Below are positions 1 to 64,000 of a stretch of DNA of 64,000 bases, one piece after another (within the stretch, counting starts at the first letter, position 1; the number at the start of each line of letters is the position of its first letter). Source of the stretch: Candidatus Koribacter versatilis Ellin345 (lineage in GTDB: Bacteria > Acidobacteriota > Terriglobia > Terriglobales > Acidobacteriaceae); assembly GCF_000014005.1 (NCBI RefSeq), contig NC_008009.1, positions 4,836,001 through 4,900,000 on the forward strand, given 5' to 3'. The translations under genes and the position numbers were made by a program. The notes under the pieces are model-generated. The model had not been told where the DNA came from. It saw only the letters and a program-made list of their open reading frames with translations, and made no database searches.

Positions 1-453
1 GCCGACGTAGTTGATCAGGAACGCATCGCCGTCGCCCCAACCATGCAAGTTGCCCAGCGCCTTCCCGTATCCCGGTACGAACGCCTGGTGATGAGCAATC
101 CGAGTGGAAGGCTCTGTCGCCACGCGAAATGTGTGTTCCGCCGCGAGGAAAGTGAAAGACGCCGAGAAGAGATGCTTCCAATCGACGCCCTTCGACGCTT
201 GCGGTGCTGGCGCCACTGCAAAAATCGGCGCCGCATTCGGAAGCGAACTCGACTCATTCAACCGCGTGCCCGAGGTGTCTCCTGCGATCACCATCGAGGT
301 CTCGCGCGCATCGTCGTACACAAACGAAAATCGAGTCGGCTGGTCGTCCGACTGCGTGTCCACAAACTCTTGGGCGGACGCGCGTCGGGATGCGCCGAAG
401 ATCAGCGTTCCGAAAATCAAAAGCGATGAAAGAATCGCGTTGAGACGGTTCAT
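1..453 (-). CDS. Secreted acidobacterial protein, N-terminal part (cut by window edge)
   Basis: An open frame runs from an ATG at 453 on the minus strand through position 1 without a stop, giving 151 residues of a longer protein. Residues 1-28 form a signal peptide: a charged start (MNR), a hydrophobic core (LIFGTLIFGA) and an ASA cleavage site before QEF. The rest is polar, then ends in an aromatic and glycine-rich stretch (KALGNLHGWGDGDAFLINYVG). I do not recognise a characterised family; similar uncharacterised exported proteins are usual in Acidobacteriota. The gene is divergent from the OLD nuclease at 675. Function unknown; the C-terminal part lies outside the window. Confidence 0.75.
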   Translation of the reverse strand, partial: MNRLNAILSSLLIFGTLIFGASRRASAQEFVDTQSDDQPTRFSFVYDDARETSMVIAGDTSGTRLNESSSLPNAAPIFAVAPAPQASKGVDWKHLFSASFTFLAAEHTFRVATEPSTRIAHHQAFVPGYGKALGNLHGWGDGDAFLINYVG

Positions 454-674
454 ACCTGGTGTTTTTAAAATTCTTCGCGACCTGGGCCCGCGTTCCAAAT
501 ATTGTGAATGAAACACAGCTTGCCACGTAACTGGCAATTCTTCTAGCTTGACAATCGCAAAGAGTGGTCCTCTGGTTTGATTTCGTCGAGATTTCTTATC
601 TGGAAGAAATGCCAGTACCGCGTTTCCGTGTGCCTGCCTAAACTCCCTGCAAACACAAGCGGACCACGTCGAGC

Positions 675-2375
675 ATGCAGCTCCACTCCGTACTGGTCGA
701 GAACTTTCGTGGAATTCGTCGCGCCGAAGTAAGTTTCAGCCGCGACACCGTGCTTATTGGCGAAAACGACTCCGGAAAATCTCGGGTCATCGAAGCCCTC
801 TGCCTCGTTCTGAACAGCTCTTCAGGCATCATCCCCTTCGAACCTTGTCACTTTTGCGTTCCCGTCGAGGAAGCAAATCAGTTTTCGGTCCCCATTCGAA
901 TCACGATTACATTTGCAGAACGCCACAAAGGCGAATGGTCGAGCGCCACATATCAGCCGATTCAGTCCTTGCTCGCGCCCGAGAGTTCACGCCAGCGAGA
1001 ACTCCGCCTCGAAGTCCACGCGGCCTCCGCCGACGCCAAGCCTCGCATCCGCTTCTTTTCCAGCGGCGGGGCGCTCGCTGGCTCGGAATCTCCCGAATTG
1101 CTCGCATGGGTGCGCGCTAATAACCCAATCATCCGACTCGAGCAGGGCCTGCTTAATCAGGGCGGAAGAAATGGCCCGGTTCGCAACAAGGAGATTCAGA
1201 GCTATTCCGATCTTGTTGACCGTCACTACGCTGCGTTGGTTGGGGGCGCTTCCACAAACGCAACCCTCGACCTCGAAGCCGGCTTCAAAGCGGCTCAAAC
1301 CTTGGTCGCGCTCTCCTCGCAACACCTTGATGCCAACGCCCGCCGCACCAACTGGCTCCTCGAAGAGATCGCAGGTTCCACACTCAAACTTTCAAGTCGT
1401 TTCGCAAACGACAGCACCTCCGCCCCACCCTCTGGAAATTCCTACAAAATCGGGCTGCTCCTTTTCGTTGGGGCACTCTTGCGCGCACATTCGCAGCCCT
1501 TTGGTCCAGATGCCGAACCCATCGTGATCTTTGAAGATCCGGAAGCGCACCTCCATCCCCTGACGTTGGCTTCCGTTTGGTCGTTGATTGAGCGAATGCG
1601 CTGGCAAACGATCGTTTCCACCCACTCCGGCGTCCTCCTCACCGAGGCCCCACTCCACAGCATCCGTCGCCTGATCCGTGTGAACGATGAAATCATTGTT
1701 CATCGCGTGCGTGACCGTGCGCTTACCAAAACCGACATGCGCAAGTTCCGCTATCACGTCCGCTCGCGTCGCGGGGCAGCCATGTTTGCCCGCTGCTGGC
1801 TGCTCGTTGAGGGTGAAACCGAATTCTGGCTCCTCCCCGAACTCGCGCGGCTCCTGGGATACAACTTCGACGCCGAGGGTATCTCCTGCGTTGAATTCGC
1901 CCAATGCGGCATTCCGCCTCTCGTCAAAGCCGCCCGCGAGTTGGGCATCGAGTGGCACCTTCTCACCGATGGCGACAACTCCGGCGCCATCTATTCCGCC
2001 ACCGCCGGACGTTTCTGCGGACCAAATGAGCTTCCAACCCGAATTACCAGGCTCCGCGAACCCGACATCGAGCACTGCTTCTGGCACAGCGGATACGCCA
2101 ACGCAATTCTGAAGCTAGCTGGCCGTACATCTTCCAGCCGTCCCAATCCTCGCTGGATCATCCGTGCAGCGATCGACAAATCGTCAAAGCCCTATCTCGC
2201 TCTGCAACTTCTAGAAGCCGTCGCCTCGAGCGGTTCGGCTGGAGTTCCTCCCGCCCTGAAACGTGTCATCGAATCCTGCGTTCGGATGGCTCGCCGCACC
2301 AACGAACAATCTGCACCCGATGTGACCCAACCAGCTCTGAAAGACAACCTGCTTCACATGGAAGCGAGAAAGTGA
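675..2375 (+). CDS. OLD-family ATP-dependent nuclease (AAA ATPase + TOPRIM)
   Basis: 566 residues. The N-terminal SMC/RecF-like ATPase has a Walker A motif GENDSGKS (residues 29-36), a Walker B-like IVIFEDPEAH (283-292) and an H-loop STHSG (315-319). A C-terminal TOPRIM domain starts at LLVEGETE (376-383) with its acidic DGD at 432-434. This order defines the OLD (overcoming lysogenization defect) family, DNA nucleases coupled to ATPase domains; E. coli YbjD and Gabija GajA share it. The length matches stand-alone OLD proteins. No UvrD-like helicase (GajB) follows, so this is not a standard Gabija pair. The next gene (LOG family) starts 7 bases after the stop, which suggests co-transcription. 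A role in DNA repair or phage defence is inference. Confidence 0.88.
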   Translation: MQLHSVLVENFRGIRRAEVSFSRDTVLIGENDSGKSRVIEALCLVLNSSSGIIPFEPCHFCVPVEEANQFSVPIRITITFAERHKGEWSSATYQPIQSLLAPESSRQRELRLEVHAASADAKPRIRFFSSGGALAGSESPELLAWVRANNPIIRLEQGLLNQGGRNGPVRNKEIQSYSDLVDRHYAALVGGASTNATLDLEAGFKAAQTLVALSSQHLDANARRTNWLLEEIAGSTLKLSSRFANDSTSAPPSGNSYKIGLLLFVGALLRAHSQPFGPDAEPIVIFEDPEAHLHPLTLASVWSLIERMRWQTIVSTHSGVLLTEAPLHSIRRLIRVNDEIIVHRVRDRALTKTDMRKFRYHVRSRRGAAMFARCWLLVEGETEFWLLPELARLLGYNFDAEGISCVEFAQCGIPPLVKAARELGIEWHLLTDGDNSGAIYSATAGRFCGPNELPTRITRLREPDIEHCFWHSGYANAILKLAGRTSSSRPNPRWIIRAAIDKSSKPYLALQLLEAVASSGSAGVPPALKRVIESCVRMARRTNEQSAPDVTQPALKDNLLHMEARK

Positions 2376-2382
2376 CTCCACG

Positions 2383-3210
2383 ATGAGCGACTCGACCGAA
2401 GTCAGAGACCAGCACCAGCACCGCAGGTTGTCCGCGCAAGAATGGGAACAACAATGGCAGCGCACTTGGAAGGAATCGGGCAAGATGGCGTACGAAATCA
2501 ACGCCACCGACGAGCATAGCGCCGTCTCGGAAGAGCGCGCGTTACTGATGGAAGTGCGCTCGCCAGTCCGCGAGCGCGAGCGCCTCAAACGCATTAGCGA
2601 CGAATTCGTCCAGGGCTTTGACAAGCTCTACGGAGTTGGCCCCGCAGTCACCGTCTTCGGCTCCGCGCGGTTTCACGAGGGCCACAAGTACTACGACCTC
2701 GGCTGCGAAGTCGGACGCGAACTCGCCAAGGCAGGCTTCGCTGTCCTCACTGGCGGCGGCCCCGGCATGATGGAAGCCGCCAATCGCGGCGCCAAGGAAG
2801 CAGGAGGAGCAAGCCTCGGCCTCAACATCATTCTTCCGTTCGAGCAGGCGCCAAACCCCTACGTGGATCAGACCATCGAATTCCACTATTTCTTCGTGCG
2901 TAAGGTTTGCCTCGTCAAGTACTCGTGCGCGTTCATCTGTTTACCCGGAGGCTTCGGGACCCTCGACGAACTCTTTGAAGCCGCGACCCTCATCCAATGC
3001 GGCAAGATCGGCCCGTTCCCTCTCATCCTTATCGGAGAGGAATTCTGGTCCGGTGTCCGCGACTTCACCGCGCACCTTCTCGGAGAAGGCGCCATCGGCA
3101 TGGAAGACACTGGCTTTGCCCGCATCACCGACTCGCCCAAAGAAGCCGTGGAGCTCGTCGTTGCCAGTCTGCCCGTCGAACTCAAGGAACGGCTGAAGCC
3201 GAGGAGTTGA
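2383..3210 (+). CDS. LOG-family (TIGR00730) Rossmann-fold protein
   Basis: 275 residues with the two diagnostic motifs of the LOG / 'lysine decarboxylase-like' family: GGGPGMMEAANRGA (from residue 124) and PGGFGTLDE (188-196). Characterised members are cytokinin riboside 5'-monophosphate phosphoribohydrolases or nucleotide 5'-monophosphate nucleosidases, which release the base from the nucleotide. They are not true decarboxylases. The first 70 or so residues form a charged extension (QEWEQQWQRT...) longer than in short LOG proteins. The gene sits 7 bases after the OLD nuclease and 1 base before pyruvate kinase, so it belongs to the same run. The substrate here cannot be read from sequence. 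Confidence 0.88.
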   Translation: MSDSTEVRDQHQHRRLSAQEWEQQWQRTWKESGKMAYEINATDEHSAVSEERALLMEVRSPVRERERLKRISDEFVQGFDKLYGVGPAVTVFGSARFHEGHKYYDLGCEVGRELAKAGFAVLTGGGPGMMEAANRGAKEAGGASLGLNIILPFEQAPNPYVDQTIEFHYFFVRKVCLVKYSCAFICLPGGFGTLDELFEAATLIQCGKIGPFPLILIGEEFWSGVRDFTAHLLGEGAIGMEDTGFARITDSPKEAVELVVASLPVELKERLKPRS

Positions 3211-3211
3211 A

Positions 3212-4669
3212 ATGCAGGTACGCGACCACAAAACGAAAATCGTCGGCACCATCGGCCCTGCTTCGGAATCGCCGGAAATGCTGGAGCGCCTCATCCGCAC
3301 CGGACTCGACGTCGCGCGCCTGAACTTTTCCCACGGCGATTTCAGCGGCCACCGCGAACGCATCGCCAACCTACGTGCGGCTTCCGACCGCGCCGGCCGC
3401 GCCGTGGCTGTCCTCGCCGACCTGCCCGGCCCGAAAATGCGTCTCGGAACGATTCAGAACGAACCGATTCACCTCCGCGCCGGCGATCCCTTCACTCTTA
3501 CCACCGATTCAATTGTCGGCGACAATCGCCGCTGCTCCATGTCCTTCGCCGCTCTTCCACAGGTGGTGAAACCCGGCGACCGCTTGTATCTGAACGACGG
3601 CCTCGTTCATCTTCTCGTCGAGCGTATCGAAGGCACAGACGTCCACTGCGTCGTTGCAGTCGGTGGTGAACTTCGCTCGCGCAAAGGACTCAACCTTCCC
3701 GGAATTAACCTCGGCATCTCCGCCTTCACCGAACACGACCGCGACTGCCTCAAGTTCGCCCTCGAAAACGGTGTGGACGCCGTTAGCCAATCCTTCGTCC
3801 AAAATGCCCACGACATCGAACTGGTACGCACCGCCGCGGAATCGCTCGGCCATCATCCGTTCATCTTTGCCAAGATCGAGCGCGCCGAGGCAGTACAGAA
3901 CTACGACGAAATCCTCCGCGCCTCCGACGGCATCATGGTTGCCCGCGGCGACCTCGGTATCGAAGTACCGATGGAAGAGATCGCCGTCATTCAGAAACAA
4001 CTGATCTCGGGCGCAAATGCCGCCGGCAAGCCCGTCATTACCGCCACGCAGATGCTTGAATCCATGATCACCAATCGCCTTCCCACCCGCGCCGAGTGCA
4101 CCGATGTCGCTAATGCGATCTTCGATGGCACTGATTGCGTAATGTTGTCGGGCGAATGCGCTGTCGGCCAATTCCCCGAGGAAGCCGTTGCCATGCTCGG
4201 GAAGATCGCCGCCGCCACCGAACCCCATCGGCACCGTGCGCATCCCAGTAACGTACACGGCGCCGGTTGGACTCCCAGCACCGCAGCTCAGGCAATGGGA
4301 ATCCTCGTGGAACGCGCGCTCGAGACAGCGCCCTCCGCCGCGGTCTTCGTTCCAACCCTCAGCGGCGACACCGCGCGTATGATCTCCCGCTTCAAGCCGT
4401 CGGTGTGGATCGTCGCGCTGAGCGCGAATGAAAACGTCTGCCGCAATTTGAAATTTTCCTACGGCGTTGAACCCGTCTTCGTTGGCGAAGAGGCCGACGA
4501 CTGGCGCCCCATCATTTACGACTGGCTCCATCAGCAGCACATCCGCGGCAAGATCGCGCTTCTCGTCGCTGCCGCCTCCACAAAACACCCCGACGCAAGC
4601 CATCGCATAGAATTCCTGCGCATACCCGAATCGGTAGCCTCAGCCACTTCCTCAAGGACGACATCATGA
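3212..4669 (+). CDS. pyk: Pyruvate kinase
   Basis: 485 residues, usual bacterial length without an extra PEP-utiliser domain. It opens with TKIVGTIGPASESPEM, the classic N-terminus. The active-site signature IFAKIERAEAVQNYDEI contains the catalytic Lys at about 221 and is followed by MVARGDLGIEVP. The stretch TQMLESMITNRLPTRAE and VMLSGECAVG are also strongly conserved. The enzyme transfers phosphate from phosphoenolpyruvate to ADP in the last step of glycolysis (cytoplasmic tetramer). The ATG lies 1 base after the LOG stop, and the stop overlaps the phosphofructokinase start by 4 bases (ATGA), which indicates translational coupling. Confidence 0.96.
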   Translation: MQVRDHKTKIVGTIGPASESPEMLERLIRTGLDVARLNFSHGDFSGHRERIANLRAASDRAGRAVAVLADLPGPKMRLGTIQNEPIHLRAGDPFTLTTDSIVGDNRRCSMSFAALPQVVKPGDRLYLNDGLVHLLVERIEGTDVHCVVAVGGELRSRKGLNLPGINLGISAFTEHDRDCLKFALENGVDAVSQSFVQNAHDIELVRTAAESLGHHPFIFAKIERAEAVQNYDEILRASDGIMVARGDLGIEVPMEEIAVIQKQLISGANAAGKPVITATQMLESMITNRLPTRAECTDVANAIFDGTDCVMLSGECAVGQFPEEAVAMLGKIAAATEPHRHRAHPSNVHGAGWTPSTAAQAMGILVERALETAPSAAVFVPTLSGDTARMISRFKPSVWIVALSANENVCRNLKFSYGVEPVFVGEEADDWRPIIYDWLHQQHIRGKIALLVAAASTKHPDASHRIEFLRIPESVASATSSRTTS

Positions 4670-5772
4670 GCGACATCAAGAAGATTGCAATCAATACGGG
4701 CGGGGGCGATGCTCCCGGGTTGAACGCCGTCATCCACGGCGCGGTGTATGCTGCGCGCCGCCTCGGCTGGGAAGTGTTCGGCATTCGCGACGGCTACGAC
4801 GGCATTCTTGAACCACATCGCTATCCCAATGGTGGGCTGATCCAGCTGAACCGTGGTGTTGTGCGCGACATCTCCCACGTCGGCGGCACGATCCTCGGGA
4901 CCACTAACCGCGGCAACCCCTTCCGCCGCGTCATCACCGCCGCCGATGGCACGAAGCACGAAACCGATTGCTCCGATCAGATCCTCAACTTCTTCCGCGA
5001 TCGCGGCATCGACGCCCTGATTTCCATTGGCGGCGACGGCAGCCTCACCATCGCCAACGGCCTCGCCAAGAAAGGTCTGCGCGTCGTTGGCGTTCCAAAG
5101 ACCATCGACAACGATCTCGAATCCACAGCAATGACCTTCGGCTTCAATACCGCCGTCTCCTTCGCCACCGAATGTATTGACCGCCTGCACAGCACCGCGC
5201 TCTCCCACCAGCGCATCCTGGTCGTCGAAGTAATGGGCCGCTACGCCGGTTGGATCGCCCTGCACTGCGGTGTCGCCGGACGCGCCGATGCCATCCTCAT
5301 CCCTGAGATCCCCTACAAAATCGAAAACGTGGCGAACGCCCTCAAACTCCGACACCAGGACGGCAAGCCGTACTCCATCGTCGTAGTCGCGGAAGGCGCC
5401 AAAGCTCACGGCAAGGATGTCACCATAAGGGAGCGCGAAGTCGGCAAAGCCGAGCGCCTCGGTGGCATCGGCGAGCAGGTCACGCAACAATTACAAAGCC
5501 TCACCGGCAAAGAGAGTCGCACCGTTGTCCTCGGTCACCTCCTACGCGGTGGATCGCCGACGGCACTCGACCGCAATTTAGGAGTCACCTTCGGTGCCGG
5601 CGCCGTCGAAGCCCTCGCCGAAGGCCGCAGCACCGTGATGGTCGCGCTCCATCCGCCGCATCTAGCCTTCGTCCCGCTCGAAGAGGCCATCGCGAAACTC
5701 CGCCTCGTTCCTCCGGACAGCGATTTGGTCCTGACCGCGCGCGCCATTGGCATCGCCTTCGGAGATGAATAA
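4666..5772 (+). CDS. pfkA: 6-phosphofructokinase (group III-like)
   Basis: 368 residues. Conserved phosphofructokinase motifs are GGGDAPGLN at the N-terminus, SIGGDGS (around 120-126), PKTIDND (144-150) and EVMGRYAGWIA. The enzyme phosphorylates fructose 6-phosphate. The phosphoryl donor is uncertain: Gly125 matches the ATP-type Gly (E. coli 104), whereas Lys145 matches the Lys of PPi enzymes (E. coli Gly124). This mix is known in group III enzymes, including ATP-dependent actinobacterial ones. The start codon overlaps the pyruvate kinase stop, so both glycolytic steps are made from one message. The kinase gene downstream starts 44 bases after the stop. Confidence 0.94.
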   Translation: MSDIKKIAINTGGGDAPGLNAVIHGAVYAARRLGWEVFGIRDGYDGILEPHRYPNGGLIQLNRGVVRDISHVGGTILGTTNRGNPFRRVITAADGTKHETDCSDQILNFFRDRGIDALISIGGDGSLTIANGLAKKGLRVVGVPKTIDNDLESTAMTFGFNTAVSFATECIDRLHSTALSHQRILVVEVMGRYAGWIALHCGVAGRADAILIPEIPYKIENVANALKLRHQDGKPYSIVVVAEGAKAHGKDVTIREREVGKAERLGGIGEQVTQQLQSLTGKESRTVVLGHLLRGGSPTALDRNLGVTFGAGAVEALAEGRSTVMVALHPPHLAFVPLEEAIAKLRLVPPDSDLVLTARAIGIAFGDE

Positions 5773-5816
5773 AGCTCGTCGCCGCTCGTGTGGGATAATG
5801 CACCCCACCTTCAGCC

Positions 5817-8800
5817 ATGAGCTTCGGGGATCCGGAAGACGATAAGCGCGATATCGGCAGCGACGACTCGCTTCTGCCCACTGCCGGTCAGGCCGAACTA
5901 AGTGCGCCCGAAACCGCCGACCACGCCCTCGTCTCCATCCCCAATAGCACTGCGGAACACTTACCGGGACGCACACCCGGCCGTCTCGAGTCCGGTGATC
6001 GCCTCGCCAATCGCTTCCGCATCGTTCGCTTTATCGCCAAGGGCGGCATGGGCGAAGTCTACGAAGCCGAGGACGAAGTCGTCCGCGTTCGCCTCGCGCT
6101 CAAAACCATTCTTCCCGCTATCGCCGCCAATCCCGACATGGTCGAGCAACTCAAGCTCGAAATGCGCTCGGCGCGCCGCGTCACTCATCCCAACGTCTGC
6201 CGCCTCATCGAAGTCTTCGAGGATCGTGATCGCCAGCCCGCCGTGATGTTCCTCACCATGGAACTTGTCGAAGGCGAATCGCTAAGCGACGTCATTCACC
6301 GCAGCGGTCCGTTGCCGTTGCCGCAGTTCTACCGCATCGCCGCCCAAATCGCTGCCGGGCTCGACGCCGTCCATCGCGCCGAAATCGTCCACCAGGATTT
6401 CAAAACCTCAAATGTCTTGCTCGTTGGATCCGGCGAGAGTACGCGCGCCGTCGTCACCGATTTCGGTCTCGCCGTGAATCTCCAAGCCACCGGACGCGAC
6501 CGCGGCGTCGCCGGCGGCACGCCCGCGTACATGGCGCCGGAACAGGTCGATGGCAAAACTGAGATCACCCCCGCCGCCGACATTTACGCGTTCGGCGTCG
6601 TTCTGTACGAACTCCTCACCGCTCGTTTCCCGATAGCTGCGACCACCCGTCGCGAGGCCCTGGATCGCAAGCTCACCGAGCGTCCGGTTTCGCCCTCGCA
6701 CTATCGCCCCGACATTCCGAAGTACACCGAGCGCGCGATCCTCAAATGCCTGGAGCGCAATCCACAAGATCGCTTCGCCAGCGTCATGGACGCACTCGCC
6801 GCCGTCGAGGGCCGCGCCGAGAAGCGCCGCAAGAAGCTCGCTGCGTTCGCCACGACCGTCGCTGTTCTCCTCGCAGTCGCCAGCTTCGGCGGCTATGCCG
6901 CACGCCGATGGTTCCTCTCCCATCGCACGCCCACCGTCGCGGTGCTATCGCTGCACGATGCCTCCGCCCGCACCGAGTCCACGTCCACCGGCACCGAACT
7001 CACCGAACTCCTCACCAGCAATCTCGGCCTGTCAAAGGGGTTAACCACCGTCCCTGCCGAAGACGTCTCACTCGCACAAGGCGAGTTTCCGGTCACAGCC
7101 AGTGCGAGTTTCGAGCAGGAAGATCTCTCCGCCTTCCGCCGCGCCATCGGCGCCGACTATCTCGTTATCGGCAAATACACGAACGCATCCGATGGCAAGC
7201 TCGCCTTTGACCTGAAGCTCGAGCGCCCCGACGGCGGCACTCTCGATTCCATCCACGAAGAAGGCACCGAGCAAAATGCTGGCGCGCTCATCGCTGACGC
7301 CGCCTCCAAAATTCGCCAGCGCCTAGGCACCCAGCTTCTCTCCGACAGCGAAACCGAAGAAGCCGAAAACATCTATCCGCGGACCGACGAAGGACGCAAG
7401 CTCTACTTCCAGGCACTTGCGCAGTTACGCGCGCTCAACAGCGTCGAGGCCGCGTCGCTCTCCAAGAAGGCCGCCAATGCCGAACCCGACAATCCCTCCA
7501 TCCACGCCACATACGCGGAGGCTCTTAATCTCCTGAAAAACATGCCGGCTGCGCAGCAGGAAGCGAAACGTGCCGCCGAACTCGCGCAAGGGGGCAAGCT
7601 TCCGCCGGAATTCGTCACCTTGTTAGAAGCCCGCTCCGCTGAACTCAACAACGACTGGAAGACCGCGATCCAGAAGCTCGACGCCCTCTTCACCTTCACT
7701 CGCGACAACCTGCAATACGGCCTCATGCTCTCGAACGCGCAAACCCTCGGCGCGCAACCTTCCGACGCCCTCAAGACCATCGCCCGTCTCTCCAAGCTAA
7801 AAGCGCCTGCTGGCACCGATCCCCGTATCCAAATCGCCGCCGCCGAAACCTACGCTGCCATGGGAAACTACACCGCAGAGATCCAGTCCGCCGAACGCGC
7901 GGTTCGTGATGCGCAAGCCCGTTCCTGGCGCATGATGCAGGCCAAAGCCTCTTTGCAACTCTGCTGGGCTTATCAACGCAACGGTGACTCCGCGAAAGCT
8001 CTCGCCAGTTGCGACACCGCGCGAACAGTCTTCGCCGACTTCGGCGATGGCGTGAGTGGCGCCGTTGCGCTCAATCGGATCGCCAACGAGCTCGTCACCC
8101 GCGGCCAGTACCAGGAAGCCAAGAATGCCTATGATCGCGTTCTCGCCATCGTCACCAAAGCTCAATCGCAGCACGACATGGCGGGTGCACATCTCAACCT
8201 CGCGCTGACCTTGTTGAACCTTGGCGACCAGAAAGCTGCGCAGCAACACGCCGGCCAGGCCATCGAGATCGCAGCGCACAGTGGCGATCGCTACGACGAA
8301 GCCCGCGCCCGCCTCATCTCTGCCGACCTCCTGCGCGCGAGCGATGATCTTCCCGCCGCCATTCAGCAGGCCCGCCTTGCGCAACAGGTCGCGCACGACG
8401 CCCAGGACCGCGACGCCGAAGGCTACGCCCTCAACAATCTCGCGCTCTATCTCCAGGAATCAGGCGACAGTGAAGCCGCGTTCAACGCCGCGCATCAGGC
8501 TCTCGATATTCGCAAACAACTCGGCGTCCCCACCAGCATCTCCGTTACTCAAGCCCTACTCGGAGATCTCTACCTCGAGCGCGGCGATCTTCCTCACGCC
8601 CGCAGCAGTTACGCAGCTGCTCTCCAATTACAAGAGCCCACCGCGAAGGCCCAAATCGCACAGCTCCAACTCGCCGCGGCGCAGGCAGATTTTCAATCCG
8701 ATGAATTCGACGCTGCCCTGAAAAATGCCCAAACCGCCGTCGCGGAATTCCAGCGGGAGAAGGATTCCGAAGAGACCATCGAGGCCAACACCCTCATCCT

Positions 8801-9149
8801 GCGCATTCTCACTCGCAAGAAAGATCTGGCTGCGGCTCGGCCTTACTACGAACAGCTCGCGCAGCAGCCTTCTCAGGACCACGACATCGCCCTCGCCGCT
8901 GCGGTCGCGCGCGCTGAGTTTTTGATCGCTTCAGCTCAGCCAGTCGACGCCGCGGCACTCCTCCGCCCATTGCTCGGGCTCTCTGAAAAGCCGAACTACC
9001 TGAATCTCGAAGCTCGCCTGGTGCTGGCCCGCGCCCAACAATTTTCCTCGAAACCCCAGTCCGTCACCGATCTTCGCGACATTGCCTCTCAAGCCGAAAA
9101 ACTGGGCTTTCATCACCTCGCCGCCGAAGCGCGCCAATCTCTCCACTAG
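5817..9149 (+). CDS. Ser/Thr protein kinase with transmembrane segment and TPR sensor
   Basis: 1110 residues. The kinase domain (about 65-325) shows GKGGMGEVYEAED, the ATP-anchoring Lys in LALKTI, the catalytic loop HQD (192-194, in IVHQDFKTSNVLL), DFG and PAYMAPEQ. Gln replaces the Arg of HRD, so it is a non-RD-type kinase, but the catalytic Asp, Lys and Asn remain. A hydrophobic helix near 343-363 (TTVAVLLAVASFGGYAA) spans the membrane. The outside part has a short alpha/beta module (TVAVLSLHD...) followed by many TPR-like helical pairs to the C-terminus. It follows phosphofructokinase closely. The signal and targets are unknown. Confidence 0.9.
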   Translation: MSFGDPEDDKRDIGSDDSLLPTAGQAELSAPETADHALVSIPNSTAEHLPGRTPGRLESGDRLANRFRIVRFIAKGGMGEVYEAEDEVVRVRLALKTILPAIAANPDMVEQLKLEMRSARRVTHPNVCRLIEVFEDRDRQPAVMFLTMELVEGESLSDVIHRSGPLPLPQFYRIAAQIAAGLDAVHRAEIVHQDFKTSNVLLVGSGESTRAVVTDFGLAVNLQATGRDRGVAGGTPAYMAPEQVDGKTEITPAADIYAFGVVLYELLTARFPIAATTRREALDRKLTERPVSPSHYRPDIPKYTERAILKCLERNPQDRFASVMDALAAVEGRAEKRRKKLAAFATTVAVLLAVASFGGYAARRWFLSHRTPTVAVLSLHDASARTESTSTGTELTELLTSNLGLSKGLTTVPAEDVSLAQGEFPVTASASFEQEDLSAFRRAIGADYLVIGKYTNASDGKLAFDLKLERPDGGTLDSIHEEGTEQNAGALIADAASKIRQRLGTQLLSDSETEEAENIYPRTDEGRKLYFQALAQLRALNSVEAASLSKKAANAEPDNPSIHATYAEALNLLKNMPAAQQEAKRAAELAQGGKLPPEFVTLLEARSAELNNDWKTAIQKLDALFTFTRDNLQYGLMLSNAQTLGAQPSDALKTIARLSKLKAPAGTDPRIQIAAAETYAAMGNYTAEIQSAERAVRDAQARSWRMMQAKASLQLCWAYQRNGDSAKALASCDTARTVFADFGDGVSGAVALNRIANELVTRGQYQEAKNAYDRVLAIVTKAQSQHDMAGAHLNLALTLLNLGDQKAAQQHAGQAIEIAAHSGDRYDEARARLISADLLRASDDLPAAIQQARLAQQVAHDAQDRDAEGYALNNLALYLQESGDSEAAFNAAHQALDIRKQLGVPTSISVTQALLGDLYLERGDLPHARSSYAAALQLQEPTAKAQIAQLQLAAAQADFQSDEFDAALKNAQTAVAEFQREKDSEETIEANTLILRILTRKKDLAAARPYYEQLAQQPSQDHDIALAAAVARAEFLIASAQPVDAAALLRPLLGLSEKPNYLNLEARLVLARAQQFSSKPQSVTDLRDIASQAEKLGFHHLAAEARQSLH

Positions 9150-9162
9150 CCACATTTGTTGG

Positions 9163-9191
9163 TTGGAAGTGCCGCCATTCGCGGGTAGAAT
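9163..9191 (+). promoter_or_regulatory. Putative sigma-70 promoter for the choice-of-anchor D gene
   Basis: TTGGAA (9163-9168), a 17-base spacer and TAGAAT (9186-9191) lie about 55 bases before the ATG at 9246. Spacing is ideal and each box has two or fewer mismatches to consensus. It suggests that the secreted-protein genes are transcribed separately from the glycolysis-kinase run. This comes from sequence inspection only. Confidence 0.45.
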
Positions 9192-9245
9192 ACCGCGCAC
9201 TTCCTCTCCCAATATCAGGCCTGCAGTCGTGAGGACGGTACGCCC

Positions 9246-11516
9246 ATGAAGTTCCGCACCCCGCTGATCGCTGGGCTGGCATCTGTTCTGATCTGCACTC
9301 TTCTCACCGGCACCGCATTCGCGCGTCGGCGCGGCGATCTGCCCAGTTCACAGAATGGTCCCGGCACCGACACCGATTGCCTCGATAGCGGTTCCACTCC
9401 CTATCTCGCATGGCTCGACGGCCACTCCACATCCTGCGTCCTTCCCGGCGATACCACCAAGTCCCCCATTACCTACCCCGATCTATCCGCCTCGTTTTCG
9501 ATCGGCGGCAACTCCATCAAGATCACGCCGATCGTGTGGGCGAATGGCGGTTTCGCCGGCAGCGTCAAGACCATCCTTCAGGTCAAAGTTGTGCGTCCCT
9601 CCGGCTCCAAAACCACAGTCACCGTCAATTCGCTCGTTCTGAATCAGATCCTCACCAACCCGGACTTCGTGGCATGCAGCATGCCCTCGAGCGCGAATGA
9701 CGACATCAGCACTGCAAACGGCGCCACCATGGGCGCGTGCATGACCTACCGCCTCATGACGTCGCCGGTCCTCACGAACGCCAACCCCACCTACAACAAC
9801 GGACACCTGCTCATCGCAGAACCCGATCCTGTCGTGCCCTCTGACAACACCATGACGCGTTGGGATTTCGTCGGCTTCACCCAGGACCAGACATTCTTTC
9901 TCGTCGTTGACGGCGTGCTCAACAACAGCAAGCTGAACGCTGTGTTCACGCAATTCCAATTCGACTTCACCGGCTTCTATAACCCACTCGACCTGTCTGC
10001 ATCGCAAGTCAGCATTTCCGCTACGGTCAACGGCAAATCCACGACTCTCGGCGCACTCGCGGTGCCCACGTCGTCCGCTGCTCCCAACGATCTGACCAGC
10101 ACCGCCATTCCCGTTACCGCAGGCGGATTCACCGACTATCACGACACTGCCAACGCGAACCCGCAACCCGGCAACGCGGCGACCAACCAGAACGATCCCG
10201 TTCCTCCCTGCTTCGACGGCGACACCACCTCCACCGACCACACCCAGGTCAACCACAGCGTTTGGTATCGCATCGATCCGCAGCACAACGGCAGTGCCTA
10301 CGTCAGCACCGATGGCAGCCGCTACGACACGCGCATCTATGTCTTCACTGTTTCCGCCGGAAGCCCGGTCCTTGTCGCTTGCAATGACGATTCGACCGTC
10401 GTGCACAACGTGCAATCCGACACCACGTCCTTCGGAATCTCCACCGGGCTTGTCTACTGGATCGAAGCCAGTGAAGGGCCCCGCCCGCTCGGCACAATGC
10501 TCGATACCAATGGCGATCCCGAATTCGATTCCGGTTCGAACTACATCAATGCTCTTGTCCCCGGATCGCCACATCCGGTACTGAACTTCGCCGTCATCAG
10601 CCAGGGCCTCACGCCGACACCCGCAAGCGTGAGCTTCTCCAATCAAACGGTGAACACCACCAGTTCGTCGCGAACCATCACGCTCCTCGCATCCGGGAAC
10701 GATCTCAATTCAATATCGCCGAGCATCAGCGGCAACTTCGCGATCAGCGGCGGAACTTGTACCTCAACTCTGAGTTACAACACCACCTGCACCATCACCG
10801 TCACATTCAAGCCCACCGCTCTCGGCACGCAGACAGGAACACTCACCGTCTCTTCGTCCGGAGCGATTGGTCCTCTCAAGGTTCCACTCAGCGGCACTGG
10901 CGTCGCTGTTTTCACCGCGCTGCCAATTTCCATGAGTTTTGGCAACGTGTATGTCGGCAAGAACACCACGCTCAGCGGCGCGATTCTCAACAACTCCGCT
11001 TCGAGCGTCTCTCTCTCCGCGCCGGCAATTGCCCCAGCCTCGACAGACTTCACCCTCGGCACAACCACGTGCGGTAGCAGTCTGCCTTCGCATGCCTCCT
11101 GCACATTCCAGGTAGAGTTCACGCCAACGAGTCAGCGCAATGAGAACGCAACTCTCACCTACACTTCCGGCGCAAACACCGCTTCCGTCTCGCTACGCGG
11201 CTCCGGACTCTCTGCGCTCGCCGTCTCAAGTTCTACGATCAGCTTCGGCTCGGTGACCAAAAACACTTCGAAGATGCAAACCGTGTTCGTCACCAACAAC
11301 ACTGCTGCCGTGATCACGCTCGGCAAATCCATCGGACCAACAGGAACGGCATTCTCGTTCTACGGCGGGACCTGCACCACGTCGCTTGCGGCCCACGCCG
11401 CCTGCACTCTCGGCCTCGTATTCAAACCAACGGCCACCGGACCGCAATCTGCAAACCTGGTTCTTTCCGGCGGCGGTTACGCCGCCTACGCCACGCTTTC
11501 AGGAACGGGCCAATAA
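9246..11516 (+). CDS. Secreted choice-of-anchor D / Hydin-like repeat protein
   Basis: 756 residues with a signal peptide (hydrophobic LIAGLASVLICTLLTGTAFA) before a twin-Arg stretch. The N-terminal half is an uncharacterised exported domain with repeated short Cys-containing segments. From about residue 460 there are three copies of an immunoglobulin-like ASPM-SPD2-Hydin (choice-of-anchor D) domain. They are recognised by phrases such as SFSNQTVNTTSSSRTITL, SFGNVYVGKNTTLSGAI and SFGSVTKNTSKMQTVFVTN, each followed by GGTCTSTL-like and TVTFKPTALGTQTGTL-like strands. These domains are common in exported acidobacterial proteins. It probably acts at the cell surface. The next gene starts 20 bases later and may be co-transcribed. 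Ligand unknown. Confidence 0.8.
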   Translation: MKFRTPLIAGLASVLICTLLTGTAFARRRGDLPSSQNGPGTDTDCLDSGSTPYLAWLDGHSTSCVLPGDTTKSPITYPDLSASFSIGGNSIKITPIVWANGGFAGSVKTILQVKVVRPSGSKTTVTVNSLVLNQILTNPDFVACSMPSSANDDISTANGATMGACMTYRLMTSPVLTNANPTYNNGHLLIAEPDPVVPSDNTMTRWDFVGFTQDQTFFLVVDGVLNNSKLNAVFTQFQFDFTGFYNPLDLSASQVSISATVNGKSTTLGALAVPTSSAAPNDLTSTAIPVTAGGFTDYHDTANANPQPGNAATNQNDPVPPCFDGDTTSTDHTQVNHSVWYRIDPQHNGSAYVSTDGSRYDTRIYVFTVSAGSPVLVACNDDSTVVHNVQSDTTSFGISTGLVYWIEASEGPRPLGTMLDTNGDPEFDSGSNYINALVPGSPHPVLNFAVISQGLTPTPASVSFSNQTVNTTSSSRTITLLASGNDLNSISPSISGNFAISGGTCTSTLSYNTTCTITVTFKPTALGTQTGTLTVSSSGAIGPLKVPLSGTGVAVFTALPISMSFGNVYVGKNTTLSGAILNNSASSVSLSAPAIAPASTDFTLGTTTCGSSLPSHASCTFQVEFTPTSQRNENATLTYTSGANTASVSLRGSGLSALAVSSSTISFGSVTKNTSKMQTVFVTNNTAAVITLGKSIGPTGTAFSFYGGTCTTSLAAHAACTLGLVFKPTATGPQSANLVLSGGGYAAYATLSGTGQ

Positions 11517-11536
11517 CGCTCTGGAGGAACGCACTC

Positions 11537-13645
11537 GTGAATCGCATCGTCGGTGTGCTTTGCGCAGCAATGTTGATGGGTGGAACCGCGCTCGCCCAAA
11601 CGAACGAAGCCGCAGCCACGGTTGCTCAGCCAACCGTTCCTCGCCTCATCCGCTTCGCCGGACAAATCGCGCCGGAAGCCGCGCCATCCTCCACCGTCGC
11701 GCGCGGAATCACCTTCAGCCTCTATCGTTCCGAGAACGACACATCTGCGCTTTGGACTGAAACCCAAAACGTCTCGCTCGAAAAAGACGGCAAATACACT
11801 GTCCTTCTCGGCGCCACGAAATCCGAAGGTCTTCCCGCGGACATCTTCACTTCTGGCGAAGCGCAATGGCTCGGTATCCGCGTCGAAGGTTCTCACGAGA
11901 AACGCGTCCTCCTCGTCAGCGTTCCCTACGCGCTTCGCGCCGCCCAGGCCGACACTCTCGCTGGACATCCCGCCCTCGACTTCGTCACCACCGACAAACT
12001 CACCACCGTCGTCAAAGAACAAATCGCGCAGCAGACCACGACCCTCGGCAAAGGCCGCACTGCTGCTGGCGCAATTAAGAACGCAGTTTCCGCCACCCCG
12101 ACGAACTTCACCGGGAGCACCACCGACCAGATCGTCGGCGTCACGCAAAGCAGCACCGGCATGGGAATCAATGTTTCCAGCGGCACTGGCTACGGCGTGT
12201 ACTCGAAGAGCACCGGCAGCGCTCTCTACGGCGTCAGCACCTCAACGTCGCTCGCCGCCTACGGTGTCTTCGGATCTTCAGCCTCTGCCGCCGGCTACGG
12301 CGTCTTCGGCTCCAACACTTCGCCGACCGGCACCGCCGTCGGCATCCGCGGTACCTCGAGCTCGCCCGGTGGCATCGCGGTGTACGGCACCGCAAACACG
12401 GCCACCGGCACGGCAACCGGCGTGAAAGGAATTACCCAATCGCCAGACGGTTACGGCGTCTTCGGCCAGAACACTGCCACCACCGGCGTAGCCATCGGCT
12501 TCCGCGGATCAACCGCATCCACGGCGGGCGTCGCGATCTACGGCACCGCCACCGCCACCACCGGCGCCACCACTGGCATGCGCGCCACGGTCGCCAGCGC
12601 TAACGGCGTCGCCGCTCTCTTCCTCAATAGCGCGCACGGGAAGCTCCTCAGCGGCATCGTCGGAACGAGCACCGAAGTGTTCAGCGTGGATGGCGCCGGC
12701 AACATCGTCGGGGGATCGCTCAACGCATCATTCGTGCAAGGTGCCTCAACTACCCTTGGCATTTTCGGCGGATTATTTAGCGGCGCCAATGGCGGCGGCA
12801 CAGCCGTCTCCGCCAACGGTGGCGCGGCCGCTGCCTCCGCAACCACGGCCGGCGCGGGACTCGTCGCGACCGGCGGTACGCTCGCCAGCGGCGTGACCAA
12901 CGCCACCGGCGGCGACGGCGCCGATTTCTACGGTGGTGATGGCGATTCCGGCACCGGCAACGGCGTCAGCGGAACCGGCGGCAACGTCGCGAATGCCGCG
13001 GCGATCACCGGCGGATACGGCGGATACTTCATCGGCGGCGGCCCCAATGGCGACGGCCTCTACGCCGCGCCCTCCATAGGCGGCACCGGCAACGCCGCTA
13101 CGCTCGACGGCAACGTTACTGTTACCGGCCTGCTCACCACATCGTCCGCCGCGCGCATGCAAATCGACGATCCGCTCGATCCCGAAAGCAAAATCCTCGA
13201 GCACAGCGGCATCCAATCGTCAGAATTGTTGAACGTATACTCCGGCAACGCGACCATCGGCGCCAATGGCCGCGCTGCCATCAAGCTGCCCGCGTGGTTC
13301 GAGGCTGTTAACACTGATTTCCGCTATCAACTCACGCCCATCGGCGCGCCCGCTTCGCTCTACGTCAGCGCACCGATCGCAAAAGGCGCGTTTGAAATTG
13401 CAGGTGGCACGCCGGGCATGACCGTCTCCTGGCAGATCACGGCGGTCCGCAAAGATCCGTATCATCTCGCGCACCCGCTACAAGTCGAAACCGACAAAAC
13501 CGCGGCGCAGCGCGGCCTCTACCTTCATCCGGAAGCCTACGGTGCCTCGCCCGACAAACGCCTCGGCGCTGTTCAACATTTACCGACCAATCGCAAACCG
13601 CGCGCGGCGAAAGGCGCTGTTTCAAAAGCTCCGCAGGACAACTAG
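11537..13645 (+). CDS. Secreted fibre-like repeat protein with conserved C-terminal domain
   Basis: 702 residues starting at GTG, with a clear GGAGG (11523-11527) 9 bases upstream. There is a signal peptide (VLCAAMLMGGTALA). Residues about 35-140 form a domain common in acidobacterial surface proteins (PRLIRFAGQI ... VPYALRAAQADTLAGHPA). The middle, about 190-540, is low in charge and rich in Gly, Thr, Ser and Ala. A YGVFG-type motif recurs about every 20 residues, as in fibrous beta-structured proteins. The end (about 570-680: YSGNATIGANGRA, FRYQLTPIGAP, GTPGMTVSWQITAVRKDPY) is a domain found in large bacterial exported proteins. Likely a surface fibre or adhesin-like protein; function inferred from architecture only. 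Confidence 0.78.
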   Translation: MNRIVGVLCAAMLMGGTALAQTNEAAATVAQPTVPRLIRFAGQIAPEAAPSSTVARGITFSLYRSENDTSALWTETQNVSLEKDGKYTVLLGATKSEGLPADIFTSGEAQWLGIRVEGSHEKRVLLVSVPYALRAAQADTLAGHPALDFVTTDKLTTVVKEQIAQQTTTLGKGRTAAGAIKNAVSATPTNFTGSTTDQIVGVTQSSTGMGINVSSGTGYGVYSKSTGSALYGVSTSTSLAAYGVFGSSASAAGYGVFGSNTSPTGTAVGIRGTSSSPGGIAVYGTANTATGTATGVKGITQSPDGYGVFGQNTATTGVAIGFRGSTASTAGVAIYGTATATTGATTGMRATVASANGVAALFLNSAHGKLLSGIVGTSTEVFSVDGAGNIVGGSLNASFVQGASTTLGIFGGLFSGANGGGTAVSANGGAAAASATTAGAGLVATGGTLASGVTNATGGDGADFYGGDGDSGTGNGVSGTGGNVANAAAITGGYGGYFIGGGPNGDGLYAAPSIGGTGNAATLDGNVTVTGLLTTSSAARMQIDDPLDPESKILEHSGIQSSELLNVYSGNATIGANGRAAIKLPAWFEAVNTDFRYQLTPIGAPASLYVSAPIAKGAFEIAGGTPGMTVSWQITAVRKDPYHLAHPLQVETDKTAAQRGLYLHPEAYGASPDKRLGAVQHLPTNRKPRAAKGAVSKAPQDN

Positions 13646-13664
13646 ACCGCGGGAAAGGATCTCG

Positions 13665-14315
13665 TCACGCACTCGGCGCCTTCGCAAACGTCAGCTTCGT
13701 CAGTGGATGAAGCTCCCAAACCGTTCCGGCATTCATACCAAGTTTGCCGCGTCCGCCACCCGGGTCACTTCCCTGTTCGTGCGAGGCATCGAAGAACAGC
13801 TGTCCGGTCGCACTCACATACGGCGGATGGGTCATCGGGATACCCTTCGAACTCGGCTCTCTCTGGGGATCGTGCAACAACTTTTCCCGCACCCAGGCAC
13901 GAATCGCTGTCGCTTGCTGCTTTAGCGTCGGATCATCAATAAAATCCGGATTCGGCGCTTCCACAATGATGCAATTCTTGCCATCGCTCTGGCTGGCGCT
14001 GATTTGGATGTGGTAGTCCTCATCGCCGGAAGCGGTCTTCTCAAACGCCACGAGTTGCAACCAGCCATGGATGGTAATAATGTCGCCTTCCGATGGTTCG
14101 CCGGCTTTCCCGGGAATCCGATCGTGGTCCCGGTCAAAACCGGCAGGAATCTCCGGCTGCACTAGCGCAAGGAACTTGTCGTATTGCAGCGAGTGGTGCT
14201 TGCCAGTACTCACCACGCTGGTCTTGATCGCCCACCGCTCCTTGCCCGGCTTTGCGAGAGAGGTGCTCGAAACAACGAGCACAGCGAGGACAGCCACCAT
14301 AATTCCGCGACGCAT
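13665..14315 (-). CDS. Exported protein of unknown function
   Basis: 216 residues from the ATG at 14315, chosen because GGAGG precedes it closely and the protein then begins with a signal peptide (MRRGIMVAVLAVLVVSSTSLA). An upstream in-frame start would add 16 residues ahead of the signal. The mature part has DRDHDRIPGKAGEPSEGDIITIHGWLQLVAFEKTASGDEDYHIQIS and ends with a segment resembling a binding-pocket edge (GTVWELHPLTKLTF). This kind of protein occurs in Acidobacteriota and other soil bacteria without an assigned function. It converges with the fibre-like protein gene, whose stop is 19 bases away. Confidence 0.72.
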   Translation of the reverse strand: MRRGIMVAVLAVLVVSSTSLAKPGKERWAIKTSVVSTGKHHSLQYDKFLALVQPEIPAGFDRDHDRIPGKAGEPSEGDIITIHGWLQLVAFEKTASGDEDYHIQISASQSDGKNCIIVEAPNPDFIDDPTLKQQATAIRAWVREKLLHDPQREPSSKGIPMTHPPYVSATGQLFFDASHEQGSDPGGGRGKLGMNAGTVWELHPLTKLTFAKAPSA

Positions 14316-14507
14316 ATCCGCCTCCAGTCGCGCACATTCTGGCACGTCGCCGCAACTCGTCAAGCCGGAACTCGGACGCTGTCCTACTTCGCACTCCCGT
14401 TCGGGCGTTCAAGTCAATCTCGCCATCGAATACTGGCGTGGCCTTCCTTCGCCCGCTATGCTGATCTCCACGCTTGCATGCAAAACGTAAAGGTTACCGG
14501 GAAGGGC

Positions 14508-15446
14508 ATGAAGAAAGAGGCCGTCCCGGCCCGCACCTTCTTTCTTCTCGCTCGGAAATCGCCGACTGCGGTCATCTTCCGCCGCGGCCCATCAGATTGG
14601 GTTCAACTGGTCAAGTGGAACACCCAGACCGATGAATTCGAGCCCGGCCAATGGTTCCGTGGACGAATCTACGAACGGCGTTGCGACCTCTCGCCGAACG
14701 GCGAACTCCTCGTCTATTTCTGCTCGAAATACAGCCGACGCCGCTTGGAAGAAGCCAAGCAATTGCACAGCGATCAAGCCGATGGGCGGGTTGGCAAACA
14801 ACGCCTTCTAAAACGCAAGTTCTGCACCGAGTACACCTACGCCTGGACTGCCGTCAGCCGGCCGCCGTATCTCACCGCGCTCGCCCTCTGGCCCAAGGGC
14901 GACTGCTGGCATGGCGGCGGATTGTTCGAATCAAACCGCAGACTCCTGCTGAATCATCGCCCCATCGCCGCCGTTCCCCATCGCGACCACCTCCCTACGC
15001 ATCTGCGGGTCGAGCCCAATCCCGCAGCGTGCGGAGAAGACGACCCGCTCTTCTCGCAACGCCTCGCGCGCAACGGATGGAAGGTGAAACAAGAATGGCT
15101 CGTGAAGCAGCACCGCCCTCATCGCTTTTTCGAGACCGCTCAACCAGAGATCCTCGAGAAACTCAGCCCAAACAAAGAACACGCCATCCGCCTTACGCGC
15201 AGCTTCGATCGCCTCGACTGCTCCGAGGAATTCGAGGTGTCCGCTCACGGCAAAAACTGGAAAACCAAGCTTGACGCAGTTAGTTGGGCGGAATGGGACC
15301 ATCAAGGCAGGCTCGTCTTCGCGCGAGACGGGAAGATCATCGCGGCTTCAATTGCTAAAGACGGTCTGCAAGAAACCGTGCTGATCGATTTGACAAAGTC
15401 AAAACCCACGCCGATGCCTGCACCTGAGTGGGCAAGTAAGTGGTGA
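14508..15446 (+). CDS. Conserved protein of unknown function (312 aa)
   Basis: The frame is open from 14184, but that part overlaps the opposite-strand exported protein. Two likely starts are the ATG at 14508, with GGGAAGG immediately upstream, and the ATG at 14478, which adds 10 residues. The protein has no signal peptide or membrane segment. It is rich in Trp and Arg with short phrases such as DLSPNGELLVYFCSKY and SWAEWDHQGRLVFARDGKI, which look like beta-propeller blades reading out a status. I do not recognise a family. A repeat hairpin follows the stop at 15457-15490. Confidence 0.62.
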   Translation: MKKEAVPARTFFLLARKSPTAVIFRRGPSDWVQLVKWNTQTDEFEPGQWFRGRIYERRCDLSPNGELLVYFCSKYSRRRLEEAKQLHSDQADGRVGKQRLLKRKFCTEYTYAWTAVSRPPYLTALALWPKGDCWHGGGLFESNRRLLLNHRPIAAVPHRDHLPTHLRVEPNPAACGEDDPLFSQRLARNGWKVKQEWLVKQHRPHRFFETAQPEILEKLSPNKEHAIRLTRSFDRLDCSEEFEVSAHGKNWKTKLDAVSWAEWDHQGRLVFARDGKIIAASIAKDGLQETVLIDLTKSKPTPMPAPEWASKW

Positions 15447-15456
15447 CGTGGGCCTG

Positions 15457-15494
15457 GGTGCCCCATGTCTCGCGATTTTCGAGACATGGGAAAC
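15457..15494. repeat. Palindromic repeat family 1, copy A
   Basis: The conserved head GGGTGCCCCA leads into an inverted repeat. CCCATGTCTCG (15462-15472) pairs perfectly with CGAGACATGGG (15480-15490) across a 7-base loop. The same head is seen at 16124, 48906 and, reversed, at 37870. It lies just after a plus-strand stop, so it may also act as a transcription terminator, although there is no T-run. Confidence 0.6.
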
Positions 15495-15511
15495 CACGAC
15501 TTCAATCGAAT

Positions 15512-15943
15512 TCACTCGAACAAAACTCTGCTTCGTCCTTTGTCGCGACTAGCCAGAAGAAACCACTTCACCGGATTCTTCACAATTCGAACCAGCGCAC
15601 GCTCTACCGGACACGACAGCTTTAGTCCGCACGGCATTAAGTGATATTCCGCGTCTCTCGCGTCGATCAGAAGCCATACCATCGCGAACGTCTCGCTCGA
15701 ACTCATCCCGATCGCACGGAGTTCAATTCCAAATCCTCGATTCACGCCTGTCGCGTAGTGATCGCTAGCCGATCGGGTTTCGTCTCGCCGCGAGCCCCGC
15801 ACCGAATAAAGGTTCCTTCCCGTCACCACAAAATCGTCAGCACGAATCCAGCGGATAGCGCCCGGATAGCCGTTCTGCACTAGGAAGGTCTGCAAACGCT
15901 GCGTTGCTTCGGCGAGCGTCGGAGGAGTATCTATCTGGCTCAT
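15512..15943 (-). CDS. Conserved small protein of unknown function
   Basis: 143 residues from the ATG at 15943, four bases after the Sua5-type gene stop, so the two genes form one transcription unit. Longer readings would run into the upstream coding region. The N-terminus (MSQIDTPPTLAEATQRLQTFLVQNGYP) looks helical, followed by alternating strands (AIRWIRADDFVVTGRNLYSVRG, FAMVWLLIDARDAEYHLMPC). There is no signal peptide. I do not recognise it. The coupling to a tRNA-modification gene does not by itself define a role. Confidence 0.7.
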   Translation of the reverse strand: MSQIDTPPTLAEATQRLQTFLVQNGYPGAIRWIRADDFVVTGRNLYSVRGSRRDETRSASDHYATGVNRGFGIELRAIGMSSSETFAMVWLLIDARDAEYHLMPCGLKLSCPVERALVRIVKNPVKWFLLASRDKGRSRVLFE

Positions 15944-15947
15944 TGGC

Positions 15948-16913
15948 TCATTCCCGCACCGCGGCCCGCTTGACCCGGTCCCGCACGCCTTCCCACTCCG
16001 GCGTCTCCGGCACTTGCTCCACCGCGATCCAATCAAATCCGCCGTCATCCGCGCGGTGCAATTCGTCGTAGAGGCGCGCCGCGTATTTTTCCGCGGAAGC
16101 CGGCATCTCCACCACAGTGAGGTTGGGGTGCCCCATCCTACGCGCAGCGTAGGGTGGGGATTTTCGTCCGTAACTCAGATAAATTCCGCGTCCGTCGCGC
16201 GGCACTTCCCCGTCTTTCACCAGCAAAAGCCGCGTCCGCGGGCTATAGTGCCGCGGATGCATCCCCGGCGACGGATGCGCGCCCTCCGGCGCTTCGTCGG
16301 CGTCGCCGATCGGCCCAATCACCGCCTCGATTTGCGCGCGCGTCACTCCGCCCGGACGTAACAAAACCGCCCGCGGCCCTGCCAGTGAAAGCACCGTGGA
16401 TTCAATCCCCACCGCGCACGGACCGCCGTCGAGCACCATCTCCACCGAGTCGCCGAGACTTCTCCGTACGTGTTCCGCGGTGGTGGGCGAGATTTGCGTG
16501 AAACGGTTCGCGCTCGGCGCGGCCAGCGGCACGCCTGCCGCGCGAATCAGCGCCTGCGCCAGCGGATGGTCCGGCATCCGCACGCCAACCGTGGGCAATC
16601 CCGCGCGGACGATGGGAGGAACCACGTCGCGCGCCGGTAAAACCAGCGTCAACGGCCCCGGCCAGAACGCGCGCGCCAGCGCGTCCGCGGCATCGGGCCA
16701 TGCTGTCACCAGCGATTTCGCCATTTCCACCGAGTCCACATGGACGATCAGCGGACTCGTCGCGGGCCGTCCCTTCGCCGCGTAAATCCGCGCCACCGCC
16801 TCGGCGTCCAGCGCGTTCGCGCCCAGCCCGTACACGGTTTCGGTCGGAAACGAAACAAGCCGCCCGGCCTTCAGCAGGCGCGCGGCGGCTTGGATTTCTG
16901 CGGGATCGGTCAC
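15948..16913 (-). CDS. tsaC: L-threonylcarbamoyladenylate synthase, Sua5 type
   Basis: 321 residues. The N-terminal YrdC domain (about 1-200) has GRLVSFPTETVYGLGANALD, YAAKGRPATSPLIVHV and ESTVLSLAGPRAVLLRPGGVT. It makes threonylcarbamoyl-AMP from threonine, bicarbonate and ATP for the t6A modification of tRNA. The extra C-terminal Sua5 domain (about 225-315) marks the longer Sua5 rather than the short TsaC form. An odd insertion sits at about residues 250-263 (KSPPYAARRMGHPN): it is encoded by a copy of a palindromic repeat (16131-16159) that elsewhere in the window is intergenic. The reading frame is kept. It is followed by a 143-residue partner 4 bases downstream. Confidence 0.93.
   Translation of the reverse strand: MTDPAEIQAAARLLKAGRLVSFPTETVYGLGANALDAEAVARIYAAKGRPATSPLIVHVDSVEMAKSLVTAWPDAADALARAFWPGPLTLVLPARDVVPPIVRAGLPTVGVRMPDHPLAQALIRAAGVPLAAPSANRFTQISPTTAEHVRRSLGDSVEMVLDGGPCAVGIESTVLSLAGPRAVLLRPGGVTRAQIEAVIGPIGDADEAPEGAHPSPGMHPRHYSPRTRLLLVKDGEVPRDGRGIYLSYGRKSPPYAARRMGHPNLTVVEMPASAEKYAARLYDELHRADDGGFDWIAVEQVPETPEWEGVRDRVKRAAVRE
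16124..16163. repeat. Palindromic repeat family 1, copy B, inside the Sua5 coding region
   Basis: Head GGGGTGCCCCA, then CCCCATCCTACGC (16131-16143), loop GCA, and GCGTAGGGTGGGG (16147-16159). This is a 13-base stem with one wobble pair, followed by ATTTTCG. Copies at 15457 and 48906 are intergenic, but this one is read as protein in the Sua5 gene. Confidence 0.65.
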
Positions 16914-16940
16914 TCCCGCATTGTAGTTTGTGCGCAGCGG

Positions 16941-18425
16941 CTACTGCACGTTGACGATCGCCGTGGTGCGGCCGTCGCCCTTGTACTTGTCCACCGCGAC
17001 TACGGTAATGCGGTGCTGTCCGGCGGAAAGCGTGAAGCTTTTCCCGAGCTGGTCGTTCCACTTCTGGTACTTCTTCACGCCGTCGATCCACACCTCCATG
17101 CGCACGATCCCCGACGGTGAATTGCCGCTGGCGCGCAGGGTAAACGTGCCCGGCCACGAGCTGCCGGTTGGCGAGCAGATCTTCGCCGCAGGGTTCGCCG
17201 CTGTCGGCGGCGCGCAGTTGGTGTAGCCATTGGTCGCCAAGCCTGATACAACATCACCGCCGATGGTGTCACTGAGCGCTACGTCGTGCCGAGAGTCGAG
17301 GTTGAGATCGCGGTAGAACATATCCGAGGTTACGTCACCGGAAGGCCCGCTCATCAGCGCGCTGAAGCCCCCCTTGCCATTGCCGAACGCCACCTCGGAA
17401 AAGCCGCAGAAATGGCTGGGCCCCACGAGGTTGATGTCGATGTTGCCATCGCCGTTGATGTCAGCCGCGACCGGGTAGGCGGCGCTGCATCCGCCAAAGT
17501 TGGTCCCGGAGACCAGCGTAAACTGGGCCTTGCCGTTGTTCTTGTAAATGTACAGACGGTTGTTATTCGGCCCGCCGCAGGCGTCACCGCAGACGTTGGA
17601 CCACACCAGCGCCAGGTCGAGAATGCCATCGTTGTTGAAGTCGCCGGTGGTCACGTCATTGAAAGCCGCGCCGCTCGGAGGGAGGAGGCTCATCGGCGTT
17701 CCGAAGGTGCCGTCGCCCTTGCCCGGCCAGATCAGCGCCTTGGTGCCCTCGGCATTCACGATGTCGAGTTTGCCGTCACCGTTCAGGTCGGCGAGCACGG
17801 GCGGGCTAGTGGGCTTTGACATGTTCAGTACCTGGCCCTTGGTGAAGGTGCCGTTCCCGTGGCCCATGTACACAATGAACTGGTCGGTTTGGACGCCGTT
17901 ATTGAACATGCGCTCTTCCACTACCAGGTCGATGTTGCCGTCGTTATTGAGATCGCCGGCTGATACCCAGATGGGCTGGCCGGTGACCTTCGGAATCGTC
18001 GTCCCCATGCGAAAGGTGCCGTTGCCGTTGTTTAGCAACACCGCGGTTTCGCCATCAGTTACGCCGGCTTCATTGGCAATCGCGGTCACGATGTCCGGCC
18101 AGCCGTCGTTGTTCAAGTCGGGCGTTTCGATGTGCGTAGGCGAAAACGGCAGCGCGTAGGACACAGGTGAATTCACGTAGGTGCCACGGCCGGTGGCGAG
18201 CCATACGTCCACGGCGTTCTCGGTGCCGCCGACAAGGTCAGGGTTGCCGTCGCGGTTGAAGTCGGACGAGGCGACCGAGTAACCCTGGGCGCCGGACGTG
18301 GTCAGGGTGGTGTAGTTGTAGGTGATCGGCGATGTTCCGTTGTAACTATTGGCGGCTTGCGCCCCGGCAGCAACGGTCAACGCTGTGCTGCAGACGAGTG
18401 TCAGCAGACGAGTGATGATACGCAT
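16941..18425 (-). CDS. Secreted FG-GAP/VCBS repeat protein with Ig-like C-terminus
   Basis: 494 residues with a signal peptide (LLTLVCSTALTVAAGAQA). The body (about 40-400) is a beta-propeller of FG-GAP/VCBS repeats. Each has a calcium-loop type phrase such as DFNRDGNPDLVGG, DLNNDGWPDIVTA, DLNNDGNIDLVVE, DLNGDGKLDIVNA or DFNNDGILDLAL. The last 90 residues are a separate Ig-like module (KICSPTGSSW ... MEVWIDGVKKY ... QHRITVVAVD). That module recurs in the proteins at 20689 and 47375. Such proteins sit outside the cell, probably in adhesion or polymer binding; no enzyme motif is seen. Confidence 0.85.
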   Translation of the reverse strand: MRIITRLLTLVCSTALTVAAGAQAANSYNGTSPITYNYTTLTTSGAQGYSVASSDFNRDGNPDLVGGTENAVDVWLATGRGTYVNSPVSYALPFSPTHIETPDLNNDGWPDIVTAIANEAGVTDGETAVLLNNGNGTFRMGTTIPKVTGQPIWVSAGDLNNDGNIDLVVEERMFNNGVQTDQFIVYMGHGNGTFTKGQVLNMSKPTSPPVLADLNGDGKLDIVNAEGTKALIWPGKGDGTFGTPMSLLPPSGAAFNDVTTGDFNNDGILDLALVWSNVCGDACGGPNNNRLYIYKNNGKAQFTLVSGTNFGGCSAAYPVAADINGDGNIDINLVGPSHFCGFSEVAFGNGKGGFSALMSGPSGDVTSDMFYRDLNLDSRHDVALSDTIGGDVVSGLATNGYTNCAPPTAANPAAKICSPTGSSWPGTFTLRASGNSPSGIVRMEVWIDGVKKYQKWNDQLGKSFTLSAGQHRITVVAVDKYKGDGRTTAIVNVQ

Positions 18426-18546
18426 GGGCCCTCTCAGTTCGGGAACAGTTCTCCTGAATCAGAGACGCCCGCTACGAGTGGAGTTGCCATGCCTCAGATG
18501 AATTGGGGATGAAACGACGCGATTGCGCCGCGAACTCATCTGACTC

Positions 18547-19332
18547 TCAAAACCGCAGCGACAAACAGCTCAATCCGCCGTCCATCTTCTCGAATTCCGA
18601 CATCTCCAGCAGCAGCGGCTTAAACGCGCGGCACTCCAACTCGGCGGTTAGCTTCGGAAATCCCTCTGCCACCAGTACGCAATCGTTCACGCGCACGCAG
18701 TTGGCGCCGTAGTGTTCGTCAGGCGAAACGCGAATTAATTCATATCCCTGGAACTGCGGGAGATCCGCCATTTCTTCCCACACCACCAATGTGTTCTCGC
18801 CGATGTAGGCAATGCCGCTCTTGAGGTGCAGGATGGATTGCATTTCGCGGATATCAACGACCGACGCTGTGTAGCCGAGCGCCTCGAGAAACATGCCGAG
18901 CTGCTGCACACCCTCTTCATTGCTTCTCAGCGAAAGACCGAGAAAGAAATGCCGTCCCACCTCGCAGATGTCGCCGCCATCGAGTGTCCCGGGCTCATTA
19001 ATCGAGAGCACCGAGGGAAACCCACCGCCACGGATTTCCGCTGCGATCGCCTCCACTTCACCCGCGCGCGATGCCGCGCCGGGCCGCGTGAGGATCGCTG
19101 CCTCCGCTGTCAGCACTGCCGCGTCTTCCACAAACGTCGAATCCGGATATCGCAAGTCCGCCGGGAGGACAGTCACCTGCAGCCCGCACTCTCGCAGCGC
19201 ATCGCAGTAGCGTGCGTGCTGTTGAAAAGCGAGTTCGTAGTTGGGTGCGCCGAGTTCGGCCGTGGTCAGCCCCTCGGCAAAATTGCTCCCCGGAATTCGA
19301 ACGATTGCCTTTGTGAAATGCGTAGCGGCCAT
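18547..19332 (-). CDS. Dimethylarginine dimethylaminohydrolase family
   Basis: 261 residues, typical for DDAH. Family motifs are PDSTFVEDAAVLT, GTLDGGDICEVG with GLSLRSNEEG, GANCVRVND and, at the C-terminus, the catalytic-cysteine segment EFEKMDGGLSCLSL (Cys256). DDAH hydrolyses N-omega-methylated arginines to citrulline and methylamines; the fold is shared with arginine deiminase and amidinotransferases. The substrate here is therefore assigned by family only. The gene is divergent from a GNAT acetyltransferase. The 29 bases between the two start codons are almost exactly a perfect palindrome, which leaves no room for a normal ribosome binding site. Confidence 0.88.
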   Translation of the reverse strand: MAATHFTKAIVRIPGSNFAEGLTTAELGAPNYELAFQQHARYCDALRECGLQVTVLPADLRYPDSTFVEDAAVLTAEAAILTRPGAASRAGEVEAIAAEIRGGGFPSVLSINEPGTLDGGDICEVGRHFFLGLSLRSNEEGVQQLGMFLEALGYTASVVDIREMQSILHLKSGIAYIGENTLVVWEEMADLPQFQGYELIRVSPDEHYGANCVRVNDCVLVAEGFPKLTAELECRAFKPLLLEMSEFEKMDGGLSCLSLRF

Positions 19333-19333
19333 G

Positions 19334-19362
19334 TGATTTAGAATTTTGGAAATTCTAAATCA
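19334..19362. promoter_or_regulatory. 29-base perfect palindrome filling the divergent intergenic gap
   Basis: TGATTTAGAATTT (19334-19346), spacer TGG, and AAATTCTAAATCA (19350-19362) are exact inverse complements. The start codons of the DDAH gene (19332) and the GNAT gene (19362) flank it. It is AT-rich in a GC-rich region. The likely role is a bidirectional operator or control element; no Shine-Dalgarno sequence fits in the gap on either strand. Confidence 0.7.
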
Positions 19363-19808
19363 TGCGCCTTGAACCACTCAGTATCGCCGCCGCACCCGCG
19401 CTCCTCGCGATGATGCGCCTCATGCAAATCGACGACCCATGGTCTGTCCCGTTCGACGAAGCGCGCGCACTCGCCGCCGTCGAACTCATGCTTCGAAATC
19501 CGAATTTCGGACTGGCGTGGTTTCTCGAGCACGATGGGCGTCACATCGGGTACATCGTCCTGTCGTGGGACTACAGCCTCGAGTATGGCGGCCGCAACGC
19601 GTGGGTCGATGAGTTCTTCATCTTCTCCGAATTTCGCGGGAAAGGCTTCGGAGCGCAGGCGCTTGAACTATTCGAGCAGGAAGCCCTCGCGGCCGGTGCA
19701 ACCGCGATTCACCTCGGCGTGAATCCCGGCAATCCAGCCGAGCACCTCTATCGCCGCAGCGGTTTCGTCGGACATCAGCGTTACCTGATGACCAAGTTCC
19801 TGAGTTAA
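19362..19808 (+). CDS. GNAT-family N-acetyltransferase
   Basis: 148 residues with the GNAT fold: a beta-strand pair (IGYIVLSWDYSLEYGG), then WVDEFFIFSEFRGKGFGAQALELFEQEA. Here EFRGKGFGAQ is the acetyl-CoA loop (R/Q-x-x-G-x-G/A). The end (HLGVNPGNPAEHLYRRSGFVGHQRYLMTKFL) is the typical GNAT motif B. It transfers an acetyl group from acetyl-CoA to an amine; the acceptor is unknown. It is divergent from DDAH, with the shared palindrome as control region. The next gene, TraB/GumN family, starts 16 bases after the stop. Confidence 0.9.
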   Translation: MRLEPLSIAAAPALLAMMRLMQIDDPWSVPFDEARALAAVELMLRNPNFGLAWFLEHDGRHIGYIVLSWDYSLEYGGRNAWVDEFFIFSEFRGKGFGAQALELFEQEALAAGATAIHLGVNPGNPAEHLYRRSGFVGHQRYLMTKFLS

Positions 19809-19824
19809 GAGTACGATTCTGTCT

Positions 19825-20688
19825 GTGCGGAGACTATCGCGTCAGCTCGTCCTCGTTCTTCTCATCGCGTTCGCGCTGCCGTGTTTCGCCGCACATCGCA
19901 AGTTCCTGATGTGGAAGGTGACTTCGCCGACGGCGACCGTTTACCTTGTCGGCTCGATCCACCTCGCGGACCCTTCGATCTATCCACTTCCATCAATGGT
20001 GGAGAAAGCTTTCGCCGATTCGCAAGTCCTAGCCGTCGAAGCTGACGTGAGCAACTTCAATCTCGACGAAGCCGTAGGGCTGCTCGGCGAATACGGCATG
20101 TACACTGATGGCGACTCGCTCTCCAACCACGTCTCGCGCGAAACCAACGCCGACCTCGACGCCTTCTGCACCAAGCACCAGCTACCGCGCGAAATGCTCG
20201 ACACCATGAAGCCCTGGATGGTCGCGCTCACCGTCGAAGCCATGGCCGCGCAGAGTTCTGGCTTCGATCCCAGCGCCGGTATCGACATGCACTTTCTCAA
20301 CTCGGCCAACGGCAAACGCGTGGACCAGCTCGAGTCGGTCGAGTTCCAGTTCAAGTTGCTCGCCTCCGCCAGTGACAGCGAGCAGTCGCAGTTTCTCGCC
20401 TCGGCGCTGAAAGAATCCGGACAGATCGGCGACACCGAGCGCGCCTACGAAAACGGCGATATCAATGCGCTCAGCTCCGAGATTTCGCGCCAGGAACCGC
20501 GCTCCTACTACCAGCGCCTGCTCGACGATCGCAATCCCGCGATGACCGACAAAGTTGCCGCGTATCTCGGTGGCCACGAAACCGCGTTTGTCGTGGTCGG
20601 GATCGCCCACGTAATCGGCGACCACGGCATTGCGAAATCGCTGGAGCGCAAAGGCTACAAGGTCGAACAGAACACTTACGATTGGTAG
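19825..20688 (+). CDS. TraB/GumN family protein, exported
   Basis: 287 residues from GTG. There is a signal peptide (LVLVLLIAFALPCFAAHRK), then the TraB/GumN signature: KVTSPTATVYLVGSIHLADPSIYPLP at the start and TAFVVVGIAHVIGDHGIAKSLERKGYKVE at the end. The two paired His/Glu-containing motifs (GSIH and GIAH) are characteristic of the family, proposed to be metal-dependent peptidases related to Tiki. A role in E. coli GumN-like proteins is not established. The stop abuts the stop of the opposite-strand phosphoesterase (20689), with no space between. Confidence 0.88.
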   Translation: MRRLSRQLVLVLLIAFALPCFAAHRKFLMWKVTSPTATVYLVGSIHLADPSIYPLPSMVEKAFADSQVLAVEADVSNFNLDEAVGLLGEYGMYTDGDSLSNHVSRETNADLDAFCTKHQLPREMLDTMKPWMVALTVEAMAAQSSGFDPSAGIDMHFLNSANGKRVDQLESVEFQFKLLASASDSEQSQFLASALKESGQIGDTERAYENGDINALSSEISRQEPRSYYQRLLDDRNPAMTDKVAAYLGGHETAFVVVGIAHVIGDHGIAKSLERKGYKVEQNTYDW

Positions 20689-21879
20689 CTACGGCACCGT
20701 GACATAGATCGTGCTCTTGAAATAAATTCCGTCATAGGCCTGCACCGTAATGCGCCGCGTTCCAGACGCAAGCGTCAGAGTGGTATCAACCTTGCCGCCC
20801 ATCACCTCGTACTTCTTCACGCCATCAATGTAAACCTGCGTGAAGCTCACCGGCTTCGAGTCGTTCGCCACCGCGCTCACTTCTACGGCTGTGGTTCCCA
20901 TCGTCGTTCCATTCGCAGGGGAGCAGATCGTTACCGTCTGGTTCGTGCCGGTGCCCGTGCAGCCAGTTGTCGTCGCCGAGAAGAAGTCCGTCATGAGGGG
21001 TGCCGTAGCCGCGGCGCCCGGAGCGCTGTTGATGCCAAGCGCCATCAGCGCCGTCCGCAGCACGCTCGGATGCTGGTAGAACGTGCTCGACTGGAATCCC
21101 TTCTTCACGTTCGGCCCAATCAATACCGTTGCAACGTGCCCGCCGCCGCCGTTTTCCGGAAGCTTCGGACAGCTCGCCAATGGCGCGCAGTCGGAGTCCA
21201 CCGATTCGTCGAACGTAATGATTAACAGTCCATCGCCGCCGGGCTGGAATGCCGGACTGCTTAGCAATTGCGGCAGGTTCGCCTTCAGCCACGCGTCCAT
21301 CGTCGGTAGACCAGCGTTGTGTCCGTTATGCGTGCCATTCGGACCGATCCATCCAAAGTTCGGGAGGTCGTTATTCGCGATGTCGGTTGCGAACTGAGTG
21401 AACGGAACCATGTTGTTCGCCTGCGAGCTGTTCACCACGTCCGATAAATAGGAAAACGGATTGTGGTTCTTCTCGTACGGCTCAACCGTTCCACCCGTGT
21501 ACCCCTCGGAAGGAATGCTCTCCTCATACGCCTTCCAGGTCTTGCCCGCCGAGAGCATTTGCCGCACCACGTTGTCCACGTTGAATACTGCGGTGGTGCC
21601 GTCGTTCAGTGTCAGGTACTTGCCGGTGGTGATCCAGAAATAATTGGGCAGCGAGTAGTGGCTGTTCGCGTCGTAATTCGTCGCCAGCCCATATTGCTGG
21701 ATCAGGGAATTCAGGTACGGCATGTTCGGACTGCCGACCACCTGGCTGTAACTGTGGTTCTCCTCCATAAGAACGAATACATGGTTGGAGGAAGGAACTT
21801 GCGCTGAACTAATCGCCGCGAAACTCAATACGCACACCGCTACCGCCAGGCAAAACTGCTTGAGTCTGTCCGTAAACAC
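20689..21879 (-). CDS. Secreted phosphoesterase (phospholipase C/acid phosphatase type) with Ig-like C-terminus
   Basis: 396 residues from GTG with a signal peptide (FCLAVAVCVLSFAAISSAQ). The catalytic part (about 28-300) fits the phosphoesterase family PF04185: HVFVLMEENHSYSQVVG contains the EENHS metal and nucleophile region, followed by NYFWITTGKY, LPNFGWIGPNGTHNGHN, LLIITFDES and GGHVATVLIGPNVKKGF. Known members hydrolyse phosphate esters or phospholipids outside the cytoplasm. From about residue 308 there is the same Ig-like module (VTICSPANG, QVYIDGVKKYE, RRITVQAYD) as in two other secreted proteins of this window. Confidence 0.87.
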   Translation of the reverse strand: MFTDRLKQFCLAVAVCVLSFAAISSAQVPSSNHVFVLMEENHSYSQVVGSPNMPYLNSLIQQYGLATNYDANSHYSLPNYFWITTGKYLTLNDGTTAVFNVDNVVRQMLSAGKTWKAYEESIPSEGYTGGTVEPYEKNHNPFSYLSDVVNSSQANNMVPFTQFATDIANNDLPNFGWIGPNGTHNGHNAGLPTMDAWLKANLPQLLSSPAFQPGGDGLLIITFDESVDSDCAPLASCPKLPENGGGGHVATVLIGPNVKKGFQSSTFYQHPSVLRTALMALGINSAPGAAATAPLMTDFFSATTTGCTGTGTNQTVTICSPANGTTMGTTAVEVSAVANDSKPVSFTQVYIDGVKKYEVMGGKVDTTLTLASGTRRITVQAYDGIYFKSTIYVTVP

Positions 21880-22136
21880 TTAGGTGGATTCTCCTGTTGG
21901 GGAATGCGTGCCGCGCGCACAGAAGCGACTCGTCTGTGCTGGAGGCACGGAGCAGATCGGTGTGGCACAGGCCGACCAAACGTCAGGCCAACATCGCTTT
22001 TGTAATGATGCTGCAACAAATCCACGCGTTGGGCTCGAAAAGCAGCTACTTCGCCCTACTCCGAACGAACTAAGGCCCTCGCGCTTGTCGGGAAATCCAG
22101 AGCAGCCTCTCGCCGGCTTCCGGCTTCTAATCGGGA

Positions 22137-23396
22137 GTGTTTACCACCGAGGCAACCAGGTTCGGCCCGGAGGCGCGGCCGGACGAACCCGAGCCCGCGC
22201 GCGGATTCCTTCACCGCCTGCGCGACACTGTGCCCGGAATCATTGCCGGCGCGGCCGATCTCGACCCTGCGGCCGTTCTAACCGCCACGGTTGTCGGCGC
22301 CACGTTTGGACTCTCCATTGCCTGGGTGGTGCTCGTCAGCTTCCCTGTCCTGAAGACGGTCTTCGCCGTCTCCTCGCGCATCGGGCGCGACACCCGACGC
22401 GGCCTCATCGAACTTGTCCGCATCCGCTACGGCAGCGGGCGTGCCAAGCTCATGGCGCTCGGCATGGTCTGCGTTAACCTCGCCATGGTCATCGGCGACA
22501 TCTACGCCGTCTCCGACGCCTTCTCGCTGATCCTCCTCCAGCGGCGCGCCATGTTCATCGCTGTTGTCGGCTTCGTCATTTGGTATTTCCTTATTGTCAG
22601 CGACTACAAGAAGGTCACGAGCACGCTCGGCACGTTGACGTTAGTCTTGCTCGCGTACGTTCTCGCCGCACATCGCGCCACGGATTCCTACGTCGGCCTC
22701 GCGAAAGGTGTGTTCCTTCCGCACATCCAGATGTCGGGCGCTTACTTCATGGCGGTGATCGCACTTTTTGGGTCGCTGCTCACGCCGGATGTCATCGTCT
22801 GGCAAACCAGCACCAAGCGCGACCTGCCGACCGGAGTTGCTAACGCTCATTATTCGGAGTCGAACGCGGGCACCATCGTCGCGTGCCTGATCTCGTTTTG
22901 CGTGATCATCTGCGCTGCGCGCATTCATGTTGCCGCCCCATCGCAGGTGACGACTCGCACCGCCGCGCAGGCACTAAGCGTTCTCGGCCAAGCCGGTCCG
23001 GTGATTTTCTCGCTCGGAATCATCGGATCAGGACTCGTCGCCCTTCCGCTGATCGTAGGTTCGCTTTGCTTTAGCGTTGCCGAAGCCTTCGGGTGGAAGT
23101 CGCGCCTCAGTCGCGCTCCGTGGGAAGCGACGCGCTTCTACACTTTGATCTCCGCAGTGGTGTTCATCGCCGTCGCCGTGGATCTCTTCGGCATCAACGT
23201 GGTCACAGTACTCTACTGGTCGCAGCTCTTTGCGGGCGTCATGACGATCCCAATTCTGCACTACATGCGACGGCTGGGAGACGATCCTGCGATCGTCACC
23301 GTGCGCAATACGCATTCGGAGAACCGCTGGTTGCTGGGCGCAATCATCGTGACTATCATCGCGAACCTGGCGTTTCTCTATACGCAGATCTGGTGA
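22137..23396 (+). CDS. Nramp-family divalent metal transporter (divergent)
   Basis: 419 residues from GTG, with about ten hydrophobic segments. TM1 contains GAADLDPAAVLTATVVGATFGLSIAWVVL, aligned with the metal-site region of Nramp (DPGN in Mn/Fe transporters). Here DP is kept but the Gly-Asn is changed to Ala-Ala, as in Nramp-related subgroups, so metal specificity is unsure. TM-like runs continue to the end (LLGAIIVTIIANLAFLYTQIW). It lies 74 bases before a PerR-like regulator, and the group continues with AhpC and AhpD. Manganese uptake as part of peroxide defence is a reasonable inference. Confidence 0.82.
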   Translation: MFTTEATRFGPEARPDEPEPARGFLHRLRDTVPGIIAGAADLDPAAVLTATVVGATFGLSIAWVVLVSFPVLKTVFAVSSRIGRDTRRGLIELVRIRYGSGRAKLMALGMVCVNLAMVIGDIYAVSDAFSLILLQRRAMFIAVVGFVIWYFLIVSDYKKVTSTLGTLTLVLLAYVLAAHRATDSYVGLAKGVFLPHIQMSGAYFMAVIALFGSLLTPDVIVWQTSTKRDLPTGVANAHYSESNAGTIVACLISFCVIICAARIHVAAPSQVTTRTAAQALSVLGQAGPVIFSLGIIGSGLVALPLIVGSLCFSVAEAFGWKSRLSRAPWEATRFYTLISAVVFIAVAVDLFGINVVTVLYWSQLFAGVMTIPILHYMRRLGDDPAIVTVRNTHSENRWLLGAIIVTIIANLAFLYTQIW

Positions 23397-23445
23397 TTTC
23401 CCGAATCGAAAAATCCCCCCGCTTCAGATCACATTCTGAATCGTT

Positions 23446-23460
23446 TGATAAGGATTATCA
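23446..23460. promoter_or_regulatory. Putative PerR/Fur-type operator
   Basis: TGATAA (23446-23451), GGA and TTATCA (23455-23460) form a perfect 15-base palindrome, 10 bases before the start codon of the Fur/PerR-family gene; a further GATAAG follows. It resembles PerR/Fur boxes, which are AT-rich inverted repeats around such half-sites. It predicts autoregulation and peroxide control of the AhpC-AhpD genes. Confidence 0.6.
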
Positions 23461-23470
23461 TCCGATAAGT

Positions 23471-23902
23471 ATGCCAAAGGAGAAACTGGATTTTGACGGC
23501 CTCTGCCGCGAGCGCCATCTTGCGGCTACGCATCAGCGCCGCATCATCTTCCAGGCTGTGACTGCGGCCCCGGGGCACTACTCGCCCGAGGAGATTTACG
23601 AGGTCGTCCGCAAACAAATCCCTTCCATCTCCGTGGCTACGATTTATAAGAACCTGAAGACGTTCGTTGAGGCCGGAATCCTGCACGAAGTTAGCCCGCA
23701 CCATGGCAGCCTGCGTGTGGACCCCACCCTGACGCCCCACCACCACCTCGTTTGCCGTAAGTGCAAATCCATAACGGACATCGACGCAAAATTCCTTGAT
23801 CCGGTACGTCTCCGGCGTGCTCCCAAGGGATTTAAGATCGAGCAGTTCGCTGTCGATATCCTCGGAACCTGCAGTAAATGCGCAAAGCAGTCAGCGCACT
23901 AA
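23471..23902 (+). CDS. perR: PerR-type Fur-family peroxide regulator
   Basis: 143 residues from ATG 23471; the upstream in-frame extension overlaps the Nramp gene. A winged helix spans about 20-75 (HQRRIIFQAV ... SVATIYKNLKTFVEAGILHEV). Both zinc CxxC pairs are present (Cys95/98 and Cys134/137). The metal-sensing set is PerR-like: His36, Asp84 in RVDPT (the position that is Asp in PerR but Glu in Fur), His90-92 and Asp103. PerR represses peroxide genes until H2O2 oxidises its iron-bound histidines. The next gene is ahpC, 34 bases downstream. Confidence 0.88.
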   Translation: MPKEKLDFDGLCRERHLAATHQRRIIFQAVTAAPGHYSPEEIYEVVRKQIPSISVATIYKNLKTFVEAGILHEVSPHHGSLRVDPTLTPHHHLVCRKCKSITDIDAKFLDPVRLRRAPKGFKIEQFAVDILGTCSKCAKQSAH

Positions 23903-23936
23903 TTTTCGAATTTATCTTTCATCAGGAGAGACCAGC

Positions 23937-24473
23937 ATGTTAGGCGTAGGCCAAAAATTTCCCGCATTCAACCTGAAAGCCACAGTGAGCCTCGAAAAAG
24001 GCAAGGAATTCGCAGACATCAAGGACAACGATTACGCGGGCAAGTGGAAGATTTATTTCTTCTGGCCCAAGGACTTCACCTTCGTTTGCCCGACGGAAAT
24101 CGCTGCGTTCGGCAAGATGAACAAGGAATTCGCGGAGCGCGATACCCAGGTCCTTGGCGGCAGCACCGATAGCGAATTCGTCCACCACGCGTGGCGCACC
24201 CATCACGACGATCTTCGCAACCTGCCCTTCCCCATGCTCGCCGATGTGAAGCGTGAGCTCACCAGCGACCTCGGCATCCTCGATCCCGAAGCCGGCGTTG
24301 CGCAGCGTGCGACCTACATCGTTGACCCGCAGGGAATCATCCGCTTCGCGTATGTCACCGACCTCTCGGTTGGCCGCAGCCCGAGCGAAGTGCTTCGCGT
24401 GCTCGACGCTCTTCAGACCGACGAGCTCTGCCCGTGCAACTGGCAGAAGGGCCAGGAGACTTTGCACGTCTAA
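23937..24473 (+). CDS. ahpC: Alkyl hydroperoxide reductase C (peroxiredoxin)
   Basis: 178 residues from ATG 23937 behind AGGAGA. The peroxidatic cysteine is Cys51 in KDFTFVCPTEI. The C-terminus carries resolving cysteines in ELCPCNW (Cys165 and Cys167). It reduces hydrogen peroxide and organic hydroperoxides, with reducing power from AhpD, encoded next, rather than from AhpF. The upstream PerR box implies peroxide induction. A 10-base hairpin separates it from ahpD. Confidence 0.95.
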   Translation: MLGVGQKFPAFNLKATVSLEKGKEFADIKDNDYAGKWKIYFFWPKDFTFVCPTEIAAFGKMNKEFAERDTQVLGGSTDSEFVHHAWRTHHDDLRNLPFPMLADVKRELTSDLGILDPEAGVAQRATYIVDPQGIIRFAYVTDLSVGRSPSEVLRVLDALQTDELCPCNWQKGQETLHV

Positions 24474-24482
24474 CTGATCACC

Positions 24483-24505
24483 GGGGCCTGCTCGCAGCGG
24501 GCCCC
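24483..24505 (+). terminator. Hairpin between ahpC and ahpD
   Basis: GGGGCCTGCT (24483-24492), loop CGC, AGCGGGCCCC (24496-24505): a 10-base stem with one G-U pair, starting 9 bases after the ahpC stop, followed by a TTGCTTTGC stretch. It could terminate part of the transcripts or stabilise the ahpC message, so that more AhpC than AhpD is made. Confidence 0.5.
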
Positions 24506-24526
24506 TTGCTTTGCTGGAAGGGTCCC

Positions 24527-25111
24527 ATGAATCTCGAAGCACTGCTCGACACCGTCCCCGCATACGCACGCGATCTGAAGTTGAACTTCTCGGCTGTCGT
24601 GCGCCAGAATACCGAACTCACCGAACAACAGCTCTGGGGCACCGTGGTTGCCTGCGCGGCCGCTTCGCGCAATCGCACCCTGCTCGACGCCATCGTGGAA
24701 GAAGCGAAAGGCAAGCTGAGCGCGCAAGCTGTCGAAGCCGCCAAAGGCGCGGCCGCCATCCTCAGCATGAACAATATCTTCTATCGCTTCCAGCACCTCG
24801 CGGTGAACAAGAAGTACGAGACCATGCGCGCCGGCCTGCGAATGAACTTCCTCCGCCAGCACGGCGTGGATCCGCTCGACTTCGAACTGTGGGCGCTCGC
24901 TGTCTCGGCCGTGAACGGCTGCGGCAAGTGCATTGACGCCCATGAGCGCGTCCTGCTGCAGAAAGAATTCAGCGAAGAGAAGATTCTCGCAGCGATTCGC
25001 GTGGCGTCGACTATCTACGGACTCGCCGTGGTTTTCGACGCGGAGGAGCCGAAGGGCGACCTGGTAGGCGCGCCGGTGAATACGGACGCGTATTCGACGA
25101 CAACGATTTAA
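24527..25111 (+). CDS. ahpD: Alkyl hydroperoxide reductase D
   Basis: 194 residues. The CxxC redox site is in NGCGKCIDAHE (Cys132, Cys135, with His139), the AhpD/carboxymuconolactone-decarboxylase fold signature. It accepts electrons from a lipoamide protein (in mycobacteria dihydrolipoamide succinyltransferase) and recycles AhpC. Length and context match an AhpC-AhpD pair; start ATG at 24527. A strong terminator follows at 25132. Confidence 0.94.
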   Translation: MNLEALLDTVPAYARDLKLNFSAVVRQNTELTEQQLWGTVVACAAASRNRTLLDAIVEEAKGKLSAQAVEAAKGAAAILSMNNIFYRFQHLAVNKKYETMRAGLRMNFLRQHGVDPLDFELWALAVSAVNGCGKCIDAHERVLLQKEFSEEKILAAIRVASTIYGLAVVFDAEEPKGDLVGAPVNTDAYSTTTI

Positions 25112-25131
25112 GTGGATTGATCGAATTAGCG

Positions 25132-25158
25132 ATGGCCTCTGCGGAGGCCATTTGCTTT
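25132..25158 (+). terminator. Rho-independent terminator after ahpD
   Basis: ATGGCCTC (25132-25139), loop TGCG, GAGGCCAT (25144-25151), then TTGCTTTTCC. It is a perfect 8-base stem and ends the oxidative-stress run. Confidence 0.75.
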
Positions 25159-25161
25159 TCC

Positions 25162-25182
25162 ATTCGCGATTCGCGATTCGCG
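25162..25182. repeat. Short tandem repeat ATTCGCG x3
   Basis: Three exact head-to-tail copies of ATTCGCG (25162-25182), followed by AAT, so the end also reads as an inverted repeat. It lies between the ahpD terminator and the HicB-like remnant. Confidence 0.5.
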
Positions 25183-25190
25183 AATGCCGA

Positions 25191-25334
25191 TCAGGGTGAC
25201 AGAGAAGCGGCAAGAGCTTGCACCTTAGCGAGTGCTTCGTTCTTTGTTTTGCCGTAGGCCAGAACGCCTGGGAGGTTCGGGATTTCAGCGATCCATCTGC
25301 CGTCTTCTTCGCGGTCGAACTCCACGGAATGCAA
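25191..25334 (-). pseudogene. HicB-like antitoxin remnant (truncated)
   Basis: A 47-codon minus-strand frame opens with TTG at 25334 (or GTG at 25325), directly after an in-frame TAG. It encodes VEFDREEDGRWIAEIPNLPG followed by VLAYGKTKNEALAKVQALAASLSP. This matches the partial RNase-H-like fold of HicB-type antitoxins (a DGRWIAEIPxLPG core, then AYGxT and an EAxxKVxALA helix). Normal members begin with a short strand before VEF and extend a further 20 or so residues, so both ends look cut. No HicA-like toxin is beside it. Possibly a still expressed small protein. Confidence 0.5.
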
Positions 25335-25413
25335 CTATTGAGACTCGCGAGTCGCGTGCGCCTCCAACATCTGTTCAGTAAGAGTGCACAATCATCTGGC
25401 GCGCAAAACCCGC

Positions 25414-25419
25414 TACAAT
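25414..25419 (+). promoter_or_regulatory. Putative -10 box of pgeF
   Basis: TACAAT lies 7 bases before the GTG start at 25426, and no convincing -35 box is present at the normal distance. The expected transcription start would be at or near the start codon, which suggests a leaderless or nearly leaderless message. Confidence 0.35.
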
Positions 25420-25425
25420 TAAACA

Positions 25426-26325
25426 GTGCCCACAGTTGTGAAAACCACTCGTAAAACTGCGACGAAAACGAAGTCCAAGCTCGAGGTGTTGCGCGCGCCG
25501 AACTTTAATCTGCCTTGGCTTGTCCACGGATTCAGCACCCGCGGTGGCGGCGGCTCCGACGTTTACGGCAAAGGTTCGCTCAATCTTGGGATCACTGAGC
25601 ACGACAGCCGCGAGAACGTGGAACGCAATCGCGCTCTGTTCGCGCAGGCGATGGGTGCGGGAGATGCGAAATCGCATTGGCCGATTGTGCAGATGAAACA
25701 GGTGCACTCCGGCGTGGTGCACAAGGTGGACGGCCCCATCGCCGAGCAGCTCACCGGTGACGGGCTCATCACCAACGTTCCCGAGCTGCTCATCGGGATC
25801 AAGACCGCCGATTGCATTCCGGTCTTGGTGGTGGACACCAAGAAGCGCGCCGTCGGGGCGTTTCATGCAGGATGGCGTGGGACCGTGGCGCGCATCGTCG
25901 AAAAAGGCATTGGCGAGATGCGGCGGCACTATGGCTCGAATCCGCGCGACATCCAGGCTGCCATCGGTCCCGCGATCGGCAAATGTTGCTACACCGTGGG
26001 CGAAGAACTCATCCACTCGTTCGAGTCGCAATTCGCGTACGCAAAGGAACTGTTTAACGAGGAATACGACTTTGAGTCGCTGCACAACAAGTACCCGATG
26101 CTCTTCCTCAACCAGCGCGCGCCCGGACACGGTGAGCCCGCAACGAAAATCCAACTTGATCTCGTGGAAGCGAACCGTCGCCAGTTGCTCGATGCCCGCG
26201 TTCCGGCCGCGAACATTTACGCATTCGACGCGTGCACCTCGTGTGACACCAAGCGTTTCTTCTCGCACCGCGCCGAGTTCGGCAAAACCGGTCGCATGAT
26301 GGCTGCCATCGGAATCCGCAAGTGA
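25426..26325 (+). CDS. pgeF: Peptidoglycan editing factor / YfiH-type polyphenol oxidase
   Basis: 299 residues of the multicopper-like 'laccase domain' family (PF02578). Hallmarks are IKTADCIPVLVVD, GAFHAGWRGTVARIVEKG, IGPAIGKCCYTVGEE and DACTSCDTKRFFSHRA, with Cys and His residues for one metal site. In E. coli PgeF removes wrongly inserted amino acids from peptidoglycan precursors, while other members act on purine nucleosides; the substrate here is by family. The first 20 residues form a basic tail (KTTRKTATKTKSK). The stop overlaps the next GTG start by 4 bases. Confidence 0.9.
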   Translation: MPTVVKTTRKTATKTKSKLEVLRAPNFNLPWLVHGFSTRGGGGSDVYGKGSLNLGITEHDSRENVERNRALFAQAMGAGDAKSHWPIVQMKQVHSGVVHKVDGPIAEQLTGDGLITNVPELLIGIKTADCIPVLVVDTKKRAVGAFHAGWRGTVARIVEKGIGEMRRHYGSNPRDIQAAIGPAIGKCCYTVGEELIHSFESQFAYAKELFNEEYDFESLHNKYPMLFLNQRAPGHGEPATKIQLDLVEANRRQLLDARVPAANIYAFDACTSCDTKRFFSHRAEFGKTGRMMAAIGIRK

Positions 26326-26669
26326 TCTCGGCAGCTGATCTGAACCGTGGGCTGGTTGAAGCGTTGCCGGAACTCGCCTCCGATCGCGAGGCCTACGAGC
26401 AGCGGCGACTCGAAGATCCCGAGTTCCTTCAGAGTTTCATCGGTTACAGCTTCATTCCCACATTGCAGGTTGCGCTCGACCAGAACGTCGACGACTTCTG
26501 CCGCCGAGCCTTCGCGCTGATCGAGCGGCTTCTCGCGGAAGGCGATGACGATGTACAGGCGATCTTGCGCGATGAGTTCTTCGATTACGGACCCGCCTGC
26601 GAGAAGTGGATGCGCCACGCAGGAACTCTCATGGGACCGCTGACGAGAAAAGCTGCTACCGGAAAATGA
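26322..26669 (+). CDS. Small conserved helical protein
   Basis: 115 residues starting at a GTG that overlaps the pgeF stop (GTGA), so it is translationally coupled. It reads as a helical protein with acidic pairs (DLNRGLVEALPELASDREAYEQRRLEDPEFLQ and the IERLLAEGDDDVQAILRDEFFDYG stretch). I do not recognise a characterised family; similar short proteins are annotated with DUF names or as hypothetical. Function unknown. The transcript ends in the hairpin at 26674. Confidence 0.72.
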   Translation: MISAADLNRGLVEALPELASDREAYEQRRLEDPEFLQSFIGYSFIPTLQVALDQNVDDFCRRAFALIERLLAEGDDDVQAILRDEFFDYGPACEKWMRHAGTLMGPLTRKAATGK

Positions 26670-26673
26670 AACA

Positions 26674-26700
26674 GCTGCCGAATCTCGGCAGCCGTTCTTT
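26674..26700 (+). terminator. Terminator after the pgeF unit
   Basis: GCTGCCGA (26674-26681), loop ATC, TCGGCAGC (26685-26692), then CGTTCTTTG. It is a perfect 8-base stem and lies between convergent genes. Confidence 0.7.
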
Positions 26701-26717
26701 GCTACGAATTTCTGAAA

Positions 26718-27050
26718 TTACGCTTGGCCTTCCGCAGCCGGCGGAGTCGCCGGTGTAGCAGCAGCCGCTTCGGCCGCGTCGTTCACCATGTCCTTCAACT
26801 CTTTGCTGGGCTTGAAGAAAGGAATCTTCTTCGCCGGAACTTCCACGCGGTCGCCGGTCTTGGGGTTACGTCCCACGCGCGGTTTACGCTGACGGGTACG
26901 GAAGCTGCCGAAGCCTCGAATTTCAATCTTATCGCCGGCGCGCAGCGAATGAACGATACTGTCAAAGATCGTTTCTACAATCACTTCACTGTCTTTGCGC
27001 GTCAATTCGGCCAGCCGGGAAACCTCGTCGATCAGGTCCGCCTTTGTCAT
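26718..27050 (-). CDS. HU/IHF-family DNA-binding protein
   Basis: 110 residues from ATG 27050, behind a GGAGGGG ribosome binding site. The fold is the HU/IHF one: helices MTKADLIDEVSRLAELTRKD... then GDKIEIRGFGSFRTRQRKPRVGRNPKTGDRVEVPAKKIPFFKPSKELK. The beta-arm residues RNPKTG, with a Pro that bends DNA, are present. A tail of about 20 Ala/Pro/Thr residues (AAEAAAATPATPPAAEGQA) is longer than in E. coli HU. It binds and bends DNA non-specifically or at preferred sites in the nucleoid. Confidence 0.92.
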   Translation of the reverse strand: MTKADLIDEVSRLAELTRKDSEVIVETIFDSIVHSLRAGDKIEIRGFGSFRTRQRKPRVGRNPKTGDRVEVPAKKIPFFKPSKELKDMVNDAAEAAAATPATPPAAEGQA

Positions 27051-27200
27051 CGCCCCTCCAAGCTCCGCCTGCATCCACTTGCAGGTCTAAGAGTATGCCC
27101 TTTTCATTTGTAAGTCGCTTCTAAATTCTCAGAAACACTGGCCTTTTGGCAAGACTCAGTTTCAGTTCTTTTGCCGATTCCGGTTCCGAGGTGGGTCACC

Positions 27201-28112
27201 CTACTTCCAGAGGTAGTAAAAGCCGACGTTCGTCTGCATCAGCTTGGCACGGTCCGGAATCAGGTCCGACACATCGCCGAACATCAGATCCAGCAACGAC
27301 TTACGTTCCCGTTCCGGGGTCACCAAGGTCGGTTCGCCGCTGATTCCGACGCTTTTTGCCGTATCCGCCACGGTCGCCTGGAAATCCGCGATCTGGTCGA
27401 TCAATTTCATCGGCAGCGCCTGGCGTCCGGTCCACACCCGTCCGTCCGCAATGGGACGAATGTCCTCGTCCTTCACTTTGCGTCCAGTCGCCACGTTATG
27501 AATGAACTGCGAATGCATGTCGTCAATCAACGCCTGCATGTAGGCCTTCTCGGCCGGGGTCATGTCGCGCGTCGGCGAGCCGGTGTCTTTGAATTCACCA
27601 GCTTTCATCGTGATTTCCTTGAGCTTGGCCCATTTCAACAGGTCGGCGTAGTTGTACCACTCCGCAATCACGCCGATGCTGCCCACGATGCTCGCTTCAT
27701 TCGCGTAGATCTTGTTCGTCGCGGAAGCCACGTAGTACGCGCCACTCGCGCCCACGGTCTCGATGGAAGCGACAATGCGCTTGTGCTTCTCATCGCGCAC
27801 GCGCCGCACTTCGCGGTAAATCTCCTCCGAAGCCGCAGCGCCACCGCCGGGCGAATTGATGTGCAGGATGATGGCTTTGATCGAGCTATCGTCGCCATAC
27901 TTCTTCAATTGCGCGACAACGCTCTTGGGATCAACGATCACGCCTTCCAGGTCCACTACCGCAATGCGGTCGCCGAACCCGGTAAATTGTGCGTGGTCAT
28001 CGGCGCGGACGCTAACGTACACCAGCACGAAAATGGCTGCAACGAAGAGAAAAAATGCGCCACCGGCAAGTGCAACCCACAAAAACACGCGTGAACCACG
28101 ATTGCTGGCCAT
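27201..28112 (-). CDS. sppA: Signal peptide peptidase SppA
   Basis: 303 residues. A membrane anchor covers about 10-33 (FLWVALAGGAFFLFVAAIFVL). The peptidase S49 fold follows: VVDLEGVIV, HINSPGGGAAASEEIY, the nucleophile Ser123 in GASGAYY and the general-base Lys175 in KAGEFKDTGSP. This Ser/Lys dyad is diagnostic of the SppA group that degrades cleaved signal peptides in the membrane. Length fits the short single-domain type. The following gene on this strand is HU, and the gap is 150 bases. The neighbouring gene upstream is PilZ, divergent. Confidence 0.94.
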   Translation of the reverse strand: MASNRGSRVFLWVALAGGAFFLFVAAIFVLVYVSVRADDHAQFTGFGDRIAVVDLEGVIVDPKSVVAQLKKYGDDSSIKAIILHINSPGGGAAASEEIYREVRRVRDEKHKRIVASIETVGASGAYYVASATNKIYANEASIVGSIGVIAEWYNYADLLKWAKLKEITMKAGEFKDTGSPTRDMTPAEKAYMQALIDDMHSQFIHNVATGRKVKDEDIRPIADGRVWTGRQALPMKLIDQIADFQATVADTAKSVGISGEPTLVTPERERKSLLDLMFGDVSDLIPDRAKLMQTNVGFYYLWK

Positions 28113-28335
28113 AAGCAGAGCTCAAGTGTATCCCTTTTTCCTGCGGCGATGGTATCGCAGTAGGACAATGTTGGAATCCAGCTACTCTGCTTCCTGTCTG
28201 TCGCTGTAGAAAGCGCCGTTACGCTAGCAGAAATTACCTTCCACTTACCTTCTACCGGCTCGAAGAGGTTGGGAATCCAGCAGCTTAGGATTTGGCGAGT
28301 CAGGTGCAATTCAGAGCTGCAGGAGGGCCGACCCG

Positions 28336-28686
28336 ATGACTGAAAGCCAGCGTGCGTTGCAGGTAATGGGAGTTACCACCCCCGATCAACGACGCTCCCC
28401 CCGACGATCAGTCCACGCCAGCGGCACGATTTGTGCCGGCGGCGTCACCCATGTTGCCTGGATCAAGGACATTACCGACTCCGGCATCTTCGTCTTCACG
28501 AAGTATCGCCCCAAGGTCGGTGAGACAGTAAAGGTCACGCTCGACGCGCGCAAACTGCCGCCGGACTTCCACAGCATTTACGAAGGCAGCGTGATTCGGA
28601 TCCAGAACTGCGGCCCGGGTTCTGCGGTAGGCATCGCGGTGCTTTTTAGCGTGATCGGCGCAGTGATGCTGAGGGCAGCGGCTTAG
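28336..28686 (+). CDS. PilZ-domain protein
   Basis: 116 residues behind GGAGG. The PilZ c-di-GMP-binding features are RRSPRRS (the RxxxR pair near the N-terminus) and DITDSGIFV (the D-x-S-x-x-G-like loop). After these comes a six-stranded barrel up to VIRIQNCGPGSAVGIAVLF. It has no further domains and may act as a small c-di-GMP receptor protein. A PilZ partner is at 51233 and a GGDEF cyclase at 53602, but they are not in one operon. It converges with the Doc remnant. Confidence 0.86.
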   Translation: MTESQRALQVMGVTTPDQRRSPRRSVHASGTICAGGVTHVAWIKDITDSGIFVFTKYRPKVGETVKVTLDARKLPPDFHSIYEGSVIRIQNCGPGSAVGIAVLFSVIGAVMLRAAA

Positions 28687-29078
28687 CTACTTCGCGGTCG
28701 TATTCGCCGCGAACCACTCGGTCAATTCAGTTTCGCCGAGGCTGGCTTCCGCGAGCGCGTAAAAAACGGCGTAGCGATCCTCGGCTGTCGCGGTGACATT
28801 GAAACCGTTTAGCCCTAGAAAGAGCAACGACACCACGAAGGCCGTCCGCTTGTTGCCATCGAAGAACGGATGGTTGCGAGCGATGCCAAAGGCGTAGGAG
28901 GCCGCCAAACGCTGAGCGCTTACCGGTTCTGCGAATAGTTGAGAAGATGCTTCGAGCGACCCAACGCTGATTCCAGCAGCCCTGAATCACGGACTCCCGG
29001 TTGACCGCCGTGCCTACCGAGTTGTTTGTCGTGGATAGCGAGGGCGTCTTGGAGTTCAACCCAGACAGGCTCTTCCAC
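28687..29078 (-). pseudogene. doc: Doc-type (Fic-fold) toxin, broken by one frameshift
   Basis: The frame starts at GTG 29078 and reads EEPVWVELQDALAIHDKQ, then GGQPGVRDSGLLESALGRSKHLL, the normal Doc N-terminus, but stops at a TAA near 28920. A second frame continues as RLAASYAFGIARNHPFFDGNKRTAFV to 28687, carrying the full catalytic Fic motif HPFFDGNKR. Joining both frames with a one-base shift at about 28918-28928 gives a whole Doc protein of typical length. Intact Doc phosphorylates EF-Tu. The start overlaps the stop of its antitoxin (29078). Either a decayed toxin or a sequencing error. Confidence 0.72.
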
Positions 29079-29305
29079 TACTCTGCCAGTCTGCGCAGAA
29101 CGTCATGGTTCTCGTCCATGATCTCTTCCGCCACTTTCATCTTCTCTTCGAACGTCGCTCGCGAGGCGGAGAGAAGTACCCCATCGGACACTTCGGAGAC
29201 CTGAACGGTGCTGCCCTCGGTCACCTTCAATTTATCCAAAAGCTCTTTGGGGAGGATGATCGCGAAGGAGCCGCCAACGTTCGTCACTTTTACGCTCGTG
29301 ACCAC
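29078..29305 (-). CDS. AbrB/MazE-type antitoxin
   Basis: 75 residues from GTG. The beta-hairpin swapped dimer fold of AbrB/SpoVT/MazE is visible: VTSVKVTNVGGSFAIILPKELLDKLKVTEGSTVQVSEVSDGVLL, followed by an acidic helix (TFEEKMKVAEEIMDENHDVLRRL) that would bind the toxin. The DNA-binding end represses the pair. Its partner is the Doc gene, with which it overlaps by one base. AbrB-type antitoxins usually pair with MazF or VapC, but Doc pairings are known too. Confidence 0.85.
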   Translation of the reverse strand: MVTSVKVTNVGGSFAIILPKELLDKLKVTEGSTVQVSEVSDGVLLSASRATFEEKMKVAEEIMDENHDVLRRLAE

Positions 29306-29343
29306 GGGAACCTCACTTCACTATTATGCCCTAACGTGGCTCG

Positions 29344-31185
29344 TTACTTCTTCTTTGCCACAACCTTCTTCTTGGCAGGCGGAGCGGCTTTCTTCGCGAC
29401 CGGTTTGGGCTCCGGCTTCTTCGCGACAGGGGCAGCTTTCTTGCCGGTCCCGTTATGGTTTGCTGCTACAGGCACATGCTTCGTAACAGGAGCGGGCTTC
29501 GCGACGAGAGCAGACTTTGCAGCTGCGGGCTTCGCGGCTAAAACAGATTTCGTCACCGGCGCAGTTTTTCCAGCAACCGGTTTCGCGGCGACCGCAGGTT
29601 TCGGCGCTTCGGCTGGAAGCGGTGGCGGCACAGGCGTGGGAGCTTCCAAAACCGGCGATTCCCCGAGCGCCTTCATCACTATGCCGCGCATTTCCTCGAC
29701 CGGCGCAGGCTTGCCGCTCCAAATCTCAAATTGACGCGCTCCCTGCTGCACAAACATCTCGTAGCCCGGAATCGTCGCCAATCCTTTGGCTTTCGCCAAC
29801 TGGATCAACCGAGTGTTCACCGGGTTATAGACCATGTCGAACACGATGCGCGCCCGCAATTCATCGGCTTCGAGCGGGCTCACCTTCGGGTTCATCATGC
29901 CGACCGAGGTCGCGTTGATGATCACGTCGAAATCGAGCTTTTTCAAATCGGCTCGCTTTACGACCTTCGCACCCGCTTCCTTCGCCAACTTTTGCGCCTT
30001 CGGCACGGTGCGATTCACGATCGAAATGTGTGCCCCGCGTGCCGCCAATCCGAACACCGCTGCGCGCGCTGCGCCACCGGCGCCTACCACCAGGATTTTC
30101 GCCCCAGTCACGGTGATGCGGTCCGAAAGCGGCCCAACGATCCCAGCCACGTCGGTATTAAATCCGTAGAGCTTTCCGTCTTGCGCGCGGACGATCGTAT
30201 TCACCGCGCCAATCTTGCGCACCAGGTCGTCGGTGTTCGCGAGGTGCTTCACCATCTCCTCTTTATGCGGCATGGTGATGCTCAACCCGCGCAGAGGAAT
30301 GTCGCGAATACACGCCATCAGATCGTCGGTCTTTTTTGTGTGCAACGCCAGATACACGCCATTCACGTTCTCGCGGCGGAACGCCAGGTTCATCATCGCC
30401 GGCGACAACGAATGCGCTACTGGATCTCCGGCAACGCCGTACACATGCGTGGCGGCGTCCACGTGGTCAATACGGAAAGTGCTCCGCAGGTCGCGATAGG
30501 TGACCTGTCCCGGCGCCGTCTCTTCGCCCGCGGAAGCCGCCGCAAAGGTAAATACACTGCCCGCTCGGACCGACAAAACCCGGCTGATAATGCCTTGCTC
30601 GCCCATGCACAGCCCGATCAGCCAGTAATCGTGCCCGTGCTTCTCCAGGAACTTCATCATCTGCACGTTGTCGTACAGGGAGGTCGCCGTGGAGACCACT
30701 TTGTAATATTCGACGTGGATTTTCACCATCCGGGCGAGGATGTCATCCAGCTTCTTGGTTGCCTTAAAGTCATGAAAAGACAGGATGATCGAGGCTGCTT
30801 CACGAAGCTTTTGCAGCTCCGAGGCCTTCACCGACTCCGCTGTCTCCAGTTCCACGTCCAGAAGTTGACATCCGGCTGCCGCGGCCTTGGCCAGGATTTC
30901 GAGCTGCGCCGAGGCCGACCCCTTAAATTTGCCCCCGTTGACCGCCCTCCGACAGGTACCAATGATGACGGCATCGGGCCGGGTTTCGAGCAGGCGCTTC
31001 ACCTTGGGGAGCGCCGCTGCGGGGTTGGTCAGGTAGTCTAACCTGAACTCAAGAAAGGGGTTTTCGCGGATTATGCCTTCCGCTTTGGCGATCATTTCCT
31101 CCGGCGTCGCGCCGATTACGGCGACGCAAACACGGGGAATGCGCGAGCGGAGGATGCGGGGCGCGTTGTAGCCGGAAGTTGCCAT
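29344..31185 (-). CDS. aroDE: Bifunctional 3-dehydroquinate dehydratase / shikimate dehydrogenase with Lys-rich tail
   Basis: 613 residues, fusing two shikimate-pathway enzymes. Type I AroD (about 16-235) has PDAVIIGTCR, SFHDFKATKKL and the Schiff-base region EYYKVVSTATS. AroE (about 245-510) has GDPVAHSLSPAMMNLAF, SITMPHKEEM, YGFNTDVAG, the NADP loop VVGAGGAARAAV with a following VNRT, and MVYNPVNTRL. The enzymes act in sequence from 3-dehydroquinate to shikimate. The last 104 residues are an Ala/Pro/Lys repeat region with 21 Lys and only 3 Glu, resembling bacterial histone-H1-like tails. Such a tail is not part of either enzyme. The fused AroDE order is also known in chlamydiae and plants. 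Confidence 0.94.
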   Translation of the reverse strand: MATSGYNAPRILRSRIPRVCVAVIGATPEEMIAKAEGIIRENPFLEFRLDYLTNPAAALPKVKRLLETRPDAVIIGTCRRAVNGGKFKGSASAQLEILAKAAAAGCQLLDVELETAESVKASELQKLREAASIILSFHDFKATKKLDDILARMVKIHVEYYKVVSTATSLYDNVQMMKFLEKHGHDYWLIGLCMGEQGIISRVLSVRAGSVFTFAAASAGEETAPGQVTYRDLRSTFRIDHVDAATHVYGVAGDPVAHSLSPAMMNLAFRRENVNGVYLALHTKKTDDLMACIRDIPLRGLSITMPHKEEMVKHLANTDDLVRKIGAVNTIVRAQDGKLYGFNTDVAGIVGPLSDRITVTGAKILVVGAGGAARAAVFGLAARGAHISIVNRTVPKAQKLAKEAGAKVVKRADLKKLDFDVIINATSVGMMNPKVSPLEADELRARIVFDMVYNPVNTRLIQLAKAKGLATIPGYEMFVQQGARQFEIWSGKPAPVEEMRGIVMKALGESPVLEAPTPVPPPLPAEAPKPAVAAKPVAGKTAPVTKSVLAAKPAAAKSALVAKPAPVTKHVPVAANHNGTGKKAAPVAKKPEPKPVAKKAAPPAKKKVVAKKK

Positions 31186-31520
31186 CGTAGCCGGATACTT
31201 CCGGCGTCGCGATAGTAACGATGCACTAATCTAGTTGCAACACCCTTTTCAAGTTACGGAAGATATTTCGCGATTTTGCACCTCTGGGGTAACTAGACTG
31301 GCAAACAGGTTCTTGACCAGCAGCTACTCCTCTGATACTTTTGCGCCTCAGCCATAGTTCTGCATCGTCAACGACATGCAGCCGCACAGCGGTCCCCCCG
31401 GGGCTCATTGACCTTCGCCGCTTGCGCGTGATCTCAGATCGCGTATGGTACGAAGTCTTGCTCGTAAGATCAGGTTCGCACGCATCGGTTGTAGGTTTCG
31501 CCTCGGCTCACGGAGGGGTT
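31186..31520. other. 335-base intergenic region with a promoter
   Basis: No gene is seen between the start of aroDE and the start of the exported protein at 31521. It holds at least one plausible plus-strand promoter (31313-31341) and an AT-rich section near 31240-31290 that may carry the aroDE promoter. An open frame extends upstream of 31521, but the GGAGG placed before the ATG at 31521 and the signal peptide argue against it being coding. Confidence 0.45.
31313..31341 (+). promoter_or_regulatory. Putative sigma-70 promoter for the exported protein
   Basis: TTGACC (31313-31318), a 17-base spacer and TACTTT (31336-31341). The transcript would carry a 5' leader of about 170 bases before the ATG at 31521. 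Confidence 0.45.
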
Positions 31521-32483
31521 ATGAAAAAAGCTCTGCTTCTCGTTACTCTCGCTGCCAGCGCAGCGGCATTTGGTCAGGCCGACGTTACGGCCGCGCAGGC
31601 CGCGCAAAACACTCAAACATCGCCTACCGTGTTGCCGTCCAACATCGTGACGAAGGGCACTACCGCCTCCTACACAGACACGTACTGTGCCGGCTATATG
31701 TCGCCGACCGACGTTTCCAACGCGTCGTTCGTAGTCGCGGGAGAGCAGTCGCCCAACACCGCGCGCTTCGTAAAGAATGACTCCATCCTTCTCAACGGCG
31801 CAGGCTGGCAGGAAGGCCAGAAGGTCTCCGTCGTCCGCCGCGCCAAGGACCCCAACTATTACAAGCTTTACGACGGCCAAAACGCCGAGACCAAGAAGGC
31901 CGGCTTTGTCTTCTACGATATGGCCCAGGCGACGGTCACCAATGTTGCGGGAGCCAATGCGGTCGCACACATTGATTTCAGCTGCGATCCGGTCGTCCCT
32001 GGCGACTTGATAGTCCCCTTCCAGGAGCGTGCGATTGCTGCATTCCACGCGCGCCCGTACAACTTCCAGCACTGGACGCCGCTCAAGAAATCCACCACTG
32101 GCCGCATTGTCCTCAGCAAGGACTTCGATGCGTACCTCGGCGAAGGCAAGAAGTTCTACGTCAACATTGGCACCACCCAGGGCTTGAAGGTTGGTGATTA
32201 CGTCCGCATCTATCGCGGTTGGGAAGACAACGAGATGGATCCGTCGGATGAAGGGTCTCTGATGTCCATCAACTACGAAGACGACCAGTTCAAAGAGCCG
32301 CCGCTGAAGACGAAGCGTTGGGCAGAACTGCCGAAGCGCGGGCTTGCGGAAGCCGTGATTCTCTACACCACGCCGACCACCGCAACCGCCATGATCACCT
32401 ACGCGATCGAGGACGTTCACATTGGCGATCACTTCGAACTGATGGCGCCGGAAGCTGGCGAAGCCAGCGGCGGAAGCCACTAA
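31521..32483 (+). CDS. Exported conserved acidobacterial protein
   Basis: 320 residues from the ATG at 31521 behind GGAGGGG. A signal peptide (KKALLLVTLAASAAAFGQA) is followed by a Thr/Gln-rich linker and then a domain with SYTDTYCAGYMSP and SILLNGAGWQEGQKVSVVRRAKDPNYYKLYDGQ. The C-terminal part (RIVLSKDFDAYLGEGKKFYVNIGTTQGLKVGDYVRIYRG) resembles the end of FlgT-like or peptidoglycan-associated proteins, but I cannot name the family with confidence. It is probably periplasmic. A good terminator follows at 32508. Confidence 0.78.
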   Translation: MKKALLLVTLAASAAAFGQADVTAAQAAQNTQTSPTVLPSNIVTKGTTASYTDTYCAGYMSPTDVSNASFVVAGEQSPNTARFVKNDSILLNGAGWQEGQKVSVVRRAKDPNYYKLYDGQNAETKKAGFVFYDMAQATVTNVAGANAVAHIDFSCDPVVPGDLIVPFQERAIAAFHARPYNFQHWTPLKKSTTGRIVLSKDFDAYLGEGKKFYVNIGTTQGLKVGDYVRIYRGWEDNEMDPSDEGSLMSINYEDDQFKEPPLKTKRWAELPKRGLAEAVILYTTPTTATAMITYAIEDVHIGDHFELMAPEAGEASGGSH

Positions 32484-32507
32484 CCAACTTTCAGCAGAAA
32501 CAAGAAT

Positions 32508-32535
32508 GCGCCGCAAATGCGGCGCGTTTCTTTTT
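32508..32535 (+). terminator. Rho-independent terminator
   Basis: GCGCCGCA (32508-32515), a two-base gap and TGCGGCGC (32518-32525), then GTTTCTTTTT. It is a strong stem followed by a T-run, between convergent genes. Confidence 0.8.
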
Positions 32536-32543
32536 GCGGAAAA

Positions 32544-33107
32544 CTACTCTCCAAAGATTTCAGCCGTGAACGCCTCGATGGAAGCACCACGCTGCCATGC
32601 ATCCACAGGCAGCATCGCCTTACGACAGGTCTCGCTCAGGAACGTCTGGGCGTCCCAGTTGCGCTCCGTTGCAACTTGCGGCAGCAGTAAGCCGCGCCGC
32701 ATATTCCAGGAAATCAGCAGTCCATGCTTGCCCACTTCTACATCCTTCGGTTCGATCGGGAACAGCAGGGACATCACGCTGATCTCCACTTTGAGTTCTG
32801 GCGCCTCAGGAGCTTTCACCCGCTCAAACCGTGGATCTTCAAACGCGGCGCCCACAGCGGTGTTTGCCACAGTCTTGTAGAGCGACGCCACCGGAAGCAC
32901 ATAGCCAATGCACCCGCGCAACTTACCGTGCAGATGCAGGGTCGTAAAAGCACCGCGTTGCTCCTCGAGATGCGGAGTCGGCGCCGTCAGGTCCATCGGC
33001 CGGTCATGCAACGCGCTATCGATTGCAGCATGCGCCAACCGGATCAGGGTTTCTCGTTCTGTCTGGGAATATTCGCCAACCGCACTACTGCTGGGTAGCT
33101 GCGACAT
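32544..33107 (-). CDS. AMMECR1-domain protein
   Basis: 187 residues. The fold is AMMECR1: LIRLAHAAIDSAL, RGAFTTLHLHGKLRGCIGYVLPVASLYKTVANTAVGAAFEDPRFERV, then LKVEISVMSLLFPIEP and a final MRRGLLLPQVATERNWDAQTFL. LRGCIG is the family's six-residue signature. The biochemical role is unknown in bacteria; in archaea and eukaryotes it is a highly conserved protein. The start at 33107 overlaps the 3' end of pgsA by 23 bases, showing close coupling. Confidence 0.9.
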   Translation of the reverse strand: MSQLPSSSAVGEYSQTERETLIRLAHAAIDSALHDRPMDLTAPTPHLEEQRGAFTTLHLHGKLRGCIGYVLPVASLYKTVANTAVGAAFEDPRFERVKAPEAPELKVEISVMSLLFPIEPKDVEVGKHGLLISWNMRRGLLLPQVATERNWDAQTFLSETCRKAMLPVDAWQRGASIEAFTAEIFGE

Positions 33108-33753
33108 CGGGTGATTTGCGCCGCCGCGATAGTACGAACGAACGCCGGCGCCGGCGTTCCGAGCTGCGATCAATCTTCCGCCAGAAGCCCACAAAATAAT
33201 CCACTGCGGAGATCAACGACAGTGCCACCATGAACCAGATTGCCATCTTCGCGATCAAGTCGATTGCGAGCACAAAATGGAATGAGCCAAAGTCCCACTC
33301 CGCGTCCCACCAGCGCACATCCAGGATCGCCGCCACTACGCACACGATCTGGACCACCATCTTCATCTTGCCCAGATCGCTAGCCTGGATCGTGAAACCT
33401 TCCGACGCCGCAATCGATCGCAAGCCGCTGACGAGGAACTCGCGCCCGATCACGATCACGGCAACCCAAGCGCTGACGATGTGCGGATTCACCTGCACCA
33501 GCGTGATGAATGCCGCCGTCACCATGAGCTTGTCGGCCAACGGATCGAGCAGCATGCCCATGGTGGTGACCTGCTGCCGCTTGCGCGCGAGATAACCATC
33601 CAGCCCATCGGTAATGGAAGCCAGGATGAACACCGCGGAAGCGAGGAGCTCCCTCTCTCCGTGGAGACTGCCAATGCGCGGGGTGAGAAGGATCCAGATC
33701 AACAGCGGGATGCTGAAGATCCGAGACAGCGTGATGGAATTCGGTAAGTTCAC
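33085..33753 (-). CDS. pgsA: CDP-diacylglycerol-glycerol-3-phosphate 3-phosphatidyltransferase
   Basis: 222 residues, with four or more hydrophobic segments. The CDP-alcohol phosphotransferase motif is complete: DGLDGYLARKRQQVTTMGMLLDPLADK, with the DG..AR.(8)G...D...D spacing. It makes phosphatidylglycerol phosphate for anionic lipids. The first residues MNLPNSITLSRI match PgsA in Gram-negative bacteria. The final 35 residues are Arg-rich (RKIDRSSERRRRRSFVLSRRRKS), longer and more basic than usual. The gene is followed by AMMECR1 with an overlap. Confidence 0.93.
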   Translation of the reverse strand: MNLPNSITLSRIFSIPLLIWILLTPRIGSLHGERELLASAVFILASITDGLDGYLARKRQQVTTMGMLLDPLADKLMVTAAFITLVQVNPHIVSAWVAVIVIGREFLVSGLRSIAASEGFTIQASDLGKMKMVVQIVCVVAAILDVRWWDAEWDFGSFHFVLAIDLIAKMAIWFMVALSLISAVDYFVGFWRKIDRSSERRRRRSFVLSRRRKSPDVAATQQ

Positions 33754-33847
33754 CGCAAGGATGGCCTGACTCTCTGATTATCCTCCACCACACAAGTCAA
33801 ATCAATGCTGGCAGAGTTCCTCTTCAGTGGGAGGCGGCCAAACCCAT

Positions 33848-34084
33848 TCAGGATGCACGGCGGTGGTGAAGATGATCCCGGGAAGCCCGGTGCCACGCCG
33901 GAAAGTCCAACTCCCCGGTCCTGGCCCACCGCTTCAGATCGGCCCACATCGCCTCAGGACCATGAAAACCATCGTGATAGGCCGTCAGGGGGCGAATCGC
34001 GACGACCATGGCAATTAGTGAGATCAGGCCGGGCGAGCAGGCATAGATCAGCAGCGTGCGAGCAATGCGCTGTCGGCGTTGCAT
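33848..34084 (-). CDS. Small putative membrane protein
   Basis: 78 residues from ATG 34084: a basic start (MQRRQRIAR), one hydrophobic helix (TLLIYACSPGLISLIAMVVAI), then a polar tail with DLKRWARTGELDFPAWHR. The composition is typical for coding sequence but no family is recognised, and no clear ribosome binding site was found. Other starts farther upstream are possible. Its neighbours on the same strand are a membrane protein (34237) and pgsA, with gaps above 90 bases. Confidence 0.4.
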   Translation of the reverse strand: MQRRQRIARTLLIYACSPGLISLIAMVVAIRPLTAYHDGFHGPEAMWADLKRWARTGELDFPAWHRASRDHLHHRRAS

Positions 34085-34236
34085 TGTGACCAACCCCAAG
34101 GTGCACCCGACCCGAGCTTTGGCGGGAGCGACAACCGTGTCGAGGATTCTACTCCTAAAGGGCACGCCACAAGTGTTGCGCTGGTCAGCGACAGGGTGCG
34201 TTTCCGAGGTCTCGAGAACCTGTTCAGGCTGCTTGC

Positions 34237-34863
34237 TTATGAGTAGTACCAAAACCAGCGTCTCTCCACCGGATGAATTGTCAGCCGTGGCTTGATCCCC
34301 ATGATTTCCTTGGCGCAATTGCCGGAATCCTCATAGCCTTTGTACAGAAACCCCTCGTGGAGAACGAACCCGTCTCCGCCAAATCTGAACCACACTTCGA
34401 TCTCACCGTTTCGACATCGCAGGGCATCTACGCGAACAACGTGCGGCGGAAGTTGCGCCACACCTACCTTGCCCATATCCACGGGACACACATCGGTGGC
34501 TCTGCAAGCGAGTTGTCCTTGAGGTGCGAATCTTTCCCCGCTCCTCACCCTCTCAACAATCGCTTCATACTCGCCCAAATGTCGCCTGAACTCGCGCTCC
34601 CGCCAGACAGCCGCGGAAACCACAACGCCCCACGCGCTGGCGAGGAAAAGGAAACAGAGAGCAGCAGGAACGAACCACCAACGAGAGAATTTCCGCCATC
34701 GACCGAAGCCTATTCCCGCTGACCAAAACAGCGCAACGAACATTGCGGTTAGCGAGATGCACCACGCGAGGAACCAGCGAGGAACTGAAGCCACTGCGGA
34801 GAGGAAGGTGAACAAAACGAAGCAGCATCCCATCGCCGTAATTGCTAGATTCGCGGTTCGCAA
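34237..34863 (-). CDS. Membrane protein of unknown function
   Basis: 208 residues. Three hydrophobic segments lie in the first 95 residues (LAITAMGCCFVLFTFLSAVASV, FLAWCISLTAMFVALFWSAGI, WWFVPAALCFLFLASAWGVVVSA). A soluble domain follows (REFRRHLGEYEAIVERVRSGER ... VDALRCRNGEIEVWFRFGGDGFVLHEGFLYKG). No known family is recognised. It probably sits in the inner membrane. Confidence 0.7.
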   Translation of the reverse strand: MRTANLAITAMGCCFVLFTFLSAVASVPRWFLAWCISLTAMFVALFWSAGIGFGRWRKFSRWWFVPAALCFLFLASAWGVVVSAAVWREREFRRHLGEYEAIVERVRSGERFAPQGQLACRATDVCPVDMGKVGVAQLPPHVVRVDALRCRNGEIEVWFRFGGDGFVLHEGFLYKGYEDSGNCAKEIMGIKPRLTIHPVERRWFWYYS

Positions 34864-34921
34864 TTCAATGGCCTGTTCTTTCCCGATCGTTGGCTAGGAG
34901 CCTTGTTTCAGAAACGACGCA

Positions 34922-34947
34922 GGGGCCGCTCGTTGGCGGCCCCTTGT
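34922..34947 (-). terminator. Terminator of the glutamate dehydrogenase gene
   Basis: Inverted repeat GGGGCCGC (34922-34929) / GCGGCCCC (34936-34943) with a 6-base loop, placed about 40 bases past the minus-strand gdhA stop. The T-run is weak on the minus strand (GCGTCGTTTCT). Confidence 0.6.
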
Positions 34948-34984
34948 AGCACCCTGTCCGTAATACGGTTGGGGTGAATGTTGT

Positions 34985-36253
34985 CTACGCGTAAATTCCG
35001 CGCTGCCGGATAGTGTATGCCACTCTGTCAATAGCCAGCATGTAGGCACCGATGCGATTTGGTACATTGTGCTGCTCGGACATATTCACGACATCCTCGA
35101 AAGAGCTAACCATGATGTGCTCGAGCTGCTCGTTGACCACCGATTCCTTCCAGAAGTAGCCTTGGCGGTCCTGCACCCATTCGAAATACGACACCGTCAC
35201 GCCGCCGGCATTGGCAAGAATGTCAGGCATTACGAAGACCTTCTTGTCGTTCAGGATTTCGTCCGCCCCGGACGTAGTCGGTCCGTTCGCGCCTTCCACG
35301 ATGATCCTCGCCTTCACCTTTTCGGCGTTTTTCGTGGTGATGACGTTCTCGGTCGCGGCCGGAATCAGCACATCGCAATCGGCAATCATCAGGTCCGCGG
35401 TTGCCGCTTTCTCTGCGCCCGGGAAACCGTGAATGGATCCGTTGTGCGCCTTGTAATCCACCAGCGCATTGATATCGATTCCGTTCACGTTGTGCAGGCC
35501 GCCATCCCACTCACCAATGCCGATGACTTTGTAACCGGCCTGGTGCATCAGCTGCGCCGCGTTAGAACCGACGTTGCCGAAGCCCTGCACGATCACCCGC
35601 GTGCTCTCGCGCGACATGTTGAACTTCTTCAGGCATTGGTCGGCGGTGATCATCACACCACGTCCGGTGGCCTCGCGACGTCCGCGCGATCCGCCCATAT
35701 TCAGCGGCTTGCCAGTAACGACGGCGTTCACCGTCATGCGCATGTGCATGGAGTAGGTGTCCATCATCCACGCCATCGTCTGTTCGTTGGTGTTGACGTC
35801 GGGTGCCGGAACGTCCTTTTCAGGACCGATAAACTCCATCAACTCGGCGGTGTAGCGGCGCGTCATGCGCTCCAGTTCGCCCATAGACATCGTCTTCGGG
35901 TCGCAGATAATGCCGCCCTTGGCGCCGCCGAAGGGAATGTTCACGACTGCGCATTTCCAGGTCATCCACGCCGCCAGGGCGCGCACTTCGTCGAGACTTA
36001 CTTCCGGCGAAAACCGGACGCCGCCCTTTGCGGGGCCACGCGCGAACGAGTGCTGGACACGGTAACCGGTGAACATCCGGATCTTGCCGGTGTCCATGCT
36101 GACCGGAATGTTGACCGTAACTTCGCGGGCGGGAACACGCAGAACGCTGATCAGGCCTTCATCGAGTTTGAGTTTCGTGGTGGCAGTATCAAAGCGTGCT
36201 GCCTGCTGTTCCCATGGATTGAGTTCTTTGTCGAATTGCTCTGCGGTAGTCAT
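34985..36253 (-). CDS. gdhA: Glutamate dehydrogenase
   Basis: 422 residues from the ATG at 36253, behind a GGAG; an earlier in-frame ATG would add 37 non-conserved residues. The Glu/Leu/Phe/Val dehydrogenase pattern is clear: [28 protein letters not shown] (the active-site Lys lies in the GPAKGG loop), [11 protein letters not shown], then [40 protein letters not shown] and [14 protein letters not shown]. It deaminates glutamate to 2-oxoglutarate or works in reverse; NAD or NADP use cannot be told here. It is divergent from an FAD-dependent oxidoreductase. Confidence 0.94.
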
Positions 36254-36414
36254 GCATTCTCCATTAGTGCGGTCCCGTCGGGCAGATTTGTGCCTTGAAA
36301 CGACGTTATAGGAGACCCTTCGGGCAAACCTTAGGAGTATATGTTCGCCAGCGAAGTTGGGCAAGGAGGAGGATCACACAACGGCAACCGGATTCGATTA
36401 CACTAGCCGCGACC

Positions 36415-37845
36415 ATGCACATCCTGATTGCCGGTGCGGGCTTTGCCGGACTTGCCAGTGCCCTCACCTTGGCACGCGCGGGCCATCGTGTGACATTGGT
36501 GGAGCGCGACTCCTTCGAGACCGGACACCACGAGCACGCCGCCAACTGGACCCGCCGCGGCATTGCGCATTTCCTCCAACCGCACGCCTTCCTGCCGCGC
36601 GGCCGCCGCGAACTCATTCACCTGTTCCCCGACGTTTACCAAGTCCTGCTGCGCGCCGGGGCCAGCGATTTTTCGGCGGCGGACAAGATCCAGGGCCGGC
36701 GCATCCCTGAGGACGACGAACTCGTCTATCTATCCGTACGACGGCCTGTGATCGAGTGGGCACTGCGTAATGCGGTGCTCTCGAATCCGAACGTCTCCGT
36801 CTTCTGCAACACGCGGATTGCCGATGTGCTCATCGAACGCGGAGGCGTGCCAAAGGTTTTCGGCATCGCGACCGACACCGGCGAGACCATCACGGCGGAC
36901 CTTGTAGTTGATGCGCTCGGCCGCAACACGCCGTTTCCCGCGAAGCTTGCGTCCGTTGGTTGCAATCTTCGCACCGAGAGCACCAACAGCGAGATCATTT
37001 ATTACTCCCGCTATTTCCGGATGTTCACCGGCAAGCAGTTTCCGCGCGGGCCGTGGCTGGTGACGCCGCGCGGCGATCTCGGCTACGCGGCGTTTTCTAC
37101 TTTCACCGGCGATAACGGTACGTTCGCGCTGCTACTCGCCATCGGAAGTTGGGACCGAGAACTGCGGGTGCTGCAGAACGAAGGCGCGTGGAATGCCGTC
37201 GCCGCCGCGATCCCGACGCTCGCCCCGCTGGTGGATCCGCACTTCGCCACGCCCATCACCGGCGTGTTGCCGATGGGCGAATTGCAAAACACGCTGCGCC
37301 ACTACGTGGAGTTCGGCGACGCCTGCGTCCGCGGATTCGTGCCGGTGGGCGATACCGTTTGCCACACCGATCCGACCTTCGCGCTCGGGTTGTCTTTCGC
37401 ACTCATCCACGCGCGTGCCTTGCGCGACGCCATTCAAGGTGCGGCGACGCCAGACCAAATCCTGCCGGCATATTGGAAAGCTATTTATCCGGAGACCCGC
37501 GAGCGCTATGACTACGTGGTCGCAGCCGACGAGGCCCGCGCCGCCAAATGGCAAGGCGCGGAGCTCGACCAATTCCATGCCGACGGCTGCTTTCCCCTGT
37601 TCACCATGGCGGCAACCGCAATGGCTGCGCAACGCGATGACGAAATCTTTCGCAAGACCCTACGCCGTATGGGATTCCTCGACCGCCTCAGCGTCTTCGA
37701 TCACGACACTCGCCTGCACCGCCGCATTGAGCAGATCGTGGAAGACCTGATGAAGACGCACCGCATCAGCAAAACCATCTCCCGCGCGCGGCTTCTGAAA
37801 CTGGCGAATAAGGCCGCGGAGCGTCAATCCGCCGTTCTTCGTTGA
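36415..37845 (+). CDS. FAD-dependent oxidoreductase (monooxygenase/halogenase-like)
   Basis: 476 residues from the ATG at 36415; the Rossmann loop HILIAGAGFAGLASALTLARAGHRVTLVERD starts immediately, supporting this start. A Glu ends the second strand as in FAD-binding groups. A second FAD motif is present late (FVPVGDTVCHTDPTFALGLSFALIHA), the GD...P...G block of the PHBH/halogenase family, slightly degenerate (no HxxPxxGxG). The C-terminal part is helical (HRRIEQIVEDLMKTHR). Squalene-epoxidase- or halogenase-like enzymes are the closest guess; the substrate is not predictable. It is divergent from gdhA. Confidence 0.82.
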   Translation: MHILIAGAGFAGLASALTLARAGHRVTLVERDSFETGHHEHAANWTRRGIAHFLQPHAFLPRGRRELIHLFPDVYQVLLRAGASDFSAADKIQGRRIPEDDELVYLSVRRPVIEWALRNAVLSNPNVSVFCNTRIADVLIERGGVPKVFGIATDTGETITADLVVDALGRNTPFPAKLASVGCNLRTESTNSEIIYYSRYFRMFTGKQFPRGPWLVTPRGDLGYAAFSTFTGDNGTFALLLAIGSWDRELRVLQNEGAWNAVAAAIPTLAPLVDPHFATPITGVLPMGELQNTLRHYVEFGDACVRGFVPVGDTVCHTDPTFALGLSFALIHARALRDAIQGAATPDQILPAYWKAIYPETRERYDYVVAADEARAAKWQGAELDQFHADGCFPLFTMAATAMAAQRDDEIFRKTLRRMGFLDRLSVFDHDTRLHRRIEQIVEDLMKTHRISKTISRARLLKLANKAAERQSAVLR

Positions 37846-37867
37846 CGCACGCCAGCAGCATTCATAA

Positions 37868-37885
37868 GATGGGGCACCCCCATTT
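37868..37885. repeat. Palindromic repeat family 1, half copy D
   Basis: GATGGGGCACCCCCAT (37869-37884) is the reverse of the GGGTGCCCCATC head in copies A, B and C; only the head is present, without the stem. It occupies the position where the ribosome binding site of the kinase at 37892 would be. Confidence 0.5.
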
Positions 37886-37891
37886 CCCTGG

Positions 37892-40201
37892 ATGATTGGC
37901 CAAACCATCTCGCATTACCAGATCGTCGAGAAGATCGGCGGTGGTGGCATGGGGGTTGTGTACAAGGCGGAAGACACCCGCCTGCACCGCTTCGTTGCCC
38001 TCAAGTTCCTGCCCGCCAATGTTGCCGGTGACGCTCAGGCACTGGCGCGTTTCCGCCGCGAAGCACAGGCGGCCTCGGCACTCAACCATCCGAACATCTG
38101 CACCATTTACGACATCGGTGAAGAGAACGGCCAGGCATTCATCGCGATGGAGTTCCTCGATGGCATGACGCTGAAGCACAAAGCGTCTGGCCTGGCGATG
38201 GACATGGACACCATCCTGCCGTTCGCCATCGAGATCGCCGATGCCCTCGATGCCGCGCACACCGCCGGCATCGTCCATCGTGATATCAAGCCCGCAAACC
38301 TCTTTCTCACCAAGCGCGGACACGCCAAGGTGCTCGACTTCGGATTGGCCAAGGTCGGCGGTGCAGCCGCAGCCTCCGCCACCTCGAAGCCCGCCGACAA
38401 CACCATCTCGGTCGTTCGCGACGAAGACCTCACCAGCCCCGGCTCCACGCTCGGCACCGTGGCTTACATGTCGCCCGAGCAGGTCGCCGCAAAAGATCTC
38501 GACGCCCGCACCGATCTCTTCTCCTTCGGCGTGGTTCTCTACGAAATCGCCACCGGACGCCTGCCGTTTCCCGGCGAAAGCACCGGCCTGATCTTCAAAG
38601 CCATTCTCGACAACGCTCCCGAGCCGATGACCAAGCTCAACCCAGCAATTCCCGCGGAGTTCGAGCGTGTCGTCTTCAAAGCACTCGAGAAAGACCGTGA
38701 CCTGCGCTACCAGAGCGCGGCAGAACTGCGCGCCGACCTCAAGCGCATTCAGCGCGGCAGCGAATCCCTGCGCAGCAGCGTGGTTCAGGCTCCGGCGAAA
38801 CGCAGGCTTTCGAACAAGCAGATTGCGCGGATTGCGATTACCGGCGCGGTTGCATTGCTGCTCATCATCTTCAGCTCGATTGCGTGGCAGCGATCGCACG
38901 ACGCCGCGAAACAGACCGCTGCGACATCATCTTCCAAGCCTTCCGTAGCAGTCCTTCCGCTGAAGAACCTGAGCGGCGATGGCGACAACAATTACTTCAG
39001 CGAGGGCATGACGGAAGAGATCACGACGAAGCTCTCGAAGATCCAGGCAATCAACGTGGCATCGCATTCGTCGGTTGTGGCCGCGAAAACCGCCGACAAG
39101 AGCGCCACCGACATCGGCAAAGCACTGAACGTTCGCTACGTACTGGAAGGATCGGTGCGCAAGGCCGGCAACGAGGTGCGTATCAACGTGCAGTTGATTG
39201 ACGCAGCCAACGGGTTCCAAGTGTGGGCCGACGACTTCACCGGCGAGATGAAGGACGTCTTCAGCTTGCAGGAGCAGACGGCGATGAAGATCGCGCAGTC
39301 ACTCAACCTGAAGCTCTCGCCGCAAGAAGAGCAGGCGATCCAGCATCGCGCCACCGATAACCCGCAGGCCTACGACGCCTACCTGCGCGGCTCTGCCCTC
39401 ACCAACACCTTCGACAGCAAAGATGCCCTCGAAGGCGCGCGCAAGAATTTCGAAGAGGCCCTCAAGTACGACGCCAACTATCCGCCGGCGGTCGCCGGCC
39501 TATCGTGGGTAGAGGCACAGCTTTACCGTAATGTGGAGTCGGACCCGAAGCACCTTGAACTTGCCGAGAAGTATGGCCAAAAGGCATTGCAATTGGCGCC
39601 CGACGCCGCCGACACCCATCTCGCCATCGGCAGCATCGCCGCGATTAAGTACGACTACAACACCGCGGCCCGCGAGTTTCGCCGTGCAACCGAGCTTGCT
39701 CCCGATAGCGGCTACGCCTCCGACCTGCTCTCCTGGGCGCTCTCGTACCAGATACCGCCCGATCCCATCGGCGCCGAAGCCGCCGCGCGCAAAGCACTGC
39801 GGCTTCAGGCCTCGATCTACCCCGCGTACTACCACCTCGGGCGCGCACTGATCGCGCAGGGCCGTTATTCGGAAGCGCTCGAGTCGTTCGAGCAGATGCG
39901 AAGGCTAAGCCCAACCTCCAATACCGCCGGCCTTGGATTCGGCCAGGTTTATATCGCGCAGGGTGAGTACGACAAGGCCATCGAAGTTCTCTTGAAATAT
40001 CCGCAAGCCAATACCATCAATTACTACTGGCTGGCCGCCGCATATGCGGCCAAGGGCGACAACGCGAAAGCCCTCGCGACGATCCAGAAGGCTTTCGACC
40101 TGGGCTTCCGCGACTTCGGCGCCATCAACGCCAGCCCCTACTTCGAGAAGCTGCGCAGCGATCCGAAGTTCCAGGCGATGGTTGCGAAGTATCGCAAGTA
40201 A
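37892..40201 (+). CDS. Ser/Thr protein kinase with TolB-like and TPR domains
   Basis: 769 residues. The kinase (about 8-280) shows [22 protein letters not shown] in [21 protein letters not shown] and [11 protein letters not shown] membrane helix follows near 310-330 ([22 protein letters not shown]). Next is a FlgO/TolB-like domain ([32 protein letters not shown] ... [30 protein letters not shown]), then TPR-like repeats to the C-terminus. This order is common in Acidobacteriota. Its stop is one base from the stop of the convergent kinase gene (40203). No ribosome binding site is visible. Confidence 0.92.
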
Positions 40202-40202
40202 T

Positions 40203-42869
40203 TTACTTCTTCAATTGTGACGGCCAGTTCTGAACCAGCGTCAACGGCTGCGTGCTGCCGCCACTCTGCGTGGCGGCGATGAAGCGCTTCCCATCGTGGG
40301 TCACATCGTATTCCGCGCTCAGCCCTGGCAATGCGAGCGGGAACAACTGCGTCGCGGTCCCTACTGCGAACGAATTTCCGCTGTTCTCCACCTGCACCGC
40401 CACAATGCCGGACGAGTCGAAGTAATAAATCTCTTTCCCATCGCCGCGCCATCTCGGCTCGATCCCGTATCCCTGCGACACCTGCCACTTTTCACCGGTC
40501 CAAGGGAAGGGTGCTACGAAGATCTGCGGCTGCGAATTCATGAACGCCATGTAGGCGACCCAACGGCCATCGGGCGAAAATTGTCCGGACATGGTGCGCA
40601 TATCGTTGCCCGCAAATGCCTGCGGTTTGCCCTGTCCGGACGGATCCAGCAAGCTAAGCTGCAGTTCAAGCCCGTATCCCTGCTGGTACATGAGGTGACG
40701 CCCGTCCGGTGACCACGTGGTCACGCCCGAGAGCGAGTGGTCCGGTACGGTGAGAATCGTTTGTTCCGGTGCCCCGCCCGCAGAGGGCTTAATCGCCATA
40801 CTTGCGCCCTGGTTCATCGTGAATGCGATCCGCGATCCATCCGGAGACCACACGGGGCCGCGCGTCACTCCGCCGCTGAACATCAGCCGGTTCTTCAGGT
40901 GGGTCGTCAGGTCATAGACCCAGATGTTCGCCGCGACCGTATTGACGTCGGTCAAGGCCAGCTTCTTGTTGTCGGGCGAAAGCTGAACTTCCTGGAAGCT
41001 GCCCAGCCCAGCCAGCGACTCAAGCACCTTCCCCGACCGGTCATACCAGGCCAGCGATTGTCCGCCCGCAGCTGCGCCCGACGCATAAATCATCATGCCG
41101 TTGGTCGAGACCGATAGGTTCGTTCGCCATAACGACGCGTCCACCTGCGGAGTTTCCGCCAGTGTTTTCGGCTCTCCGCTGAGCTTGCCCGTCGACGGAT
41201 CGAAGCTCTGCGCCAGCAGCGTGCGCTCGCGCTCGAAGATGAGGTATCCGTTTGCGAAGAGCGCGTTCGAAAACGTGTGCACCAGGAACCGGTTCTCTTT
41301 GCCGTCCACCGACGCGTAGAACACGCCAGTATCCTGGCTCGTCGGCGCACTGTGGTTCACCGCGACATAGAGATAGTGCTTCCCATCCGGCAACCAGGTC
41401 GGCCAACGGTTCGAGGAATACTTCGTGCCCTCCAGCTTCGACAGCTCGTGCGGTGCGCCGCCACTCGCCGGAAGCATCGCAATCGTCGTGTTGTACGAGA
41501 TTGCCGCCAGGATGTTTCCATCCGCGCCCCAACTCCCACCGCGCCCGAGCGTGGAATCGCACAGCGTCACCGGCGCGCTCGCGTCAATATCTATGCGCTT
41601 CAGCTTGTCGTTGGTAAAGAACCCAAGACTGCGGCTGTCCGGCGACCAGAACGGAAAACGCCCGTCTTCGGTACCGGGCAACGGTCGCGCGGTTACGGAC
41701 TCTAAATCGCGAACGAAGAGCTGTGCAGCCTGCCCGCTCTTGCGCGCCGAAAATACCAACTTCCGCCCGTCAGGAGAAATCACCGGCGGCCCGCTGATAT
41801 CTCCGGAGATATTGAACTCCAGCCCCTCCGGCGCCGCGATTTCCGCACGTATCAGCGGCAGCGATTTTTCCGCCATCAGCGCCCACGTAATCGCCGCGAG
41901 TGCCACTAAGCCTGCGAATGCCGCGACGGCCCACGCTATCGCCAAACGATGTTTCTTCTTCGGCGCGACAGCTTCCACCGCCGCAGAACTTTGCGACGCC
42001 ACATCCGCAATCTGCTTCAGTTGCAGCTTTACGTCGTGCGCAGTCTGCCAGCGCTCATCGGGATCTTTCGCGAGACAGGTCTTCACCAGCCTTTCGAGTG
42101 CTGGAGGGGTTGTTGGCTGGATCGTCGAGATCGGAGCCGGATCGCGCTCCAGGATCGCTGCCATGGTGCTCGCAGCGCTCTTGCCTTCGAAGGCCCGCTT
42201 TCCGGTCGCCATTTCGTACAGCACCGCACCGAGCGAGAAAATATCGGAACGCGCATCGGCCTCCCGTCCTTCCACCTGTTCCGGCGCCATGTATTGGAAC
42301 GTGCCGACCACTGTTCCTTCCGCCGTTAGCGGATGGCTCTGCGCCGGCGTGCTCAACGTCATGCTCAAACTCGACACCGCACTCGCGCTCGCAACCGCCG
42401 CCTTCGCCAGCCCAAAGTCCATCAGCTTGGCGCCGCCCTTGGTCAGCATGATGTTCCCGGGCTTCAAATCACGATGCACCACCCCGCTGCGGTGCGCCCG
42501 GTCGAGCCCATCGCAAACTTCAATCGCGCACTTCAGCAGCTGGGCAATTGGCATCGGCCCCTTGCGCAGCCGGTCGGCGAGGGTCTCGCCCTCGAGAAAC
42601 TCCATTACCAGGAAGTCCGTGCCTTCCTGTTGGCCCACGTCGTACAACGTGCAAATGTTGGGATGGTTCAGCGACGAGATTGTCCGCGCCTCGCGATCGA
42701 AGCGCTGTTTCGCGTCGGGATTATCGGAGAGATGCCCGGGCAGGATCTTGACGGCGACGGTGCGGTCCAGCCGCAGGTCTTTGGCGCGATACACCTCGCC
42801 CATGCCGCCCGCCCCAAGCGGCGACTGAATCTCATAAGGGCCGAACTTCGTGCCGGATGTAAGGGTCAT
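40203..42869 (-). CDS. Ser/Thr protein kinase with TolB-type beta-propeller
   Basis: 888 residues. The kinase domain (about 10-275) has [23 protein letters not shown] in [22 protein letters not shown] and [14 protein letters not shown] membrane segment lies near 315-335 ([24 protein letters not shown]). The C-terminal 550 residues carry PD40/WD40-like repeats ([55 protein letters not shown]) that form a beta-propeller outside the cell, probably the sensor. The gene is convergent with another kinase. Ligand and targets are unknown. Confidence 0.93.
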
Positions 42870-42904
42870 GCGTGGATGCAGGATTGTAGCGTAATCGAGG
42901 CGCT

Positions 42905-43759
42905 TTACCCTGCCGAATTCGTAGCCTTCTGCTCGTGCACCCCAACGCTGATCTCCATCCCTTCGCTCGCGGCACGCACGCTCGGGTAATAATCGCGCGC
43001 CGACTTCACGATCGAATCCACGCAGGCGTCGTTGTGATCGGGATCATGGTGGAAGAGAACGAGTTCTTTGGCGCCGCTTTCCATCACGATATTGACGGCT
43101 TCGCGCCAATGGCTGTGGCCCCACCCGACTTTCTTCGCGGCGTATTCGTCCGGAAGATACTGCGCGTCATAGATCAGGATGTCCGCGCCCTCGGCGAGCT
43201 TGCGCACGTTCTTGTCAAACACCGGATGCCCCGGCTCATTGTCCGTCGCATAGACGAGGATGCCGTCCTCGGTTTCCATGCGGAAGCCCAAACATCCTTG
43301 CGGATGGTTCAGCCACTTCGACTGGACGATGGCATCATCGAACGCAATGCGGTCTTCTTCGATGTCGTAGAAATTCCGGTGCGCCGCCATCTCGCTCATG
43401 TCCACCGGGAAGTACGGATCGGCCATCTGCTCTTCGATCGCCCGCTGCAACCCGCGCGAGCGGTTCGACGAGTGGAAGAAGAAGTAGTTGTCCTCTTTTT
43501 CGTAGAGCGGCGTGAAGAACGGAATGCCCTGGATGTGGTCCCAGTGGAAGTGCGAGATGAACACGTGCGCCTGGATCGGCTTTTCGGCGTACTCCTTAAT
43601 CAATTGCTTGCCGAGATTGCGGAACCCAGTACCGCAGTCGAAGACGAAGATCTGCCCATTGACCCGCACCTCAACACACGAGGTGTTGCCGCCGTAGCGC
43701 ATGTTCTCGAGTTGTGGCGTAGGGGTTGAGCCGCGGACGCCCCAAAACTTTATCTGCAT
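42905..43759 (-). CDS. MBL-fold metallo-hydrolase
   Basis: 284 residues. The zinc site motif is [10 protein letters not shown] (His70, His72, Asp74, His75), with [12 protein letters not shown] before it and DNEPGHP and [12 protein letters not shown] later, contributing further ligands. The family hydrolyses phosphodiester or ester bonds; this subgroup, with CxxGTG near the start, resembles cyclic-nucleotide phosphodiesterase-like and RNase Z-like proteins, but the substrate is not known. The next gene upstream is the divergent trpE. Confidence 0.86.
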
Positions 43760-43917
43760 CGGTTTTCCGCCCTGCTCCAGCAGGGGTTATTCCTTCGACA
43801 ACTGTTTGGGGAGAGAGTCCGCAAAGTATAGCGCAACGTTCGAAACGAGCCAACTGCTTTACTTATGCCCCATTACACCCTATTTGGGTAGGTTCCGAAG
43901 GTACCCATTGCGGCACG

Positions 43918-43923
43918 TATAAT
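43918..43923 (+). promoter_or_regulatory. -10 box of trpE
   Basis: A perfect TATAAT lies 9 bases before the trpE ATG (43933), with a weak or absent -35. The transcription start would be within a few bases of the ATG, so the message may be leaderless or have a very short leader. No attenuator peptide fits. Confidence 0.45.
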
Positions 43924-43932
43924 TGGCCCTCC

Positions 43933-45402
43933 ATGGACTCGCCAGATTTCAAGTCCTTCTCGCAGCTAGCACGCGAAGCCTCGCTCGTCCCCGTCACGCG
44001 CACGATTTCGGCCGACCTCCTCACTCCGGTTTCCGCCTTCCTTGCTCTGGCCGACAAAGAGCCTTACGCCTTCCTGCTGGAATCCGTCGAAGGCGGCGAG
44101 CGTATTGGACGCTACACCTTTCTCGGCATCCGGCCCTACATGGTCGTCACCGGCCGCGGCAGCGAAGTTACGATACGCCGCGGTAAGAAGACCGAAAAGT
44201 CGTCTTCCGATCTACTTGGAACCCTGCGGGCCGCGTTACGCGAGCACAAGCCCGCCACCGTCCCCGGATTGCCGCCCTTCACCGCGGGCGCTGTCGGCTA
44301 CTTTGCTTACGATGCCGTGCGCCACTTCGAGCGCCTGCCCGACATCGCCAAAGACGACCTCCACCTTCCCGACGGCGTCTTCATGTTCTACGACCGCCTG
44401 CTGGCCTTCGATCACCTGCGCCACCAGTTGCACCTCATCGCCGCCGCCGACGTCCGCACCGAGAAGCCGCGCGCCGCCTACGATCGCGCTATCGCCGATC
44501 TCGATGCGCTGGAGAAAAAGCTCGTATCGGGACTGAAGATTCGTCGCCTGCGTCCCGAAAAGAAAACCGCGAAGATCAAGCTGCACGCCCGCACAAAGCC
44601 CGCCGACTACATGAACGCCGTGAAGCGCGGCAAGGAATATATCGCGGCAGGAGATGTCTTCCAGGTCGTGCTCTCCCAGCGCCTCGACTTCGCACTGCCC
44701 GCGCCTCCCTTCGACATCTACCGCTCTCTGCGCACGGTGAATCCGTCGCCCTACATGTACTTTCTGCGCATGGACGACCTCCACGTCCTCGGCTCGTCGC
44801 CCGAGATGCTGGTGAAAGCCAACAACCGCACGCTGGAGTACCGCCCGATCGCCGGGACCTACAAGCGCGGCGCGACCGCCGAAGAAGATGCGCGTCTCGA
44901 AGAGCACCTTCGCACCAACGAAAAAGAGCGCGCCGAGCATGTGATGCTCGTAGATCTTGGACGGAACGATCTCGGCCGCGTGAGCGAATACGGCTCTGTC
45001 AAAGTAAAAGGCCTGATGTACGTAGAGCGCTACTCGCACGTGATGCATCTCGTCTCCGCGCTCGAAGGCAAACTGCGCGGCGACCTCGACGCGCTCGACG
45101 CCTTCGCCGCCTGCTTCCCCGCCGGCACCCTCAGCGGCGCGCCCAAAGTCCGCGCCATGGAAATCATCGAAGAACTGGAACCCACCCGTCGCGGCGTCTA
45201 CGGAGGTTCGGTTTTGTATGCCGACTTCGCCGGCAATCTCGACTCCTGTATCGCCATCCGCACCATGGTCGTGAAAAACAACCGCGCGTATGTCCAAGCC
45301 GGCGCCGGCATCGTAGCCGACAGCGATCCCGAAAGCGAATTCCAGGAGTGCCGCAACAAAGCGCAAGCGGTCGTCCGCGCCGCCGAACTGGCGGGACGAT
45401 AG
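43933..45402 (+). CDS. trpE: Anthranilate synthase component I
   Basis: 489 residues from ATG 43933; the first strongly conserved segment (DLLTPVSAFLALADKEPYAFLLESVEGGERIGRYTFLG) follows the start. Further marks are RLDFALPAPPFDIYRSLRTVNPSPYMYFL, SPEMLVKANNRTLEYRPIAGTYKRG, VDLGRNDLGRVSEYGSV and FPAGTLSGAPKVRAMEIIEELEPTRRGVYGG. The enzyme converts chorismate to anthranilate with TrpG. The feedback motif LLES is retained. TrpG is encoded 5 kb away on the other strand. Confidence 0.95.
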   Translation: MDSPDFKSFSQLAREASLVPVTRTISADLLTPVSAFLALADKEPYAFLLESVEGGERIGRYTFLGIRPYMVVTGRGSEVTIRRGKKTEKSSSDLLGTLRAALREHKPATVPGLPPFTAGAVGYFAYDAVRHFERLPDIAKDDLHLPDGVFMFYDRLLAFDHLRHQLHLIAAADVRTEKPRAAYDRAIADLDALEKKLVSGLKIRRLRPEKKTAKIKLHARTKPADYMNAVKRGKEYIAAGDVFQVVLSQRLDFALPAPPFDIYRSLRTVNPSPYMYFLRMDDLHVLGSSPEMLVKANNRTLEYRPIAGTYKRGATAEEDARLEEHLRTNEKERAEHVMLVDLGRNDLGRVSEYGSVKVKGLMYVERYSHVMHLVSALEGKLRGDLDALDAFAACFPAGTLSGAPKVRAMEIIEELEPTRRGVYGGSVLYADFAGNLDSCIAIRTMVVKNNRAYVQAGAGIVADSDPESEFQECRNKAQAVVRAAELAGR

Positions 45403-45429
45403 TTTTAGGTTTTAGGTTTAGGTTTAGGT
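45403..45429. repeat. TTTTAGG/TTTAGG tandem repeat
   Basis: TTTTAGG twice, then TTTAGG twice, in direct repeat right after the trpE stop and directly in front of a family 2 palindrome. It resembles telomere-type repeats but is short and lies inside a chromosome. Confidence 0.5.
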
Positions 45430-45480
45430 CTGTCATCCTGAGCGGAGCGGCCGAAGGCCGCGGAGTCGAAGGACCCCTAC
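45430..45480. repeat. Palindromic repeat family 2, copy 1
   Basis: Flank TGTCATCCTGAGCGGAG, then CGGCC (45448-45452) GAA GGCCG (45456-45460), then GGAGTCGAAGGACCCCTAC. A second copy at 48966-49018 has the same flanks but a different stem. Confidence 0.65.
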
Positions 45481-45541
45481 CCTCACAACTTCGCTTACCC
45501 AAGCACTGCAGGCACGTCCTATACTTTCGTCGGAGGACGCC

Positions 45542-47263
45542 ATGCCCCTGCGGCCCTTCATCGTTGCACTAGCCCTCACCGCCGCACTCGCTGCGCAAAC
45601 CAAGCCCGTACCCGCCCCAAGCGCCGCCGAGCAAAACGAAGCCCAAAAAGCCGCCGCCCTCTGGCGCGACCGCGCCGAAAGGTTGACCAACGCGTCCATC
45701 GAAGAAGGCTGGCACATCCGCCCATGGGATGCCGTGATGAAAGCCCATCTCGCGGAGGCCTGGTGGAAGGATGATCCTGCCCGCGCACATCAGTGGCTTT
45801 CAGAGGCATACGAGGATGTCACATTCCAGCGAAAAAATGAGGGTGACGACGAGCATATCGAGCGTCTCCGAGTCGCGACTTACATCTTCGAAGTACTAAA
45901 TCGAATCGATACTGCGAAAGCGGACCAACTCCTTAAATTCATAATCGCAGACAGCGAGAAACTTGGAGAGGCGAATTCCCTGCGCAGTCAAGCGCTGCTC
46001 CAGGTGATCCTGCAAAATGCCACGACAGATGCATTGGACAACGGCGCTGCGCGCGCGGAGGAAATTGCAGAGAAGGCACTTCAACTGCGCGGAAATCAGT
46101 ACCTGCCCGAGATTATCGGAAGCATCAGATACCAGGATGAAGCCTGGGCCGACCAGTTCTATATCAAAGCACTGAATACGGCGGTGGAATCCAATGACTA
46201 CGACATGGTCTTTGGCCTGATGCAGTTTCCGTTCCCTTATTTTGACTCGCGGATGAAGGCTTCCAACGCAGTTCGAGATGAGGCCACATCGATTTTCGCT
46301 CAATTCCTCTCACATGTTCCGAAAGATCAAGATGATAATCAGAAGTATTGCGAACGAGCTCCCAACATCGCTCAGCACTTATTGCCGCAGCTCCCCGTCT
46401 CGCAACAAGGACTGATTCACGCCGCAATTGAAACTTGCCAAAGCTCTGCAGAGGGCCCCAAGCACGATTGGATTGACTCGGACGCATGCACGACCGCAGA
46501 CAGTTGTTTGAAACTCGCAGCCGAGGCGGATTCGCCGAATAGAAGCGCACGATTGAAAGAACTGGCGGCCATCCGCGCGATTCAAGATGAACATGATCCA
46601 CAGCGCGCGGTGGAGATTGTTCGATCGCTCACCGATGACGAGAAGTCGGTACTCCAAAACTGGATGGAAGACTACAAGATGTATGCGATGGCGGCGATCG
46701 ACGGGATGTATAAGCAGCAGGACACCCCGGGGATCCAACAGATCATCGATCGAGCACCCGCGCAACTTCGGGCTGATATGCTGCTGAATTTCGTCGGCAC
46801 CCTCAGCACAGGCAAGAAGCCTGACCCGGATTACGCGCGCATCATGCTCACAGAAGCCCGCCGCGCGCTTGAAGGATCGCCGACCCAGAACCCGCAAACT
46901 TACATGCAACTCCTGCGGGCGTATCAGCGCTTGTTTCCCGAGGAAGCGCCCCAGGCACTCGGCTTCGTGATCGCGGGGCTAAACCAGATCGAGTATCTAG
47001 ATCCGAAAGCTGCAAAGAAGTCGGCAGCATTTCGTTATGTGCGTCTTGGTGACAACCTCATTCCTCTTCCACTCAAAGCCCTCCTTCTCGAGCGCGACGA
47101 ATCCTACACCCTGGCCGCCATCAAAACTCTCGACGACCCAAAAGGCCGCATCGCCTTCCGCCTCGGTTTGCTCAACGCATCGTTAAAACGCTACGAAGAA
47201 GAACTCCAGAAGGCAAAGACCCCGGCGAAACCTGCCACGAAGCAAGCCGCGAACGTCCACTGA
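45542..47263 (+). CDS. Exported helical protein of unknown function
   Basis: 573 residues from ATG 45542 behind GGAGGA. A signal peptide (FIVALALTAALAAQT) is followed by a long, all-helical, acidic body. Helices such as AALWRDRAERLTNASIEEGWHIRPWDAVMKAHLAEAWW and YARIMLTEARRALEGS repeat without a clear consensus, suggesting an alpha-alpha superhelix. Enzyme motifs are absent. It lies after the repeat region and before the FG-GAP protein gene at 47375. A periplasmic or outer-surface scaffold role is possible. Confidence 0.76.
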   Translation: MPLRPFIVALALTAALAAQTKPVPAPSAAEQNEAQKAAALWRDRAERLTNASIEEGWHIRPWDAVMKAHLAEAWWKDDPARAHQWLSEAYEDVTFQRKNEGDDEHIERLRVATYIFEVLNRIDTAKADQLLKFIIADSEKLGEANSLRSQALLQVILQNATTDALDNGAARAEEIAEKALQLRGNQYLPEIIGSIRYQDEAWADQFYIKALNTAVESNDYDMVFGLMQFPFPYFDSRMKASNAVRDEATSIFAQFLSHVPKDQDDNQKYCERAPNIAQHLLPQLPVSQQGLIHAAIETCQSSAEGPKHDWIDSDACTTADSCLKLAAEADSPNRSARLKELAAIRAIQDEHDPQRAVEIVRSLTDDEKSVLQNWMEDYKMYAMAAIDGMYKQQDTPGIQQIIDRAPAQLRADMLLNFVGTLSTGKKPDPDYARIMLTEARRALEGSPTQNPQTYMQLLRAYQRLFPEEAPQALGFVIAGLNQIEYLDPKAAKKSAAFRYVRLGDNLIPLPLKALLLERDESYTLAAIKTLDDPKGRIAFRLGLLNASLKRYEEELQKAKTPAKPATKQAANVH

Positions 47264-47374
47264 ACGCGCCCGCATCCATTTCCCAACAATTCGCCCCACG
47301 ATACTTACTCCGGCAAACCCGCCACTCACCTTCCGCTTCCTAGCCACCAGAACTGCTCCCCCCTCGGAGACCCT

Positions 47375-48901
47375 ATGCGTTTCGCAGCTCTGGCCCTATC
47401 GCTTGTCCTGGCTCTTCCACTCGTAGCCCAAACTGGTTTCTCAACCCACACGTACGCCGCGCCGGTGGTCCAGCACCTCATCCCGGTGGACGTCAACGGC
47501 GACGGCTTTCCCGATCTCGTCACCTATGGCGGCCCGGTGGACGTCTATCTCAACGATGGCCATGGTGGCATGCTTCCGCGCAAGTACATCGGCGTATTTG
47601 CGGCGTACGCCGCAGTCGCGCAATTCGCTGGCGACGCACTCCCCGAAATCGCGACCTGCCACATCAACAGCGGCAATACAGCTTCCACCATCAGCATCTA
47701 TATCAACCACGGCAGCGGGAATTTCTCGCTCGCCGGAAGCGCGCCGCTGGATGGCATTTGTACCAGCCTGAGCGTCGGCGATGTCGATGGCGATGGCAAA
47801 CTCGATGTCGTTACGACTTCGTACGCGCACGACGCGAGTTCCAACATTACGGGCACGGCGATCACCACCTTCTTCAGCAACGGCTTGGGAAGCCTCAATC
47901 GCTCCGTCACGCAAGCGAATCCCGACGTCAGCGCGCAAAACGATCCGACGAACATTTTTGATTGCCACCTCAGTTCCGCGACCGGCGGCGACTATGAGCA
48001 GGCCGGGCGGCTTGATCTCGTCCTGATCGGGGCGTGCCAGTCGGGGGCCACGAATGCCGGAACGATCTTCTACGGCACCAGCGACAAGGCCGGCCATTAC
48101 TCGCTGAAGGAGATCAAAGAGGACGAGCGAGGCTTCGACTACTTCCCGCCGTACACCGCCGACGTGAACGGCGATGGAACCCGGGACGTCGTGCTCATCG
48201 ACTACCAATCCGGCCCGCACAACTCGTGGAGCAACAGCCTCGATTTCCTCGAGAACCACCTCAACGGCCAGTGGACGCTCAAGCAAGTCTTCACCGAGAG
48301 TTCGTACGCGGCGAGCTACCTGAGCGCGGTCTTTTCCGGCGCCGGCGCAGACTTCATCAACGGCGGTAGCTGGGAAGCAGTCGCGGGCTTCACCCAATCA
48401 CCAGATTGCTGCACACAGGACACGCCGGGGATCGCAATCCTCACCCAGGACACCTCCGGCAACTACGTTGAGTCGCAGCGCTGGACAGCCAAGGCGTACC
48501 CGTACGCGACGGTAGCTGCGGACTTCAACAAAGATGGGAAGCCGGACATCGCAACCGTGCAGGTGAACAGCAGCGCCAACACGGCTTCGCTGGTCCTGTA
48601 TCTCAACTCCGGCGCCCCCGCGTGCCCCGCGCCCAGCAGCCCCGGCGTGCATCTCTGTTCGCCCGTAGCAGGCAACACCTACACGTCGCCGGTGAACGTG
48701 CGGGCGACCGGCAAAGCCGCCAGCGGCAGCGTTGTGCGACTCGAGTTGTGGGTTGACGGCAAGAAATACGGCAACTTCAGCGGTTCCACGATGAACGCGA
48801 ATGCGTTGCTGGGCTCCGGCTCACACCGCATCGTAGTAGTCGAAGACGACTCCACCGGCGGCCACCTGAACTCCACTCCCGCCTACATCACCGTGAATTA
48901 A
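47375..48901 (+). CDS. Secreted FG-GAP/VCBS repeat protein with Ig-like C-terminus
   Basis: 508 residues with a signal peptide (LALSLVLALPLVAQTG). The body (about 30-405) contains FG-GAP calcium-loop repeats: DVNGDGFPDLVTY, DVDGDGKLDVVTT, DVNGDGTRDVVLI and DFNKDGKPDIATV. The last 90 residues form the same Ig-like module as two other proteins here (VHLCSPVAGNTYTSPVNVRATGKA, RLELWVDGKKYG, SHRIVVVEDDS). A role in surface binding is likely; there is no enzyme motif. Copy C of repeat family 1 starts 4 bases after the stop. Confidence 0.86.
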   Translation: MRFAALALSLVLALPLVAQTGFSTHTYAAPVVQHLIPVDVNGDGFPDLVTYGGPVDVYLNDGHGGMLPRKYIGVFAAYAAVAQFAGDALPEIATCHINSGNTASTISIYINHGSGNFSLAGSAPLDGICTSLSVGDVDGDGKLDVVTTSYAHDASSNITGTAITTFFSNGLGSLNRSVTQANPDVSAQNDPTNIFDCHLSSATGGDYEQAGRLDLVLIGACQSGATNAGTIFYGTSDKAGHYSLKEIKEDERGFDYFPPYTADVNGDGTRDVVLIDYQSGPHNSWSNSLDFLENHLNGQWTLKQVFTESSYAASYLSAVFSGAGADFINGGSWEAVAGFTQSPDCCTQDTPGIAILTQDTSGNYVESQRWTAKAYPYATVAADFNKDGKPDIATVQVNSSANTASLVLYLNSGAPACPAPSSPGVHLCSPVAGNTYTSPVNVRATGKAASGSVVRLELWVDGKKYGNFSGSTMNANALLGSGSHRIVVVEDDSTGGHLNSTPAYITVN

Positions 48902-48905
48902 TTCA

Positions 48906-48959
48906 GGGTGCCCCACCCTTATCGCGCGAGCCTTTTTCGCGCGATAGGGTGGGGACTTT
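48906..48959. repeat. Palindromic repeat family 1, copy C
   Basis: Head GGGTGCCCCA, then CCCCACCCT with a one-base bulge and ATCGCGCGA (48911-48929), a short loop, and TCGCGCGAT AGGGTGGGG (48937-48954), ending ACTTTT. An 18-base stem, the longest of the family in this window; with the terminal T-run it would also terminate transcription of the FG-GAP gene. Confidence 0.7.
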
Positions 48960-48965
48960 TGAGCC

Positions 48966-49018
48966 CTGTCATCCTGAGCGGAGTTTCGCGAAGCGAAACG
49001 CAGTCGAAGGATCCCTAT
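48966..49018. repeat. Palindromic repeat family 2, copy 2
   Basis: Flank TGTCATCCTGAGCGGAG, then TTTCGC (48984-48989) GAA GCGAAA (48993-48998), then GCAGTCGAAGGATCCCTA. Compared with copy 1, the flanks match and the stem has changed on both sides. Confidence 0.65.
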
Positions 49019-49041
49019 CGCTACCCAAATATCCCAGTACT

Positions 49042-50097
49042 TCACCGCTTCTCTTCTTCCACACTCTTCAGCATCGCATTCACTTCTTCGGCATGCTTCC
49101 CGTGCGGCTCCAACTCAAGATACTTGCGCAGTCCACTCTCAATTGCCGAAAACGCAGGCGGTTCCTTCGCCACACCGAGCAATCGGATCTGGCAATATGC
49201 ACGTAAGTAATAAAGCTCAGCATTCGCCGGCTCTTCTTGCAGCACAGAGCTTAAGGCACGAACTGCGCCCTCGAAATCCGTAGCCGTATTGTCGCTCTCG
49301 CCGTTCTGGATTTTCTGCACCAGCATCATGCCGTGGTTCCGCTCATAGAGCACGCGATGCTCCGGGTTCATCTTCTCCGCCAGCATCATGTCGTGATCAA
49401 CTTCATTCCATCGTTTCAGTACGACCAGCGCCTGCGCGCGATTGTTGTAATACGCACCCACTTCTTTGAGCGCAAGCGCCTTCCCGTACGCCGCAGCGCA
49501 ATCTTCAAACTTGCTAGCGTGGCAATACGCACTCGCCAACTGCGCCCACACCATGTCGTACTTCGCGCCCGATGACTCAGCGTTCGCCTTCAGCGTCGCA
49601 ATCGCTCCGGCCCAGTCTCCATTCTGTCCTTGCTTTTGCGCCTGCTCGATTGCCGTTCGTACCGCTACGGTCTGCGCGTCATCTCCCACTACCACCGGCG
49701 TAAAGTCGTCTGGAGAAGTGTCTCCACCGAGCGTCTCCGCCTGGCGTGTTTCGCGCTTCACCTCGATGGAATGTTTTGCCAGGTCCAGCGCCAACTGCTG
49801 CGGCCGCGAACTCCAGCTAATCGCGATCGCCGGAAATTCCATCGCCACCTGGTTGCCGCGCAATACTGTCACCGAGTACGCACCCGGATCCACGCCGCCG
49901 AAGAAGAACTTCCCCTTCGCGTCGGTCTTCACGGAAAAGCGATGGCCGTTGTGCTTGTCGAGAAATTTCAGTTCGGCGTTGGCGAGGGGGTTGCCGGCTT
50001 CGTCCAGACAAGTGCCTTCGATCTGCGCCAGCCACACCCCGGCAAAAGTTACGCCAGCGAGCAGCATCACCATCGCGACATGGCGGAGCATCTTCAT
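49042..50097 (-). CDS. Exported protein with carboxypeptidase-regulatory-like domain and TPRs
   Basis: 351 residues from ATG 50097, whose codon overlaps the SnoaL-like gene stop (ATGA); a longer frame upstream overlaps that gene and is not conserved. A signal-anchor (HVAMVMLLAGVTFAGVWLA) precedes an Ig-like CarboxypepD_reg domain (IEGTCLDEAGNPLANAELKFLDKHNGHRFSVKTDAKGKFFFGGVDPGAYSVTVLRG). From about residue 150 TPR-like helices follow (YDMVWAQLASAYCHASKFEDCAAAYGKALAL, AYYNNRAQALVVLKRW). A periplasmic sensor or assembly role is possible; not enzymatic. Confidence 0.82.
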   Translation of the reverse strand: MKMLRHVAMVMLLAGVTFAGVWLAQIEGTCLDEAGNPLANAELKFLDKHNGHRFSVKTDAKGKFFFGGVDPGAYSVTVLRGNQVAMEFPAIAISWSSRPQQLALDLAKHSIEVKRETRQAETLGGDTSPDDFTPVVVGDDAQTVAVRTAIEQAQKQGQNGDWAGAIATLKANAESSGAKYDMVWAQLASAYCHASKFEDCAAAYGKALALKEVGAYYNNRAQALVVLKRWNEVDHDMMLAEKMNPEHRVLYERNHGMMLVQKIQNGESDNTATDFEGAVRALSSVLQEEPANAELYYLRAYCQIRLLGVAKEPPAFSAIESGLRKYLELEPHGKHAEEVNAMLKSVEEEKR

Positions 50098-50468
50098 TCG
50101 ATGGTCACTCCATACATCGCTTCCCCACGAACGATCAGTCCGTCTTCGTGGAAGCGCATGATCTCCATCGCGCGGCTCGCACGCCCATTCAATCGCGACG
50201 TGTACAGCACCGCGATCTCGCGCTCGCCCGGCCCGACGAACACACTGTCGAGCGTGAATCGGATGTCGTTGATCTGCTTGAGCGCCGTCTCCCAGTAGTT
50301 GCGCAGCTCCGCTTTGCCTTTCAGCACGCTGCGCCCCACAAACTGCTGCGCCTTCGGACTGATGAACTCCACATCGTCGGCGAAGTGCGCCAGCACCGCC
50401 TCCACATCGCGACGGTTCCATGCCGCTGCCCATTGCGTGGCAAACTCGTGCGCCTGCTCTCGTGTCAT
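50094..50468 (-). CDS. SnoaL/NTF2-like protein
   Basis: 124 residues. An NTF2-like cone fold is indicated by FATQWAAAWNRRDVEAVLAHFADDVEFISP, then FVGRSVLKGKAELRNYWETAL, and IAVLYTSRLNGRASRAMEIMRFHEDGLIVRGEAMY. SnoaL-like and DUF4440-like members bind small molecules or act as enzymes; none can be specified. It is transcribed with the TPR protein downstream (overlap ATGA). The trpG stop lies 58 bases upstream on the same strand. Confidence 0.86.
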   Translation of the reverse strand: MTREQAHEFATQWAAAWNRRDVEAVLAHFADDVEFISPKAQQFVGRSVLKGKAELRNYWETALKQINDIRFTLDSVFVGPGEREIAVLYTSRLNGRASRAMEIMRFHEDGLIVRGEAMYGVTIE

Positions 50469-50526
50469 AGCCTCTCCGCTAACTTAGACACTATCGCGAA
50501 ACTGCGGTTACCAGAATTTTGTGGGT

Positions 50527-51102
50527 TTAAAGCGCCAGGAAATTCTTAATCAGTTGCTTGCCGTCGCTGGTCAGCACGCTTTCCGGGTGGAATTGCACGC
50601 CTTCTACCGGAAATTTCTTGTGCCGTAGCCCCATGATGACCGAGTTACCGTCGTGGTCATTGGTCCGGGCGCTCACCTCGAGTTCCTTGGGCAGATCGCT
50701 CTCGCGCACGATAAGCGAATGGTAACGGGTGGCGGTCATGGGAGACCGCACGTCGCGGAAGATGGTTTTGCCGTCGTGTTCCACCTGGCTGGTCTTGCCA
50801 TGCATCAGGTTCTTCGCGCGGACGACCTTGCCCCCGAACGCCTCGCCGATGGCCTGGTGTCCAAGGCAGACCCCCAAAACCGGGCGTTTCCCGGCAAAAT
50901 GACGGATTAACTCGATACTGATCCCGGCTTCTCCCGGCGTACACGGCCCTGGCGACACCAAAATCCGGTCCGGCCGCATGGCTTCCACCGCCTCCACCGT
51001 GACTTGGTCGTTGCGGCGCACCTCGATTTCCGCGCCCAACTCGCCCAGGTATTGCACGAGGTTGTAGGTGAATGAGTCGTAATTATCGAGAACGAAAACC
51101 AT
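50527..51102 (-). CDS. trpG: Anthranilate synthase component II / glutamine amidotransferase
   Basis: 191 residues, class I glutamine amidotransferase: [40 protein letters not shown], the nucleophile Cys79 in [15 protein letters not shown] and the His/Glu in [22 protein letters not shown]. It supplies ammonia to TrpE. The same protein can also serve aminodeoxychorismate synthase as PabA, so amphibolic use is possible. Its pair trpE lies at 43933 on the other strand; a second gene, or other trp genes, are not here. Confidence 0.93.
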
Positions 51103-51181
51103 CTGGCGTCAGTCTAGCCGATTTCCATCGGTAACGTGGAGCGGCACCGGAAGTTTCCCGGCTGATTGTCCTGCTTCGTGC

Positions 51182-51211
51182 TTGACAGTTTGGCCCTTAC
51201 AGCGCGATTCT
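51182..51211 (+). promoter_or_regulatory. Putative promoter of the PilZ gene
   Basis: A consensus TTGACA (51182-51187) is followed after about 18 bases by GATTCT as a weak -10. It lies about 20 bases before the ATG at 51233, so a short leader is expected. Confidence 0.35.
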
Positions 51212-51232
51212 TACCACCACCCTGGAGAACCT

Positions 51233-51571
51233 ATGAATGTTCCACGCCAAGGGCAGGAGCTTCGCACTACCCGCCGGTTCAATCTACGATTGCCGGTTGA
51301 GGTGAAGTACTCCGCCGAGAGCGTCAAACACGCCAAAGCTCATACTCGCGATGTCAGTTCCCGCGGTATCTGCTTTTATTTCGATTCGACCATTCAGCCC
51401 GGCTCCGACATCGAGTTCACGCTCACGTTGCCGCCGGAAATCACGCTCACCGAAAGTATCCGCGTGCGTTGCAAAGGCACCGTCGTTCGCGTCGATTCCC
51501 CAGCGACTGCGAATGGCAAAGTAGGTGTCGCGGCCACGATTCAGCACTACGAGTTCGTCGCCGAGAAGTAG
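51233..51571 (+). CDS. PilZ-domain protein
   Basis: 112 residues from ATG 51233 behind GGAGA. The PilZ residues RRFNLR (near 11-16) and DVSSRGICF (D-x-S-x-x-G) bracket the c-di-GMP site, followed by barrel strands to RVDSPATANGKVGVAATIQHYEF. It is the second single-domain PilZ protein of the window, with a GGDEF cyclase 2 kb downstream. Followed 15 bases later by the YjbR-like gene. Confidence 0.88.
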   Translation: MNVPRQGQELRTTRRFNLRLPVEVKYSAESVKHAKAHTRDVSSRGICFYFDSTIQPGSDIEFTLTLPPEITLTESIRVRCKGTVVRVDSPATANGKVGVAATIQHYEFVAEK

Positions 51572-51586
51572 CTCACCCAAGCTTTC

Positions 51587-51940
51587 ATGACCCCCGACGA
51601 CTTTCGCCGGTTCGCGCTCAGCTTCCCAGAAGCCGAAGAACGCGCGCATATGAACCATCCCGACTTCCGCGTCGGTGGACGCATCTTCGCCACGCTCGGC
51701 TATCCGACTGCCGACATCGGCATGGTGAAGCTCTCGCCCGCGCTGCAAAAGAGCTACGTCAGCGGACATCCGAAGATGTTTCGCCCGGTCACCGGCAAAT
51801 GGGGAGAACAGGGCTGCACCCACGTTCTCCTGCCGACTGCCACGGCCCAACCTGTGAAGTCGGCGCTAGGCGAAGCGTGGAAGATCGCGTCCGATCTAGG
51901 GCCGACTCGATCGAAGGCCAAGCCTAAGTCAAAGCGCTAG
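51587..51940 (+). CDS. MmcQ/YjbR family protein
   Basis: 117 residues of the YjbR (DUF419) fold: FRRFALSFPEAEERAHMNHPDFRVGGRIFATLGY, then MVKLSPALQKSYVSGHPKMFRPVTGKWGEQGCTHVLL and a basic tail (TRSKAKPKSKR). The family is DNA-binding-like by structure, but function is not known. It follows the PilZ gene. Confidence 0.88.
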   Translation: MTPDDFRRFALSFPEAEERAHMNHPDFRVGGRIFATLGYPTADIGMVKLSPALQKSYVSGHPKMFRPVTGKWGEQGCTHVLLPTATAQPVKSALGEAWKIASDLGPTRSKAKPKSKR

Positions 51941-51974
51941 GGCTCATTCCGCCATGTAAACTGAAGAGTTCCGC

Positions 51975-52862
51975 ATGGCCCCGCGTCTACCCCAGCTCGC
52001 CATCGCCACAGGTCTCCTCTGCGCTCCGTGCTGGTTGCACGCGCAAGCGCCGGTCGGCGAACTTTATTCGACGATTGCACGCATTCGCGGCTCGGTAACT
52101 CTCGCCGGAGGCGGCACCACGGTCCTCAGCGGATCATCGATTGAATCCGGCACGCAGCCGGCGCGCTTGGAGCTTCATCGCGGCGGCAATCTCATCGTCT
52201 GCCAGGGCACTACGGTCAGCGTCAGTGCATCGGCCAGTGGCCGCGATTTGATGTTCAGCTTCGGCTCCGGCAGCCTCGAGTCGCACTACACCATCGGCGC
52301 TTCTTCGGATTCGATCATTACGCCCGACTTCCGCTTCGTCGTTACCGGCCCCGGCGAGTTCGATCTCGACATCGGCATCTCGCCACAGGGCGATACCTGC
52401 ATGCGCTCGCATCGCGAGAGCACCGGCGGAGTCATCGTCAACGAACAGATGGGCGACGGCACCTACCAGATCAAACCCTCGGACTTCGTGGTCTTCCACA
52501 AAGGCCATATCGCCAACGCCCAAGCCAATCCGCAAAACGCAACCTGCGGATGTCCTCCGGCACCCGAACCCGTCCGCCAAGCTGAAGTCGCAAAAGCCGA
52601 GCCGGCACCTGCTGCACAACCGCAGCCCACACCGGCGCCTCCGCCCCCAGTCGCAAGCGCGAACGAGCACGTTGTCGCCGAGACGCCCTTCGTCTTCAAC
52701 GCCGACGGCATGCCGCCACCAATCACGGCGCACGTGATGAAACTACGAGTGGAGTCGAACAACGCATTTGCAGATTTGCATCCCGAAGTCCAGCCGCCTC
52801 CGAGGATGGCAAAGCCGGAGAAGAAGGGGTTCTGGCACAAGGTGAAGTCGTTGTTTCAGTAG
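51975..52862 (+). CDS. Exported FecR-like/proline-rich protein of unknown function
   Basis: 295 residues. The signal peptide spans LAIATGLLCAPCWLHAQAP. A beta-rich first domain (STIARIRGSVTLAGGGTTVLSGSSIES ... LIVCQGTTVSVSASASG) resembles FecR-type strands. A Cys-containing middle (QNATCGCPPAPEPV), a Pro/Ala-rich linker (about 210-235) and a basic C-terminus (KPEKKGFWHKVKSLFQ) follow. Possibly attached to the envelope; I do not recognise a family. Confidence 0.68.
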   Translation: MAPRLPQLAIATGLLCAPCWLHAQAPVGELYSTIARIRGSVTLAGGGTTVLSGSSIESGTQPARLELHRGGNLIVCQGTTVSVSASASGRDLMFSFGSGSLESHYTIGASSDSIITPDFRFVVTGPGEFDLDIGISPQGDTCMRSHRESTGGVIVNEQMGDGTYQIKPSDFVVFHKGHIANAQANPQNATCGCPPAPEPVRQAEVAKAEPAPAAQPQPTPAPPPPVASANEHVVAETPFVFNADGMPPPITAHVMKLRVESNNAFADLHPEVQPPPRMAKPEKKGFWHKVKSLFQ

Positions 52863-52895
52863 GTTGAGCTCGTTAGTCAAGATATAATTAAGCAG

Positions 52896-53219
52896 ATGGC
52901 TACGGTGATTCACATCTCGGAAGACGACGCCGCTCGTGACTTTGCAGGCCTATTGGCGCGCATCCGGTCCGGTGCTGAGGTTGTGATCGAGCGAGGTTCT
53001 CTTCCCCCCATTGTGATGCGAGCTCGGACTGAGCCTACGGGGCGCCTCTTGTCTGAATCAATAGCAATGGCAGAACAGCACGCGAAGGAACTCGGATATG
53101 ATCCGGTGATGGATGCTGAATTTGCGGCGGATCTCGAGAAAATCATCAGCAATCGCGCCCCCGCGACACTTCTTCGTGGGAATAATCCTTGGGCCTCATT
53201 CTTGATTCCAGCATCTTAG
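52896..53219 (+). CDS. Phd/YefM-type antitoxin
   Basis: 107 residues: VIHISEDDAARDFAGLLARIRSGAEVVIERGSLPPIVMRA is the Phd/YefM N-terminal DNA-binding fold. The helical C-terminus (ESIAMAEQHAKELGYDPVMDAEFAADLEKIIS) would neutralise the toxin. Its partner PIN-domain gene starts inside its 3' end (53189). Intact and probably expressed. Confidence 0.85.
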   Translation: MATVIHISEDDAARDFAGLLARIRSGAEVVIERGSLPPIVMRARTEPTGRLLSESIAMAEQHAKELGYDPVMDAEFAADLEKIISNRAPATLLRGNNPWASFLIPAS

Positions 53220-53601
53220 TCGCCGGTGAACGCGGGCGTGAGAGCGTTGCAGCATTGCTTGACCGCGTTCGGCGGACTTGTGGCGACTCGATGAGCGCAT
53301 TGTCCGCAATTACAGTTCTCGAACTCACTCACGGAATCTACAGAACTCGAACGGGTGCAAATCGCGCGCGCCGCCAAGCCTCGTGGATGAAATTATGCGC
53401 GATCTCATCGTCTATCCCGTGACTGTACAGATCGCCCAGCTCGCCGGCCGCATCGAAGGTGAGCAAGCGGCCCGCGGTATCGCAATCAGCTTTCAGGATC
53501 TGCTTATCGGAGCAACCGCTCTCGATCTTGGATTCGAACTGGTCATGCTAAACCTTCGCCATTTCCAGCTCATCCCCAACCTAACCGTCCGCCAGCTCTA
53601 G
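53189..53601 (+). pseudogene. vapC: VapC-type PIN toxin, broken by one frameshift
   Basis: The first frame starts with TTG (53189) and reads GLILDSSILVAGERGRESVAALL and SALSAITVLELTHGIYRTRTG, then goes out of phase near 53381. The second frame gives VDEIMRDLIVYPVTVQIAQLAGRIEGEQAARGIAISFQDLLIGATALDLGFELVMLNLRHFQLIP. Together these show the PIN-domain acidic residues (D in LDSS, E in LELTHG, D in FQDLLI) of a VapC RNase. The shift is one base. It overlaps its antitoxin. Either a decayed toxin or a sequencing error. Confidence 0.74.
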
Positions 53602-54711
53602 CTACGACACTTCCTTCTTCTTCACACCGAGTTCCGCGTGCGTCACCACCTGATTGCGACCCTGGCCCTTTGCCTGGTACAGCGCCGCATCCGCCGCTTC
53701 AATCAGTTCACGCTTCGATTGCGCATCCTGGTCGTAAATCGCAATCCCGATACTGATGGTCAGTCGCTCGACCTGCCGCGGCGAGCCTGCAAAGAACTTT
53801 GCCTGCTCCACGCCGCGACGAATACGGTTCGCCACCTGCATCGCACCCGTGGTGTTCGTCTCCGGCAGCACAATGACGAACTCTTCACCGCCGTATCGCG
53901 CGGCGGTGTCCACTTCGCGCAAGTCTTTCATCAACACTGCGGAAACATCGCGCAATACCTGGTCGCCCACGTGATGCCCATACGTATCGTTCAAGGTCTT
54001 GAAGTGATCGAGATCGAGCATGAGCATCGCGATCGGCGTGCGCTTTCGTTCCGCGCGTTTGATCTCGAGTTCCAACTGCTGCTCGAAGTATCCGCGGGTC
54101 TTCAGCCCAGTCAGGAAGTCGGTGAATGCAAACTTGATCAGGCCTTCGTTTTCGTAGTCGCGGGTGAGTTGGTTCTCGGCGACGAGCGTCAGCATCCAAA
54201 ATAGCTGCGCGTCTTCACGTGTGAAGGATTCGTGCTCGGCGGAGAACAACTGCATGGAGCCGATGACTTTATTGCTGACCACCAGCGGCACGATCAAAGC
54301 TGAGCGCGCTCCCAGCGATTCCAGTGCTGCATCCGACAGCAGGTTATGTCCCGCCGTCACCAGCAGCGGACGCCCAAACCGTGTCGCCCAAAAATTAAAG
54401 ATGTTGCCGCGCACAAAGGGTTCGGCGGTCTCGCGGTCCATACCTCCTGCGAGGCGCAGCTTCACTTGTTCGCTGTCTTCTTCCCAGAAATAGACGAGAG
54501 ATTTTTCGAAGAATGAGATCTCGGCCGCGAAGTCGAGCAGCATGTTGAGTGTGGCTTCGAGTTGGATCTGCATTCCGCCGAGCATGGCGAGGCGCAGGAT
54601 CGTATTCACCTCTCGCCAGCGACGCTGCACCGTCGCCTGGTCGAGTTCGGAGAACACTTCCACCACGAACCGCTCTGGGGGAATGGAGTCGGTAGCGTCG
54701 TCAGGGAGCAT
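53602..54711 (-). CDS. GAF-GGDEF diguanylate cyclase
   Basis: 369 residues. A GAF-like domain (about 40-185, with SLVYFWEEDSEQVKLRLAGG and SALIVPLVVSNKVIGSMQLFS) precedes a GGDEF domain (about 195-355) with the active GGEEF at 274-278 in ARYGGEEFVIVLPET. The RxxD inhibitory I-site (REVD, 265-268) is 5 residues before, so product inhibition is expected. It makes c-di-GMP in the cytoplasm. PilZ receptors are encoded at 28336 and 51233, and a PilZ-regulated process is possible. The gene is convergent with the VapC remnant. Confidence 0.93.
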   Translation of the reverse strand: MLPDDATDSIPPERFVVEVFSELDQATVQRRWREVNTILRLAMLGGMQIQLEATLNMLLDFAAEISFFEKSLVYFWEEDSEQVKLRLAGGMDRETAEPFVRGNIFNFWATRFGRPLLVTAGHNLLSDAALESLGARSALIVPLVVSNKVIGSMQLFSAEHESFTREDAQLFWMLTLVAENQLTRDYENEGLIKFAFTDFLTGLKTRGYFEQQLELEIKRAERKRTPIAMLMLDLDHFKTLNDTYGHHVGDQVLRDVSAVLMKDLREVDTAARYGGEEFVIVLPETNTTGAMQVANRIRRGVEQAKFFAGSPRQVERLTISIGIAIYDQDAQSKRELIEAADAALYQAKGQGRNQVVTHAELGVKKKEVS

Positions 54712-55281
54712 TTAGGGCCCGGGTCACCCGTTCACTTGCATTTGGCCACACCTATCCGGCCGCCCGGAATACCCGCACCCCGTCTGCCATTTCCCGCCAG
54801 ACATTCCCTTTCGTACTCACCCCTTAACTCCACAGAAAGACAGGGGCTTAACGGTCCCACTTTGTGAGCTGCTGATGCCATCCCGTTTCGAAACGTAACG
54901 CAGAGTCGCCCAGAACCGCTATTTGGCACCGGCATGCCCAACCTGAAACCCTCGCCCATTAAGGCATTTGCAGGAAGCACCTGGCATGTCTGTTGGATTG
55001 CAAAGTCGCCATTACTTTCAGGAATTCTCTACCACGTGCTTGCAATTTCGCTCGCAACCCGCTTACGATAGGCTTCGCGGGCGTTCGCGCCGCATTCAGC
55101 TTGTTTCTACCAATCAGCTCCACCTTCGCAACCCGGAGTGCCTCGCTGAGCGAAATTCCGCCCTGCGCAAGCCACACTTCTTCCCCGCTGCGAAATGCTC
55201 CAAAAGCTTATGGCTCTTCTACTGGATTTTTATCGCTAAATCCTTGAACGGGGATTGAACCGTTCGTCTGTCGGAGAAACT
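54712..55281. other. 570-base intergenic region, no gene seen
   Basis: No convincing coding frame, terminator or known RNA motif is seen on either strand. A weak -24/-12-like sequence (TGGCATG-N4-TTGGA, near 54982-54997) was judged unreliable because the conserved -12 C is absent. Ribosome binding site GGAGA for the next gene is at about 55273. Confidence 0.45.
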
Positions 55282-56028
55282 ATGGCGTGGTACGCATACT
55301 GTATTGCTGAACAGGAAGCGCTTCACAATGGCCTTCGTGCTCGTCGGCCTTTCGCCTTTTCTAACATCCGTGGCATTCAACAGGCTGCTGTGCTTGCTTA
55401 TCCCAGCGGCGATTTCGCCGTCGTCGTCAGCGAGTACACGCCTGGCGCGCAACTTACGCAGCAGACGATCGTGGAGCACGCTCGCGTAGTCAGCGAATGC
55501 TTCCGCATCTCGACTGTCCTGCCCTTCAAGTTCGGCACCATTTTCGAAACCGACGACGCTCTCCGCCGCGCGGTCCGTACCAATCGCAAGACCTTCCTCG
55601 ACTCCGTCGCCAAGCTCCGCGGCAAAGCCGAAATGCACATCAAGGTTTCCCTCAAAGACGGCTCGCTCCAGGAGATTTTCAATGACGGAGGTCTGCCCGC
55701 AACTGTTGGCAGCGACTACCTCATGAAACTCCGCGATCGCGCCGCCCGCGAACGTGAACGCCAGACCAAAGCGCGAGCGCTCTCGCTGCAGGTCAACAAA
55801 CTCTTCTCGCCACTCGAAGAAGAAATCAGCTGCAAGAAGATCGAGTCCGGCGGCATCATCCTCGACATTGCTCACCTCATTGACAGCAAGTCGGTCGAGA
55901 AGTATCAGAACCGTCTCAGTTCCGCGTCGCGCCAGTTCAAGAATTGCGAAGTGTCAGTCAGCGGCCCATGGCCGCCCTACCACTTCCTCCCCGGCAAACT
56001 GCGGACCGTCAACAACCAGAGCAACTAA
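55282..56028 (+). CDS. GvpL/GvpF gas-vesicle-family protein (orphan)
   Basis: 248 residues from the ATG at 55282 behind GGAGA. The GvpL/GvpF family is seen in YAYCIAEQEA, then VLPFKFGTIFETDDALRRAVRTNRKTFLDSVAKLRGKAEMHIKV in the middle and the ending SGPWPPYHFLPG. In gas-vesicle makers these proteins help assemble the vesicle and contact GvpA. No GvpA, GvpN or other gvp gene is in the window. The central region about 150-200 is strongly charged. Role here unknown. Confidence 0.85.
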   Translation: MAWYAYCIAEQEALHNGLRARRPFAFSNIRGIQQAAVLAYPSGDFAVVVSEYTPGAQLTQQTIVEHARVVSECFRISTVLPFKFGTIFETDDALRRAVRTNRKTFLDSVAKLRGKAEMHIKVSLKDGSLQEIFNDGGLPATVGSDYLMKLRDRAARERERQTKARALSLQVNKLFSPLEEEISCKKIESGGIILDIAHLIDSKSVEKYQNRLSSASRQFKNCEVSVSGPWPPYHFLPGKLRTVNNQSN

Positions 56029-56051
56029 CAAGATCTATAATCTGCGCAGAA

Positions 56052-56078
56052 GGCGGCCGAGAAGGCCGCCTTTTTCAT
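56052..56078 (+). terminator. Rho-independent terminator after the GvpL/F gene
   Basis: GGCGGCC (56052-56058), loop GAGAA, GGCCGCC (56064-56070), then TTTTT. The T-run and stem are strong. Confidence 0.85.
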
Positions 56079-56086
56079 TACGCACT

Positions 56087-56551
56087 CTACGCTTCGCTGT
56101 TTTCTTCTTGCGGCACCCCAATCCGATTCACCAGCGACAACAAAAACGCCGTCGTCAACCCGAACAACAGCCATCCGTTGAGCGCTTCGAGCGCGCCCAT
56201 CAGGTGCCAATGCGGCTCGAGATCGAAGTTGATGTGGCCATAACTCGTCATCGCATTCAGCGAATACAGCACCGCGATCCGAAAATTGGGCAGCGCCTGC
56301 AGCCATCGATAAACTACGGCCCAGATCGTGGCCTCGCCAGCGTGTAACGCACAGATCAGGAGTGTGGCGCCCGCCACCGTCAGCAACGACGCTTCCCGGT
56401 TGCGGCGCGATGTCACTCGACGAATCAGCCCAAGCCCCGCCACGTGGATCACCACTGTGACGACAATCAGCGGAATCCCCCACGCCCAATTGCCCGACCA
56501 CGAGGCCGCTTCCAAGCTCTGTATGCCTTGATCTGGTATGGGTATCATCAT
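56087..56551 (-). CDS. Potassium-channel-like membrane protein
   Basis: 154 residues with three or more hydrophobic segments. The segment LYSLNAMTSYGHINFDLEPHWHLMGALEALNGWLLFGLTTAFLLSLV matches the pore-plus-TM2 part of small LctB-like K+ channels, which share the LGYGD-type filter and GALEAxNGxLLFG after it. Here the filter reads TSYGH (102-106) rather than TxGYGD, so ion selectivity is doubtful. It may be a channel with altered filter or a non-conducting relative. The gene converges with the GvpL/F gene. Confidence 0.74.
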   Translation of the reverse strand: MMIPIPDQGIQSLEAASWSGNWAWGIPLIVVTVVIHVAGLGLIRRVTSRRNREASLLTVAGATLLICALHAGEATIWAVVYRWLQALPNFRIAVLYSLNAMTSYGHINFDLEPHWHLMGALEALNGWLLFGLTTAFLLSLVNRIGVPQEENSEA

Positions 56552-56900
56552 CGCTCAATCCTCAAGCCCGTTGTGGGAGCCTCTATTTCACATCAGGGCA
56601 GGCAGAGGAATGAAACGGATTCGAGTACTGGGGAACCAGACTTCACATCTGAGCCCTACCTCAGCACTTCTTTACGCTTTTCCCGTGTGCACCCCTCTTC
56701 CACTTCTCTCACCCGGCGGTACAATGGCACTAAAGCCAGCCAACTGGTCAAAAAGCCGCTTCGCCTGTCGTGTGGCGAGAGAAACGGTTGTTTTTTCAGC
56801 AGGTGTGGGTAACCGGATGCTCACAAAGTACATCTGAGTACCTTCAGGGTATTTAGTTCGTTCTAGCTCGCCCAAGGGTCCTTTTGGGGTTTCTTCGCTC
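56552..56900. other. 349-base intergenic region
   Basis: A minus-strand frame of 76 codons (56672-56902, ATG) reads MSEETPKGPLGELERTKYPE, then MYFVSIRLPTPAEKTTVSLA, and is open, but lacks a recognised family, so it is at best a possible small gene. Otherwise nothing clear is seen. The region must hold the promoters of the channel gene and the NtrC-type gene. Confidence 0.35.
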
Positions 56901-58412
56901 ATGATGGGGTCGTACCGGATGCTGCCAGCCCAAAAAACGCGGGTTCTTATCGTGGACGAGGACGTTAGCCTCGCCCGCTTCCTGCAGTCTTATCTCACCC
57001 GCCGCAATTACGACGTCAGCTCCGCCACTTCCGGCGACGAAGCTATCCGCATGTTCCGTGTCTGCGATCCGGCCCTCGTGCTGCTCGACGCCATGCCGAA
57101 TCTCAGCGGCGTCGAAACTCTGGAGCGCATAAAGCAGATCAAGCCTGAGGTCACCGTCATCATGACCTCCGGCGCCTCGAATCCCGAAGTCATCTTCAAG
57201 GTCTCGAAGCTGGGCGCCGAAGACTACCTGGTCAAACCTTTCGACCCCGCCGAGCTCGACCGCCGCATCGCCAAGATCGTCGATCGCCAGCGCGTCTCCA
57301 GCGAAGTCGTCCAGCTTCGCGACCAGGTCCGTCGCAACCACGACTTCGTCGCCCTCTTCGGCACCAGTCCAAAGATGGAAGAAGTAAAAGAAACCATCGA
57401 GCAGGTCGCCGACACCACTGCTACTGTGCTCATCCGTGGCGAAAGCGGCACCGGCAAGGAAGTTGTCGCGCGCATGATTTACGCGCAGTCCTCGCGCCGC
57501 GAAAAGCCCTTCGTGAAGGTCAATTGCGCCGCCATTCCCAACGAGTTGCTGGAGAGCGAGCTCTTCGGCTACGAACCCGGCGCGTTTACCGGCGCCAATC
57601 GCCAGAAGCTCGGCAAGTTCGACCAGGCCCACGGGGGCACGATTTTCCTCGACGAAATCAGCGAGATGCACCCGGCTCTCCAGGCGAAACTCTTGCACGT
57701 GCTGCAGGACGGCGAGTTCGCCCGGCTCGGTGGCAAGCGCGACATCGCCGTGGATGTCCGCGTTCTCGCTGCGACCAACAAGCCGCTGGAGCGCGCCGTC
57801 GGCGAAGGTCTCTTCCGCGAAGATTTGTTTTACCGGCTGAACGTCGTCACCGTCCACATTCCGCCGCTCCGCGAGCGCCAGGCGGAGATCGCCGTCTTCC
57901 TCGACTACTTCCTGCACAAGTACAGCGAGTTCTACGGAAAGAACCCGCCGCCGTTCAGCGAATACGCGATCCAGCGCATGATCGAGTACACCTGGCCGGG
58001 CAACATCCGCGAGCTTGAAAATCTCGTCAAGCGCTACGTCATCGTCGGCAACGAAGCGCAGATCATCCGCGAGCTTTCCACCCACAAGCCGGTCATCTCT
58101 TCGATTTCCGGCGCCAGTCCACTATGGGGACTGCCGAAAGAAGTCCCGCCGCCCGTCAACGACGCAGCATCCCGGGTCACCGCGATGCCGCCGAAACCTG
58201 CTAACGGGGAAGAGACGATGTCCCTGCTGGAGATCGGTCGTCGCGCGGCGCAGGCCGCCGAGCGCGAGGCCATCGAACGCGTCCTCAACCAGACGCGCTG
58301 GAACCGCCGCCAAGCTGCGAAAATCCTGAAAATCAGCTACAAGGCGCTGCTCAACAAGCTTAAAGTCATCGAAGAGCAGATCTCCGCCGAGCGCAAGACC
58401 AGCGCATCGTAG
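56901..58412 (+). CDS. NtrC-type sigma-54-dependent response regulator
   Basis: 503 residues. The receiver domain (about 12-130) has the acidic pair (VDED, 18-21) and phospho-acceptor Asp63 in LVLLDAMPNLSG. The AAA+ domain has GESGTGKE (180-187), the sigma-54 contact loop GAFTGA (227-232) and ERQAEIAVF/WPGNIRELENL. A Fis-type helix-turn-helix closes it (RWNRRQAAKILKISYKALLNKLK). It activates transcription with sigma-54 RNA polymerase when phosphorylated. No sensor kinase is adjacent. The start ATG is 56901; ATGs at 56904 and 56919 are alternatives. Confidence 0.94.
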   Translation: MMGSYRMLPAQKTRVLIVDEDVSLARFLQSYLTRRNYDVSSATSGDEAIRMFRVCDPALVLLDAMPNLSGVETLERIKQIKPEVTVIMTSGASNPEVIFKVSKLGAEDYLVKPFDPAELDRRIAKIVDRQRVSSEVVQLRDQVRRNHDFVALFGTSPKMEEVKETIEQVADTTATVLIRGESGTGKEVVARMIYAQSSRREKPFVKVNCAAIPNELLESELFGYEPGAFTGANRQKLGKFDQAHGGTIFLDEISEMHPALQAKLLHVLQDGEFARLGGKRDIAVDVRVLAATNKPLERAVGEGLFREDLFYRLNVVTVHIPPLRERQAEIAVFLDYFLHKYSEFYGKNPPPFSEYAIQRMIEYTWPGNIRELENLVKRYVIVGNEAQIIRELSTHKPVISSISGASPLWGLPKEVPPPVNDAASRVTAMPPKPANGEETMSLLEIGRRAAQAAEREAIERVLNQTRWNRRQAAKILKISYKALLNKLKVIEEQISAERKTSAS

Positions 58413-58426
58413 AACGAGAGAACCCA

Positions 58427-58461
58427 GCGTTCCAGAAGTGGAACGCCCGTTCCACTGTTTT
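58427..58461 (+). terminator. Overlapping alternative hairpins after the NtrC-type gene
   Basis: GCGTTCCA (58427-58434) pairs with TGGAACGC (58439-58446). Alternatively AGTGGAACG (58437-58445) pairs with CGTTCCACT (58448-58456), followed by GTTTTCCC. The two stems share the middle segment and exclude each other. They may be a terminator with a competing stem, or a palindromic binding site. Confidence 0.5.
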
Positions 58462-58748
58462 CCCAGTCTGAGTTGCTGGATGGGAAGTTTTGAAACGCTG
58501 GCATTCTGTGGGGACGAACTCCTAAGTGGAGCAATTCAAGCATGTTGCCTTAGGCGAGCAACCTCCGCGCAAACAGCCCCAAAGTTTGGTGTGTGAAGTG
58601 CTACTTACAAGATCAACTAAAGAGGCTTTGCCAAAATGAGTTTTCTCCTCTTCCAAGAATCTCGACTTCTCTCGCGTTCTGCACAGCAGGACGACCCCTT
58701 GCATCGACTTCCCTGAAACGAACCCACCTCTTCTGCCTCTTTCTACGA

Positions 58749-58779
58749 GCGGCTTCGGAAACGAGCCGCTTTTTGATTT
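58749..58779 (+). terminator. Terminator without an obvious gene
   Basis: AGCGGCT (58749-58755), a 9-base loop, AGCCGCT (58765-58771), then TTTTGATTTT. It looks like a complete Rho-independent terminator in the region between the NtrC-type gene and the DksA-like gene. Confidence 0.65.
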
Positions 58780-58829
58780 TGGGAACGATTTCAAATTAGT
58801 CTGCATCGTATTCAGCCACAGCGCTCAAG

Positions 58830-58859
58830 TTGACGCTACCGTTTACACGCGCATATGAT
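58830..58859 (+). promoter_or_regulatory. Putative sigma-70 promoter of the DksA-like gene
   Basis: TTGACG (58830-58835), an 18-base spacer and TATGAT (58854-58859); the start codon is at 58922. The leader would be about 55 bases long. Confidence 0.55.
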
Positions 58860-58921
58860 TTTCAATTCGCCACCGGCTGCCGGGAATTCCCGAGGCTCGG
58901 TGGCTCGGTTAGTTAGTCATC

Positions 58922-59287
58922 ATGGACAAGAAAAAAATAGACGCGATCAAACAACAGCTCGAGAAGCGGCGCGACGACCTGCGCGCCACCATGGTCAAGA
59001 CCGCTGCGGACGGCCGCGAAGCCAACGAAGATACCGCTCAGGACATCGCCGACCGCGCCACCAATTCCTATACCAAGGAATTCCTCTTCACCCAGAGCGC
59101 CAACGACCGCAACCTCCTCCAGATGGTCGAGGGAGCCCTCATTCGCATCGGTGAAGGGACCTACGGCGAGTGTGTCTCGTGCGGCAGCGAGATCAACTCC
59201 AAGCGCCTGGAAGCAGTACCGTGGGCACGCTACTGCATCGGCTGCCAGGAGAAGATCGAAAAAGGTGAACTTGAAGCTGCCCGCTAG
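58922..59287 (+). CDS. DksA/TraR-type C4 zinc-finger protein
   Basis: 121 residues. A helical coiled part (MDKKKIDAIKQQLEKRRDDLRATMV) leads to a C4 zinc finger: Cys84, Cys87, Cys105 and Cys108 (GECVSCGSEINSKRLEAVPWARYCIGCQEKIEKGELE). DksA binds the RNA polymerase secondary channel and works with ppGpp; the shorter TraR-like forms do so without ppGpp. The coiled-coil tip acidic residues (DTAQD) are partly like DksA. The exported protein gene at 59265 overlaps its end. Confidence 0.92.
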   Translation: MDKKKIDAIKQQLEKRRDDLRATMVKTAADGREANEDTAQDIADRATNSYTKEFLFTQSANDRNLLQMVEGALIRIGEGTYGECVSCGSEINSKRLEAVPWARYCIGCQEKIEKGELEAAR

Positions 59288-59759
59288 TTCGCCGCGAAGC
59301 AATCCTCAGTGCCCCCGTGTGGGGCACTTCGCATTTGCTGCGCTTTTCTGTGTTCTCGCCGCTGGAGCGTTCGGGCAGACCGCCGCCCCTAAGCCGTCCG
59401 ACTTCACCGGCACCTGGAAAGCGGAGTTCAAAAAGCAAGTCTGGCTGGTGCTCAACCTGCATGAGGACAAAGGTTCCGTCGTCGGCATCCTCACCCACTC
59501 CATCTATCTCAGTTCCGACAACGAAGGCGATATCACCTCCGTCGGCGATGAGATGTCGAACGCGAAGGTCGAAAAGGCCACGATCGAAGGCGGCGTGCTG
59601 CACATCGTCACCAAAGACGACGACGAAGGCGGTGAAGACCGCTACGACCTCACCCTCACCGGCCCGGATAGCGCCGAGCTGAAGCCGGTCAGCTCCGATG
59701 GCTCGTCCCCGCCGAAGGCCTTCAAACTCAAGCGCGCGCCCGCCACTCCGCAGAAATAG
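59265..59759 (+). CDS. Exported small protein of unknown function
   Basis: 164 residues from GTG 59265, overlapping the DksA-like stop; GTG 59319 is another start that puts the signal peptide (FAFAALFCVLAAGAFGQ) at the N-terminus. The mature region, DFTGTWKAEFKKQVWLVLNLHEDKGSVVGILTHSIYLSSDNEGDITSVGDEM..., looks like a small lipocalin-like beta barrel. No family is named. Terminated by a hairpin (59761-59786). Confidence 0.62.
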   Translation: MNLKLPASSPRSNPQCPRVGHFAFAALFCVLAAGAFGQTAAPKPSDFTGTWKAEFKKQVWLVLNLHEDKGSVVGILTHSIYLSSDNEGDITSVGDEMSNAKVEKATIEGGVLHIVTKDDDEGGEDRYDLTLTGPDSAELKPVSSDGSSPPKAFKLKRAPATPQK

Positions 59760-59760
59760 A

Positions 59761-59786
59761 AAACCGTCCCACGCACGGGACGGTTT
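59761..59786. terminator. Bidirectional terminator between convergent genes
   Basis: AAACCGTCCC (59761-59770), ACGCAC, GGGACGGTTT (59777-59786): a perfect 10-base stem with A/T runs on both sides. Confidence 0.75.
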
Positions 59787-59800
59787 CGCGAAACGAACAG

Positions 59801-61618
59801 CTACCAAACCGTGAGGTTGTACTTATCGTAGTAGACGGTATTGCTTGTGGCGCTTGAGTTGTTGTCGATCTGCTGTTGGATGTTCAGATTGTTGCCGGAG
59901 CCGTCGAAATAGGGGTTATAAGTATCTTGCGCCGCTGAATAGATTGGTACACCATCCACGAGAAATGTCTGGTAGGCGTAAATGCGGTTTGTTGTATCCA
60001 TCGTGACGAACAATTGCAGGTGGTGCCAGGTGTTCACCGACGACAGAATTGTGCAAGGAATTGAACTCGGGACCCACCCGTGGTTCGCATCATGATCTTC
60101 GTGCCATCTGCGCCACGTGTGAGAAGCGTTATCACATTGCATCGACGCAAAGTAATCGTAACCTCCGAGGTAAAGATCGGGATCGAACTCAAGAGCTTGC
60201 AATTGAGTCGTGGTGGACGGGATGTAAAACCAGAGGTCGTCCAGAAAATTGGACACGCCGGTACAAACGCCGCCGGGCAATGTGGCACAACCCAAGTGCC
60301 TGTAGTACAAAACGTTCCAACTCGCTCCGTTGTCGACTTGCTTCATGGAAGCACCTGAAAGTGACGGTGAAGCAACCCCAAGGGTTAGTGACCCTGAACC
60401 GCTGCTTCCACCCGAACCTGCGCACGCCCCCTCGCATTTTGTCCAAACCCCGGGATTTCCTCCGGCACTTTGCAAATTGTTAAATGCCGTAGCGCCCGAA
60501 GGTGGTGAGGGCAGGTAGGTCGCCGGTTGGTACAATTCAGCGCTCGACAAGAGACTTGAGCTGCTGTTTCCTCCTGCGACCAAAACCGACCCGTTGTTTA
60601 ACAGAACCGAAGATTGAAGGCTACGGGCCGTAGCCATCGACGCCGTGGTTGAGAAGGTCGAAGTGGAAGGATTGTATATCTCTGCGACCGCGATCGAGGT
60701 ATTTCCACCCGCGACGAGAACGGTTCCGTTTCCCAGAACAACGAGCGAGGGCGAGCCGTGAGAGTACGTCATCGTTCCCGCCGTTGCGGTGAATGTTCCG
60801 GCCTGCGGGTTGTAAACATTAGCCCAAGTACCACCCGCGAGGACGACCCGTCCGTCGAACATCAGTGTCGCGGCATGTCCTGCGACACCCTGAGTCATGG
60901 AACCAGTTGCACTAAAGCTTCCCGTGGTTGGGCTGTAAATTTCAGCGTTGGAAAGAGTGGAGCCGCCACCCGGACAAGTCCCTGAGCACCCCCCGCCGGC
61001 GACAAGGACTGTCCCGTTATTCAATCGCGTGGCAGTATGCATGTAACGCGCTGTGATCAAACCTCCGGTCGCCGAGAAAGTTCCCGTGTTGGGATTATAA
61101 ATTTCCGCCGAACCGACGATTCCCGCTCCCCATCCTCCAGCTACAAGCACACGACCGTCAGCGAGGCGTGTAGCCGTGTGATCATAACGCTTCGCAGCCA
61201 TACTGCCAGTGGATGTCCACGTTCCGGAAGCCGGATCGTAAAGTTCGGCTGTCCCCAACCACGCTGTTCCGTATCCTGGCGGCGGATTGTCGGTGTAGCC
61301 GCCGGTTACGAGGACTTTTCCGTTTGCGAGCAACGTGGCAGTGTGGAGGAATCTACTGGTAGCTAGACTACCCGTTGTACTGAATGTCCCACTTGCCGGA
61401 TCATACAGTTCTGCGCTAGCAAGAATATGGGTGGATCCGGCACCGCCGACAATGAGGACCTTACCATTGTTCAACAGCGTCGCGGTGAACTGATTCCGAG
61501 CCGTCAACATGCTGCCGGTGGTTGTGAAGTTGGCCGCACCATACAGCGACACCGTCCAAAACATCCAACCCGTGATAACAGATGCAACGGATAGTGTCCG
61601 AAGGAATTTCGCGAACAT
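59801..61618 (-). CDS. Secreted Kelch-repeat protein
   Basis: 605 residues from ATG 61618 behind GGAGG; an earlier in-frame ATG would add 13 residues. A signal peptide (SVASVITGWMFWTVSLYGA) is followed by about seven Kelch-type blades (35-385) with repeated phrases HTATLLNNGKVLIVGG, FLHTATLLANGKVLVTGG and AELYDPASGTFSTTGS, a beta-propeller. The C-terminus (about 400-605) is a beta-sandwich with PGVWTKCEGACAGSGGSSGSGS and DLYLGGYDYFASMQCDNASHTWRRWHE, similar to lectin-like domains. A surface binding or carbohydrate role is inferred from architecture. Confidence 0.86.
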   Translation of the reverse strand: MFAKFLRTLSVASVITGWMFWTVSLYGAANFTTTGSMLTARNQFTATLLNNGKVLIVGGAGSTHILASAELYDPASGTFSTTGSLATSRFLHTATLLANGKVLVTGGYTDNPPPGYGTAWLGTAELYDPASGTWTSTGSMAAKRYDHTATRLADGRVLVAGGWGAGIVGSAEIYNPNTGTFSATGGLITARYMHTATRLNNGTVLVAGGGCSGTCPGGGSTLSNAEIYSPTTGSFSATGSMTQGVAGHAATLMFDGRVVLAGGTWANVYNPQAGTFTATAGTMTYSHGSPSLVVLGNGTVLVAGGNTSIAVAEIYNPSTSTFSTTASMATARSLQSSVLLNNGSVLVAGGNSSSSLLSSAELYQPATYLPSPPSGATAFNNLQSAGGNPGVWTKCEGACAGSGGSSGSGSLTLGVASPSLSGASMKQVDNGASWNVLYYRHLGCATLPGGVCTGVSNFLDDLWFYIPSTTTQLQALEFDPDLYLGGYDYFASMQCDNASHTWRRWHEDHDANHGWVPSSIPCTILSSVNTWHHLQLFVTMDTTNRIYAYQTFLVDGVPIYSAAQDTYNPYFDGSGNNLNIQQQIDNNSSATSNTVYYDKYNLTVW

Positions 61619-61724
61619 GGGTTTGCCTCCAAATCCAGAGAAGCTGGATCGGGGCACAATACACTATCTTCGTCCGGCTAGATATAAAGTCTTTTAAGAC
61701 AGTAGAACTAGAACTTTCGACTAG

Positions 61725-62447
61725 TTACTTGGTCGACGCCGCCACATCGGTCAACTGGAGAAAGTCAAGTGGGGTGCCGATCGCCGAACTGCTCGGCCCG
61801 GTGATAACAAAGGTGGTCACCGCACCGGACTTTAATTCAATACTTCCCGTATACAGGTATGGCGGTGCCTTGGTCCCCTGCTGGGTGATATAGATCGCAT
61901 AGGTTCCGGCTGGGACTGTGTGGTAGCCTCCGGTTGCTCCGGGTCCCAGGTTTGCATCATTGGCGGTCACACTAAACAGATCAGTTCCGGGCGCGACAAA
62001 GAAGACGTCCATTGCGCCGAAGTTCGGGTTTCCATTGACAATCCGGAACTGGATATTTCCGCTCGTCGCAGCCGTTGTTGTGTCCGTGAGTAAAAGTCCC
62101 GCGGGATTGATTCCCGAGCCCGCGATCACGTACGTATACGAACTGCCGCCCGTCACGCTGATTGTCTGGTTTATCAGATCTGCGGTAGTGCCTGTATTAC
62201 GCACTTCAACCTGGTGACTTCCTGAAGCCACTGACGTGTAATTCGACGCGCCCTTGTACGCCAGCGCAGTCGAAAACGCGCTCGTGTCAACCAACACGTC
62301 GTATCCGCCGCCGGCGAAAAACGAGTCATAAACCGCATTCACCACCCGCAGCTCGGAAGTCGTGGTCTTGCTGCTGCCTCCGCCACACGCGGCCGCGAAC
62401 AACATCCCCAGTATGAGTACCAGCGCCAATGGCGCAAATTTCTTCAT
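61725..62447 (-). CDS. DUF4397-domain lipoprotein
   Basis: 240 residues from ATG 62447 behind GAGGAG. The lipobox FAAAC (Cys about 22) followed by GGGSS marks a lipoprotein. Two DUF4397 domains are seen: LRVVNAVYDSFFAGGGYDVLVDTSAFSTAL and IQFRIVNGNPNFGAMDVFFVAPGTDL, with SGSHQVEV-type and AGTYAIYITQQG strands. The domain is extracellular and of unknown role. The same strand continues into the Kelch gene after a 106-base gap with a weak hairpin (61689-61700). Confidence 0.86.
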   Translation of the reverse strand: MKKFAPLALVLILGMLFAAACGGGSSKTTTSELRVVNAVYDSFFAGGGYDVLVDTSAFSTALAYKGASNYTSVASGSHQVEVRNTGTTADLINQTISVTGGSSYTYVIAGSGINPAGLLLTDTTTAATSGNIQFRIVNGNPNFGAMDVFFVAPGTDLFSVTANDANLGPGATGGYHTVPAGTYAIYITQQGTKAPPYLYTGSIELKSGAVTTFVITGPSSSAIGTPLDFLQLTDVAASTK

Positions 62448-62713
62448 CCCTGCTCCTCTCAAATTCTGCCCAAACGTCCGCCGTATCCGCAGCTACCCGG
62501 ATGATTCTACTGCACCGAGTTTTCGGCTTTTCCTTCTACTTTCATACAGGAGCGCCCTGTTCATCGGCAACTCACGTCGGTGCCACCTTACCTTTCTTTA
62601 CCGCTATTCTCCCCTCCGGGAACTCTGTTGGACGTCGAACGACATAGAACGTTTTCCCGCTCGCAAGGATTGCAATCGTGACGACTTCTGCTATTCTGCG
62701 CAATTCAACCGTC

Positions 62714-63073
62714 ATGGCGAAGACCATTCTCTCGATATCACGGGACCAGCTCCTGCTGGAAACGCGCGGGGCAATTCTCCGCAAGAGCGGCCATCGCGTC
62801 GTCTCCGTGAAATCCGTTGACGACTTTGCCGACGCAATCCGTGAAGAAGAAATCTCGCTCGTGGTGCTCGGCCACACCCTGCCCGGCCACGACCGCGAAG
62901 ATGCGTATCACGTTCTGGCAGCCGAGAAATGCACCGCGCCCGTGATCGAGTTGTATGCCACTGCGGCGCCGCCGAAATCCACAGCGCAATTTCAGCTCGC
63001 AGTACACGACCGCAGCTTCCAGTCGGACCTGCTCGCGCTGGTGAAGCAGGTACTCGCCGACGACGTGAACTGA
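62714..63073 (+). CDS. Degenerate receiver-domain protein
   Basis: 119 residues from the ATG at 62714; a GTG at 62678 would add 12. It folds like a response-regulator receiver: KTILSISRDQLLLETRGAILRKSGHRVVSVKSVDDFADAIREEEISLVVLGHTLPGHDR. In the phosphorylation site LVVLxxxLP the usual Asp is Gly53 (LVVLGHTLPG), so it cannot be phosphorylated as usual. Acidic residues near the start are also missing. Likely a pseudo-receiver that signals through other contacts. No output domain. Confidence 0.8.
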   Translation: MAKTILSISRDQLLLETRGAILRKSGHRVVSVKSVDDFADAIREEEISLVVLGHTLPGHDREDAYHVLAAEKCTAPVIELYATAAPPKSTAQFQLAVHDRSFQSDLLALVKQVLADDVN

Positions 63074-63171
63074 CGTGAACTAAGGTCTCGCCGCATTGCC
63101 TGCCACGCCTTGCGGCTGATAAAATCAGGAGTTCCCACCGTCTGATTCTTGATTGTTTCTAAGGACCTCCA

Positions 63172-63876
63172 GTGCGTAGTGACGTTCGACATCAACTGAA
63201 AACCGATCGCTTTGCTGAAGCGACAACCGAAACCGTTCATTGGGCCGCAGAGCACCGGTCGCGCCTCATCCTGTATGGATCGCTGGCGCTGGCTGTCATC
63301 GTTCTCGCCATCACGTTTATTGCCGTCCGCCGTTCGCAGGAACAGCAGGCCAGCGTCGCGCTCGCCAACGCCTTCGAGACCTACCAGGCGCCGGTCGTTC
63401 CCGCGGGAACCCCCGCACAGCCGGGCTTGCAGATGTTCTTCAGTTCGAAGGACCGCGCCAAGGCCGCCAACGAAGCCTTCGGCAAGGTCGCCGACAAGTA
63501 CTCGACGCAATCCGGAAAGACCGCGCGCTACATGCAGGGCATTACGGCCGGTGAAATGGGCGACGTCGCCAACGCGGAAAAAGAGTTGAAGGACGTCATC
63601 GGCAGCGGTGGCGATCTCGGCAACCTCGCGCGCTACGCGCTGGCATCCGTCTACCGCCAGAACAACCGCGAGCAGGACGCCATCGCTCTCTACAACGAGA
63701 TCGGCGCCAAGCCTTCCCGCTCCGTCGGTAAACCCATGGCCGACCTCGAACTCGCCTCGCTCTACTCCGCGAAGCAGCCCGACAAAGCCAAGGTTATCCT
63801 CCAGCAGCTCGCGAAAGACAACAAGGACGACGCCATCGGACAATTGGCCGCCGAGAAGCTCGCAGCCATCAAATAA
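63172..63876 (+). CDS. Membrane-anchored TPR-like protein (YfgM type)
   Basis: 234 residues from GTG 63172 behind AAGGA. A cytoplasmic start of about 30 residues, a transmembrane helix (LILYGSLALAVIVLAITFIAV, 32-52) and a periplasmic helical domain (AANEAFGKVADKYSTQSGKTARYMQGITAGEMGDVANAEKELKDVIG ... VGKPMADLELASLYS) match the TPR_21/YfgM family. In E. coli YfgM works with PpiD near SecYEG. A terminator follows at 63893. Confidence 0.84.
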   Translation: MRSDVRHQLKTDRFAEATTETVHWAAEHRSRLILYGSLALAVIVLAITFIAVRRSQEQQASVALANAFETYQAPVVPAGTPAQPGLQMFFSSKDRAKAANEAFGKVADKYSTQSGKTARYMQGITAGEMGDVANAEKELKDVIGSGGDLGNLARYALASVYRQNNREQDAIALYNEIGAKPSRSVGKPMADLELASLYSAKQPDKAKVILQQLAKDNKDDAIGQLAAEKLAAIK

Positions 63877-63892
63877 ATCGTCTCAGCTCAGC

Positions 63893-63925
63893 AAAGGCGC
63901 GGCCACGGTCGCGCCTTTTGCTTTC
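63893..63925 (+). terminator. Rho-independent terminator after the YfgM-like gene
   Basis: AAAGGCGCG (63893-63901), an 8-base loop, CGCGCCTTT (63910-63918), then TGCTTTCT. The stem is perfect over 9 bases. Nothing clear is seen in the remaining 75 bases of the window. Confidence 0.75.
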
Positions 63926-64000
63926 TGCCGCGGCTGCTCTCGTTTCGCCCTGCCCTCAGCCAACCTCCTCCGCCGGACCGCATCTCTAAACACTGTCTAG

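Follow-up and report, generated by a model that had tools for sequence, protein, structure and literature searches.

A perfect inverted repeat lies between divergent DDAH and GNAT genes

The locus lies in a stretch of 64,000 nucleotides from Candidatus Koribacter versatilis Ellin345 (hereafter the window, meaning the whole stretch of DNA that was analysed). Positions 18547–19332 encode, on the minus strand, a DDAH-like (dimethylargininase-type) hydrolase of 261 amino acids that matched PF19420 (4.5e-6) and PF02274 (5.3e-6); its match to NF045658 reached 1.5e-74 but, at 251 bits, stayed below the cut-off of 450. Diverging from it on the plus strand is the gene for a GNAT-family acetyltransferase of 148 amino acids (19362–19808; PF00583, 4.9e-15). 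Sixteen nucleotides past GNAT, on the same strand, begins a gene for a TraB/PrgY/GumN-family protein (19825–20688; PF01963, 1.2e-67), possibly co-transcribed with GNAT.

The start codon of DDAH occupies 19332–19330 (minus strand) and that of GNAT 19362–19364 (plus strand). Twelve non-self matches to the GNAT protein were obtained in a phylum search, nine of which begin at query residues 2–14 and three at residues 28–40. The DDAH reading frame of a congener opens with MFQHAIVR, and the window protein reads MAATHFTKAIVR at the same place. Judged by these match starts and by the congener frame, the starts of both genes look plausible. The earlier note had reported that both genes lack a Shine-Dalgarno (SD) site in the gap and, in agreement, no SD-like site was found before the DDAH start or before the GNAT start.

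The gap between the two start codons is 29 bases long (19333–19361), and an inverted repeat (19334–19362) covers 28 of them and, beyond the gap, the first base, A, of the GNAT ATG. Its left arm, TGATTTAGAATTT (19334–19346), and its right arm, AAATTCTAAATCA (19350–19362), are 100% complementary, with 13 of 13 positions paired, and enclose the spacer TGG (19347–19349). The spacer is asymmetric, with T at 19347 unpaired with G at 19349, and the feature is hence an inverted repeat of 13 bp per arm around a 3-base spacer rather than an unbroken palindrome. An inverted repeat is thus present where the earlier note had placed it, well beyond chance. The observation reported there is confirmed, with perfect arms and an asymmetric spacer. 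As single-stranded DNA, the repeat folds with -9.4 kcal/mol on either strand, and none of 200 shuffles folded as well. A scan of the window allowing up to three mismatches returned one match, the repeat itself (expected 0.00 from 100 shuffles), and no second copy was found at up to three mismatches in the 5,650,368-bp genome.

Long perfect repeats are rare but not unique in this genome

The earlier note had called long perfect palindromes between start codons rare. We collected perfect repeats with arms of at least 13 and loops of at most 10 from a 1.264-Mb sample, made up of the window (chosen for its repeat) and 60 stretches of the same genome. Only 12 were present, which bears out their rarity, yet three of them, the DDAH/GNAT repeat included, lie in divergent gaps. 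Seven of the 12 lie between convergent genes, like terminators, and ten have a GC content of 48–67%. The other two are AT-rich (21% and 14% GC): the DDAH/GNAT repeat and a repeat at L166 11742–11770. Both are in divergent gaps according to the gene caller, although the frame of a neighbouring gene, if taken at its longest possible extent, would include the L166 repeat.

The repeat is absent from the relatives examined

Two of the loci compared, L005 and L103, are the same sequence from the same genome (G001) and count as one congener, not two. In this congener DDAH and TraB directly adjoin each other in divergent orientation, and GNAT and the palindrome are both absent. The arrangement further downstream also varies: in the window a phosphoesterase gene (20689–21879) lies between TraB and a gene at 22137–23396 that we take to be Nramp-like, and at L005 TraB and the Nramp-like gene are only ~100 bp apart. 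Outside the source genome, the best-scoring GNAT match had 28% identity among 60 relatives and 42% identity in 395 other genomes of the phylum.

The palindrome core was not found, at up to two mismatches, in any of 149 other genomes of the family. Upstream of 26 of 80 DDAH loci (L002–L029 except for L023 and for L006, which is at the edge of a contig) there was nothing like the repeat, the longest perfect arms being 9, 8, and then at most 6. The expectation, set beforehand in the earlier note, that relatives would keep the palindrome is therefore contradicted by the congener, though this genome lacks GNAT too, and by the 149 family genomes. Together with the 26 DDAH loci, these absences suggest that the repeat is local and probably young.

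TANAAT-type hexamers are biased in strand and position near gene starts

Each arm of the repeat contains one TAGAAT, which the earlier note does not mention, so that two opposed hexamers, 7 bp apart, share one short stretch between divergent genes. The plus-strand copy (19339–19344) is proposed as the -10 box of GNAT, with 17 nt between its end and the GNAT ATG; the minus-strand copy (19352–19357) is proposed as the -10 box of DDAH, with 19 nt between its end and the DDAH ATG.

The genome-wide statistics of TANAAT were compiled with a simple and crude gene caller of our own, which gave 942 genes (869 with upstream sequence) and 689 gaps. Within 30 nt before the starts at these 689 gaps, TANAAT occurred 36 times in the forward and 4 times in the reverse orientation (34 and 2 when the DDAH/GNAT gap is excluded), compared with 55 and 13 within 60 nt and 89 and 45 within 150 nt. 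TAGAAT alone gave 10 forward and 3 reverse occurrences within 30 nt (8 and 1 excluding the DDAH/GNAT gap). The corresponding counts were 14 and 7 within 60 nt, and 26 and 19 within 150 nt, so that the bias of TAGAAT is confined to short distances. The upstream-to-total ratio of TAGAAT was 0.147 (14 of 94 occurrences), the highest among 60 letter arrangements, which had a median of 0.024. An earlier, smaller sample (464 kb, 383 genes), in which an SD term entered the choice of start, showed the same trend, with 17 forward and 3 reverse TANAAT within 40 nt.

Among the 67 TANAAT found within 80 nt of a start, 19 lay at 4–11 nt and 8 at 16–19 nt. An SD-like site preceded 2 of the 36 genes with TANAAT at up to 30 nt, as against 51 of 169 genes that have five consecutive A/T without a TANAAT and 215 of 689 overall; a box this close to the start codon can itself leave no room for an SD site. 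Judged by the statistics of strand bias, position and SD-lessness, a TANAAT-type hexamer appears to behave like a -10 box in the source genome.

We counted 142 divergent gaps, three of which, the DDAH/GNAT gap included, had TANAAT near both starts. TAGAAT followed by ATTCTA within 30 nt occurred at three places in the genome, namely the DDAH/GNAT gap, L135 and L136. At L135, TAGAATCATTCT (1499–1513) is directly 5' of the ATG of a minus-strand gene that we take to be LpxD-like; TAGAAT is 6 nt from the start, and this gene is probably leaderless. We also noted a divergent gap of 25 bp at L173 (604–628); the GTTATAAC at its centre may be a -10 box common to both directions.

A candidate divergent promoter with face-to-face -10 boxes

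We lean, with modest confidence, towards the reading that the repeat would serve mainly as a divergent (bidirectional) promoter of compact form, its two -10 boxes facing each other. The TAGAAT of each arm would be directed at the gene beyond the opposite arm. If a spacing of 7 nt between box and start is assumed, polymerase in one orientation would begin at ~19351 and transcribe GNAT, perhaps with TraB behind it, and polymerase bound in the other would begin at ~19345 and transcribe DDAH. The predicted starts would be ~6 bp apart, with SD-less leaders of ~11 nt for GNAT and ~13 nt for DDAH. We infer that two polymerase complexes placed in this way would overlap almost fully, so that only one of the genes could be started at a time. 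The shared control of both genes that the earlier note implies would hold on this reading.

Such leaders, predicted from boxes ending 17 and 19 nt upstream of the two ATGs, do not favour strictly leaderless transcription. We rejected strict leaderless starts on inspection by eye, since no TA-type box lies 5–8 nt before either ATG. A scan of 19200–19500 for two-hexamer sigma-70 promoters found none (0.2 expected), suggesting that a -35 box is either missing or unlike TTGACA.

Several observations, the failure to find a -35 box among them, speak against the divergent promoter, as does the crudeness of the gene caller. The boxes are farther out than the commonest TANAAT distances, and the symmetry covers 7 bp per arm outside the hexamer, which is more than a pair of -10 boxes requires. 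TAGAAT alone also loses its strand bias farther upstream, as the counts within 150 nt show. Lastly, the predicted start separation of ~6 bp is not among the separations of 10, 18 and 23 bp that are common in known bidirectional promoters.

An established arrangement in E. coli is the divergent promoter whose -10 regions overlap and at which polymerase bound in one orientation excludes the other (PMC12825309). The bidirectional promoters with symmetric -10 elements described by Warman, Grainger and colleagues commonly have starts 10, 18 or 23 bp apart, according to the same source (PMC12825309). The DDAH/GNAT gap resembles the promoters reported there in that a short AT-rich stretch would serve two divergent genes with opposed candidate -10 boxes and, as predicted here, exclusive binding of polymerase. 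It differs from them in having two separate hexamers 7 bp apart instead of -10 regions common to both directions, in its closer predicted starts, and in a symmetry that extends over 29 bp. TA-led genes, which are leaderless or have short leaders, were reported in all three Acidobacteria genomes covered (PMC3160421), and the TANAAT pattern of the source genome agrees with such genes. The two genes here are like them in having a -10-like box near the start codon and no SD site; unlike the TA-led genes of that report, with a box ~10 nt out, they have boxes at 17 and 19 nt and a predicted short leader. The gap is thus probably an unusually neat and young local case of a known arrangement, not a new system. 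If this reading is right, the repeat would be a very small natural divergent promoter, in which 29 bp serve two genes without an SD site, and it would be an example of how a gained gene can be wired in via promoter symmetry. It would also strengthen the case that short-leader genes of the source acidobacterium use TANAAT as their -10 box.

A regulator-binding site as an alternative

A possible but more doubtful explanation is that the palindrome is the binding site of a dimeric regulator, encoded elsewhere, which would control both genes. The full 13-bp symmetry and the position in a divergent gap are what such an operator would have, and the palindrome overlies the proposed core promoters, as an operator would. 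The repeat also shares an AT-rich, perfectly inverted sequence over core promoters with palindromic operators in divergent gaps (e.g., Fur boxes), yet differs from these in having no recognised consensus, no second copy, no adjoining regulator and no conservation. The L166 repeat of the same genome, TAAATGAAAATGAATTTCATTTTCATTTA, precedes a gene that presumably encodes an FTR1 iron permease and looks to us like a Fur box, which suggests that operators of this kind exist in the source genome.

We searched for a regulon and rejected it: the repeat is single at up to three mismatches, and a relaxed core occurred at three places, compared with five for the reversed control. The absence of the palindrome from the congener also argues against an operator, and none of five neighbouring genes scanned in Pfam was a regulator. 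An adjoining regulator gene is not essential for operators in general, and a regulator with a single target would escape a test by copy number and conservation. The proposal in the earlier note that a repressor bound to the repeat would block both genes therefore receives no direct support from copy number, conservation or gene neighbourhood, although it is compatible with the divergent promoter, since an operator could sit atop both -10 boxes.

A Fur-type gene (~23471–23902; PF01475 match at about 23519–23857) lies 4 kb away. Just 5' of it, at 23446–23460 of the window, is the inverted repeat TGATAAGGATTATCA, which we assume is possibly an autoregulatory PerR/Fur-type box; a peroxiredoxin-like gene lies downstream of the Fur-family gene. 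As this repeat differs from the one in the DDAH/GNAT gap, a link between the latter and the Fur-type gene was dropped, and this counts further against the operator.

Origin of the symmetry

Returning to the divergent promoter, the congener offers a hint as to how its symmetry may have arisen. In the congener, TTAGAAT lies 20 nt before the DDAH ATG, compared with 19 nt in the window, and one of 869 sampled genes has TTAGAAT at that distance; this also speaks for the divergent promoter. It may be, then, that the old promoter lies in the arm carrying the DDAH box and that the other arm is its inverted copy, a suggestion only, drawn from one relative. Speculatively, the gain of GNAT between DDAH and TraB would have come with a template switch that copied the old -10 region of DDAH in inverted form, creating the GNAT promoter and the symmetry together. 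That the promoter of a new gene was made in one step by inverted copying of its neighbour's -10 region, with the two genes competing for one polymerase, seems to us unlikely on present evidence.

Template switching is reported to yield inverted copies in other systems (PMC8794818; PMC7202029). The same event could also have made the two arms identical as a mutational by-product, leaving a symmetry without function of its own. The youth and uniqueness of the repeat fit this explanation, as do the perfect hairpins that template switching is reported to make in those systems (PMC8794818; PMC7202029). Against it, the one relative shows no intermediate, and its seed repeat (GAAT/ATTC) is too short to carry much meaning; we consider this explanation quite improbable.

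A chance origin is scarcely credible: divergent gaps number several hundred in the whole genome (142 were counted in 1.26 of 5.65 Mb), and rare patterns should turn up somewhere among them, yet mononucleotide shuffling of the gap and its surroundings (34 bases) yielded no perfect arm longer than 11 (reached in 3 of 20,000 shuffles), and a first-order model of the genome's intergenic DNA gave no perfect arm of at least 13 (loop of at most 10) in 1.2 Mb, compared with 54,477 bases of real divergent gap in our sample.
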